From Rhodospirillales bacterium (GTDB lineage Bacteria > Pseudomonadota > Alphaproteobacteria > Rhodospirillales > Defluviicoccaceae), in assembly GCA_025458035.1 (NCBI GenBank), contig JALOTH010000004.1, forward strand, positions 1 to 41,804: a DNA stretch of 41,804 nucleotides, read 5' to 3'. The notes below the pieces were generated by a model. It did not search any database, was not told the origin of the DNA, and saw nothing but the letters and a program-made list of their open reading frames with translations. A program made the position numbers and the translations under genes. Of this stretch, positions 1-41,804 are shown one piece after another (positions within the stretch are counted from its first letter, which is position 1; each line of letters starts with the position of its first letter).

Positions 1-738
1 AATGCCGCCGGCCGCGGCGATGACGGTCCGCGGCGAGACGGCGCGCAACCGTGCCGCCAACTCCGCCACCATCGACGGCGGGAATCGCTCGGTCTGCACG
101 ACATCGGCCCCCGCCTCCGCCCAGCTGACACCCTCGGCCACCGCCGCCACCTCGACGACAATCGTCTTCTCCGGCGCGCCGCGGCGCAGGCGCGCCACCG
201 TCTCAGGGCACGTACACTCGCCGAGAAAGACCCGGTGCTCGGCGAAGATCAGGATGGTTTCGGACAGCCCGAGCCGATGCGGAACGCCGCCGCCGGCGAT
301 GAGGGCGGCGATGGACAAGCGCTTGGCGCCCGGCACCACCTTGCGGGTGCCGGCGATGACCGCCCCGGGATCGACCGCCCGCGCCGCCTCGACGATCGCC
401 CGCGTCGCGGTCGCAATGCCGGACGCGGCTTCGATCAGCAACTGCGCCATCTTCCAGCCACGGTGCAAGGCTGCGGCCGACCCTCGCGCCGTCAGGATCT
501 CGGCGCCCGCCGCGAGCCGATCGCCGGAGACGGCTTTGCGCTCAACGGCGCAGCCGCCGAGTTCCAGGAGCCGCGCGGCATCCTCCACCGCCGCCACCAC
601 CATCGCCCCGCGGGCGGAAAACACCATCTTGCCCGCATGCCCGCCGATGCCCAGCAACGTGGTGGTCAGGTCGCCGAAGGGGGCGTCGTCGGCCAGCAAC
701 GCATTCAGCGCCGCATCGCCCAAGCCGATGCTGTCCAT
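1..738 (-). CDS. modD: ModD, NadC-like pyrophosphorylase homologue (3' end cut by window edge)
   Basis: The minus strand is open from an ATG at 738 to the window edge and gives 246 residues of an expected roughly 280. The protein resembles quinolinate phosphoribosyltransferase (NadC) and fits the ModD branch: FGDLTT near residue 15, a GTRKVVPGAKRL segment near residue 125, and LAAGAEI and ATATRAIVEAAR in between. ModD homologues are found with molybdate-transport or nitrogenase genes; their exact reaction is unsettled, although the fold is that of a phosphoribosyltransferase. The gene lies 52 bp downstream of the NlpE/META gene on the same strand. The next genes, outside the window, would show whether this is a mod or nif/anf locus. 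NadC itself is the alternative, but NadC is normally in a nadABC operon and the ModD-type N-terminus fits better. Confidence 0.75.
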   Translation of the reverse strand, partial: MDSIGLGDAALNALLADDAPFGDLTTTLLGIGGHAGKMVFSARGAMVVAAVEDAARLLELGGCAVERKAVSGDRLAAGAEILTARGSAAALHRGWKMAQLLIEAASGIATATRAIVEAARAVDPGAVIAGTRKVVPGAKRLSIAALIAGGGVPHRLGLSETILIFAEHRVFLGECTCPETVARLRRGAPEKTIVVEVAAVAEGVSWAEAGADVVQTERFPPSMVAELAARLRAVSPRTVIAAAGGI

Positions 739-790
739 GCGGACATGACCCCGAAGTGAAAGCGTGTGTGAAATGCTTCCGGCGCGCTGG

Positions 791-1864
791 TCAGCGCAGG
801 TAGACCGCCTGCAACAAGGCGACCGGCTTGCCGGCCGCATCCTGAAGCTCCAGCACCTGGCCGATGATGCGCCAGCTCCGTACCGCGTTGAGCGTGGCGA
901 TGAACCGCTGCTCCAACTGATCCAACGGCGGCGGGCAGGCCATCATCGTCATCGGACCGGCCTCGAATTTCACCCTCTCGCCCGCCACCTCGAAGCCGCC
1001 GATCATCTGGTTACAGCCGACGGTGGCGGCGAAGCGCGGCTCGCCCGCGCGCAGCAGCAGATGCGGCTCGCGCCGGCCTTCCGTGCCGCTCAACTCCTCG
1101 TCGCCGATGCGAACGATCCGCCAGTAGGTGTTGGTCAGCGACGCCTGGGCACGGTTGCGCTCGCAGGTCTCGCCCGGCCAGAGGTTGATGAAGCGCTGGA
1201 CAATGACGGTTGCCTCCGTCCCCTCGCCCTCCATCCGTGGGCGCTGGGCGATGCTGCCTTCGAACGTCGCCATCAGGGGTTCGGCCGGGGCTTTGCGCTT
1301 TTCGAGGTAGGCGCGCTCCAAGGCGAGGTAGTCGCCTTCCATCGCCACCGGAAAGCTGCGTCCGGTCAAGCACTCGGTCAGCCGCGCGGCGTCCGCGAAG
1401 TAGACGAACATGCCGGACAGGAACAAAGAGACATCGATCGGCTGGAGCGCATCCTGGCTGACCAGTTCGTAGGGCAGTTGCGAGTCGATCGGTTTGCCCG
1501 TGAGGTCCAGCAGGCGCAGGCGCTGATTGTTGAGGATTTCGAACTGCAGCGGCATCTCGGTACCGGCCCACAGGATCAGCGCCTGCCGCTCCGGATCGAT
1601 GGACCAGCGGCCGATGTCGTCGCGGACACCGTCCTTTCCCAGCCACGTGCGGCGCAGCATAAACACCTGATCCGGCCACAGGTTGAGTTGATGGCGGATC
1701 CCCGCGCAGTCGGCACACGGCAGATCGCCGCTGAACGTCGCCGGCAGTCGGAGGCCATGGGCAGCGAGCGGGGTTTCCGCCGACGCCGCGAAGGCGCCCC
1801 GCCCCGCGGCCACCACTGCCACCATCATCACGCCAAGGGCCAGCGCCCGCAGCAGTCCCGCCAT
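791..1864 (-). CDS. Periplasmic NlpE-like/META domain fusion protein
   Basis: 357 residues. An N-terminal signal peptide (about residues 1-26, ending GAFA) has no lipobox cysteine, so the protein is probably periplasmic rather than a lipoprotein. Residues 40-130 look like the NlpE N-terminal domain, with its CADC motif (C50, C53) and a following WSID...LIL strand. Residues about 240-357 form a META/HslJ domain with NTYWRI, GCNQ (283-286) and MMACPP. NlpE is an envelope-stress and copper-linked sensor in enterobacteria, and META domains occur in heat-inducible or secreted proteins; the function here is inferred as envelope stress. The start at 1864 follows a good GGGAGAGG ribosome binding site and is preferred over reading on into the upstream gene. 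Same strand as the DUF533 gene, 91 bp away. Confidence 0.8.
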   Translation of the reverse strand: MAGLLRALALGVMMVAVVAAGRGAFAASAETPLAAHGLRLPATFSGDLPCADCAGIRHQLNLWPDQVFMLRRTWLGKDGVRDDIGRWSIDPERQALILWAGTEMPLQFEILNNQRLRLLDLTGKPIDSQLPYELVSQDALQPIDVSLFLSGMFVYFADAARLTECLTGRSFPVAMEGDYLALERAYLEKRKAPAEPLMATFEGSIAQRPRMEGEGTEATVIVQRFINLWPGETCERNRAQASLTNTYWRIVRIGDEELSGTEGRREPHLLLRAGEPRFAATVGCNQMIGGFEVAGERVKFEAGPMTMMACPPPLDQLEQRFIATLNAVRSWRIIGQVLELQDAAGKPVALLQAVYLR

Positions 1865-1955
1865 CGACCTCTCCCCACCATCGCAATCAAGGCCCCCGAT
1901 ACCGGCGCCAGCGGCGGTTGAGCGAGCCGTTGACACCAGTTCCGGGGGCGACGCG

Positions 1956-2720
1956 TCAAGACGTAACGCCGAGCGCCGCGTGAATCTCCGCCACCGCTTG
2001 CGGCGGCAGGTCGAGGCCGGCGGCGAGCCGCTGCAAATAATCCTTTTCGGCGGCGGTATCGATCTCGATCGCCAGCACCGATGCCGCATAGACCTGTGCC
2101 GCCGCTTCCGGTGTGGTGACGCTGCGGATCAGCCCTTCCAGATCCAGCGGCTTCTGCAGCTCGCCGAGCAGGAAGGCCTGGTCGTCGGCGTCGGCGCCGG
2201 CTTCCTTCACCTGCCGCATCAACCGCTCCATCTCGCCGCCATCGATGGCGCCATCGGCCTTCGCCGCGCTCACCATGGCGGTGATGATCAGGCGCGCGGT
2301 GTTTTCGGCAGCCCCCTTCTCCGCCGCGTTGGTCGCCGGTTTGAGCCCGATCGGGGCTTCCCGGGCGATCTGTTCCGCCGACACCGGGGCCGTATTGCCG
2401 CTGGCCGAGCGCAACGCCGAAAAGGCGAGCGAGCCGAGCAGTGCCAGGGCGCCGCCGCCGAGAGCGCCACTGCGCCCTCCGAGCAGAGCGCCGGCGAGGG
2501 CGCCGAGGCCGCCGATGGCGGCGGGGTCGCCGCCCGCCACCTTGTCACGACCGGCGCTCAGCATGCCGCCCGCCTGCTGCAACAGATCACCGAGGATACC
2601 GCCGAGCGGACTGCCGCCACCGCCGAGACCCTGCGGCCCCAGCGCATGATTGAGCCGGCTGTGCGTCGAGCCGGCGGGTCCCGCTTGCAGCAGCGCGTCG
2701 AGCAGTGATTGGGCATTCAT
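1956..2720 (-). CDS. DUF533/TerB-like inner-membrane protein (YebE type)
   Basis: 254 residues. The layout is that of the DUF533 (YebE) family: a short helical start (MNAQSLLDALL), a long Gly-rich stretch (about residues 35-95) leading into one membrane-like segment (about 88-106), then a helical TerB-like domain (about 130-250) containing KADGAIDGGEMERL, which resembles the acidic metal-site helix of TerB. The cellular role of the family is unknown; related genes respond to envelope stress in enterobacteria. The ATG at 2720 follows GGGAGGAAG at proper spacing, so the extra 15 codons upstream are rejected. It diverges from the diguanylate cyclase gene and precedes the NlpE/META gene on the same strand. 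Confidence 0.82.
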   Translation of the reverse strand: MNAQSLLDALLQAGPAGSTHSRLNHALGPQGLGGGGSPLGGILGDLLQQAGGMLSAGRDKVAGGDPAAIGGLGALAGALLGGRSGALGGGALALLGSLAFSALRSASGNTAPVSAEQIAREAPIGLKPATNAAEKGAAENTARLIITAMVSAAKADGAIDGGEMERLMRQVKEAGADADDQAFLLGELQKPLDLEGLIRSVTTPEAAAQVYAASVLAIEIDTAAEKDYLQRLAAGLDLPPQAVAEIHAALGVTS

Positions 2721-2962
2721 CGCGACTTCCTCCCATTGCGGATTGGCACGGCTTACGAGCCGCATGCCAGGTCAGGCCCCGTTAATGTAGGCGCCCGATC
2801 GGCAAATGCCGCATGTGAACTTTTTTCACGCGCCGGAGCCACCATTCCCGCGAACAATCGCCCGATGGCTCGGCGCTGGCCAGAAAACCTTGCGTTGCGC
2901 GTGATTTTGTGGCCTCTCGAAGTGTCAGAATCGGTATCGGGCAGTGCAAGGGGGCTGCGGCG

Positions 2963-4957
2963 ATGCAGGAAGACTGGCCTGGCACACGGTTGCTGCCCTT
3001 GTCGCCGAGCGCCGGTTCGGCGAGCCGGTTTTTTATCATCGGGCTTGGCTACGGCACCGGCTTCCTCTTGCTGTTCGAGGCGGCCCAGATCCTTGATGCC
3101 TACTTCAGCGTCAGCCTTTGGTACCCGGCCGCCGGCTTGCGGCTTGCCGCGCTGCTCTGGTTCGGCTGGCGTTTCGGTTTCATCGCCTTCGTTGCCGAGT
3201 TGATCGTTTACGAACTGTGTGGTTTTACCGACGTCTGGCTGCAACCCGAAAACGGCATCGTGCCGGTCGGCCGCGTCGCCGGTTTCCTGGCAGCGTCCGC
3301 GCTGCCCATCCTGTGCTATGCGCTGGCGGCGACGGCGGCGGCACGTGTGCCGCTGGCCCCGACCTACCGTCATGGCCTTGCCTATGTCACGCGCCTGTGC
3401 GGTGCCGGCGCACTTGCCGCCCTGCTGGCGGCGCTCAGCACCTGTCACGTTATCGCCGCGAGCGGCCTGATCGCCGCCGACGAGTTGCCGCGGGCGGTGG
3501 CCGCCTTCTGGGTCGGCGATGTGGTCGGCATCCTCACCTGGGCTCCCATCCTCGGCCTCGGTCTTCGCCGCGCCATGGCCAATCGTCCCGCCCTGCTTCC
3601 GAATGCCCCCGCCATCGCGCCACCGCTGGCGGCCCTGCAAGGTAACGCGCCGCCTGCCAGCGTCGTTGTCGAATCCCTGTTGGTCTGTGTGATCGCCGCT
3701 CTGCTGATGCACACCAACGCCCGCGCCGATGGCGCCATCTCCTGGTATCCGCTGACGCTGCCGATCATCTGGTCGGCCTTCCGCTGGGGTCTTGGTGGCG
3801 CCATCATCGCCGGCCTCGGGGTGACGCTCGCCATTGCCGCCATGGCTGCCATCGCCGGCATCGGCGAGCCACGCTCGGTGCAGATTTTCATGGTTGTGAT
3901 GTCGCTCTCCGGCTTGCTGCTCGGCGCCTTCTCTTCGGCCCTGCGTGAGGAGCGCGCGTCTCTCGAGCATCGGGTACGGGTACGCACGCGCGCCCTGGCG
4001 GACGAGATCGAACGTCGCCGCCGTGCCGAAACCCTGGCGCTTGCCGAAAAACAACGGGCGGAACTCTATCTCGACATGACGCAGGCGGCCATCGTCGCCT
4101 GCGATCGCGACGGCGTCGTGACCCGGGTCAATGCCGAAGCCTGCGCCATTCTCGGCCGCGACCGGCGCGCTTTGGAGGGCGCGACTGTCATTGGTGGGCT
4201 GATCCCGCCCGATCACCGGCCGGGCGTGACCCTCGCCATCGACGAACTGCTCAACGGCACCGCGGTGAGCAAGACCTTCGCGACCTCGATGCGCCGGCGC
4301 GACGGCGTGCGCGTCTTCGTCGAATGGCGGGCGGTGCCGTTGCATGGCGATGACGGAACCGTATCCGGCGTTTTGCTGGCGGGGATCGACCTGACGGAAC
4401 GCGCTCATGGCGAGGAACAGGTGCGGTTCCTGGCGACTCACGACGCCTTGACCGGCGTCTATAACCGGCACGTGCTGCCGGAGATCGTCGCCGATGCGCT
4501 GGCGCGGGCCCGCCGGACCGGCTCCGGCGTTGCCGTGCTGTTCGCCGACCTCAACGGCTTCAAGCGCATCAACGATACCTGGGGTCACGGCAGCGGCGAC
4601 CAGATCCTCATCGAAACCGCTCGCCGGCTGACGGCGCGGATCCGGGAGACCGACCGCGTCATCCGCATCGGCGGCGATGAGTTCGTCGTCGTCCTCGAAC
4701 AGATCGCGGAGCCGCGGACGGCGGCGCGCATCGCCCTTGACCTCGCCCGCGTGATCAGCCGACCGATCGCGCTGAAGGTGGCAACGGTACGGGTGGGCGT
4801 TGCCATTGGCATCGCTTGCCATCCGCTGCATGGTGATACGCCCGCCGATCTGCTCACCGCCGCTGACCGGGCGATGTACGTCCGCAAGCAGCGCCGGGGC
4901 TCCGGCATCCGCGTTGCCGGCTGCGCGCCGGCGCAATCCGCACCGGACCCGCGTTGA
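2963..4957 (+). CDS. MASE1-PAS-GGDEF diguanylate cyclase
   Basis: 664 residues, predicted to make cyclic di-GMP from two GTP at the inner membrane. Residues about 20-310 form a multi-helix MASE1 sensor with the family's LWYPAAGLRLA signature. A coiled segment (about 325-360) leads to a PAS domain (about 365-480) and then a GGDEF domain starting at FLATHDALTGVYNR. The active site GGDEF is intact at residues 570-574. An RxxD inhibitory site (RETD) lies exactly five residues before it, so product feedback inhibition is expected. No EAL domain is present, so it should only make the messenger. ATG 2963 is chosen because AAGGGGG lies upstream; an in-frame ATG at 2909 would add 18 residues that look non-coding. 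What the MASE1 domain senses cannot be read from sequence. Confidence 0.92.
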   Translation: MQEDWPGTRLLPLSPSAGSASRFFIIGLGYGTGFLLLFEAAQILDAYFSVSLWYPAAGLRLAALLWFGWRFGFIAFVAELIVYELCGFTDVWLQPENGIVPVGRVAGFLAASALPILCYALAATAAARVPLAPTYRHGLAYVTRLCGAGALAALLAALSTCHVIAASGLIAADELPRAVAAFWVGDVVGILTWAPILGLGLRRAMANRPALLPNAPAIAPPLAALQGNAPPASVVVESLLVCVIAALLMHTNARADGAISWYPLTLPIIWSAFRWGLGGAIIAGLGVTLAIAAMAAIAGIGEPRSVQIFMVVMSLSGLLLGAFSSALREERASLEHRVRVRTRALADEIERRRRAETLALAEKQRAELYLDMTQAAIVACDRDGVVTRVNAEACAILGRDRRALEGATVIGGLIPPDHRPGVTLAIDELLNGTAVSKTFATSMRRRDGVRVFVEWRAVPLHGDDGTVSGVLLAGIDLTERAHGEEQVRFLATHDALTGVYNRHVLPEIVADALARARRTGSGVAVLFADLNGFKRINDTWGHGSGDQILIETARRLTARIRETDRVIRIGGDEFVVVLEQIAEPRTAARIALDLARVISRPIALKVATVRVGVAIGIACHPLHGDTPADLLTAADRAMYVRKQRRGSGIRVAGCAPAQSAPDPR

Positions 4958-4973
4958 CAGACCGGCGTTGACA

Positions 4974-5066
4974 TGGCGGATGGGGAGGGATTCGAACCCT
5001 CGATGGGCTTTTAGGGCCCATACTCGCTTAGCAGGCGAGCGCCTTCGACCACTCGGCCACCCATCC
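4974..5066 (-). tRNA. tRNA-Ser (GCT anticodon)
   Basis: Reading the minus strand from 5066, the acceptor stem GGATGGG pairs with CCCATCC (4978-4984), followed by discriminator G and an encoded CCA (4974-4976). The D-arm GCCGAGTGGTCGAAGGC, the anticodon stem-loop CTCGC-CTGCTAA-GCGAG (anticodon GCT at 5030-5032), a long class II variable arm (TATGGGCCC...GGGCCCAT type) and the T-arm GGGTTCGAATCCC are all present. The total is 93 nt with CCA. It reads AGC/AGT serine codons. Confidence 0.97.
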
Positions 5067-5078
5067 GATACGAAGAGC

Positions 5079-5108
5079 CTTCTAGCGGACGCTTTCCGTC
5101 ACTGTCAA
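5079..5108 (-). promoter_or_regulatory. Probable sigma-70-type promoter of tRNA-Ser
   Basis: On the minus strand a perfect -35 TTGACA (5108-5103) is followed after 18 bp by TAGAAG (5084-5079, four of six matches to TATAAT). This would place the transcription start about 5-7 bases before the mature tRNA 5' end at 5066. Assigned by inspection only. Confidence 0.55.
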
Positions 5109-5275
5109 CGCAACCCCCGCGATCGGCCAGGACCCAGCCCCTGCCGCCGAGACAAGACCGCTCCGCCGCAACCGTCAAGCCGCCGAAACCGGCAGTTGTC
5201 CGCGGTCGCCGCAACGGGCGATCATCGCGGCGCGGCGGGCGCGCCTGCGGTCAGGCTTGGCGGGGCGGGCGGCGA

Positions 5276-5456
5276 TGATGACGGATGATGACAAATGACG
5301 ACATCTTGGCGAGGCCCCAAAGGTCTATGTCGTATTTTCAATAGGTTATGGAACACCGCTGAAGCCGAAATGATGACATTTGACGACACGGTGATGACCG
5401 GCTGACGACGGCAATGACGACATTTCGGCGGTGAAATGACGACATCGCTGACGACA
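5276..5456 (+). repeat. TGAYGAC direct-repeat array, candidate solo transposon end
   Basis: Ten copies of TGAYGAC lie on the plus strand within 181 bp. TGACGAC occurs at 5296, 5381, 5403, 5415, 5437 and 5449 (five of the six extended to TGACGACA), and TGATGAC at 5276, 5286, 5371 and 5392. Several are embedded in a longer AAATGACGACAT core. A small inverted repeat, CATTTC-ggcggt-GAAATG, sits at 5421-5438. The block starts about 210 bp upstream of tRNA-Ser and ends 8 bp short of the mmsA stop codon, and it is more AT-rich than its surroundings. Iterated TGTCGTCA/TGATGACA units are typical of the ends of TniA/TnsB-family transposons, where they bind the transposase. No transposase gene is nearby, so a lone end or decayed element is inferred. 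The rest of 5067-5463 shows only the tRNA promoter. Confidence 0.6.
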
Positions 5457-5463
5457 GCGGCGC

Positions 5464-6960
5464 TCAGCGCATCGTCGGCATGACGAAGGAAGCGCCCGCC
5501 GCGATGCCCGACGGCCAGCGCGCCGTCACCGTCTTCAGCGCCGTGTAAAAGCTCACCCCCTCCGGCCCGTGCACGGCGAGGTCGCCGAAGCGCGAGGCCT
5601 TCCAGCCGCCGAAGCTGTGGAAGGCCATCGGCACCGGGATCGCCACATTGACGCCGACCATGCCGGCTTCGACGCCGCGGACGAAGGCGCGGGCGGCATC
5701 GCCGTCGCGGGTGAAAATGGCGGCGCCGTTGCCGAACGGGTGGGCGTTGGTCAGCGCCAGCGCCTCCTCGAAGGTCTGGCAGCGAACGACGGCAAGCACC
5801 GGACCGAAGATCTCCTCGCGATAGATGCGCATTGCCGGCTGAACGCCGTCGAACAGGCAGCCGCCGAGATAAAAGCCGCCCTCGTAGCCCTGCAGCCGGA
5901 TGGCGCGGCCGTCGACGACGAGGCGTCCCCCCTCCTGAACGCCGAGGTCCACGTATGCGCTGACCCGCTGCCGATGCTCGGCGGTGATCAGCGGCCCCAT
6001 TTCCGACGCCGGATCCATCCCCGGCCCGACCCTGAGCGAGCGCACCCGCGGCGTGAGGCGCGCCATCAGCGCATCGCCCGCCGAGCCGACGGTGACGGCG
6101 ACCGAAACCGCCATGCAGCGTTCGCCGGCCGAGCCGTAGGCCGCTCCCATCAGCGCGTCGACGGCCTGATCGAGGTCGGCGTCCGGCAGCACCACCATGT
6201 GGTTCTTGGCGCCGGCGAGGGCCTGCACCCGCTTGCCGTGGGCGGTGCCGGTGGCATAGACGTGGCGGGCGACCGGCGTCGAGCCGACAAAGCTGATGGC
6301 GGCGATGCGCTCGTCCGTCAGCAGCGCGTCCACCGCCTCGCCATCGCCATTGACGACGTTGAACACCCCCGGCGGCAGCCCCGCCTCCGCCAGCAGCCCG
6401 GCGACCCGCAGCGAGCAGGACGGCACCTTCTCCGACGGCTTGAGGATGAAGGTGTTGCCGCAGGCGATGGCGAGCGGCCACATCCACATCGGCACCATCG
6501 CCGGAAAGTTGAACGGGGTGATGCCGGCGACGATGCCCAGCGGCTGGCGCAGCGAGAAGCTGTCGATGCCGCGGCCGATCTCGTCGGAGAACGCGCCCTT
6601 CAGCAGGTGCGGAATGCCGCAGGCGAACTCGACGACTTCGAGGCCGCGGGTGACTTCGCCCTGCGCATCGGCCTTCACCTTGCCGTGCTCGGCGACGACA
6701 AGGCGGACGAGGTCGTCGAAGTGCTGTTCGGCCAGGGCCTTGAAGCGGAACAGCACGCGGGCGCGGATCAGCGGCGGCGTCGCCGCCCAGTCGGCGAAAG
6801 CGGCGGCGGCGCTGGCGATCGCGGCATCGACCTCGGCGCGCCCGGCAAGGGCGACACGGGCGCGCACGTCTCCGGTCGCCGGATCGAACACCGGCCCGTC
6901 GCGGCCGCTGGCGCCGGCGACCGCCGCGCCGCCAATGTAATGGCCAAGGGTGACGGTCAT
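5464..6960 (-). CDS. mmsA: CoA-acylating methylmalonate-semialdehyde dehydrogenase
   Basis: 498 residues, the normal length of MmsA. It oxidises methylmalonate semialdehyde or malonate semialdehyde with NAD and CoA to propionyl-CoA or acetyl-CoA in valine, inositol and beta-alanine breakdown. Visible family features: [11 protein letters not shown] (about 112-121), [17 protein letters not shown] in the cofactor region, the MMSDH-specific AKNH (Asn253 where other aldehyde dehydrogenases have Glu), and the catalytic Cys282 in GERCMA. Its ATG at 6960 overlaps the stop of the upstream aminotransferase (ATGA), so the two are translationally coupled. That aminotransferase would supply the semialdehyde substrate, which favours malonate semialdehyde from beta-alanine. 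Confidence 0.93.
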
Positions 6961-8294
6961 CGCGCCCCTCCCTTCAGCGCGCTGGCGATGGTGTCGATCA
7001 GCCGGTCGATCTCCGGCTTGTCGATGATCAGCGGCGGCGACAGGGCGATGATGTCGCCGGTGGTGCGGATCAGCACACCCTGTTCGTAACAGGCGAGGAA
7101 GACATCGAAAGCGCGGCGGGTCGGCTGGCCGGGTATCGGCGCCAACTCGATGCCGGCGACGAGGCCGAGGTTTCGCACGTCGATGACATGGGGCACGCCG
7201 TTCAGGCTGTGCACCGCCTCCTGCCAGTAGGGCGCCAGCGCCGCCGCCCGTTCGAACAGCCCCTCATCCCGGTAGACATCGAGGGTGGCCAGCGCCGCCG
7301 CCGCGGCGAGCGGATGGCCCGAATAGGTGTAGCCGTGAAACAGCTCGATGGCGATCTCCGGTCCCTGCATGAACGCATCATAGATTTCGCGGCGGACGGC
7401 GACGCCACCCATCGGCACCGCGCCGTTGGTCATGCCCTTGGCGCAGGTGAGCAGGTCGGGGCGAACGCCGAAGTACTCGGCGGCGAAGGCGGCACCGAGC
7501 CGGCCGAAGCCGGTGATTACCTCATCGAAGATGAGCAGAATGCCGTGCTGGTCGCACAGGGCACGCAGCCGTTCGAGATAGCCCTTGGGCGGGATCAGCA
7601 CGCCGGTCGACCCGGCAACCGGCTCGACGATGACGGCGGCGATGGTCTCGGCGCCATGCAGGGCCAGCAGGCGTTCGAGTTCGTCGGCGAGATGGGCGCC
7701 CCAGGCCGGCTGGCCGCGGGAGAACGCGTTGTGCGCCAGGTCGTGGGTGTGCGGCAGATGGTCGACACCCGGCAGGCCGAGGCCGAAGGCCTTGCGATTG
7801 TTGGCGATGCCGCCGACCGAAATGCCGCCGAAGCCGACGCCGTGATAGCCGCGCTCGCGGCCGATCAGGCGGGTTCGCCGGCCCTCGCCGCGCACCTGAT
7901 GGTAGGCGAGCGCGATCTTCAGCGCCGTGTCCACCGCCTCCGATCCGGAGTTGGCGAAAAAGACATGGTCAAGGCCATCGGGCAGGATTTCGGTCAGACG
8001 GGCGGCGTACTCGAAGGCGAGCGGATGGCCCATCTGGAACGGCGGCGCATAATCGAGGGTGCGTGCCTGCGCGGCGATGGCGGCGGCGATCTTCGGGTGG
8101 GTGTGGCCGGCGTTGACGCACCACAGCCCGGCGATGCCATCGAGGATGCGCCGGCCGTCGTGGCTGGTGAAGTACATGCCAGCGGCGTCGGTGAGCAGGC
8201 GCGGGTTGGCCTTGAAGTGCCGATTGGCGGTGAACGGCATCCATAACGCCTCGAGGTCGTTGCGACGCGCCGTCGCCGCCGTGCCGGTCTCCAT
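6957..8294 (-). CDS. Class III omega-amino acid:pyruvate aminotransferase
   Basis: 445 residues, PLP-dependent class III aminotransferase. [12 protein letters not shown] near the N-terminus and [10 protein letters not shown] are typical of the beta-alanine:pyruvate transaminase group. [15 protein letters not shown] binds the PLP phosphate, [10 protein letters not shown] (from about residue 256) carries the PLP-ring Asp, and the Schiff-base lysine is in [15 protein letters not shown] (about 286). It is predicted to convert beta-alanine or a similar omega-amino acid to a semialdehyde with pyruvate as acceptor, feeding the overlapping mmsA. A ribosome binding site AGGAG precedes both a GTG (8297) and this ATG (8294); the GTG has the better spacing (7 against 10 nt), so the protein may be one residue longer. 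Substrate choice cannot be fixed from sequence. Confidence 0.88.
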
Positions 8295-8467
8295 CACCGC
8301 CGTACTCCTTTCGCCTGTCCCCCGCCGGCATTGTAGGAGCCAGCCGCCGCACCGGTCGAGACGGTTTGCCGCGGCTCGCTTCGCCGTCGCCCTTGACGGC
8401 GAGCGGGCGCGGCGCCAGCCTGCCCCTTCCCGTCGCCACTTGCCGCCGCACCGCCCGTGAGTTGCCG

Positions 8468-9703
<1,236 letters not shown>

Positions 9704-9712
9704 GCGGCGGCG

Positions 9713-11920
9713 CTACTCGACGGTGACGAAATTGGGCTCGGGGATCGGCGTGCATACCTGCCCGCCGTCGCGCAGTTCGGCGGCGATGACGAGCCAGCGT
9801 TCGAGGTCGGGATGCACCGGCCCGTCCTCGCCAAAGTAGCGCTCGCGCACCTGTCGCAGGAGATGCCAGCCTTCGCTCACCCGCTCCTGGCGCTCGTGCC
9901 AGCCGGCGCTGCCATGTCGCTGATCTTCGGTCAGAACCGACAAGATGAGGATCAGCCCCGCCTCGTAATCGCACAGCAGCGGCAGCTCCCGCGGCCGCAC
10001 CGGCCAGACCGCTTCCAGGATGCGCGGCCGCCGCATCTGTATTGCCCAGATATCGCGCAGCAGGTCCCAATCGGCTTTCGCCTCGTCATGGCGGCCGAGA
10101 TGGTGGCGCATCCGCGCCCGCATGTAGAGGTAGGACACCTCGACGACGCCATCCTCGCCAGCGGCGTCGATGGCCAGGGTTAGGAGATATTCGGCGCGCT
10201 CGCGGCCGTCACGCTGCTCAGCGGGGGTGACGGCCCGGCGCAACAACTCGCCGCTGGCGTCCTTCGGCCGGCACTCGGTCATCCGCGCCCACAGATAGCG
10301 CTCGAGCGAACGCTCCCAGTGGGCAAGCTTGGCCGTTGCGTACTGCTCGGTACGCCGCAACGCCAACGGCTGTGCCGGCGCCACCTCAAAGGACTGCCAG
10401 TCGATGGTCCAGCCGACGTACAGGCTATGCGGCGCCGGCTGGCGATCACCGACCGTCATCCAGATCTCGTCGCGCCGCGCCTCGCCCCCGGGATCGCCGC
10501 GAACGATGCTCGCCATCTGGCCATAGACCTTCCGCGGCACCCGTCCGTAGCTGCGCAGGGCGGCGATGCCGTCGGCCGGACGGCCGGTGCGCAACGCGAT
10601 CTCGGCCAGCAACTGATCCTGGCCGGAGGCCAGCAGGTCAATCGCCCATGGCGTGTCGACGGCTCCCGCCGCCGCTGCCAAGCGGTCCTCCACCAGTTCG
10701 AAGCGGGCCCGCGTCTCCAGCCACTTGCCGAAGCTCGCGGTGAAGTGGCCATCGGTGACGTCAAACAGCCGTTCGACCATATCCGCGCCGAGGAAATGGT
10801 TGGTCTGCGCCATCCAGTGCCGATCGCAACGGCTGACGTGCACGGCCTCGCCGTTGACCTCGATACGCAAGGCATCGCCTCGGCGGGCGTCGGAGCAGAA
10901 AAACGTCCAGGCCGCGAAATGCCGCCGTGACCGCACGATGTCCACCGCGTCGTCGAGGCTGGCCGCATCCCGCAGCAAACGCTGCTGAACGAATGGCGCG
11001 ATGTCGCCCTCGCCGACGGCCGCGCCCAGCGCTATGCGCGTCGTCGACAACTGATGCAGGGAAACGGCGAGTCCCTTTTCATTCAGGCCGCTGACGCCGC
11101 CGGGGTACAGCAGGCCGGCGGTGGCGAACGCCACGTAGCGGCAGCGGCCACCGTCTGCCGTCTCGTCCGTGAGGAACAGGATGGGCGCTCGATTCCACCG
11201 GTAAAGGTCCGCATCGAGGCTGCGCGCATGGAGATGCCGGCCGTCCCTGGTCAGGCTGGCGGGTACCGCGAACGCGGTGCAGGCAAAGTCCCAGCGGGTG
11301 TTGGGGTGGGACATCTGCGCCAGTATCGCCGCGATCGCCGCGCCGGCCGCGGGGTCGCCGGCGGCCGCCGCCAGTTGCGCCGCCGCCTCCGCATCGGTGA
11401 GGCCGGGCGATACCAGCGCTGACAGCCGCTGGGCCATTTCGGCCCGGGCGAGCGGTAGCGCCAGGCGTCGGGCCACTCCCGCAATGAGATTGCCGACCTC
11501 AATCGCCACCAGGGCATCGAAGATCTGCTGCCGTCCGTAGCGGGGGGTTGCGGTCGCCCCGAGGTAGCCGTCCGCCAGCGCCATCACCGCTTCACGGAAC
11601 TCATCGCTGGCACCGCTCAGCACCCGATCGGACATGGCACGGTGAACAGCGGCAGCGATGCGATGGTCAAGCCGGCTGCCCAGGTTGATGCTGCGCTCGC
11701 TGGTAGCGGTGATCTCCGGCAGGACGCCGTCCTCGATCTCGCTGGCCAGCAAGCGGCCGTGATCGAAAGCGATGTCGGCGAACCGCCCGCGCTGCTTGAG
11801 GAGGAGGAACGTCTTGCCCGCCGCCTTCAGCCGGTGAAGCGCGCTGTCCGCCCGCGCCTCACCGGACGGCAGCCGCTGCGGCAACGCATCGAGGCCATCG
11901 ATCCTCCCGCTGACGCCCAT
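9713..11920 (-). CDS. C45-family Ntn hydrolase (acyltransferase-like) with long C-terminal extension
   Basis: 735 residues. The first half is a C45/AAT-type Ntn hydrolase, related to acyl-CoA:6-aminopenicillanic acid acyltransferase and linear-amide hydrolases. Features are GRFADIAFDHGRLLASEI near the N-terminus, the likely autocatalytic cleavage site before Cys214 (DFA|CTAF), then ARSLDAD and a GGVSGLNEKGLAVSLHQL core. Cleavage would expose Cys214 as nucleophile and produce two chains. Roughly residues 480-735 are an additional helical region without a recognised motif; family members are often shorter. No signal peptide is seen. ATG 11920 follows AAGGGG at good spacing, so 21 upstream codons are dropped. 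Its substrate is unknown. It is last in a same-strand row after ppsR (93 bp gap). Confidence 0.75.
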   Translation of the reverse strand: MGVSGRIDGLDALPQRLPSGEARADSALHRLKAAGKTFLLLKQRGRFADIAFDHGRLLASEIEDGVLPEITATSERSINLGSRLDHRIAAAVHRAMSDRVLSGASDEFREAVMALADGYLGATATPRYGRQQIFDALVAIEVGNLIAGVARRLALPLARAEMAQRLSALVSPGLTDAEAAAQLAAAAGDPAAGAAIAAILAQMSHPNTRWDFACTAFAVPASLTRDGRHLHARSLDADLYRWNRAPILFLTDETADGGRCRYVAFATAGLLYPGGVSGLNEKGLAVSLHQLSTTRIALGAAVGEGDIAPFVQQRLLRDAASLDDAVDIVRSRRHFAAWTFFCSDARRGDALRIEVNGEAVHVSRCDRHWMAQTNHFLGADMVERLFDVTDGHFTASFGKWLETRARFELVEDRLAAAAGAVDTPWAIDLLASGQDQLLAEIALRTGRPADGIAALRSYGRVPRKVYGQMASIVRGDPGGEARRDEIWMTVGDRQPAPHSLYVGWTIDWQSFEVAPAQPLALRRTEQYATAKLAHWERSLERYLWARMTECRPKDASGELLRRAVTPAEQRDGRERAEYLLTLAIDAAGEDGVVEVSYLYMRARMRHHLGRHDEAKADWDLLRDIWAIQMRRPRILEAVWPVRPRELPLLCDYEAGLILILSVLTEDQRHGSAGWHERQERVSEGWHLLRQVRERYFGEDGPVHPDLERWLVIAAELRDGGQVCTPIPEPNFVTVE

Positions 11921-12013
11921 GACTGCCCCTTCGCTTCTCGGACGCACGCGCCGCCCGTCAGCCGTCGGTTCGGCGCCGGGCAACGAGATGTCAACGCTCG
12001 CGCCGGCGGCTGA

Positions 12014-12859
12014 TCACGGCTCGAGTGGCGGAACATCCCGGCTGGCCCGCCACCGCTGCAGCATCTCGATGATCATCGATGCCGTCTGCTCGATCGAGCG
12101 ATGGGTCACGTCGATCACCGGCCACTGATAGCGGGCGCACAGCCGCCGCGCCTCGCGCACTTCCTCGGCAATACGGTCGATGTCGGCGTAATCGGTTTCG
12201 CGATCCTCGGCAAGGGCTTGCAGCCGCGCTTTGCGCACGCGGGCGAGGCGGTTCGGGTCCACCGTCAGGCCGACGATGAAGGCTGCCTGGCGCGCCGCCG
12301 CGACGCCTTCGGGCAGCGGCATCCCCGGGACGATCGGCACGTTCGCGGCCTTGATACCCCGCGACGCGAGATACATGCAGGTGGGTGTTTTCGTCGATCG
12401 CGATACGCCGACGAGGATGATCTCCGCATCGCTCAGATTGTCCGCGTCCGTCCCGTCGTCATGGCTGAGCGCGTATTTCATCGCCTCGACGCGTCGGTAG
12501 TAGTCGTCGAACACCGGGTCGCGCGCGCTCGATCGATAGTGGATCTCGGCCCGGTAGTGCTTCGCCAGCGCCTCGACGAACGGGTCCAGCGCCGACATGC
12601 ACGGCACCCGCAGGTGGCGACAGGCTTCTTCGAGCGTCGCGCGGACCTCCGGATCGGCGATCGAGTGGATGACAAAGCCGGGCGTCTCGCCGATCTGGGC
12701 CAGGATCTCCGGCAATTGACCGACGGTGCGCACCATCTTGTAGAGGGTCCGTTCAACCGACACCCCCTCGAGTTGTGCAACCGAGTTGCGGGCAAGCATC
12801 TCGACCAGTTCACCCGACGCGTGTGAAACGAGGTGCAGGACGATCGCCGACGCCGTCAT
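12014..12859 (-). CDS. ppsR: Pyruvate,phosphate dikinase / PEP synthase regulatory kinase-phosphorylase (DUF299)
   Basis: 281 residues. It is a bifunctional regulator that, in studied members, inactivates PPDK or PEP synthase by ADP-dependent phosphorylation of an active-site Thr and reverses this with phosphate. The family P-loop GVSRSTKTP is at 151-159, followed by YLASRGIKAANVPIVPG, and the N-terminus (IVLHLVSHASGELVE) is typical. Its ATG at 12859 overlaps the stop of the upstream SDR gene (ATGA), which fixes the start; an open frame extending further upstream is a shadow of that gene. No dikinase gene is in the window, so its target is encoded elsewhere, and whether it acts on PPDK or PEP synthase is not decidable here. 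Confidence 0.9.
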   Translation of the reverse strand: MTASAIVLHLVSHASGELVEMLARNSVAQLEGVSVERTLYKMVRTVGQLPEILAQIGETPGFVIHSIADPEVRATLEEACRHLRVPCMSALDPFVEALAKHYRAEIHYRSSARDPVFDDYYRRVEAMKYALSHDDGTDADNLSDAEIILVGVSRSTKTPTCMYLASRGIKAANVPIVPGMPLPEGVAAARQAAFIVGLTVDPNRLARVRKARLQALAEDRETDYADIDRIAEEVREARRLCARYQWPVIDVTHRSIEQTASMIIEMLQRWRASRDVPPLEP

Positions 12860-13608
12860 CGGTGGTAGCCGCCATCGAGGCGGAGGACGGTGCCGTTGAT
12901 CATGACGTTCTTGACCACATGCACGACGAGCAGCGCGAACTCCGCCGGATCGCCGAAGCGGTGGGGGAACGGGATGTCCTCGACGATGCGCGGATCGAGA
13001 TTGCGTTCCATGGCGAACAGCGTCGGCGTGCCGAAAAGGCCCGGGGCGATGCCGACGACGCGCACGCCGATCCGGCCGAGTTCGCGGGCCGCCGGCAGGA
13101 TCATGCTGACGACGCCACCCTTCGATGCGGCGTAGGCGGTCTCGCCACTCTGTCCCTCGTAGGCGGCGACGGAAGCGGTGAAGATGATGATCCCGCGCTC
13201 GCCACTGCCCAGCGGCGGCAGCGTCGCCATGTCGGCGGCGGCGAGGCGCAAGACGTTGAACGAACTGATCAGGTTGACGTCGACGAGACGGCGGAACGCA
13301 TCCAGTTCCATGACCCCCTCGGCGCTGATCAGACGGTGCGCCTCGGCGCGGCCGACGCAGTGGACGAGGACGCGCGCGGCACCGTGGGTCTGCCGTGCCT
13401 GTGCGATCGCCGCTTCCGTTGCGGCCGCATCGGAGACATCGCAAACGATGCCGAGCCCACCGATCTGGCGGCTGACCTTGTCTACGCCAGCGGCGTCGAT
13501 GTCGATGGCGGTGACTTTTGCCCCTGCTTCGGCAAGGTATCGGGCGGTCTCAGCGCCGAGCCCCGAGGCGGCCCCGGTCACCACCGCCGCACACTGCCAA
13601 AGCTCCAT
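12856..13608 (-). CDS. SDR oxidoreductase, 3-hydroxyacyl-CoA dehydrogenase type II-like
   Basis: 250 residues, classical short-chain dehydrogenase. TGAASGLGAETARYL (about 10-24) is the dinucleotide-binding motif, AIDID after the second strand suggests NAD preference, and FTASVAAYEG...YAASKGG carries the catalytic Ser, Tyr and Lys. The overall pattern, including GLFGTPTL and the C-terminal LRLDGGYHR, is closest to the HSD17B10-like 3-hydroxyacyl-CoA dehydrogenase group, so oxidation of a 3-hydroxyacyl-CoA is a reasonable inference, but the substrate is uncertain. ATG 13608 follows AGGAGGGG, a strong ribosome binding site, so a longer reading from 13653 is rejected. It overlaps ppsR by 4 bp. 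Confidence 0.82.
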   Translation of the reverse strand: MELWQCAAVVTGAASGLGAETARYLAEAGAKVTAIDIDAAGVDKVSRQIGGLGIVCDVSDAAATEAAIAQARQTHGAARVLVHCVGRAEAHRLISAEGVMELDAFRRLVDVNLISSFNVLRLAAADMATLPPLGSGERGIIIFTASVAAYEGQSGETAYAASKGGVVSMILPAARELGRIGVRVVGIAPGLFGTPTLFAMERNLDPRIVEDIPFPHRFGDPAEFALLVVHVVKNVMINGTVLRLDGGYHR

Positions 13609-13688
13609 GTCCCCTCCTGCCCGATCCAAGCGCGCTGGACACGCAAGCCGCATGCCAGGGTCTCACCTGCCGGGGCTTCCTTGAAAAG

Positions 13689-14168
13689 TCAACGGCTCGT
13701 TTCGGCGCCCGCGTCGTCGGCGTGCGCTGCCCCCAGCCGCTGCAGGCTGGCGGTGCTCGCCGCCAGTTTCTCGCTGAGATCGCGCATCACCGCCAATGCC
13801 GCCTCGGCATTGGTCGTCACCAGGCTCAGGAAGATGTCGGCATCGACCCGCAGCAGCTTGACCTCGGTGATGGCGCGCATGGTGGCCGACCGCGCCCGGT
13901 TGCGAAGAATGCCCATCTCCCCCACCAGCTGGTAGCGGCCAAGACGAGCGACGACGATGGGATGGCCGCGCGCGTTGGCAATGACCTCCAACTCCCCGGT
14001 ATCGACGACGTAGACGCTGTCGCTCGGATCGCCCTCGCTGAACAGCAGCTCGCCCGCATGCAGGGTGACATACGAAGCGGAAAACGCCAGACGTTTCAAT
14101 GTCTTGTTATCGAGTGCGGCGAACATGGGGACGCAGCGCAAGGCGGCGACCGACTCGGTGAACTGCAT
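13689..14168 (-). CDS. Single-domain cyclic-nucleotide-binding (Crp-like sensor) protein
   Basis: 159 residues containing one cNMP-binding beta-roll: MFAALDNKTLKRLAF, GELLFSEGDPSDSVYVVDTGELEV and a phosphate-cassette-like GRYQLVGEMGILRNRARSATMRA (about residues 78-100), with the Glu and Arg expected for cyclic-nucleotide contact in GEMGILRNRARSAT. There is no helix-turn-helix, so it is not a transcription factor; the short C-terminal helix could serve for partner binding. It starts 14 bp after the stop of the large ABC-like gene, so it is very probably co-translated with it and may regulate that protein. GGGAGGG lies upstream of the ATG. Confidence 0.85.
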   Translation of the reverse strand: MQFTESVAALRCVPMFAALDNKTLKRLAFSASYVTLHAGELLFSEGDPSDSVYVVDTGELEVIANARGHPIVVARLGRYQLVGEMGILRNRARSATMRAITEVKLLRVDADIFLSLVTTNAEAALAVMRDLSEKLAASTASLQRLGAAHADDAGAETSR

Positions 14169-14182
14169 GATCCGACCCTCCC

Positions 14183-16831
14183 CTACCGCGCCTGCTCGCC
14201 GTCCGGCGCCGGCACGAGCGGCGCCGCATGCGCCTGCCGCATCGCCACCACCTCACTGACGCGTCCCGCTTCCATGAGAATGACATGGTCAAACAGGCGG
14301 CGCTCATCGGGCGGCGCCTGCACGTTGATCACGCCGATGCGGGGCTCGCCATGGCGCAGGCGATCGAGGATGCGCGCTTGCGTCGTCGCTTCGATGGAGG
14401 CGAGCGCGCCATTGAAGATGACGATGTCGGGCTGCTTCAGTATGGCGCGGGCAATCGCCAGCTTCTGCCGCTGCACCGTCGGCAGCCGCTGGCCGCCGAT
14501 GCCGACTTCAAAGCCGAGGCCGATTTCGATGATCTCGCGACGCAGCCCCGCCGCGTCGACGACCTCGGAGATGAGAGCGCCAATGGCCCGCTGACTTTGC
14601 GGACGGCCGTAGACGAGCTTGCCGAAAAGGATGTTGTCCTGAACGGATGCGACGGCGTTGTAGTGCTCTTCCTGGAAGAAGGCGATCGTCCCCTGCAACG
14701 CCGGCGGCAGGTTGGCGGCGAACATGCGGCGCGCGCTCAGCAGCTTTTCGAGATTGTCGTCGGTCAGGATGCCGAGACGGTGACGCGCCGGTACCAGTTG
14801 AAACGGCAATGACGTCAGCAGGTTGCGGTCTTCCGCGGAGATGCCGTCGAGGGACGTGGCGTCGGCGCGCCGGGTCGCCGCCTGATATTCCGGCAGCGCT
14901 TCGGCGCTGATGAAGCTGAAGCGCTCGAACAGCGGATCGCCGGCTTCGACACCGCTGAACAGATCGACCATCAGCCGCGCCACCTGCAGGCCCCACGCCA
15001 GAAAGACGCGGCTGAGGCCGCATTCCTCAAGAACCGCCCGCATGTAGGAATTCTGGCCAATGTGCTCGAGATCGAAGGTATGACCGATGGGCAGACCAAA
15101 CAGGATGTTTTCCGCCACCGACATGTTGGAGTTGTAGCGATGGGGATCGAACGGCTCGACGAGGCCCCGGTAGGCGGGCTCGCCGAGGCGCGCGCGCAGC
15201 AGCGTTCGCGCTTCACGGATGCGCTGGGCGAGCCCCGGTTCGCGCGCGGGATCGAGGGTGCCGCGCAAACCGTACTGAAAAACGTCGCTCTCCAGCTCCA
15301 CCGTATCGAGCACGCCGATCACCCGCTCCGTCAGGGAGGCGCGGTCGCGGGCAGCGGCGGCGGCATAATCGATCCAGTCCGCCGCCAGATCGCTCGCCGT
15401 ATTGCCCGCCAGCGCCGCTTCCCGTTCGTAACGCCCATGGCGGGCGCGCGCCTCGTCGTCCCGTTCGGGCGGCTGTCGGGGCTGGCGTTTCAGCGGATAG
15501 AACAGATTATCGGCAATCGTCCCCAGCATCAGTGGCGTACTCGCACCCACATACGCGATCCGTTGTCCGGTCACGGTCTCCGGCAAGGTCGCCAGGTTGT
15601 CCGCTCCGATATGGATGCTGCCACTGCTCGGCTGAAGCAGGCGCGCAAACAGCATGGCCAGAATGTCAGCCCCGGCGCCGCTTGGCGCGGCGATCGCCAC
15701 CGCCTCGTCGATACCGAAGCTCACGGACACGCCATCCACCAGTCTGATCCCCGATTCGTCCTCATAGGTGAGGTTACGGGCGATCAGCCGCCCGTGCAGC
15801 CGCGGCACCTCGCCGGCGGGTGCGAGAAGCAGCGCTTCGTCGAGCATGGCCGGCGGATGGAACTGTTCCACCACCTGCTCATACTTGATTCGGGCGTCTT
15901 CCTTTTGCTGGTACCAGTCAAGCAGTTCCTTCCACGGCGACGACAGGTCCTTGTAGGCGGCGAGCACGGCGACGAGAGCGCCGAAGGTGAGGTTGCCCTT
16001 GATCACCAGGTAACCGCCGATCGAATAAAAGAAAAACGGCGTCACCTGCGCCAAAAAATTATTGAGAAATTTGATAAAAAATTTCTTTTTATAGATACGA
16101 AACCTGATATCGAGAATGGTTCCAGCCCAGTGTGAAAACCCCGCGCGATGATATTCGCTTGTGGAATTTGCGTGAATTTCTTCAATCGTCGTGACTGTTT
16201 CGCCGATACGTTCCGACAGCCGGCGGACCGCTTTGACCCGCTCCTTCGACAGTTGGTTGACCTGCCGCTGCAGTTTCGGGATGAAGTAAATCTGGAACGG
16301 ATACAGCGAGATGGCGGCGAGCCCAAGCGCCCAGTCCTGTACAAACATGAAGGTCAGAATGGTCAGCAGCGTGCCGCCCTGAAACATCGGTTGGGCGACC
16401 GCATCGCCAATAAAGTTGCCAAGGGTTTCGACCTCGGCAGTCATCATCGCGATCAATTCACCCTGCGAGGCGCGGCGAAAGTGCGGTACCGGAAAACGAA
16501 GCGTGCGACAGAACATCTGGTAGCGCAGACGCCGCAGCATGCGTTCGCCGACAATACCCTTATAGACATTTATGACATACTTAAACCCACCATTTATCGC
16601 AACCAACAAAAGAAAGCCGGCACAAAGAAAGGCGAGATAATCAAGCTGGTCAAATTCAAAACCAGCTATCGATTTTGGAAACGTTTTTCCGCCGATCGCC
16701 TGATTGATGATTAATTTGGGAAGTTCGAGAGAATAGTAAAGAAACGGAAACGACAACAGCGTAATAACCAGCAGTTGTAGCTGCTGCTGCCAGCTATACT
16801 TAAAGATATATTTGAAAAGCGTTGGCTCCAT
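14183..16831 (-). CDS. ABC exporter-like fusion protein with expanded, degenerate nucleotide-binding domain
   Basis: 882 residues. Residues about 1-325 form an ABC exporter type I membrane domain (several hydrophobic helices, including LLVITLLSFPFLYYS and FLCAGFLLLVAI). The rest is an ATPase-like domain about twice the usual size. Its key residues are lost. The P-loop reads APSGAGADI with Ala388 in place of Lys. The Walker B end reads IVIFNG, with Asn807 for Asp and Gly808 for the catalytic Glu. The H-loop His is not evident, and the signature is GIGGQ (about 777-781). Three copies of an (E/D)NxLF(Y/G) motif occur (near 440, 574 and 732) where exporters have one. ATP hydrolysis is therefore doubtful. 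It is followed by the cNMP-binding gene and diverges from the glycan operon. Base composition changes within the gene (see findings). No clear ribosome binding site precedes ATG 16831. Confidence 0.82.
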   Translation of the reverse strand: MEPTLFKYIFKYSWQQQLQLLVITLLSFPFLYYSLELPKLIINQAIGGKTFPKSIAGFEFDQLDYLAFLCAGFLLLVAINGGFKYVINVYKGIVGERMLRRLRYQMFCRTLRFPVPHFRRASQGELIAMMTAEVETLGNFIGDAVAQPMFQGGTLLTILTFMFVQDWALGLAAISLYPFQIYFIPKLQRQVNQLSKERVKAVRRLSERIGETVTTIEEIHANSTSEYHRAGFSHWAGTILDIRFRIYKKKFFIKFLNNFLAQVTPFFFYSIGGYLVIKGNLTFGALVAVLAAYKDLSSPWKELLDWYQQKEDARIKYEQVVEQFHPPAMLDEALLLAPAGEVPRLHGRLIARNLTYEDESGIRLVDGVSVSFGIDEAVAIAAPSGAGADILAMLFARLLQPSSGSIHIGADNLATLPETVTGQRIAYVGASTPLMLGTIADNLFYPLKRQPRQPPERDDEARARHGRYEREAALAGNTASDLAADWIDYAAAAARDRASLTERVIGVLDTVELESDVFQYGLRGTLDPAREPGLAQRIREARTLLRARLGEPAYRGLVEPFDPHRYNSNMSVAENILFGLPIGHTFDLEHIGQNSYMRAVLEECGLSRVFLAWGLQVARLMVDLFSGVEAGDPLFERFSFISAEALPEYQAATRRADATSLDGISAEDRNLLTSLPFQLVPARHRLGILTDDNLEKLLSARRMFAANLPPALQGTIAFFQEEHYNAVASVQDNILFGKLVYGRPQSQRAIGALISEVVDAAGLRREIIEIGLGFEVGIGGQRLPTVQRQKLAIARAILKQPDIVIFNGALASIEATTQARILDRLRHGEPRIGVINVQAPPDERRLFDHVILMEAGRVSEVVAMRQAHAAPLVPAPDGEQAR

Positions 16832-17008
16832 CGCTGTGTCGCGTTTGCAGCCATCCCCAATTACTAGAACAGCGAAAGAACCATGCCGCCGTGAGCGCAC
16901 TTGCGCTCCGCCAGATTTCGCCCATTAATGCGCCAATCGGTGCCGCTTGGCAATCCAACCGCAACCAGGCCGGCGCGAGCCATGGGGTCATAAACCGGAG
17001 GCATCGTC

Positions 17009-18226
17009 ATGGGCCAGCGACGTCGGCACTGTCGCCTGCTCATTTACAGCCACGACAGCTTTGGTCTCGGCCACCTGCGCCGCTGTCGCGCCATCGCCCA
17101 GGCACTGGTCAGCCATCGCCGCGACCTGACCGTGCTCATTCTCTCCGGCTCGCCGATCATCGGCAGTTTCAGCTTCTCAAGCCGCGTCGATTTTGTCCGC
17201 ATCCCCGGCGTCATCAAGCTCCGCCATGGCGATTACACCGCGCTGAGCCTCGATATGGGCATCGAGGAGATCCTGGCGATGCGCGCCGAGATCATTCGCC
17301 ACACCGCGGAAGCCTTTGCGCCCAGCATCTTTCTCGTCGACAAGGAGCCGCTCGGGTTGCGCGGCGAAGTCCGCGACACCCTGACCATGCTCAAGGCCCG
17401 CGGCGCCCTGCTGGTTCTTGGCCTGCGCGACGTCATGGATGAGCCGATGCAACTCGCCGAGGAATGGCAACGCAAGAACGCCGCCTCGGCCCTCAATGAT
17501 CTCTATGACAGCATCTGGGTCTATGGTCTGCCACAGATCTGCAACGCGCTCGAAGGCATTCGCCTGCCGGCCTCCACCCTGGCCAAGGTCCGCTACACCG
17601 GCTACCTGCGCCGGACCCTTTCCAAGCACGCGCGGACCGCCGTCGGACCCGCCAGCAGCCGCCCCTATCTCCTTGTCACCACCGGCGGCGGCGGCGACGG
17701 CGCCGCCCTCATCGACTGGGTGCTGCGTGCCTACGAACACGATCCGACCATCCCCCACCGTGCCCTGCTCGTCCTCGGACCGTTCATGCGCTCGACCCTG
17801 CAGCAGGGCTTCATGGATCGGGTGGCGCGGTTGCCGCGGGTCGAAGCCATTACCTTCGAGGCGGAAATGGAGAGCCTGATGGCCGCTGCCGACGGCATCG
17901 TCGCCATGGGCGGCTACAACACGTTCTGTGAGATCCTGTCCTTCGACAAGCCGGCGGTCATCGTGCCGCGCGAGGCACCGCGACTGGAGCAGTTCATCCG
18001 CGCGCAGCGGGCGCAGGCGCTCGGCCTCGTTCATATGCTGTCGGCGACGGAGAACCGCAGCGCGCAACGCATGGCCACGGCCCTGCATGAGCTGCCGCTG
18101 CAGCCGCGGCCGTCACAGATCCAGATCCCCGGACTTCTTGACGGGTTGTCGGTGATCGCCGGACTGGTCGATGAGTGGCTCGACCAGCCGGCGCGGCGGC
18201 TGTCGCTGATCAGCGGCAGGCCCTGA
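17009..18226 (+). CDS. COG4671/GT28-like glycosyltransferase (first of two)
   Basis: 405 residues with the GT-B fold of MurG-like enzymes. N-terminal YSHDSFGLGHLRRCRAIAQAL is the acceptor-side Gly loop. TTGGGGDG (about 225-232) opens the C-terminal half, and MGGYNTFCEIL followed by KPAVIVPREAPRLEQ is the usual nucleotide-sugar-binding region. It should transfer a sugar from a nucleotide donor in the cytoplasm; donor and acceptor are unknown. ATG 17009 has GGAGG seven bases upstream. First gene of a nine-gene operon; the GT4 gene follows after 11 bp. Its partner at 19522 has the same fold but differs enough to suggest a separate specificity. Confidence 0.85.
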   Translation: MGQRRRHCRLLIYSHDSFGLGHLRRCRAIAQALVSHRRDLTVLILSGSPIIGSFSFSSRVDFVRIPGVIKLRHGDYTALSLDMGIEEILAMRAEIIRHTAEAFAPSIFLVDKEPLGLRGEVRDTLTMLKARGALLVLGLRDVMDEPMQLAEEWQRKNAASALNDLYDSIWVYGLPQICNALEGIRLPASTLAKVRYTGYLRRTLSKHARTAVGPASSRPYLLVTTGGGGDGAALIDWVLRAYEHDPTIPHRALLVLGPFMRSTLQQGFMDRVARLPRVEAITFEAEMESLMAAADGIVAMGGYNTFCEILSFDKPAVIVPREAPRLEQFIRAQRAQALGLVHMLSATENRSAQRMATALHELPLQPRPSQIQIPGLLDGLSVIAGLVDEWLDQPARRLSLISGRP

Positions 18227-18237
18227 GCCAGCCCGTC

Positions 18238-19512
18238 GTGGCCACGGCCGTCGCCTTTGTGCTCAAGGGCTATCCGCGCCTATCCGAGACCTTCATAGCC
18301 CAGGAGATTCGCGGTCTCGAAGAACTGGGCCTGACGCTGCGCCTGTACTCGCTGCGCCGGCCGACCGATACCGCCGTTCACCCCGTCCACCGGGAAATTC
18401 GCGCTCCCGTCGCCTATCTCCCCGAGTATCTGCATGAGGAACCTGGGCGCGTGCTGCGCAGCTGGTGGGCGCTGCGGCGAACGCCGCGCTACGCCGCGGC
18501 GCGCCGCCTGTTCATTGCCGACTGGCGCCGCGACCGCAGCCGCAACCGGCTGCGCCGCTTCGGCCAGGCACTGGTCCTTGCCCACGAGCTCGCCGCGGAT
18601 GTCGGCTGGCTGCATGCCCATTTCCTCCACACCCCCGCCTCCGTCGTCCGCTATGCCAGCGCCCTGCTCGGCATGCCATGGAGTGTTTCGGCGCACGCCA
18701 AGGACGTGTGGACGACACCATCGTGGGAGCTGCGGGAGAAGCTGGCCGACTGCCGCTGGCTGGTCACCTGTACCCGCGCCGGCGCCGACCACCTGCGGCG
18801 CCATGCGCCCGAGCCGCAGCGTGTGGCTCTTTTCTATCACGGCCTTGACCAGCGGCGATTTCCGCCGCCGCCGCTGCCGCGTCCGCTGCGCGATGGCGGC
18901 CATGGCGAGGAACCGGTGGTGCTGCTGTCTGTCGGCCGGGCTGTGGAAAAGAAAGGCTATGCGGTGCTGCTCGAGGCGCTGGCGCGGCTGCCGCACGCCC
19001 TCGCCTGGCGCTTCATCCACATCGGCGCCGGTCCGCTGTTGGCCCCGCTGGCGGCGCAGGCCGCCCGCCTCGGCCTCACCGCGCGAATCGAATGGCGAGG
19101 CGCGCAGCCGCAGGAGGCGGTGCTTGCCGCCTACCGGCAGGCCGATCTGTTCGTGCTGGCCAGCCGCATCGCCGCCGACGGCGACCGCGACGGTCTGCCC
19201 AACGTGCTGATGGAAGCGCAGAGTCAGGCGCTTGCCTGTGTCGCCACCCGCGTTTCCGCCGTACCGGAACTGATCGACGACGGCGAGACGGGCCTGCTCG
19301 TCGAGCCCGATGACCCCCGCGCCCTCGCCGATGCCATCGAACGGCTGATCCGCCATCCGGTGCTGCGTGTCCGGCTGGCCGTTGCCGGTCAGCGGCGGGT
19401 GGCGAAGGCGTTTGCCTTCGACGCCGGGGTGTCTCGCCTCGCCGTCCGCTTTCAGACCGCCCTCGGCGCGCCGTCCGTGCCGATGCCGCGTCTCGCCCGC
19501 CTCGAACGATAG
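18238..19512 (+). CDS. GT4-family glycosyltransferase
   Basis: 424 residues. VLKGYPRLSETFIAQEI at the N-terminus is the hallmark of GT4 polysaccharide-synthesis enzymes; LHAHFLHTPA and VSAHAKDVW form the middle acceptor region. LLSVGRAVEKKGYAVLLEAL opens the donor domain, and DGLPNVLMEAQSQALACVAT near residue 320 holds the E-x7-type catalytic/donor motif. It is predicted to add a sugar to a growing glycan on the cytoplasmic face. A GTG at 18238 is chosen because it begins directly before the family's first strand; an ATG at 18175 would overlap the previous gene by 52 bp and add a poor N-terminus. The ribosome binding site is weak, suggesting coupling to the gene before. Confidence 0.87.
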   Translation: MATAVAFVLKGYPRLSETFIAQEIRGLEELGLTLRLYSLRRPTDTAVHPVHREIRAPVAYLPEYLHEEPGRVLRSWWALRRTPRYAAARRLFIADWRRDRSRNRLRRFGQALVLAHELAADVGWLHAHFLHTPASVVRYASALLGMPWSVSAHAKDVWTTPSWELREKLADCRWLVTCTRAGADHLRRHAPEPQRVALFYHGLDQRRFPPPPLPRPLRDGGHGEEPVVLLSVGRAVEKKGYAVLLEALARLPHALAWRFIHIGAGPLLAPLAAQAARLGLTARIEWRGAQPQEAVLAAYRQADLFVLASRIAADGDRDGLPNVLMEAQSQALACVATRVSAVPELIDDGETGLLVEPDDPRALADAIERLIRHPVLRVRLAVAGQRRVAKAFAFDAGVSRLAVRFQTALGAPSVPMPRLARLER

Positions 19513-19521
19513 CGGCCGGTC

Positions 19522-20667
19522 GTGGCTGTCCGCATTTTTTTCTACGTTCAGCACCTCCTCGGCATCGGTCACCTCAAGCGGGCTTCGGTGCTGGCCAACG
19601 CCATGGCAACCGCCGGGTTCGATGTCGCCGTCGCCGTCGGCGGCGGCGATATGCCGTACATCCGCTTTCCGGGGTGCAGCCGCGTTCTGCTGCCGCCCGT
19701 GCGCGCCGCCGACGCCAGCTTCAAGGTTCTGCTGGACGCCGACGGTGCCCCCATCGACGCCGCGTTTCGCGACCGGCGCGCCCATCGCCTGGTTTCCGAG
19801 TTCGCGGCGTTGCACCCGCAGATCCTGCTGATTGAACAGTTTCCGTTCGGCCGGCGGCAGTTCCGTTTCGAGTTGATGCCGCTTCTCGAAGCCGCCCGCA
19901 GCCGGCGGCCGCCGCCGCTGATCGTCTGCTCGCTGCGCGACATCCTGGTGCACAAGCACGATCCCGAGCGGACGCGCGAGATGCTGGCGATCGCCAGCCG
20001 CTTTTTCGATCGCATTCTCGTGCATGGCGATCCGCAGCTGATCCCGCTGGACGCCAGCTTTCCGTACGTGGCGCAGTTGCGGGAAAAGATCACCTACACC
20101 GGCTATGTATGTGAACCAGCGGCGGCCGACGCCGGCGGCGGCAGCGAGGGGCGCGATGAGGTCATCGTCATGGCCGGCGGCGGCGCCGTCGGCGCGCCGC
20201 TGATGCGCCTTGCCCTCGCCGCCCGACCGCAGACTTCGCTCGCTGACAGCGTCTGGCGCCTGATCACCGGTCCGAACCTGGATGCGGCCGCCTTCGCCGA
20301 GTTCGCCGGGCAGCGGCAATCCGGCGTCATCGTCGAACGATGGCGCAGCGATGTGCGGGCGCTGTTGAGGCGCGCACGCCTTGCCATCAGCCAAGGTGGC
20401 TACAACACGATCATGGATCTGCTGGCAACGGGAGTGCCGGCGGTGGTCGTGCCCTTTGCCAGCGAGACGGAAACCGAACAGCGGCGGCGCGTCCGCGCCT
20501 TGGCGGCGCTCCGCGCGCTGACGGCCTGCGAGGCGGACGGCCAGTCACCGAATCTTCTTGCGGCGGCGATTGAACAAGCCTTGACGAGCCCGCCCGCCAT
20601 CGTCGACGTTGATTTGCGGGGAGCGGAGACGACGGCGGTGCTGCTATCGCGATGGGTCACCGGATGA
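19522..20667 (+). CDS. COG4671/GT28-like glycosyltransferase (second of two)
   Basis: 381 residues, GT-B fold like the operon's first gene: FFYVQHLLGIGHLKRASVLANAM at the N-terminus, VMAGGGAVG opening the second half, and SQGGYNTIMDLLATGVPAVVVPF near residue 295 as donor-binding region. The protein therefore most likely uses a nucleotide sugar. It starts with GTG 9 bp after the GT4 stop, and no better in-frame start exists nearby. Two such enzymes flanking a GT4 gene suggests a glycan with at least three different linkages, made stepwise. The deacetylase-like gene follows 19 bp later. Confidence 0.83.
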   Translation: MAVRIFFYVQHLLGIGHLKRASVLANAMATAGFDVAVAVGGGDMPYIRFPGCSRVLLPPVRAADASFKVLLDADGAPIDAAFRDRRAHRLVSEFAALHPQILLIEQFPFGRRQFRFELMPLLEAARSRRPPPLIVCSLRDILVHKHDPERTREMLAIASRFFDRILVHGDPQLIPLDASFPYVAQLREKITYTGYVCEPAAADAGGGSEGRDEVIVMAGGGAVGAPLMRLALAARPQTSLADSVWRLITGPNLDAAAFAEFAGQRQSGVIVERWRSDVRALLRRARLAISQGGYNTIMDLLATGVPAVVVPFASETETEQRRRVRALAALRALTACEADGQSPNLLAAAIEQALTSPPAIVDVDLRGAETTAVLLSRWVTG

Positions 20668-20686
20668 CGGGGCCGCGGGGTTCGGC

Positions 20687-21442
20687 GTGAGTGGCTGGGG
20701 TTCGCTCCTGCGCGAGTTGGAGGCTTGGGCTGATGCTGGGCGGGTGGCCAACTTCTGGTGGCGCGATGACGACGCGATCGCGGTGACGCCTGCGCTCGAA
20801 CGCCTGCTCGCCATCGCACGGCGCTGCGGTATCCCTTTGGCTCTTGCGGTCATTCCACGCGACGCCGATGATGGACTGGCGGCGCGGTTGCAGGGCGAGC
20901 CGGCGGTCAGCGTCCTGCAGCACGGCTTTGCCCACCACAATCATGCTCCCGATGGGGCGCGGCAGGAGGAATATGGGCCGCATCGGCCCCGTCAGACGAT
21001 GATCGACGAACTCGCGGACGGCCGCCGGCGGCTATCGCGGTTTCCCCGCAGCCTGCCGGTGATGGTCGCGCCGTGGAACCGGATGGACGACGCGCTGCTG
21101 CCAGCCTTGCCGGCCGCCGGCCTGGCGGCGGTTTCGACGCTGGGTCCGCGCCCCGCCGCCGAACCGGTGCCGGGCGTTCGGCGCACCAACGTTCATGCCG
21201 ACATCGTCGATTGGGCCGGCAGCGGCGGTTTCATCGGGCTCGACCGCGCCATCGCACAGATCATCGATCATCTGCGGGCGCGCCGCCACGCCGAGGTCGA
21301 TGCCGAGGAGCCGACCGGGCTGATGACGCACCATCTTTTCCATGATGACGGCTGCTGGTGGTTCATCGAGGAGTTGTTCCAGCGCACCCGCCGGCACCCT
21401 GGCGCCCGCTGGCTGCCAGCGAGCGAGGCCTTCTGGCCATGA
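20687..21442 (+). CDS. Polysaccharide deacetylase-like protein
   Basis: 251 residues. NFWWRDDDA (about 22-30) resembles motif 1 of NodB-type deacetylases (metal-binding Asp), and HGFAHHNH (about 83-90) fits motif 2 with two metal-binding His. APWNRMD and the C-terminal LMTHHLFHD look like motifs 3 and 5. It probably removes an acetyl or other acyl group from a sugar. There is no signal peptide, so unlike many family members it should act in the cytoplasm, on the intermediate made by the adjacent glycosyltransferases. The start is a GTG at 20687, placed by the family N-terminus and a GCGGGG upstream. Its stop overlaps the next gene's ATG (ATGA). Confidence 0.75.
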   Translation: MSGWGSLLRELEAWADAGRVANFWWRDDDAIAVTPALERLLAIARRCGIPLALAVIPRDADDGLAARLQGEPAVSVLQHGFAHHNHAPDGARQEEYGPHRPRQTMIDELADGRRRLSRFPRSLPVMVAPWNRMDDALLPALPAAGLAAVSTLGPRPAAEPVPGVRRTNVHADIVDWAGSGGFIGLDRAIAQIIDHLRARRHAEVDAEEPTGLMTHHLFHDDGCWWFIEELFQRTRRHPGARWLPASEAFWP

Positions 21443-21920
21443 CCACGCATGCCTATCCGCCGTCGGCGGCGATCGCCGACGGCAGCCGGGCCGCTCTCGG
21501 CATCGCCATCGCCGCCGCGCCTCTGCTGTTCGCGCAGCCGGCGCCGGTGATCACCGGCCTGCTCATCGGGCTGCTGCTGGCGTTCCTCGGCCTTGGTGTG
21601 TCGACACTGCATCGCCATCTCGGCCGCGTCGTCGTCGATGCCGAGGGCCTCAGCGTCAATCGGCGCCGGTTGCCCTGGTCGGAAGTGCGGGGGATCCGTC
21701 TCGCCTACTTCTCGACCCGCCGGGACCGGGATCATGGCTGGTTTCAGTTGACCCTGACGGGCCGTGACCGGCGCCTGTGCATCGACTCGGCGCTGGACGG
21801 CTTCCTCGCTGTCGCCAAACGCGCCGCGCTGGCGGCGGACACCAACGGCATCGCCGTCGACGCGGCGACGCGCGCCAATTTCGACGCTCTCGCCATCCCC
21901 TTGCCGCGACAGGGTGCGGG

Positions 21921-21924
<4 letters not shown>
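21439..21924 (+). CDS. Small membrane protein with two helices and a PH-like soluble domain (unknown)
   Basis: 161 residues, not assigned to a family. Two adjacent hydrophobic segments (about 20-36 and 42-60: GIAIAAAPLLFA and ITGLLIGLLLAFLGLGV) are followed by a soluble beta-rich part (about 70-120: VVVDAEGLSVNRRRLPWSEVRGIRL) of the kind seen in bacterial PH-like membrane proteins. Overlaps of 4 bp on both sides, with the deacetylase-like gene and the ATPase gene, join the glycan half and the transporter half of the operon, so it may be an accessory of either. The overlap fixes the start. Confidence 0.7.
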
Positions 21925-23815
<1,891 letters not shown>

Positions 23816-23819
<4 letters not shown>

Positions 23820-25714
23820 GGGCCGTCCTCGTCCTCTTCGCCTGTATCGCCATGACCGCGGCGGCGAGCGCCGCCAGCTTCGTCGAAACGCCGTTTTTTG
23901 CCGCCGCCGTCGCCGAGGGCAAGCTGCCGCCGGTCGCCGAGCGGCTGCCGCGCACGCCCTTCGTGGTGACGCTCGACGGCCCCGAGCGCTCGCCAGGGCG
24001 GCATGGCGGCGATCTGCGGATGCTGATGAGCCAGCCGCGTGACACCCGCCTGATGGTCGTTTTCGGCTATGCGCGGCTTGTCGGCTACAATCAGAACTGG
24101 GAACTGGTGCCGGACATCCTGTCAAAGCTTGACGTCGATGAGGGCCGCGTCTTCACCCTGCATCTACGCAAGGGTCACCGCTGGTCCGATGGCGCGCCTT
24201 TCACCGCTCAGGATTTCAAATTCTTCTGGGAGGATGTCGCCAACAACCCGGACCTGTCGCCGAGTGGGCCGGACGCCTTTCTGCGCGTCGACGGCGAAGC
24301 GCCAAAGTTCGAAGTGATCGACGAGACGACCGTCCGCTACACCTGGACGAAGCCCAATCCGTTCTTCCTGCCGGCGCTGGCAGGCGCGCGGCCGGAGTTC
24401 ATTTTTGAACCGGCCCACTATCTCAAGGCGTTCCACCCGCGATACGCCGATGCCGCCGACCTGCAGGCAAAGATCACCGCGGCCGGCCAGCGCAACTGGG
24501 CGGCGTTGTTTACGCAGAAATCGCGCCAGTATCGGAACGACAATCCCGAACTGCCCAGTCTCCAGCCCTGGGTACTGCAAACGCGGCCGCCATCCAGCTA
24601 TTTCATCTTCATCCGCAATCCGTTCTATCACCGCGTCGACCAGCACGGGCGGCAGCTTCCCTACATCGACCGGGTGACCTTCACGATGGCAAGCCCCGGC
24701 CTGATCCCGGCGAAAACCGCCGCCGGCGATGCCGACCTGCAAGCGCGCGGCATCGGCTTCGATAACATCACGGTCCTCAAGCAGGGCGAAAAGCGCAATC
24801 CTTACAGAGTGTTGCTGTGGAAAACGGCGCGCGGCGCAGAGGTGGCCATCTATCCCAATCTCAATACCATCGACGCCGATCTCGCTCCGCTCGTCCGCAA
24901 CACGGATTTCCGCCGGGCGCTGTCGCTGGCGATCGACCGCGACGAGATCAATCAGGCGGTTTTCACCGGTTTCGGCCGGCCGGGAAACGACACGGTTTTG
25001 CCGGGCAGCCCGCTGTTCAAGTCCGAGTTCGAGACGAAGTGGGCGAGCTTCGACCTCAAGCAGGCCAACGCCATCCTTGATGGACTCGGGCTGCCCCGTG
25101 ACAGCGGTGGCATCCGCAAGCTGCCTTCGGGACGGCGGCTGCAGATGGTCGTCGAAACGGCGGGCGAGGATCCGACCGAGGTGGCGGTCCTGCAACTGGT
25201 GCAGTCCACCTGGCGCAAGCTGGGCATCGACCTGCTGGTCAAGCCGGAACAGCGGGAGATCCTGCGCAACCGGGTATTTTCCGGCGAGGCGGTGCTGTCG
25301 GTGTGGTCGGGCCTCGAGAATGCCCTGCCCAATGCCAACACCATCCCCGACGAAATGGCGCCGACCAGCCAGCAGCAACTCAGCTGGCCGAAGTGGGGCC
25401 AGCATTACGAGAGCGGCGGCCGCGCCGGTGCTCCCATCGATCTGCCGGCGGCGGAACGGCTGGCGGCGCTGCGGCAGCAGTGGCTGACGACGCTGGACGC
25501 GCAACAGCGCTCGCGGCTCTGGCAGGACATGCTGGCGATCCGCGCCGACGAAGTCTTCACCATCGGCACCGTGCGCATGGTCCCGCAACCGGTGGTGGTC
25601 AGCACGGCCCTGCGCAACGTGCCGAAGGAGGGCATCTACAACTGGGAGCCGGGCGCCTTCTTCGGCGTTTACCAGCCCGATACCTTCTGGTACGCGGACG
25701 ACAGATCGAAATAA
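23816..25714 (+). CDS. Family 5 extracellular solute-binding protein of the ABC importer
   Basis: 632 residues, the periplasmic ligand-binding part of the importer. A signal peptide (about 1-20, ending AASAAS) is followed by a family 5 (peptide/nickel/oligopeptide) binding fold: LVPDILSKLDVDEGRVFTLHLRKGHRWSDGAPFTAQDFKFFWED is typical in position and content, as is DFRRALSLAIDRDEINQAVF (about 364-383). No lipobox is seen, so it should be soluble in the periplasm. Family members bind peptides, opines, sugars or antibiotics, so the ligand cannot be named; the operon partners suggest a glycan- or peptide-derived compound. Start fixed by the 4-bp overlap with the ATPase gene. Confidence 0.9.
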
Positions 25715-25722
25715 TCGCGCAA

Positions 25723-26721
25723 ATGTTCACTTACCTCGGCCGCCGCCTGCTGACCATGGTGTTAACCCTTGTGGTTATCAGCGTGCTGGTCTTTATCATC
25801 ATCCAACTGCCTCCGGGCGACTATCTGTCCAGCTACATCAGCGAGTTGCAAAGCCAGGGCGAGCAGGTCGCTCAAGAGAAGATCGACTTTCTCCGCCGTC
25901 AGTATGGGCTCGATCTTCCCCTGTATCAGCAGTATCTGGTCTGGGTGTTCGGCCTGTTGCAGGGAGATTTCGGATATTCGTTTGCTCATGGCCAGCCGGT
26001 CACCGACGTGGTCGGCGATCGCTTGCTGCTGACGGTTGTCTTGAACTTTTCCACCATCTTGTTCATTTACGTCGTTTCGTTTCCTATCGGCGTCTACTCG
26101 GCGACACGCCAGTACAGTTGGGGCGATTACGGGCTCACCTTCCTCGGCCTGATCGGCCTTGCCACCCCGAATTTCCTGCTGGCGCTGATCCTCATGTACC
26201 TTGCCAACGTCTGGTTCGGCACGTCGATCGGCACGCTGATCGATCCGGAGTACATCAACGAACCGTGGTCCTTCGCCAAGGCGATGTCGGTGCTCAGTCA
26301 CCTGTGGATCCCGGTCATCGTCATCGGCACCTCCGGGACCGCGGCGATGATCCGCCGCCTGCGCGCCAATCTGCTCGATGAACTGCAAAAGCAATACGTC
26401 GTCACCGGCCGCGCCAAGGGCCTGCCGGAGGGCCGGCTGCTGCTGAAATATCCGCTACGCATGGCGCTCAACCCGTTCATTTCCGATATCGGCAATCTGC
26501 TGCCGAGCGTCGTGTCCGGCTCCGTCATCGTTTCCGCGGTGATGTCGTTGCAGACGACCGGTCCGATCCTGCTCAGCGCCTTGCAGAGCCAGGATTTCTA
26601 CCTCGCCGGTTCGTTTCTGATGTTCCTCGCGGTGTTGACGGTCCTCGGCATGTTCCTGTCGGACGTGCTGCTGGCGATGCTCGATCCACGCATCCGCTTG
26701 AGCGGCGGCCAAAGCCGATGA
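25723..26721 (+). CDS. Oligopeptide-type ABC permease, DppB-like
   Basis: 332 residues and about six membrane helices. The N-terminal MFTYLGRRLLTMVLTLVVISVLVFIIIQLPPGDY is characteristic of DppB/OppB permeases in order and spacing, then a long periplasmic loop (about 40-90) and the coupling loop VTGRAKGLPEGRLLLKYPLRMALNP (about 225-249) that docks to the ATPase. It begins 8 bp after the binding-protein stop and ends in an ATGA overlap with the second permease, with which it forms the membrane channel. Confidence 0.92.
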   Translation: MFTYLGRRLLTMVLTLVVISVLVFIIIQLPPGDYLSSYISELQSQGEQVAQEKIDFLRRQYGLDLPLYQQYLVWVFGLLQGDFGYSFAHGQPVTDVVGDRLLLTVVLNFSTILFIYVVSFPIGVYSATRQYSWGDYGLTFLGLIGLATPNFLLALILMYLANVWFGTSIGTLIDPEYINEPWSFAKAMSVLSHLWIPVIVIGTSGTAAMIRRLRANLLDELQKQYVVTGRAKGLPEGRLLLKYPLRMALNPFISDIGNLLPSVVSGSVIVSAVMSLQTTGPILLSALQSQDFYLAGSFLMFLAVLTVLGMFLSDVLLAMLDPRIRLSGGQSR

Positions 26722-27893
26722 GCAACGGCGCCCCGCCCCTGCCCCATTTCGTCGATCCCAGGCCGTTCGATCCCGACGAGACCGAACAGCTGACAGCCGA
26801 GCAGGAACGGTATTCCCTCGCCTCGCAATGGCAGTTGATGTGGTGGCGCTTCCGTCAACACCGGGTCGCCGTCCTCTGCGGGGCGGTGCTACTGGCCCTC
26901 TACGGGATGATCCTGATCAGCGAGATCCTCGCCCCCTACGCACTCGAGAGCCGCAATACGGGCTTCATCTACGCGCCGCCGCAGGCGATCCGGCTGTTCC
27001 ATGACGGCCAATTCATCGGTCCCTTCGTCTATGGCCTCGAATACAGCGTCGATCTGGAAACGATGGCGCGCCGCTACGAGGTCGACCGCACGGATGTCCA
27101 GCGCATCCGCTTTTTTTGTCTCGGTGACCCGTACGCTTTCTGGGGACTGGTACCTGGCCGGTTTCATCTGATGTGTCCGGCGGAAGGCGGCACCCTGTTC
27201 CTGCTCGGCACCGATCGCCTCGGACACGACATGCTCTCGCGCATCATCTATGGCGCGCGCATCTCGCTCACGGTCGGCCTGATCGGGATCGCCATCAGCT
27301 TCGTTCTCGGCATCACCATCGGCGGACTGGCCGGCTACTTCGGGGGCTGGGTGGACGGCATCGTCCAGCGCATCATCGAGGTGTTGCGCTCACTGCCGGA
27401 GCTGCCGCTGTGGATGGCGCTGTCGGCAGCGCTGCCGATCTCATGGAGCCCCGTGCTTATCTATTTCGGCATCACGGTGATCCTTGGCCTCCTCGACTGG
27501 CCCGGCCTTGCCCGGGCGGTGCGCTCCAAGCTGCTGGCGCTGCGCGAGGAGGATTACTGCACGGCGGCGCGACTGATGGGGGCGAGTCCGCCGCGCATCA
27601 TTGGCCGCCACCTGCTGCCGAACTTCATGAGCCACCTGATTGCCTCGGCGACGCTCTCCATTCCGTCGATGATCCTCGGCGAAACAGCGCTCAGTTTTCT
27701 TGGCCTCGGCCTCAGGCCGCCGATCACCAGTTGGGGGGTGCTGCTGATCGAGGCACAGAATATCGAAGCGGTCGTCCTCTATCCCTGGCTGATGCTGCCG
27801 ATGGTGCCGGTGATCGTCACGGTGCTTGCCTTCAACTTCCTCGGCGACGGCCTGCGCGACGCCGCCGATCCCTACAGCACCACCGGGCACTGA
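26718..27893 (+). CDS. Oligopeptide-type ABC permease, DppC-like with long N-terminus
   Basis: 391 residues, longer than the roughly 300 usual for DppC. A cytoplasmic tail (1-48) precedes the first helix (about 52-70). A large periplasmic insertion (about 75-160) comes before the conserved LLGTDRLGHDMLSRIIYGARISL. The coupling loop EEDYCTAARLMGASPPRIIGRHLLPN (about 280-305) and SFLGLGLRPPITSWG are typical; the long periplasmic loop resembles YejE-type permeases. It is the last gene of the nine-gene operon; a candidate hairpin terminator follows. Confidence 0.92.
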   Translation: MSNGAPPLPHFVDPRPFDPDETEQLTAEQERYSLASQWQLMWWRFRQHRVAVLCGAVLLALYGMILISEILAPYALESRNTGFIYAPPQAIRLFHDGQFIGPFVYGLEYSVDLETMARRYEVDRTDVQRIRFFCLGDPYAFWGLVPGRFHLMCPAEGGTLFLLGTDRLGHDMLSRIIYGARISLTVGLIGIAISFVLGITIGGLAGYFGGWVDGIVQRIIEVLRSLPELPLWMALSAALPISWSPVLIYFGITVILGLLDWPGLARAVRSKLLALREEDYCTAARLMGASPPRIIGRHLLPNFMSHLIASATLSIPSMILGETALSFLGLGLRPPITSWGVLLIEAQNIEAVVLYPWLMLPMVPVIVTVLAFNFLGDGLRDAADPYSTTGH

Positions 27894-27919
27894 CCGGTCC
27901 CCGTCATCGTGCCGGCGCC

Positions 27920-27949
27920 GAAACCGCGCCAACGCGGCGGTCGGGTTTC
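27920..27949. terminator. Candidate bidirectional terminator between convergent genes
   Basis: GAAACC (27920-27925) pairs with GGTTTC (27944-27949), and an inner CCGCG-ccaa-CGCGG pairing adds to the structure. It lies between the stop of the last permease gene and the stop of the convergent 96-aa gene (overlapping it by two bases). There is no strong T-run, so the call rests on position and symmetry. Confidence 0.35.
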
Positions 27950-28238
27950 ACCGCGGCGGTGACGCACGCGCGGCCAGCGCGCGGACATCGCGGATCGAGG
28001 CGTCAACCAGATGCAGCAAGTAGCCCGCTTCGCCGAGGCCGGCGACGATCTCGCGAATCGCGTCCAGGCGAACAGCGATCTCGTCGAGGGTCTGCGCCGG
28101 CGTGATCAGCAAACGCTGCTGGAGATCGGCGAGCCGGCATTCCAGGGTCGACAGCGCGCCGGCACCCGGCTGCGCCAGGGCGGCGGCAAGGTGATCGAGT
28201 TGCCGCTTGGTTTCAGCGAGGCGATTCTCTTCAGTCAT
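27948..28238 (-). CDS. Small helical protein, unknown
   Basis: 96 residues, no family recognised. It is almost entirely predicted helix with heptad-like Leu/Ala spacing (ETKRQLDHLAAALAQ, ECRLADLQQRLL, RLDAIREIVAGLGEAGYLLHL), so it may form a helical bundle or oligomer. No signal peptide or membrane segment. A weak GGAG lies upstream of the ATG. It is convergent with the glycan/transporter operon and is not obviously part of it. It could be spurious, but its codon use and single clear frame favour a real gene. Confidence 0.5.
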   Translation of the reverse strand: MTEENRLAETKRQLDHLAAALAQPGAGALSTLECRLADLQQRLLITPAQTLDEIAVRLDAIREIVAGLGEAGYLLHLVDASIRDVRALAARASPPR

Positions 28239-28368
28239 TCAAGGGTGTCTCCGGTTGCTGCCACCGTCCCGGCGGCGCGCCGCGCGAGCGGCGCCGGGGC
28301 GCGAGCGCTGCGGTCAACGGTCCCCGTTTGCGCCGCCGCCGCCGACCGGTGTTCCCATTCACATAATT

Positions 28369-28397
28369 TTTTCTTGCTAAATTTATTTCCATACAAT
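28369..28397 (+). promoter_or_regulatory. Candidate promoter in AT-rich island upstream of the 55-aa gene
   Basis: Within a strikingly AT-rich patch (about 28360-28402) a TACAAT -10-like box (28392-28397) lies 17 bp after TTTTCT (28369-28374, three of six -35 matches). A transcript would begin near 28404 and carry about 150 bases of leader before the ATG at 28554. The remaining 28239-28553 holds no gene except a possible 13-codon leader (see findings). Confidence 0.4.
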
Positions 28398-28553
28398 TTA
28401 CTCAGAGTCGATCCGGGAAGATGCGTACTGGCGAGTCATCCAAGGTCCCGCCGCCGCCGTAAGCCTACCGACAACGTTTGGCATTCCGGGTTGCGTCCGC
28501 AAGAAACTGCCAGGGAAGCTTCGTTATGAGTATAACCTTCGAAAGGAGACGTC

Positions 28554-28721
28554 ATGATCAGCAAAGTCGATTTCCGCGATTTCTTCGAAATTAACTCGCG
28601 CCTTTACGGCGACAACTCCTCCCAGTCGGCTTCAATCACTTTTCTGATGCAGCTTCTCGACTCGCTGGAAGCGCGGCGTGCCGAGGGTGGATTGCCGACG
28701 ACAGACCCCCGTCATCGTTAA
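28554..28721 (+). CDS. Small 55-aa protein, unknown, with strong ribosome binding site
   Basis: 55 residues beginning MISKVDFRDFFEIN and ending TTDPRHR; no family recognised. The case for a gene is a near-ideal GAAAGGAG six bases before the ATG, the AT-rich promoter-like region upstream, and coding with no rare frame features. The first two thirds are predicted helix (SITFLMQLLDSLEARRAE), acidic to neutral, and the tail is short and polar. No membrane helix or signal peptide. It stands alone, convergent with the DUF2237 gene, with a perfect 7-bp stem downstream as terminator. Such isolated small proteins with strong translation signals are often regulators or stress proteins, but nothing here shows which. 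Confidence 0.6.
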   Translation: MISKVDFRDFFEINSRLYGDNSSQSASITFLMQLLDSLEARRAEGGLPTTDPRHR

Positions 28722-28762
28722 CCTCGCATCGCTGACCACTTTTCTCATCGCTCATCGTCATC

Positions 28763-28787
28763 GGCCAGCGGGCTAACCCGCTGTGCC
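28763..28787. terminator. Candidate hairpin terminator
   Basis: CAGCGGG (28766-28772), loop CTAA, CCCGCTG (28777-28783) is a perfect 7-bp stem, extended by GGC/GCC outside one mismatch. It sits between the stop codons of the 55-aa gene (plus) and the DUF2237 gene (minus), where a shared terminator is expected. No T-run follows. Confidence 0.45.
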
Positions 28788-28826
28788 GGGCGTCACATTC
28801 CTGTAATTTCCGTACGGGGATGAGCG

Positions 28827-29216
28827 TCATGAGAGGTCAAGGGCATGGGCCTTCAGCTCGTCCAGACTGACGACGGCGAGGGCCGCTTCGTGGGTTGCCG
28901 CCAGCACCACCTTCGGCGCCTTGCCGGCGTCGAGGGCTTCCTTCCAGCGGCCGGCGCACAGACACCAGCGATCGCCCGGCTTCAAGCCCGGGAAGCCGTA
29001 GGCCGGCACCGGCGTCGACAGGTCGTTGCCGCGCGATTTCGAGAACGCGAGAAACGCCTCGGTCATCTCCGCGCAAACGACGTGCAGGCCAACGTCCTGC
29101 GGCCCCGTTTCACAGCGGCCGGTGCGGTAAAAGCCGGTCATCGGCGCGGTGCAGCACGTCCGCAATCGCTCACCGAGCACGTTGCGGGCCACCGGCCCTT
29201 CATCGCCATCGCGCAT
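28827..29216 (-). CDS. DUF2237 family protein
   Basis: 129 residues matching the compact DUF2237 family in length and pattern: RNVLGERLRTCCTAPMTGFYRTGRC, then VCAEMTEAFLAFSKSRGNDLSTP, and GFPGLKPGDRWCLCAGRWKEAL near the C-terminus. The conserved Cys (CC, C, and the WCLC pair) hint at metal binding or redox chemistry, but the function of the family is not known. ATG 29216 is chosen over upstream starts because GGAGG lies eight bases before it. It is divergent from the cyclophilin gene. Confidence 0.85.
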   Translation of the reverse strand: MRDGDEGPVARNVLGERLRTCCTAPMTGFYRTGRCETGPQDVGLHVVCAEMTEAFLAFSKSRGNDLSTPVPAYGFPGLKPGDRWCLCAGRWKEALDAGKAPKVVLAATHEAALAVVSLDELKAHALDLS

Positions 29217-29418
29217 CTGCACGCCTCCTCGCCGAACGGAAACCATCAGCCCCACCGCGCAGGATGGTGGCCAGCGCCAGGACGCAAATCAAGCCCCAGC
29301 GCCCACCGCAGCCGCGGAAATCGCTGGAGACCGCTGCCGGCAGCCTGCTAGGGTGCTGGCGCCGCGACGGCGGGTCCCCGACCGGTTGCTGGCCGCTTTC
29401 CCGTCACCGGAGCTTGCC

Positions 29419-29976
29419 ATGAAACGAAAGATGCCGTTCGCTCTCGCCGCTGCGATGCTTGCGGGAATCCTCGCCACCACCGACGCTTTCGCCGCCCTTG
29501 ACCCGGAAAACACCCTCTACCTCGATCTCGCGACCGGCCGCGTCGTCATCGAGATGCGCCCCGATCTGGCCCCGCAGCACGTGGCGCGGATCAAGGAACT
29601 GGTGCGCCAGGGTTTCTACGACGGCCTGACCTTTCACCGGGTGATGAAGGGGTTCATGGCGCAAACCGGCGATCCACGCGGCGACGGCACCGGAGGCTCG
29701 GGCACCAAGCTGCCGGCCGAATTTTCCAAGGAACCGTTCCTGCGCGGAACGGTCGGCATGGCGCGCGCGCAAAACCCCAACAGCGGCGATTCGCAGTTCT
29801 TCATCTGCTTCGCGCCGGCCCGGTTTCTGGACGGCCAGTACACGGTATGGGGGCGCGTCGTCGAGGGCATGGAGCACGTCGACCAGATCAAGCTCGGCGA
29901 CGACGCGCGTAACGGCGCCGTCACCGATCCCGACAAGATCGTGAAGATGCGGGTCGCCGCCGACGTCAAGAACTGA
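29419..29976 (+). CDS. Periplasmic cyclophilin-type peptidyl-prolyl isomerase
   Basis: 185 residues. A signal peptide (about 1-25, MKRKMPF...DAFA) is followed by a small bacterial cyclophilin domain: GLTFHRVMKGFMAQTGDP (catalytic Arg in FHRV), GTGGSG, GTVGMARAQNPNSGDSQFFICF (Gln and Phe of the active site) and FLDGQYTVWGRV. It should isomerise X-Pro bonds in periplasmic proteins. The ATG follows GGAG at a fair distance. Its 3' end overlaps the convergent protease/nuclease gene by 11 bp. Confidence 0.93.
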   Translation: MKRKMPFALAAAMLAGILATTDAFAALDPENTLYLDLATGRVVIEMRPDLAPQHVARIKELVRQGFYDGLTFHRVMKGFMAQTGDPRGDGTGGSGTKLPAEFSKEPFLRGTVGMARAQNPNSGDSQFFICFAPARFLDGQYTVWGRVVEGMEHVDQIKLGDDARNGAVTDPDKIVKMRVAADVKN

Positions 29977-31990
29977 CGGCAGCCGCACCCCCGCCGCCGT
30001 CTTCACCCTCGCCGAGCGCCGCCAGCAGCGAGGGTGGCGGCGCCGGCGGCGCCGGCCGGTGATCGGCGAGGCAGAGGCGGACGAACAGCGGCGGCACCGC
30101 CGCGAACCGCTCGAGGTACTCGGGCAGTGGCTGGCCGCCAGCGGTGACGAGGAGATCATCGGCGCCGAACGTCCGCGTCAGGTTCGGCGAGAGCAGGATG
30201 CGGTAGGTCAGCGAGCCCGAGGAACGCAGATAACCCACCGCGCCTTGCGGTTCGCCCGCCGCCGCCAGCGCCGCCATCGTCCCGCCGAAGCGATCGCCGA
30301 AGGCCGCCGTCGCCGCCGCCGCGTCGAAATCGCCGCCAAGGATCCAGTCGCTGCCGTGGCCATCATCCTTGAGCATGGCGATGGCGGCGGCCACGATCCT
30401 TGCCGCCATCCGCCGCCGCTGCTGGCCGCGGCCGCTGGCCTTCGATTGCAGTGAAATCAGCCGGATATCGAACGGTGCGAAGCCGGCACTGACGCGGTTG
30501 CCGACGGAAAAGGAGAAGACGCCCGGCGTGTCGTCGAAGACCGGTCCGGGCACCGTCGATGACCGCAACGCGTCGAACTGCTGGCTATCGACACGGAACC
30601 AGTCGGCGACGTCCGCCGGCCAGTCGACGCGCTGCCCGGATACCGTTGCCGTGTTCCAGATCACCGCCGTCGTTCGCTGATCCGTCGCCACATCCGGCCC
30701 GGCGGCGGTGATCAGACCAAAATCCAGCCCGAAGTCCGCGCGGATGCGCTCGCACAGCGCGCGGCCCGCCGCCGCCGTCGCCTCCGCCAGCACCCAGATA
30801 TCGAGGTTGATGTCGGCGATCATCGCCGCCAGCCGTTCAACCTTGTCGTCGGTGCGGCTGCTGAACCAGTCCACGTTCCAGAAGGCGATGTCGAGATCGC
30901 GGTTCTCGCCGCTGTAGATGTCAACGACGCGGTCAACGCCGGCGGCGCTTTCCACGCCCGCGTTTTCGGCCGCGCCACCGCCGCTGCCTTGCGGTTCCGC
31001 CGGACGGCCGAGGCCGCCGAAGTAGCCCATCAACGAGTTGATGCCGCTGAAGGCGGCGAGGGCAAGGCCGGGCGCCTCTCCTTCCACTCCGGCTGCGACC
31101 CGGCGTTCGAGATCGGCGGCGATCGTCGACATCTTGATCCCCTCGTTCAGATAGGCCGGGGGCGGGCGAAGATCGTCGATCCGCAAGCCGTCACGGTTTG
31201 GCAGCGCCGCGTGGTGAAGGGCGATCACCTGCCAGCGATTGTCAAACACCGGACTGCCCGAACTGCCGATATCGGTGTCGGACGCGTAGTGCAGCAGCAG
31301 GCCGGTATCCTGGATGACCTCGTTGTTCTGCAGCACGATTTCCTTCCGCCGGCCGCGCGGATGCTGAATGATGTTGGCCCGATCGCCGACCAGGATGGTA
31401 AACGCGCTCCGCTTCGGCGCGATGATCCCGAATTGCCGGGATGCGGCGTCATCGATCCAGACAAACGTGTAGTCGAGGCCGCCGTCGAGCGGGCTGGTCA
31501 GGAACAGGCGATCGGGATCGAGCTTGAAGGCGACGGTTTCCGCCGGCTTCTGATTGGGATCCAGCTGAAAATTGAAGATGATACGAGCGCTTTTCGCCAC
31601 CGCGATTGAGTTCAACACATGGTAGTTGGTCAGCAGCAGGTTGGCGTGCACGAGAAAGCCGGTCCCCGACCAACGCTGCTGTTTGCCCTCGTGATCGAAA
31701 CCTTCCGTCTCGATAAGGGCGACGGCGCGGCTGCGCTCGGCGCCGAGGGCGAGGAAAACGGCGGGCAGATAATCGACGGCAAAGTTGATTTTTTCCGGAA
31801 CCCGGCCGTCGCCGAGTTGCTGTTCGATGCGCACGGCGGTGGGATCCCCGCCGATCAGCCGGAACCGGTGCCCGGTCGCCGCCACGTCCGGGATGGCGAG
31901 GTTGCGGATGCCTTCGGCAAACGTACTGGCGCCGCCGGCGCGGGGCCTGTTGTAGAAGGCGCCGGCCGTCATCGGCAGCAGTTCTTTCAT
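29966..31990 (-). CDS. Trypsin-like serine protease fused to endonuclease/exonuclease/phosphatase (EEP) domain
   Basis: 674 residues with two catalytic domains. Residues about 85-290 are a trypsin-like protease: SGTGFLVHANLLLTNYHV (His124), GLDYTFVWID (Asp173) and IGSSGSPVF (Ser246), a complete triad. After a Gly-rich linker (about 325-350) comes an EEP domain (about 365-648): AFWNVDWFS (Asn372), LAEAT (Glu403), GGDFDA (Asp554, with Asp556 where Asn is usual) and ADHRP (Asp643, His644). The first catalytic His of EEP enzymes is replaced: ISLQSKAS has Gln where a HLKS-type motif is normal. No signal peptide, so it should be cytoplasmic. It follows the VWA and MoxR genes on the same strand (65 bp after the VWA stop). 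The protein could be an effector activated by proteolysis; that is inference. Confidence 0.8.
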   Translation of the reverse strand: MKELLPMTAGAFYNRPRAGGASTFAEGIRNLAIPDVAATGHRFRLIGGDPTAVRIEQQLGDGRVPEKINFAVDYLPAVFLALGAERSRAVALIETEGFDHEGKQQRWSGTGFLVHANLLLTNYHVLNSIAVAKSARIIFNFQLDPNQKPAETVAFKLDPDRLFLTSPLDGGLDYTFVWIDDAASRQFGIIAPKRSAFTILVGDRANIIQHPRGRRKEIVLQNNEVIQDTGLLLHYASDTDIGSSGSPVFDNRWQVIALHHAALPNRDGLRIDDLRPPPAYLNEGIKMSTIAADLERRVAAGVEGEAPGLALAAFSGINSLMGYFGGLGRPAEPQGSGGGAAENAGVESAAGVDRVVDIYSGENRDLDIAFWNVDWFSSRTDDKVERLAAMIADINLDIWVLAEATAAAGRALCERIRADFGLDFGLITAAGPDVATDQRTTAVIWNTATVSGQRVDWPADVADWFRVDSQQFDALRSSTVPGPVFDDTPGVFSFSVGNRVSAGFAPFDIRLISLQSKASGRGQQRRRMAARIVAAAIAMLKDDGHGSDWILGGDFDAAAATAAFGDRFGGTMAALAAAGEPQGAVGYLRSSGSLTYRILLSPNLTRTFGADDLLVTAGGQPLPEYLERFAAVPPLFVRLCLADHRPAPPAPPPSLLAALGEGEDGGGGAAAVSS

Positions 31991-32055
31991 CGTGCCCTCC
32001 CCTCCCCGCTTGCGGTGATGACCGTCGATGCCGATGCCATGACGGCCGTCCGACG

Positions 32056-33228
32056 TCAGCGCACCAGGCTGCGCATCGCCTGATCAAGGCCGTCGAGGGT
32101 CAGCGGAAACATCCGCCCGCCGAAGGCACGGCGAATCAGCTTGGTTGACGCGGTGTGCTCCCACCAGTCGGGACGCGTCGGGTTGAGCCAGCACGCCTTG
32201 CCATAGACGGTCAGCACGCGGTCGAGCCAGATCAGCCCGCTTTCATCGTTCCAGTGCTCGACCGACCCGCCCGGCTCGGTCAGTTCGTAGGGGCTCATCG
32301 AGGCATCCCCGACAAAGATCGCCTTGTAGTCGTGGGGATAGGTGTGCAGAACATCCCACGTCGGCGTCGTATCGTCCCAGCGGCGGCGGTTGTCGCGCCA
32401 CAGCTTTTCGTAAACACAGTTGTGGAAATAGAAGTATTCCAGGTGCTTGAACTCGGCGCGGGCAGCGGAGAACAGCTCGGCGCAGATTTTCACATGGGGC
32501 TCCATGGACCCGCCGACATCGAGGAACAACAGCACCTTCACCGCATTGTGTCGCTCCGGCACCATGTGGAGATCCAGCCAGCCACGCTTGGCGGTGGCGT
32601 GGATCGTCGTCGCAAGGTCCAACTCCGTCGGCGCCCCCTCCCGCGCGAACTTGCGCAGCCGGCGCAGCGCCACCTTGATGTTGCGGGTGCCGAGATCGAC
32701 ATCCGCGTCGAGGTTGCGAAACTCCCGCCGGTCCCACACCTTGACGGCGCGGCGATGGCGGCTTTCGCTCTGACCGATGCGCACCCCCTCCGGATTGTAG
32801 CCCCAGGCGCCGAAGGGCGAGGTGCCGGCGGTGCCGATCCATTTCGCGCCACCCTGATGGCGCCCCTTCTGTTCGGCCAGCCGCTTGGCCAGCGTTTCCA
32901 TCAGCTTGTCGAAGCCGCCCAGCGCCGCGATGAGCTGTTTTTCCTCTTCGCTCAGCAGCTTTTCGCCGAGCTTCTTCAGCCACTCCGCCGGAATTTCGAC
33001 CACCTCGCCTTCCGGCGTCTCCAGTCCCTTGAATACCTCGCCGAAGACGCGATCGAACTTATCGAGGTTGCTCTCATCCTTCACCAGGCAGGCGCGCGAA
33101 AGGTAATAGAAGTCATCGACCGAGTAGGCGGCCAGCTCGCGATCCATCGCCTCGATGAGGGTCAGGTATTCCCGCAGCGAGACCGGCAGCCGTGCCTTTT
33201 TCAGTTCGAGAAAAAACGAGATGAACAT
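32056..33228 (-). CDS. CoxE-like VWA-domain protein, partner of MoxR
   Basis: 390 residues. The N-terminal half is helical (FFLELKKARLPVSLREYLTLIEAMD is the family start). The C-terminal half is a von Willebrand A domain: VLLFLDVGGSMEPHVK, near residue 230, carries the metal-site loop with Gly in place of the first MIDAS Ser, as is usual in this group; FHNCVYEKLWRD and IFVGDASMSPYEL follow. Such proteins work with MoxR ATPases as chaperone-like pairs that activate or assemble other proteins. It starts 32 bp after the MoxR stop. The pair is common in proteobacteria; the downstream protease-nuclease is the unusual element. Confidence 0.9.
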   Translation of the reverse strand: MFISFFLELKKARLPVSLREYLTLIEAMDRELAAYSVDDFYYLSRACLVKDESNLDKFDRVFGEVFKGLETPEGEVVEIPAEWLKKLGEKLLSEEEKQLIAALGGFDKLMETLAKRLAEQKGRHQGGAKWIGTAGTSPFGAWGYNPEGVRIGQSESRHRRAVKVWDRREFRNLDADVDLGTRNIKVALRRLRKFAREGAPTELDLATTIHATAKRGWLDLHMVPERHNAVKVLLFLDVGGSMEPHVKICAELFSAARAEFKHLEYFYFHNCVYEKLWRDNRRRWDDTTPTWDVLHTYPHDYKAIFVGDASMSPYELTEPGGSVEHWNDESGLIWLDRVLTVYGKACWLNPTRPDWWEHTASTKLIRRAFGGRMFPLTLDGLDQAMRSLVR

Positions 33229-33260
33229 GGGCCGTCCCGCCGTCGGCTCGCGATTGCGCG

Positions 33261-34112
33261 TCAGCGTCCTTCGCGACGGTTGAGAAAGGCCAGCCGTTCG
33301 AACAGGTGGACATCCTGCTCGTTCTTCAGCAGGGCGCCGTAAAGCGGCGGGATCAGCTTGCGGGCATCGGTCGTGCGCAGGGCTTCCGGCGGAACGTCTT
33401 CCACCATCAGCAGCTTGATCCAGTCCAGCAGCTCCGATGTCGACGGCTTTTTTTTCAGACCGGGCACCTCGCGCACTTCGAAGAACAGGGTCAAGGCGTC
33501 GGCCACCAGCCGTTTGTGGATTCCCGGATAGTGGACATCGACGATTTTCTGCATGGTCTCGCGATCGGGAAAGCGGATGTAATGAAAGAAGCAGCGGCGC
33601 AGGAACGCGTCGGGCAGTTCCTTTTCGTTGTTGGAGGTGATGACGACGATCGGCCGCTGGCGGGCGGCGATGGTTTCCTTCGTCTCGTAGACGTGAAACT
33701 CCATGCGGTCCAGTTCGAGCAGCAGGTCGTTGGGAAACTCGATATCCGCCTTGTCGATCTCATCGATCAACAGAACCGGACGGACATCGGCGGTAAACGC
33801 CTCCCATAGCTTTCCCTTGATGATGTAGTTGCGAATATCGTGAACTCGCTCATCGCCCAGTTGCGAATCCCGCAGTCTGGCGACCGCGTCGTACTCGTAA
33901 AGACCCTGCTGTGCCTTCGTTGTCGACTTGATGTGCCAGGCCAGCAGCGGCACGCCGAGGGCGTTGGCGATCTCCTGCGCCAGGATGGTCTTGCCCGTTC
34001 CCGGTTCGCCTTTGACCAGCAGCGGCCGCTCAAGGGCGACGGCGGCATTGACGGCCACGCGCAGGTCCTCGGTGGCGACGTAGCTTTCCGTGCCTTCGAA
34101 ACGCTGGGTCAT
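33261..34112 (-). CDS. MoxR-family AAA+ ATPase
   Basis: 283 residues. P-loop GEPGTGKT (about 37-44), Walker B VLLIDEIDKAD (about 110-120), sensor 1 VITSNNEKELPDAFLRRCFFHYIRFP with the arginine finger region, then a helical lid. It should remodel or activate a client using ATP, together with the VWA protein encoded next. ATG 34112 is preferred because GGGAG lies six bases upstream and the family N-terminus (MTQRFEGTESYVATEDL) begins there; an open frame further upstream reads through alaS. It starts 46 bp after the alaS stop, so it may be co-transcribed with alaS. Confidence 0.92.
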   Translation of the reverse strand: MTQRFEGTESYVATEDLRVAVNAAVALERPLLVKGEPGTGKTILAQEIANALGVPLLAWHIKSTTKAQQGLYEYDAVARLRDSQLGDERVHDIRNYIIKGKLWEAFTADVRPVLLIDEIDKADIEFPNDLLLELDRMEFHVYETKETIAARQRPIVVITSNNEKELPDAFLRRCFFHYIRFPDRETMQKIVDVHYPGIHKRLVADALTLFFEVREVPGLKKKPSTSELLDWIKLLMVEDVPPEALRTTDARKLIPPLYGALLKNEQDVHLFERLAFLNRREGR

Positions 34113-34158
34113 CACCCACTCCCGTTGCGCGTTCGTTCGAAACCGTCGCCGGCGCGCG

Positions 34159-36816
34159 TCAGGCGGCAGCGGCAAGCCCGGCGAGAGCCGCCTCGATGGC
34201 ATCGAGCGCCGCCGGTGCTCCGGCGACGTCCGGGCCGCCGGCTTGCGCCATGTCCGGGCGACCACCGCCGCCTTTGCCGCCGACCGCCGCCGCACCGGCC
34301 TTGACCAGATCGACCGCGCTCACCCGGCCGGTCAGATCGTCGGTGACGCCGACGACCACCGACGCCTTGCCATCGGCGGTAGCGACGAGGGCGACGACGC
34401 CGGAGCCCAGCTGCTTCTTCAGGTCATCGGCGAGGCTTTTCAGTTCGCGTGCCGGCACCCCTTCGAGCAGCCTCGGTGAAAAGCGGATGCCCGCCACTTC
34501 CTTGACCGCCGTCGTCGCGCCGCCGCCGCCGGTGGCAAGCACCCGCCGCGTCTCCGTCAGTTCCCGCTCCAGGCGTTTGCGCTCGTCGAGAAGCTGCGCG
34601 ATGCGCTGCGGCAGATCCGCCGCCGCCGCACCCAGCAGCTGCGTTGCCGCCCGCAGCGCCGCCTCTTCGCCGGCAATATGCGCTTCCGCCGCGGCGCCGG
34701 TCAGCGCCTCGATGCGGCGGACGCCGGCCGCCAACGCGGTTTCGGCGACGATCTTGAACATGCCGATGTCGCCGGTGCGGCGCACGTGGGTGCCCCCGCA
34801 CAACTCCGTCGAAAACGTCCGCCCATCGCCGAGATGGCGACCCATGGAGACCACCCGCACCTCATCGCCGTACTTCTCGCCGAACAACGCCATCGCTCCC
34901 GCCGCCACCGCCGCCTCCGGGTCCATCAGGTGGGTCCGCACCTCGGAATTGCCGCGGATCTCGGCGTTGACGTCGGCTTCGACGGCGAGGACCTCCTCGG
35001 CGGTAAGCGGCTTGGGATGGCTGATATCGAAGCGCAGGCGCTCCGGCGCCACCAGGGAGCCCTTCTGCGCGATGTGCTCGCCGAGATGGCGGCGCAGGGC
35101 CGCATGCAGCAGGTGCGTCGCCGAATGGTGGGCGCGCAGCGCCGACCGGCGCCTGCCATCACAGGACAACAGCACGTCCATCCCGGTGGTGATGCGCCCG
35201 GCCTCGACGATGCCGAGGTGAACGTGCAGGTCGCCGAGCCGCTTTTGCGTATCGGTGACGACGACGCGTCCCGCGGCGGCGGTAATCAGCCCAACATCCC
35301 CCAACTGCCCGCCCGACTCTCCGTAGAACGGTGTCTGATTGCAGACGATCGCCACCGACTGGCCGGCCTCCGCAACCTCCACCCGTTGCCCCTCGGCCAC
35401 GATGGCGACGACTTTACCCTCCGCCTCCTCGACATCGTAGCCAAGGAACTCGGTGGCACCGACCGCTTCGCGGATGGAAAACCAGATGGCTTCGGTCGCC
35501 GCTTCGCCGGACCCCGCCCAAGCGCGGCGCGCCTCCTCGCGCTGGCGCGCCATCGCCACCTGGAAGCCTTCGACATCGACGGCAATGCCCTTGGCTTTCA
35601 GCGCGTCTTGCGTCAAATCCAGCGGAAAGCCGAAGGTATCGTAAAGCCGGAACGCCACCTCACCCGGCAGCGTGCCGCCCGATGGCAGCTTCGCCGTTTC
35701 CTCGTCGAGCAGGCGCAGGCCGCGATCGAGGGTATGCTTGAAGCGTGTTTCCTCCAGCTTCAGCGTCTCGGCGACGAGGGCCTCGGCACGGCCAAGTTCC
35801 GGATAGGCCTGCCCCATCTTGGCGACCAGCGACGGCACCAGCCGATGCAGCAGAGGGTCGGCGCAGCCGATCATGTGGGCGTGGCGCATCGCCCGCCGCA
35901 TGATCCGGCGCAAGACGTAGCCACGCCCCTCGTTCGCCGGCAGCACGCCGTCGGCGATGAGAAAGGCCGACGCCCGCAGGTGATCGGCGATGACACGGTG
36001 AGAAATGGCATGCGGGCCGTCCGCGTCGGTGCCGGTAGCCTCCGCCGAGGCATGGATCAGCGCCTGCATCAGGTCGATGCGGTAGTTGTCGTGGGTGCCT
36101 TGCATCACCGCGGCAACGCGCTCAAGCCCCATGCCGGTGTCGATGGACGGCTTCGGCAGGTCAATCCGCTGCTCCGCCGTCACCTGCTCGAACTGCATGA
36201 ACACGAGGTTCCAAATCTCGATGAAGCGGTCGCCATCGGCGTCGGCGCTGCCGGGCGGGCCGCCGGGGATATGCTCCCCGTGATCGTAAAAGATCTCCGA
36301 GCACGGTCCGCACGGGCCGGTATCTCCCATCGCCCAGAAGTTGTCGGAGGTGGCGATGCGGACGATCCTGTCCTCCGGCAGCCCGGCGATGCGCTTCCAC
36401 AGCCGAAACGCGTCGTCGTCCTCGGCATAGACGGTGACGAGCAGTCGTGCTGGCGGCAGGCCGAACTCCTTGGTCACCAGTTTCCAGGCTAGCTCGATCG
36501 CCAGTTCCTTGAAGTAATCGCCGAACGAAAAGTTACCCAGCATTTCAAAAAACGTGTGATGGCGCGCGGTATATCCGACGTTTTCCAGGTCGTTATGTTT
36601 ACCGCCAGCACGAACACACTTCTGCGAGGTCACCGCGCGTACATAATCGCGCTTCTCAACGCCGGTGAATACGTTCTTGAACTGCACCATGCCGGCGTTG
36701 GTGAACATCAACGTCGGGTCATTGCGCGGCACCAGCGGGCTCGACGGCACGATCCGATGGTCGTAACGCGCGAAAAAATCGAGGAACGCCTTGCGGATAT
36801 CATTAACGGTCTGCAT
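34159..36816 (-). CDS. alaS: Alanyl-tRNA synthetase
   Basis: 885 residues, normal length. It charges tRNA-Ala in the cytoplasm. The catalytic domain begins [17 protein letters not shown] and contains [24 protein letters not shown] in the usual place. The editing domain has [17 protein letters not shown] and [13 protein letters not shown], whose His and Cys bind zinc. The C-Ala domain ends in a Gly-rich [16 protein letters not shown] 36816 matches the start of other AlaS proteins; an in-frame ATG at 36825 would add three residues and a much longer frame upstream is non-coding. No strong ribosome binding site. Confidence 0.97.
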
Positions 36817-36920
36817 GGCTGACATGTAGCCGCCGACGCGCGGGAAATACAAGCCACCTGAGAAGATTGCGGCCGTCTGGCGGCGGCGAAACGGACGGAA
36901 TGGGGTGAGGCGCGCGCCTC

Positions 36921-37688
36921 TTATGATGCCAGCACCAGCGGCGGCACACGAACCTCGAACCGGGCCGCCGCCTGCTCGCTCAGGAGTTGCGCGAGATGGC
37001 GCCGCGTATGCTCCGCCGGCGAGCCGACGACACCCTCCGCCGCCAGCGGCATGCTGGCCGAGAACAGCTCGTGGAGCAGGAGCTGTAGCGAGGCGATATC
37101 CCTTACCCCGTACCAGACCGGCAGCAGCGTCACCGGCACGCCAAGCGCGGCGGTCCGCACGAGCATCTGCCGAAGCCCCTCCCCCGGCGTCCAGGCGATG
37201 TCGGGCAACACCGATGCCGGTGCCTGCTTCAGGCCGATCAGGTAGCAGCTGCCATCGATCGCTGGCCCGAGGACCACCCGCTCGCCAGGCTGGCGCAAGC
37301 TGGCGATGGTCCACTCCAGCAACGATAGGGGCAACGTCGGGCTATCGGCCTGAAGCAGGCAGACGGCGGGGTGGCCGGCGGCTTGCAGATCCCGCATGGT
37401 ATTCAGCCATCGCTGTTCCAGCGTCTCGCCGCGCTGCGCCCGCAGCGTCAACTCGGGCGGGACGAGGCCGGTGAAGGTGGCGGCTTGCCCGGCCGGCGCG
37501 TAGACAATCACGCCCTCAGCCTGTCCCCGCTTCACCAGGCCGGCGATTACCACCGAGATGTCGGCGACGAAACAGCGGGCCAGTTCGGCGGCCTCTCGGG
37601 TGGTCAGCGGCGGACACAGTCGCGGGTCGCCGGCGGCTTCTGCCGGCGCCTCGCAGATGATGCCGAACGCGATGGGACCTTCGCCCAT
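36921..37688 (-). CDS. DUF2064 / TIGR04282-type glycosyltransferase-like protein
   Basis: 255 residues with the Rossmann-like nucleotidyl/glycosyl-transferase fold of the DUF2064 group. [17 protein letters not shown] near the middle holds the metal-binding DSP-type motif, and [17 protein letters not shown] follows, as in this family. Some members sit in arsenosugar synthesis loci, but no such context is visible here, so the role is open. The N-terminus lacks the RxGxxKTR motif of typical members (it reads [15 protein letters not shown]), so activity may differ. ATG 37688 follows AAGG six bases upstream; a GTG at 37724 has no ribosome binding site. It precedes alaS on the same strand (104 bp gap). 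Confidence 0.7.
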
Positions 37689-37885
37689 TGCCACCTTCAG
37701 AAATTTCTCGCTGGAGAGGGCCACCGACCAACGGCCACAGGAACACTAGCCGAAGTCGTGCAAGGGTCCAAATAACAGCTATATTACGGAGCCGAAATGG
37801 CGAGGCGGGCGGCGCAGCGGCGCCGGTCGCGCTTTCCGGCGCCCGCCGCGGATGAGGGTCGTTTGGCGATGAGGGAGGCCGAAGG

Positions 37886-38527
37886 ATGGCACAGCTACTG
37901 ATCATCGGCGCCAGCCGAGGTATCGGCCTCGAGGCCGTGAAACAAGCGCTGAAGGCCGGCCACCGCGTGCGGGCGCTGGCCCGATCCGCCAGCCGCATTC
38001 CCGTCACCCACGCCAACCTGGAGAAGGTGGCCAGCGATGCCTTGGACGAAGGCGCCGTTGCCGAGGCCCTCGACGGCATCGACGCGGTGATCCAGGCGCT
38101 CGGCGTTGCGGCGGGACCGGAGATGCTGCTGCGGCCGACGCGGCTGTTCTCCGATGCGACCCGCGTTTTGTTGGCCGCCATGACCGAGACCGGGGTCAGG
38201 CGATTGATTTGCGTCACCGGTTTCGGGGCCGGCGATAGTCGCAACCGCGGCAACTTTCTCTACAACGCGGCTTTCACGACGTTCCTCGGCCGTGTCTACG
38301 ATGACAAGGACGTGCAGGAGCGGCTGATCCGCAAAAGCGGCCTCGACTGGGTGATCGCGCGGCCGGTGATTCTGACCAACGGGCCGAAGACCGGCCGTTA
38401 TCAGGTGCTGGTCGATCCCCGCGAGTGGCGGTGCGGCTTCATTTCGCGCGCCGATGTCGCCGACTTTCTGGTCAAGCAGATCGACGACGACCGCTATCTC
38501 GGCACGACGCCGGTGCTGACCGGCTGA
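37886..38527 (+). CDS. Atypical SDR, NAD(P)H-binding protein
   Basis: 213 residues. LLIIGASRGIGLEAVKQAL (about 4-22) is the dinucleotide-binding loop, RALARSAS follows the second strand with Arg residues that suggest NADP preference, and VTGFGAG and WVIARPVILTNGPKTG are typical of NmrA/YwnB-like atypical SDRs. The Tyr-x3-Lys motif is not evident in its usual place, so it may be a redox sensor or an isomerase-like protein instead of a dehydrogenase. AGGGAGG and AAGG precede the ATG. Its 3' end overlaps the opposite-strand DUF2256 gene by 34 bp. Confidence 0.82.
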   Translation: MAQLLIIGASRGIGLEAVKQALKAGHRVRALARSASRIPVTHANLEKVASDALDEGAVAEALDGIDAVIQALGVAAGPEMLLRPTRLFSDATRVLLAAMTETGVRRLICVTGFGAGDSRNRGNFLYNAAFTTFLGRVYDDKDVQERLIRKSGLDWVIARPVILTNGPKTGRYQVLVDPREWRCGFISRADVADFLVKQIDDDRYLGTTPVLTG

Positions 38528-38670
38528 GCACGCTGCGTGCGCCGGCAGCGCTCCGAGCAATAGACGACACCCTCCCACACGCTCGCCCACTTGCGGCGCC
38601 AGACGAAGGATCGCTGGCATACCGGGCAGCGTTTCGCTGGCAGGTCGCGCTTGCTGCGATGCCTCGCCAT
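38494..38670 (-). CDS. DUF2256 zinc-ribbon-like small protein
   Basis: 58 residues. KRCPVCQRSFVWRRKWA and YCSERCRR supply two Cys pairs (CxxC and CxxxC) that should bind zinc, the complete signature of the DUF2256 family. The stop of the photolyase gene and this ATG share one base (TGATG), so the two are translationally coupled. DUF2256 genes are commonly next to cryptochrome/photolyase genes, so a shared light-response or DNA-repair role is inferred. It overlaps the 3' end of the SDR gene on the other strand by 34 bp. Too short for a standard gene-length cutoff but well supported. Confidence 0.87.
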   Translation of the reverse strand: MARHRSKRDLPAKRCPVCQRSFVWRRKWASVWEGVVYCSERCRRTQRAQPVSTGVVPR

Positions 38671-40238
38671 CAGTCCGCCTCCGAACCCCATGTCAGCGAG
38701 CGCTGCGCGGGATCGGAGCGTGCGCGACGGCACCGGCGTGCCGGGTTCGACGGGGGCAGCCCGCTGCGACGGCTGCCGTGGCGCTCCTGGATGGCATCGG
38801 CGGTGGCGTGATATTCGGCTCCGTGCCGCACCGCCCAGACGCGCGCGCGGGCGACGCGGGCGGCGGCGAGGTGATCGACGATCGGCGGCGGATAGTGCGT
38901 GCCGATGATGCAGCCGGCGCGCTGCTGCACCTCCGCTGGCATCGTCCACGGTTCATGGACGTAGGGATCGGGCACGCCGCGCAATTCCGGGAGATGCGCG
39001 CGAATGAACGTGCCGGCTGGATCCTGATCGTGGGATTGTTTCACTGGGTTGTAGATGCGGGGTGTGTTGATGCCGGTAGTGCCGCTCTGCATCTGCGCTT
39101 GCGGATAATGGATGCCGGGTTCGTAGTCCACGAACAGCCGGGCAAGGTGGAGCGCCGTCGGCCGCCAGTGCAGCCAAAGATGGTAGGAGGCGAACGCCAT
39201 CAGCATCGCCCGCATCCGGAAGTTGATCCAGCCGCTGTCGGTCAGCGCCCGCATGCAGGCGTCGATGAACGGAAAGCCGGTCTGCCCGGCGCACCAGGCC
39301 TGAAACCGACCCGCGTCATAGGTGTTTTCGCGCAAGCCATCGTAGGCGGGGTGCTGGTTCTCGAACTCCAGCGACGGCTGGTCCTCCAGCTTTTGCATGA
39401 AGTGGCAGTGCCAGTGCAGCCGCCCCTGAAAGGCGCGCAACGCCGGCGCGAAGGTCAGGCGATCCGCCGGCGCCAACGCGTCGAGGGCATCGAGGCGTCG
39501 GCGAGCCGCCTGCGCCGCCTCGCGCAGGGACACCGCGCCGGTGGCGAAATGGGCACTCAAGCGGGAGCACGCCCGATAGGCGGTGTTGGGGCTCGACATC
39601 TCCCGATGGTAGCGGGCGCCGCGGTGGTCGAGAAAGCTGGCGAGCAGGTCAAGGCCGGCATGCCGTCCGCCCGGTTGACGATGCGGACAGGGATCGTCAT
39701 CGAGCCCGAGTTGGCGCGGCGACGGGATCCCGCCGAGGTCGGTGGTCTGCAGCGGAACCAGCGCATCCGGCGTTGCGATGAGCGGGCGCGACATCAGCCG
39801 ATCCCAGTGCCGTGCCCAGCCATCGCGATCCTTGAGGCCGCGGATAACCCCATCCTGCGGAAATTCCGTCCACCGGATGCCATGGGCCCGCGCCCAGGCC
39901 CGCACCCGGCGATCGCGAGCGTAGGTCCAGCCGTTGCCCGTTTCCTGATGGGACCAGAGAGCGATGGCACGATGGCTCCGGCGCAGGGCGTCGAGCACGT
40001 CGATCGCATCGCCAACGCGCACGATCAGCGGTTGCCCCAACGCCCCCAGCGCCTCAGTGAGTTCGGCCAGGCTTTCGGCGAAAACGGCCCATTGCCGGGC
40101 GGCGGCATCGGGCTGCTGCCACAGCGCCGGCTCGGCGATGTAGAGCGGCAGCACCGGGCCGCAGCGGGCGGCCTCGGCCAGCGGCGCGTGGTCGAACCAG
40201 CGCAGATCGCGTTTGTACCAGACGACGTTGAGGCTCAT
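38670..40238 (-). CDS. Divergent cryptochrome/photolyase family protein
   Basis: 522 residues. The N-terminal alpha/beta antenna domain (VVWYKRDLRWFDHAPLAEA) and the C-terminal FAD domain (about 270-450: LRAFQGRLHWHCHF, FPFIDACMRALTDSGWINFRMRAMLM, FIRAHLPEL) are both present. The FAD loop reads HYPQAQMQSGTTGINTPRIYNP, where classical CPD photolyases have NNGGWQWxxSTG, so the residue facing FAD N5 and a key Trp differ. It therefore looks like a non-canonical cryptochrome or photolyase branch, not PhrB; repair activity is uncertain. ATG 40238 has a weak ribosome binding site; a TTG two codons upstream is possible. It is coupled to the DUF2256 gene. Confidence 0.85.
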   Translation of the reverse strand: MSLNVVWYKRDLRWFDHAPLAEAARCGPVLPLYIAEPALWQQPDAAARQWAVFAESLAELTEALGALGQPLIVRVGDAIDVLDALRRSHRAIALWSHQETGNGWTYARDRRVRAWARAHGIRWTEFPQDGVIRGLKDRDGWARHWDRLMSRPLIATPDALVPLQTTDLGGIPSPRQLGLDDDPCPHRQPGGRHAGLDLLASFLDHRGARYHREMSSPNTAYRACSRLSAHFATGAVSLREAAQAARRRLDALDALAPADRLTFAPALRAFQGRLHWHCHFMQKLEDQPSLEFENQHPAYDGLRENTYDAGRFQAWCAGQTGFPFIDACMRALTDSGWINFRMRAMLMAFASYHLWLHWRPTALHLARLFVDYEPGIHYPQAQMQSGTTGINTPRIYNPVKQSHDQDPAGTFIRAHLPELRGVPDPYVHEPWTMPAEVQQRAGCIIGTHYPPPIVDHLAAARVARARVWAVRHGAEYHATADAIQERHGSRRSGLPPSNPARRCRRARSDPAQRSLTWGSEAD

Positions 40239-40338
40239 CGGCAAGGCGGCTCGGGCTTCGGACTGTGTCGGCAGAAATTACGCCGTCGCCCCGCTGCCGG
40301 TTCAGCACGCCATCAAGCCCGTACGCCGGCCCCGCCGG

Positions 40339-41804
40339 TCAGCGGGCGGGCCTCAGCGCCTCGGCGCGGCCGAAATCCGCCCGCTGCGATGACCGCAGGC
40401 CGATGCTTTTGACGATGCCGTAGATGGCCGGAATGACGATGAGAGTGAGGACCGTCGATGACAGCATGCCGCCGATCATCGGCACGGCGATCCGCTGCAT
40501 CACTTCGGAACCGGTTCCCGTCGCCCACAGGATCGGCAGCAGCCCGGCGATGATCGAGATCGTCGTCATCATTTTCGGCCGCACCCGTTCCACCGCGCCG
40601 ATCATGATCGCCTCGTAAAGGTCGCCGCGCGTCGGCACGCGGCCAGCGGCGGCGCAGCGCGCTTGGATCTCACGCCAGGCGTGGTCGAGGTAGATCAGCA
40701 TGATCACCCCGGTTTCGGCGGCCACACCGGCCAGGGCGATAAACCCGACGACGACGGCAACGCTCAGGTTGAAGTCCAGATACCAGACGAACCACAGTCC
40801 GCCGATCAACGCGAACGGCAAGCTGAGCATGACGATCAGGCTCTCGGTGACCCGCCGGAAGTTCAGATACAGCAGCATGAAGATGATCAGCAGTGTCACC
40901 GGCACGACGATCTGCATCCGCGCTTGCGCGCGCTGCAGATACTCGAATTGACCGCTCCAGAGGATGTAATAGCCCTGCGGAAATCGCACCCGTTCCGCCA
41001 CCGCAGCTTTCGCATCGGCGACGTAGCCGCCAATATCCCGGTCGCGGAAATCGATATAGATATAAACGACCAGTTGGGCGTTTTCCGTGCGGACGCTGGG
41101 CGGACCCTTGGCGAGGCTCACCTGCGCCACCTGACCGAGAGGAATGGAGCCGCCGCGAGGAAGCGGTATCAGCACGCTCTCGGCGATGGCCTGGGGATCG
41201 GAGCGGTAGGCCTGTGGGTAGCGGACGTTCACCGTGTAGCGTTCCCGGCCCTCCACCGTGGTCGTCACCGCCTCCGCGCCGAGGCCGCTGCGCACCACCT
41301 CCTGCACATCGCCGACCATCAAGCCGTAGCGGGCGAGCGCCGCGCGATCGGGCTGGATGTTGACGTAATAGCCGCCCATCACCCGTTCGGCATAGACGCT
41401 GGTGGTGCCTCCGACGGTGCGCACCGCCGCCTCGATCTCGCGGGCAATGGCCTCCAGCCCTTCGAGGTCGGGGCCGAACAGCTTGATGCCAACGGGCGTG
41501 CGAATCCCCGTCGACAGCATGTCGATGCGCGCCTTGATCGGCATTGTCCAGGCGTTGCTGACACCGGGGAATTGCAGCGCGCGGTCCATTTCGGCGATCA
41601 ATTGATCGATGGTCACACCATCGCGCCACTCGCTTTCCGGCTTCAGATTGATGACCGTCTCGAACATTTCGGTGGGAGCGGGGTCGGTGGCGGTCGCCGC
41701 CCGCCCCGCCTTGCCGTAGACGGACTGAACCTCCGGGAACGACTTGATGATTTTGTCCTGGGTCTGCAGCAACTCTGCCGCCTTGGTCATCGACAGCCCC
41801 GGCA
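40339..41804 (-). CDS. cusA: CusA/CzcA-type heavy-metal RND efflux pump (C-terminal part; N-terminus beyond window)
   Basis: 487 residues are visible and the frame stays open at the window edge, so about the first half of a roughly 1,050-residue protein is missing. The visible part aligns in order with CusA: PEVQSVYGKAGRAATATDPAPTEMFET, RIDMLSTGIRTPVGIKLFG, GGYYVNIQPDRAALARYG, and the membrane region FRRVTESLIVMLSLPFALIGGLW, GFIALAGVAAETGVIMLIYL, RVRPKMMTTISIIAGLLPILWATGTGSEVMQRIA. It exports Cu/Ag or Zn/Co/Cd from the periplasm by proton antiport with CusB and CusC partners, which would lie to the right. Metal specificity is not decidable from this half. Confidence 0.92.
   Translation of the reverse strand, partial: PGLSMTKAAELLQTQDKIIKSFPEVQSVYGKAGRAATATDPAPTEMFETVINLKPESEWRDGVTIDQLIAEMDRALQFPGVSNAWTMPIKARIDMLSTGIRTPVGIKLFGPDLEGLEAIAREIEAAVRTVGGTTSVYAERVMGGYYVNIQPDRAALARYGLMVGDVQEVVRSGLGAEAVTTTVEGRERYTVNVRYPQAYRSDPQAIAESVLIPLPRGGSIPLGQVAQVSLAKGPPSVRTENAQLVVYIYIDFRDRDIGGYVADAKAAVAERVRFPQGYYILWSGQFEYLQRAQARMQIVVPVTLLIIFMLLYLNFRRVTESLIVMLSLPFALIGGLWFVWYLDFNLSVAVVVGFIALAGVAAETGVIMLIYLDHAWREIQARCAAAGRVPTRGDLYEAIMIGAVERVRPKMMTTISIIAGLLPILWATGTGSEVMQRIAVPMIGGMLSSTVLTLIVIPAIYGIVKSIGLRSSQRADFGRAEALRPAR

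Follow-up and report, generated by a model that had tools for sequence, protein, structure and literature searches.

An ABC exporter-like gene of the window, i.e., the whole 41,804-nucleotide stretch of DNA analysed here, was originally predicted to encode an ATPase domain that has lost its catalytic residues while the remainder of the protein is intact. The locus thereby raises the question of what an exporter-like protein (termed pseudo-ABC in the following) could do without ATP hydrolysis.

Catalytic residues and predicted fold

The pseudo-ABC reading frame starts with ATG at position 16831 and comprises 882 codons with zero internal stops (14183-16831; Table 1). Pfam assigns an ABC_membrane domain (3.1e-24; residues 65-292 when counted in a reading of 883 residues, which is one codon longer at its start than the 882-residue frame) and a weakly matching ABC_tran domain (7.3e-9) as the only domains, a C39 peptidase domain being absent from the protein. 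The prediction of an intact membrane domain in an untruncated gene is thus borne out. Residues were assigned by alignment to three intact exporters encoded in the same genome. The P-loop lysine, the Walker B aspartate, the catalytic glutamate and the H-loop histidine are replaced as claimed (A388, N807, G808 and A839), and beyond that claim the Mg-coordinating Ser/Thr (D389), the signature, the Q-loop glutamine (A430) and the D-loop aspartate (E814) are replaced as well. Consequently, neither the Walker A motif GxxGxGK[ST] nor the signature LSGGQ of an active type IV exporter is present, the latter reading LPTVQ. A pattern search of the entire protein for a displaced Walker A motif (G or A-x4-GK[ST]) or signature ([LIVM]SGG[QE]) found none. 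In addition, the protein reaches 152.6 bits with the NCBIfam MsbA equivalog model, the cut-off of which is 602. Judged from its sequence, the window protein is an ABC exporter-fold protein with a degenerate catalytic set.

Pfam, AF2 and VIA-align agree on a type IV exporter fold, in which a six-helix TMD is followed by an ABC NBD on one chain. The AF2 model has a mean pLDDT of 80.6, with values of about 90 across most of the NBD and low values in the TMD around residues 149-177 and 295-301. Compared with exporters and their NBDs, the model obtains VIA-align Z values of 26-29: the superposition of the predicted NBD (residues 343-866) with that of ComA covers 226 of 239 residues at 1.9 A (Z 28.6), and about 400-450 residues of the entire chain superpose on TM287/288, PCAT1, TmrAB and MsbA. 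According to these superpositions, the core fold of the NBD is kept and approximately 280-300 residues have been inserted into it.

The insert is located between Q-loop and signature, and profiles of family sub-alignments reveal in it a repeated NBD segment of the form 'Q-loop strand - [DE]N[IL]xxG - helix - GL'. In hhalign comparisons, modules 2 and 3 match over about 63 columns with a probability of 98-99% (P 2e-14 to 7e-18), the similarity of module 2 being demonstrated for approximately its first 65 residues, while the match of module 1 to module 2 or 3 is weaker (80-93%, P 3e-7 to 1.5e-5). As a control, family segments outside the modules reached at most 4.7% probability against the three modules, and a segment overlapping module 2 reached 24.8% against that module. 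Our reading of the insert is that the Q-loop/helical subdomain has been triplicated, its last copy leading into the signature helix.

Table 1. Positions of the pseudo-ABC features, of the neighbouring genes and of relatives devoid of an NBD
Feature	Position	Strand	Evidence and remarks
Pseudo-ABC exporter gene, 882 aa	14183..16831	-	Pfam, alignment, AF2, residue positions
Transmembrane domain, residues 1-323	15863..16831	-	ABC_membrane; AF2, six long helices; best-conserved family region
Pseudo-NBD N part, residues 347-418	15578..15793	-	Pfam ABC_tran, AF2
Walker A site, K to A388 and S/T to D389	15665..15670	-	Alignment, residue positions
Q-loop/helical module 1, residues 419-548	15188..15577	-	Canonical position, Q to A430; profile comparison
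Q-loop/helical module 2, residues 549-704	14720..15187	-	Extra copy; hhalign against module 3
Q-loop/helical module 3, residues 705-797	14441..14719	-	Runs into signature helix; profile comparison
Signature, S-G-G to P784-T785-V786 (LSGGQ to LPTVQ)	14474..14482	-	Alignment, residue positions
Walker B, D to N807, and catalytic E to G808	14408..14413	-	Alignment, residue positions
H-loop, H to A839	14315..14317	-	Alignment, residue positions
CNB protein, 159 aa	13689..14168	-	Pfam cNMP_binding 1.3e-20; cassette GEMGILRNRARSA
Glycosyltransferase, GT28-C/MJ1255-like, divergent	17009..18226	+	Pfam, NCBIfam
GT4 glycosyltransferase, EpsE/WcaL-like	18175..19512	+	Pfam, NCBIfam
Second GT28-C-like glycosyltransferase	19522..20667	+	Pfam, NCBIfam
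Neighbour protein	20609..21442	+	Without Pfam or NCBIfam match
NBD-less relatives	L089:8464-9765, L090:8912-10171, L091:8516-9727, L219:7868-9091, L220:7543-8817

Distribution, degeneration and selection in the family

Relatives of the window protein occur in 32 of the 60 nearest genomes (E <= 1e-30). With a 19-row profile (E <= 1e-80) they were detected in 132 of 385 sampled genomes of Alphaproteobacteria, approximately one third, while a phylum-wide draw of 398 genomes contained 30 with the family, 29 being Alphaproteobacteria. The window's own genome is counted here, as are a few matches that are partial or confined to the membrane domain. A GTDB scan yielded 26 loci, mostly from Rhodospirillales and Azospirillum, those outside Alphaproteobacteria belonging to Granulosicoccus and to a MAG labelled Marinimicrobia. 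Moreover, 271 plasmid records gave a match (E <= 1e-60), including 144 from Rhizobium and 80 from Sinorhizobium as well as some from Azospirillum. The window protein is 57-59% identical to its congeners, with which it also shares neighbouring genes. The window and 158 further loci provided 160 family ORFs, of which 150 are near full length and, owing to three identical pairs from two collections, 147 are unique. Existing annotations of the family, such as 'ABC transporter ATP-binding protein' or 'Crp/Fnr family transcriptional regulator', are in both cases probably misleading. The pSymB record of S. meliloti 1021 is without annotation; SMb20813, which has been termed an msbA homologue (PMC10945364), may be the family member of this strain.

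Among the 147 unique members, the Walker A lysine is kept in 72 and replaced by arginine in 55, and the adjoining S/T is kept in 19, with aspartate in 57 and glutamate in 46. The Q-loop glutamine is found in 34 members, the signature serine in 87, the first and the second signature glycine in 14 each, the Walker B aspartate in 29 (asparagine in 69, serine in 35), the catalytic glutamate in 79 and the H-loop histidine in 36. Azospirillum is among the keepers of the latter residue, and the notion that it is lost nearly everywhere was rejected on this count. Since the equivalent positions are degenerate across the family, the losses in the window protein are not due to chance. None of K, S/T, D, E and H is present in 23 members, including the window protein, and all five are present in a single one (L177:6655-9351), the signature of which reads SGAQ for SGGQ. 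As the sole keeper of the five residues, L177 offers a natural case for testing whether some ATP binding persists.

The ancestry of these losses was reconstructed by parsimony on a tree from a single FastTree run, which was rooted with intact exporters and in which several deep branches are modestly supported. At the family root, the residues S/T, Q, E and H as well as the S and the first G of the signature are reconstructed as non-canonical, K and the second signature G as ambiguous, and the Walker B D as canonical; at least 26 changes between kept and lost are required for the Walker A K. Because the root is reconstructed as non-canonical at several sites, the standard ATPase site was probably lost at or before it, and the window lineage went furthest in this process. 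Hence, the predicted loss of catalytic residues holds with regard to their absence but not as the loss of a single protein, the root being already non-canonical.

Selection was assessed in twelve pairs of Azospirillum relatives, the full-length relatives of the window species being at most about 59% identical. In the nine less diverged pairs (dS up to about 0.3), dN/dS amounts to 0-0.04 for the TMD and to 0-0.23 for the N part of the NBD, the insert and the C part of the NBD, while the three most diverged pairs yield 0.10-0.15 for the TMD and 0.17-0.69 for the NBD parts. Both TMD and pseudo-NBD are under purifying selection in close Azospirillum relatives. The TMD is the best-conserved region, with a mean majority-residue frequency of 0.665 versus 0.52-0.56 elsewhere. 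The protein had been suspected to be kept for a function other than ATP-driven transport; in view of the family-wide degeneration and of dN/dS, it is maintained and very probably no ordinary ATP-driven pump. The protein may act as a regulated channel or a scaffold, as originally considered.

Furthermore, five relatives of the membrane domain, two of which stem from one genome, are devoid of an NBD. These proteins of 404-434 residues carry an N-terminal extension that contains His, and no NBD of the pseudo-ABC family was found within the surrounding 17-19 kb, so that the membrane domain of this lineage can apparently exist without an ATPase of its own; an ordinary ABC ATPase is encoded about 4.8 kb from L089. 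L092 was left out of this set: with 332 residues, it matches the membrane domain less well, and an ABC ATPase of the ordinary kind is encoded about 2 kb away. The NBD-less gene of L089 lies beside genes for a DUF305 protein, a histidine kinase and an AcrB-type RND pump.

The cyclic-nucleotide-binding partner and the neighbouring genes

Directly downstream, 14 bp past the pseudo-ABC stop codon, starts a gene whose product possesses a cNMP-binding domain (CNB) including the phosphate-binding cassette. A second Pfam domain was not found in this protein, and hence no DNA-binding domain. After 8 of the 160 ORFs had been set aside because they lack the C-terminal end, a CNB was found fused to or directly downstream of 149 of the remaining 152, in which identical copies from the two collections are counted: 33 are fused, 102 adjacent and 14 located in an overlapping or their own frame, those of L189 and L218 resting on long overlapping frames. 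No CNB was found near L208, L210 and L216. The strict cassette pattern GE-x5-10-R-[STA]-A, most commonly in the form GEIAILCDVPRTA, is present in 122 of the 135 fused or adjacent CNBs and missed by 13. Taken together, residue and cassette counts depict a family in which the ATP site is degenerate while the cyclic-nucleotide site is kept.

In ten members, the CNB is followed by a C-terminal GGDEF-like region, which Pfam recognizes as GGDEF in eight. The GG[DE][DE]F-type motif is absent from all ten tails, so that an active GGDEF output was rejected and no enzymatic output is expected from the fused region. In these fusions (L043:5998-9621 and nine others), two degenerate enzyme domains flank a single CNB sensor domain.

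A class III cyclase-like gene resides within 600 nt of the pseudo-ABC and CNB gene cassette in 11 loci, 7 times on the same strand, the query being the cyclase of R. daejeonense (BLAST, E <= 1e-8). L160, where the match overlaps the gene cassette in stop-to-stop frames, was left out, and the matches of L154 and the second one of L084 are more than 2.6 kb off. All four neighbours checked with Pfam proved to be cyclases; those of L050 and L162 are CHASE2-cyclases encoded just upstream and co-directionally, and in R. daejeonense the cyclase gene follows the CNB gene. A rough estimate based on a dozen cyclases among some 4000 genes would predict about one cyclase neighbour in 149 loci. On the genome level, class III cyclases are encoded in 129 of the 132 family-positive versus 108 of the 253 family-negative genomes, a difference in which genome size and kinship are uncorrected confounders.

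Four glycosyltransferase clusters recur in the neighbourhood, usually in divergent orientation. At least one of them is present in 99 of 149 loci, none of the four families was found in the other 50, and in 46, as in the window, the directly adjoining divergent gene belongs to a GT28-like cluster. The protein encoded at 20609-21442, which may be deacetylase-like, apparently belongs to a family that recurs near glycosyltransferases in 43 of the 149 loci. A Dpp/Opp-type importer ATPase is encoded nearby in 35 loci (in the window at 21777-23819). In a subset of loci (L136, L132, L191 and others), clusters provisionally named FtsK-, LolA- and xthA-like are found near the gene pair in 21, 16 and 31 cases, respectively, which suggests a vertically inherited location.

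Proposed function and competing readings

With regard to known systems, the type IV (formerly type I) exporters MsbA, BmrA, TmrAB, TM287/288 and PCAT1 provide the best structure matches and share both the fold and the order of TMD and NBD. Pseudo-ABC differs from them by its degenerate catalytic set and signature, the large repeat-containing NBD insert and the CNB partner. Degenerate nucleotide sites are also a feature of TAP, TmrAB, ABCC proteins, CFTR and SUR. These proteins keep at least one competent site, and CFTR and SUR illustrate that an ABC protein can act as channel or regulator. In contrast, pseudo-ABC is encoded by a single gene, its NBD is degenerate family-wide, and no partner gene was found adjoining. 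HetC of Nostoc, a PCAT, likewise links the ABC exporter fold to a CNB domain, which is reported to bind ppGpp in vitro (PMC10986499). The HetC CNB is N-terminal and the ATPase and peptidase residues are essential, whereas in pseudo-ABC the ATPase is degenerate, the peptidase absent and the CNB C-terminal or separate. A description of the pseudo-ABC family was not found in the titles and abstract openings searched, most subscription journals lying outside this search.

In the best reading, pseudo-ABC would have exchanged ATP for a cyclic nucleotide or a similar ligand and would serve, under the control of this ligand, as a gate or sensor linked to the synthesis of surface glycans. The two genes would encode one device that consists of an exporter-fold membrane protein, presumably a dimer by analogy, and a CNB subunit, with NBDs that do not hydrolyze ATP. 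The CNB may bind cAMP or cGMP supplied by class III cyclases, or instead a different nucleotide like ppGpp; because the HetC CNB reportedly binds the latter (PMC10986499), cAMP or cGMP is only a guess. Upon ligand binding, the CNB could dock on the enlarged pseudo-NBD and move the coupling helices, so that ligand binding would take the place of ATP binding in closing or moving the two pseudo-NBDs. The membrane domain would then switch its state without ATP turnover and thereby gate a small or lipid-linked glycan, made by the divergent glycosyltransferases, as it passes downhill or is flipped. Alternatively, the switched state might report the envelope condition to the glycan synthesis machinery.

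We assign about an even chance to the proposal that pseudo-ABC and CNB constitute a ligand-gated, ATP-independent device. It is favoured by the degenerate NBD, the non-canonical root, purifying selection and the near-invariant CNB with its mostly intact cassette, as well as by the cyclase neighbours and co-occurrence, the glycosyltransferases and the five NBD-less relatives, which suggest that a stand-alone membrane domain is possible. On the other hand, many relatives keep Lys or Glu and may bind ATP, the root is canonical for the Walker B Asp and ambiguous for the Lys, 108 genomes carry class III cyclases without the family, three of 152 ORFs are without a CNB, 13 of 135 cassettes are off-pattern, 50 of 149 loci are without the glycosyltransferase families, and NBD dN/dS reaches 0.17-0.69 in the three Azospirillum pairs of highest divergence. 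The more specific proposal of a cyclic-nucleotide-gated, ABC-fold conduit or flippase, which would have given up ATP and rebuilt its NBD by copying its own Q-loop/helical segment, is tentative and clearly less probable. If the device exists, it would represent a natural experiment on ABC exporter function without ATP and a second-messenger effector class without a description in the literature searched, carried by about a third of the sampled Alphaproteobacteria.

Markedly less probable than the ligand-gated device is an inward-signalling receptor, in which the TMD would sense an envelope or lipid signal that the pseudo-NBD and CNB, and in the fusions the GGDEF-like region, relay to glycan synthesis. 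C-terminal fusion to CNB and GGDEF-like signalling domains, the cyclase neighbours and the strong conservation of the TMD agree with such a role, though the missing motif in all ten GGDEF-like tails leaves no enzymatic output to be expected, and Pfam detects no DNA-binding domain in the window CNB protein.

It appears unlikely that the protein is still an ATP-driven or ATP-gated exporter employing non-canonical residues. ATP binding is possible in many relatives because Lys is kept in 72 and Glu in 79 of 147, so that this reading would concern at least the members keeping K and E, and L177 has the five residues together with SGAQ. However, D or E replaces the Walker A S/T in 103 of 147 members, 133 are without the second signature Gly, and the window protein retains none of K, S/T, D, E and H.

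Slightly less likely still is a dead half of a heterodimer whose active exporter half is encoded elsewhere. Each composite ATP site needs residues from both NBDs, which counts against this reading, as does the joint loss of Walker A, Walker B and signature in the window protein. The inactive partner of another ABC subunit that had originally been considered is disfavoured because no more than 3 of the 159 sequences searched revealed a second exporter-like ABC gene; it survives because seven other ABC_membrane proteins are encoded elsewhere in the window genome, and exporters with one degenerate site are common according to a review (PMC7756269). Finally, a decaying pseudogene, with which the membership of the window protein among the 23 without any of the five residues would be compatible, is highly improbable and was rejected on account of the intact 882-codon frame, the 57-59% identity to congeners with shared neighbours and purifying selection in relatives.

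Elsewhere in the window, a frame of 756 residues (9713-11983) matches a C45 autoproteolytic acyltransferase model (NF040521) with 92.8 bits against a cut-off of 85 and carries long extra sequence on both sides of the match.
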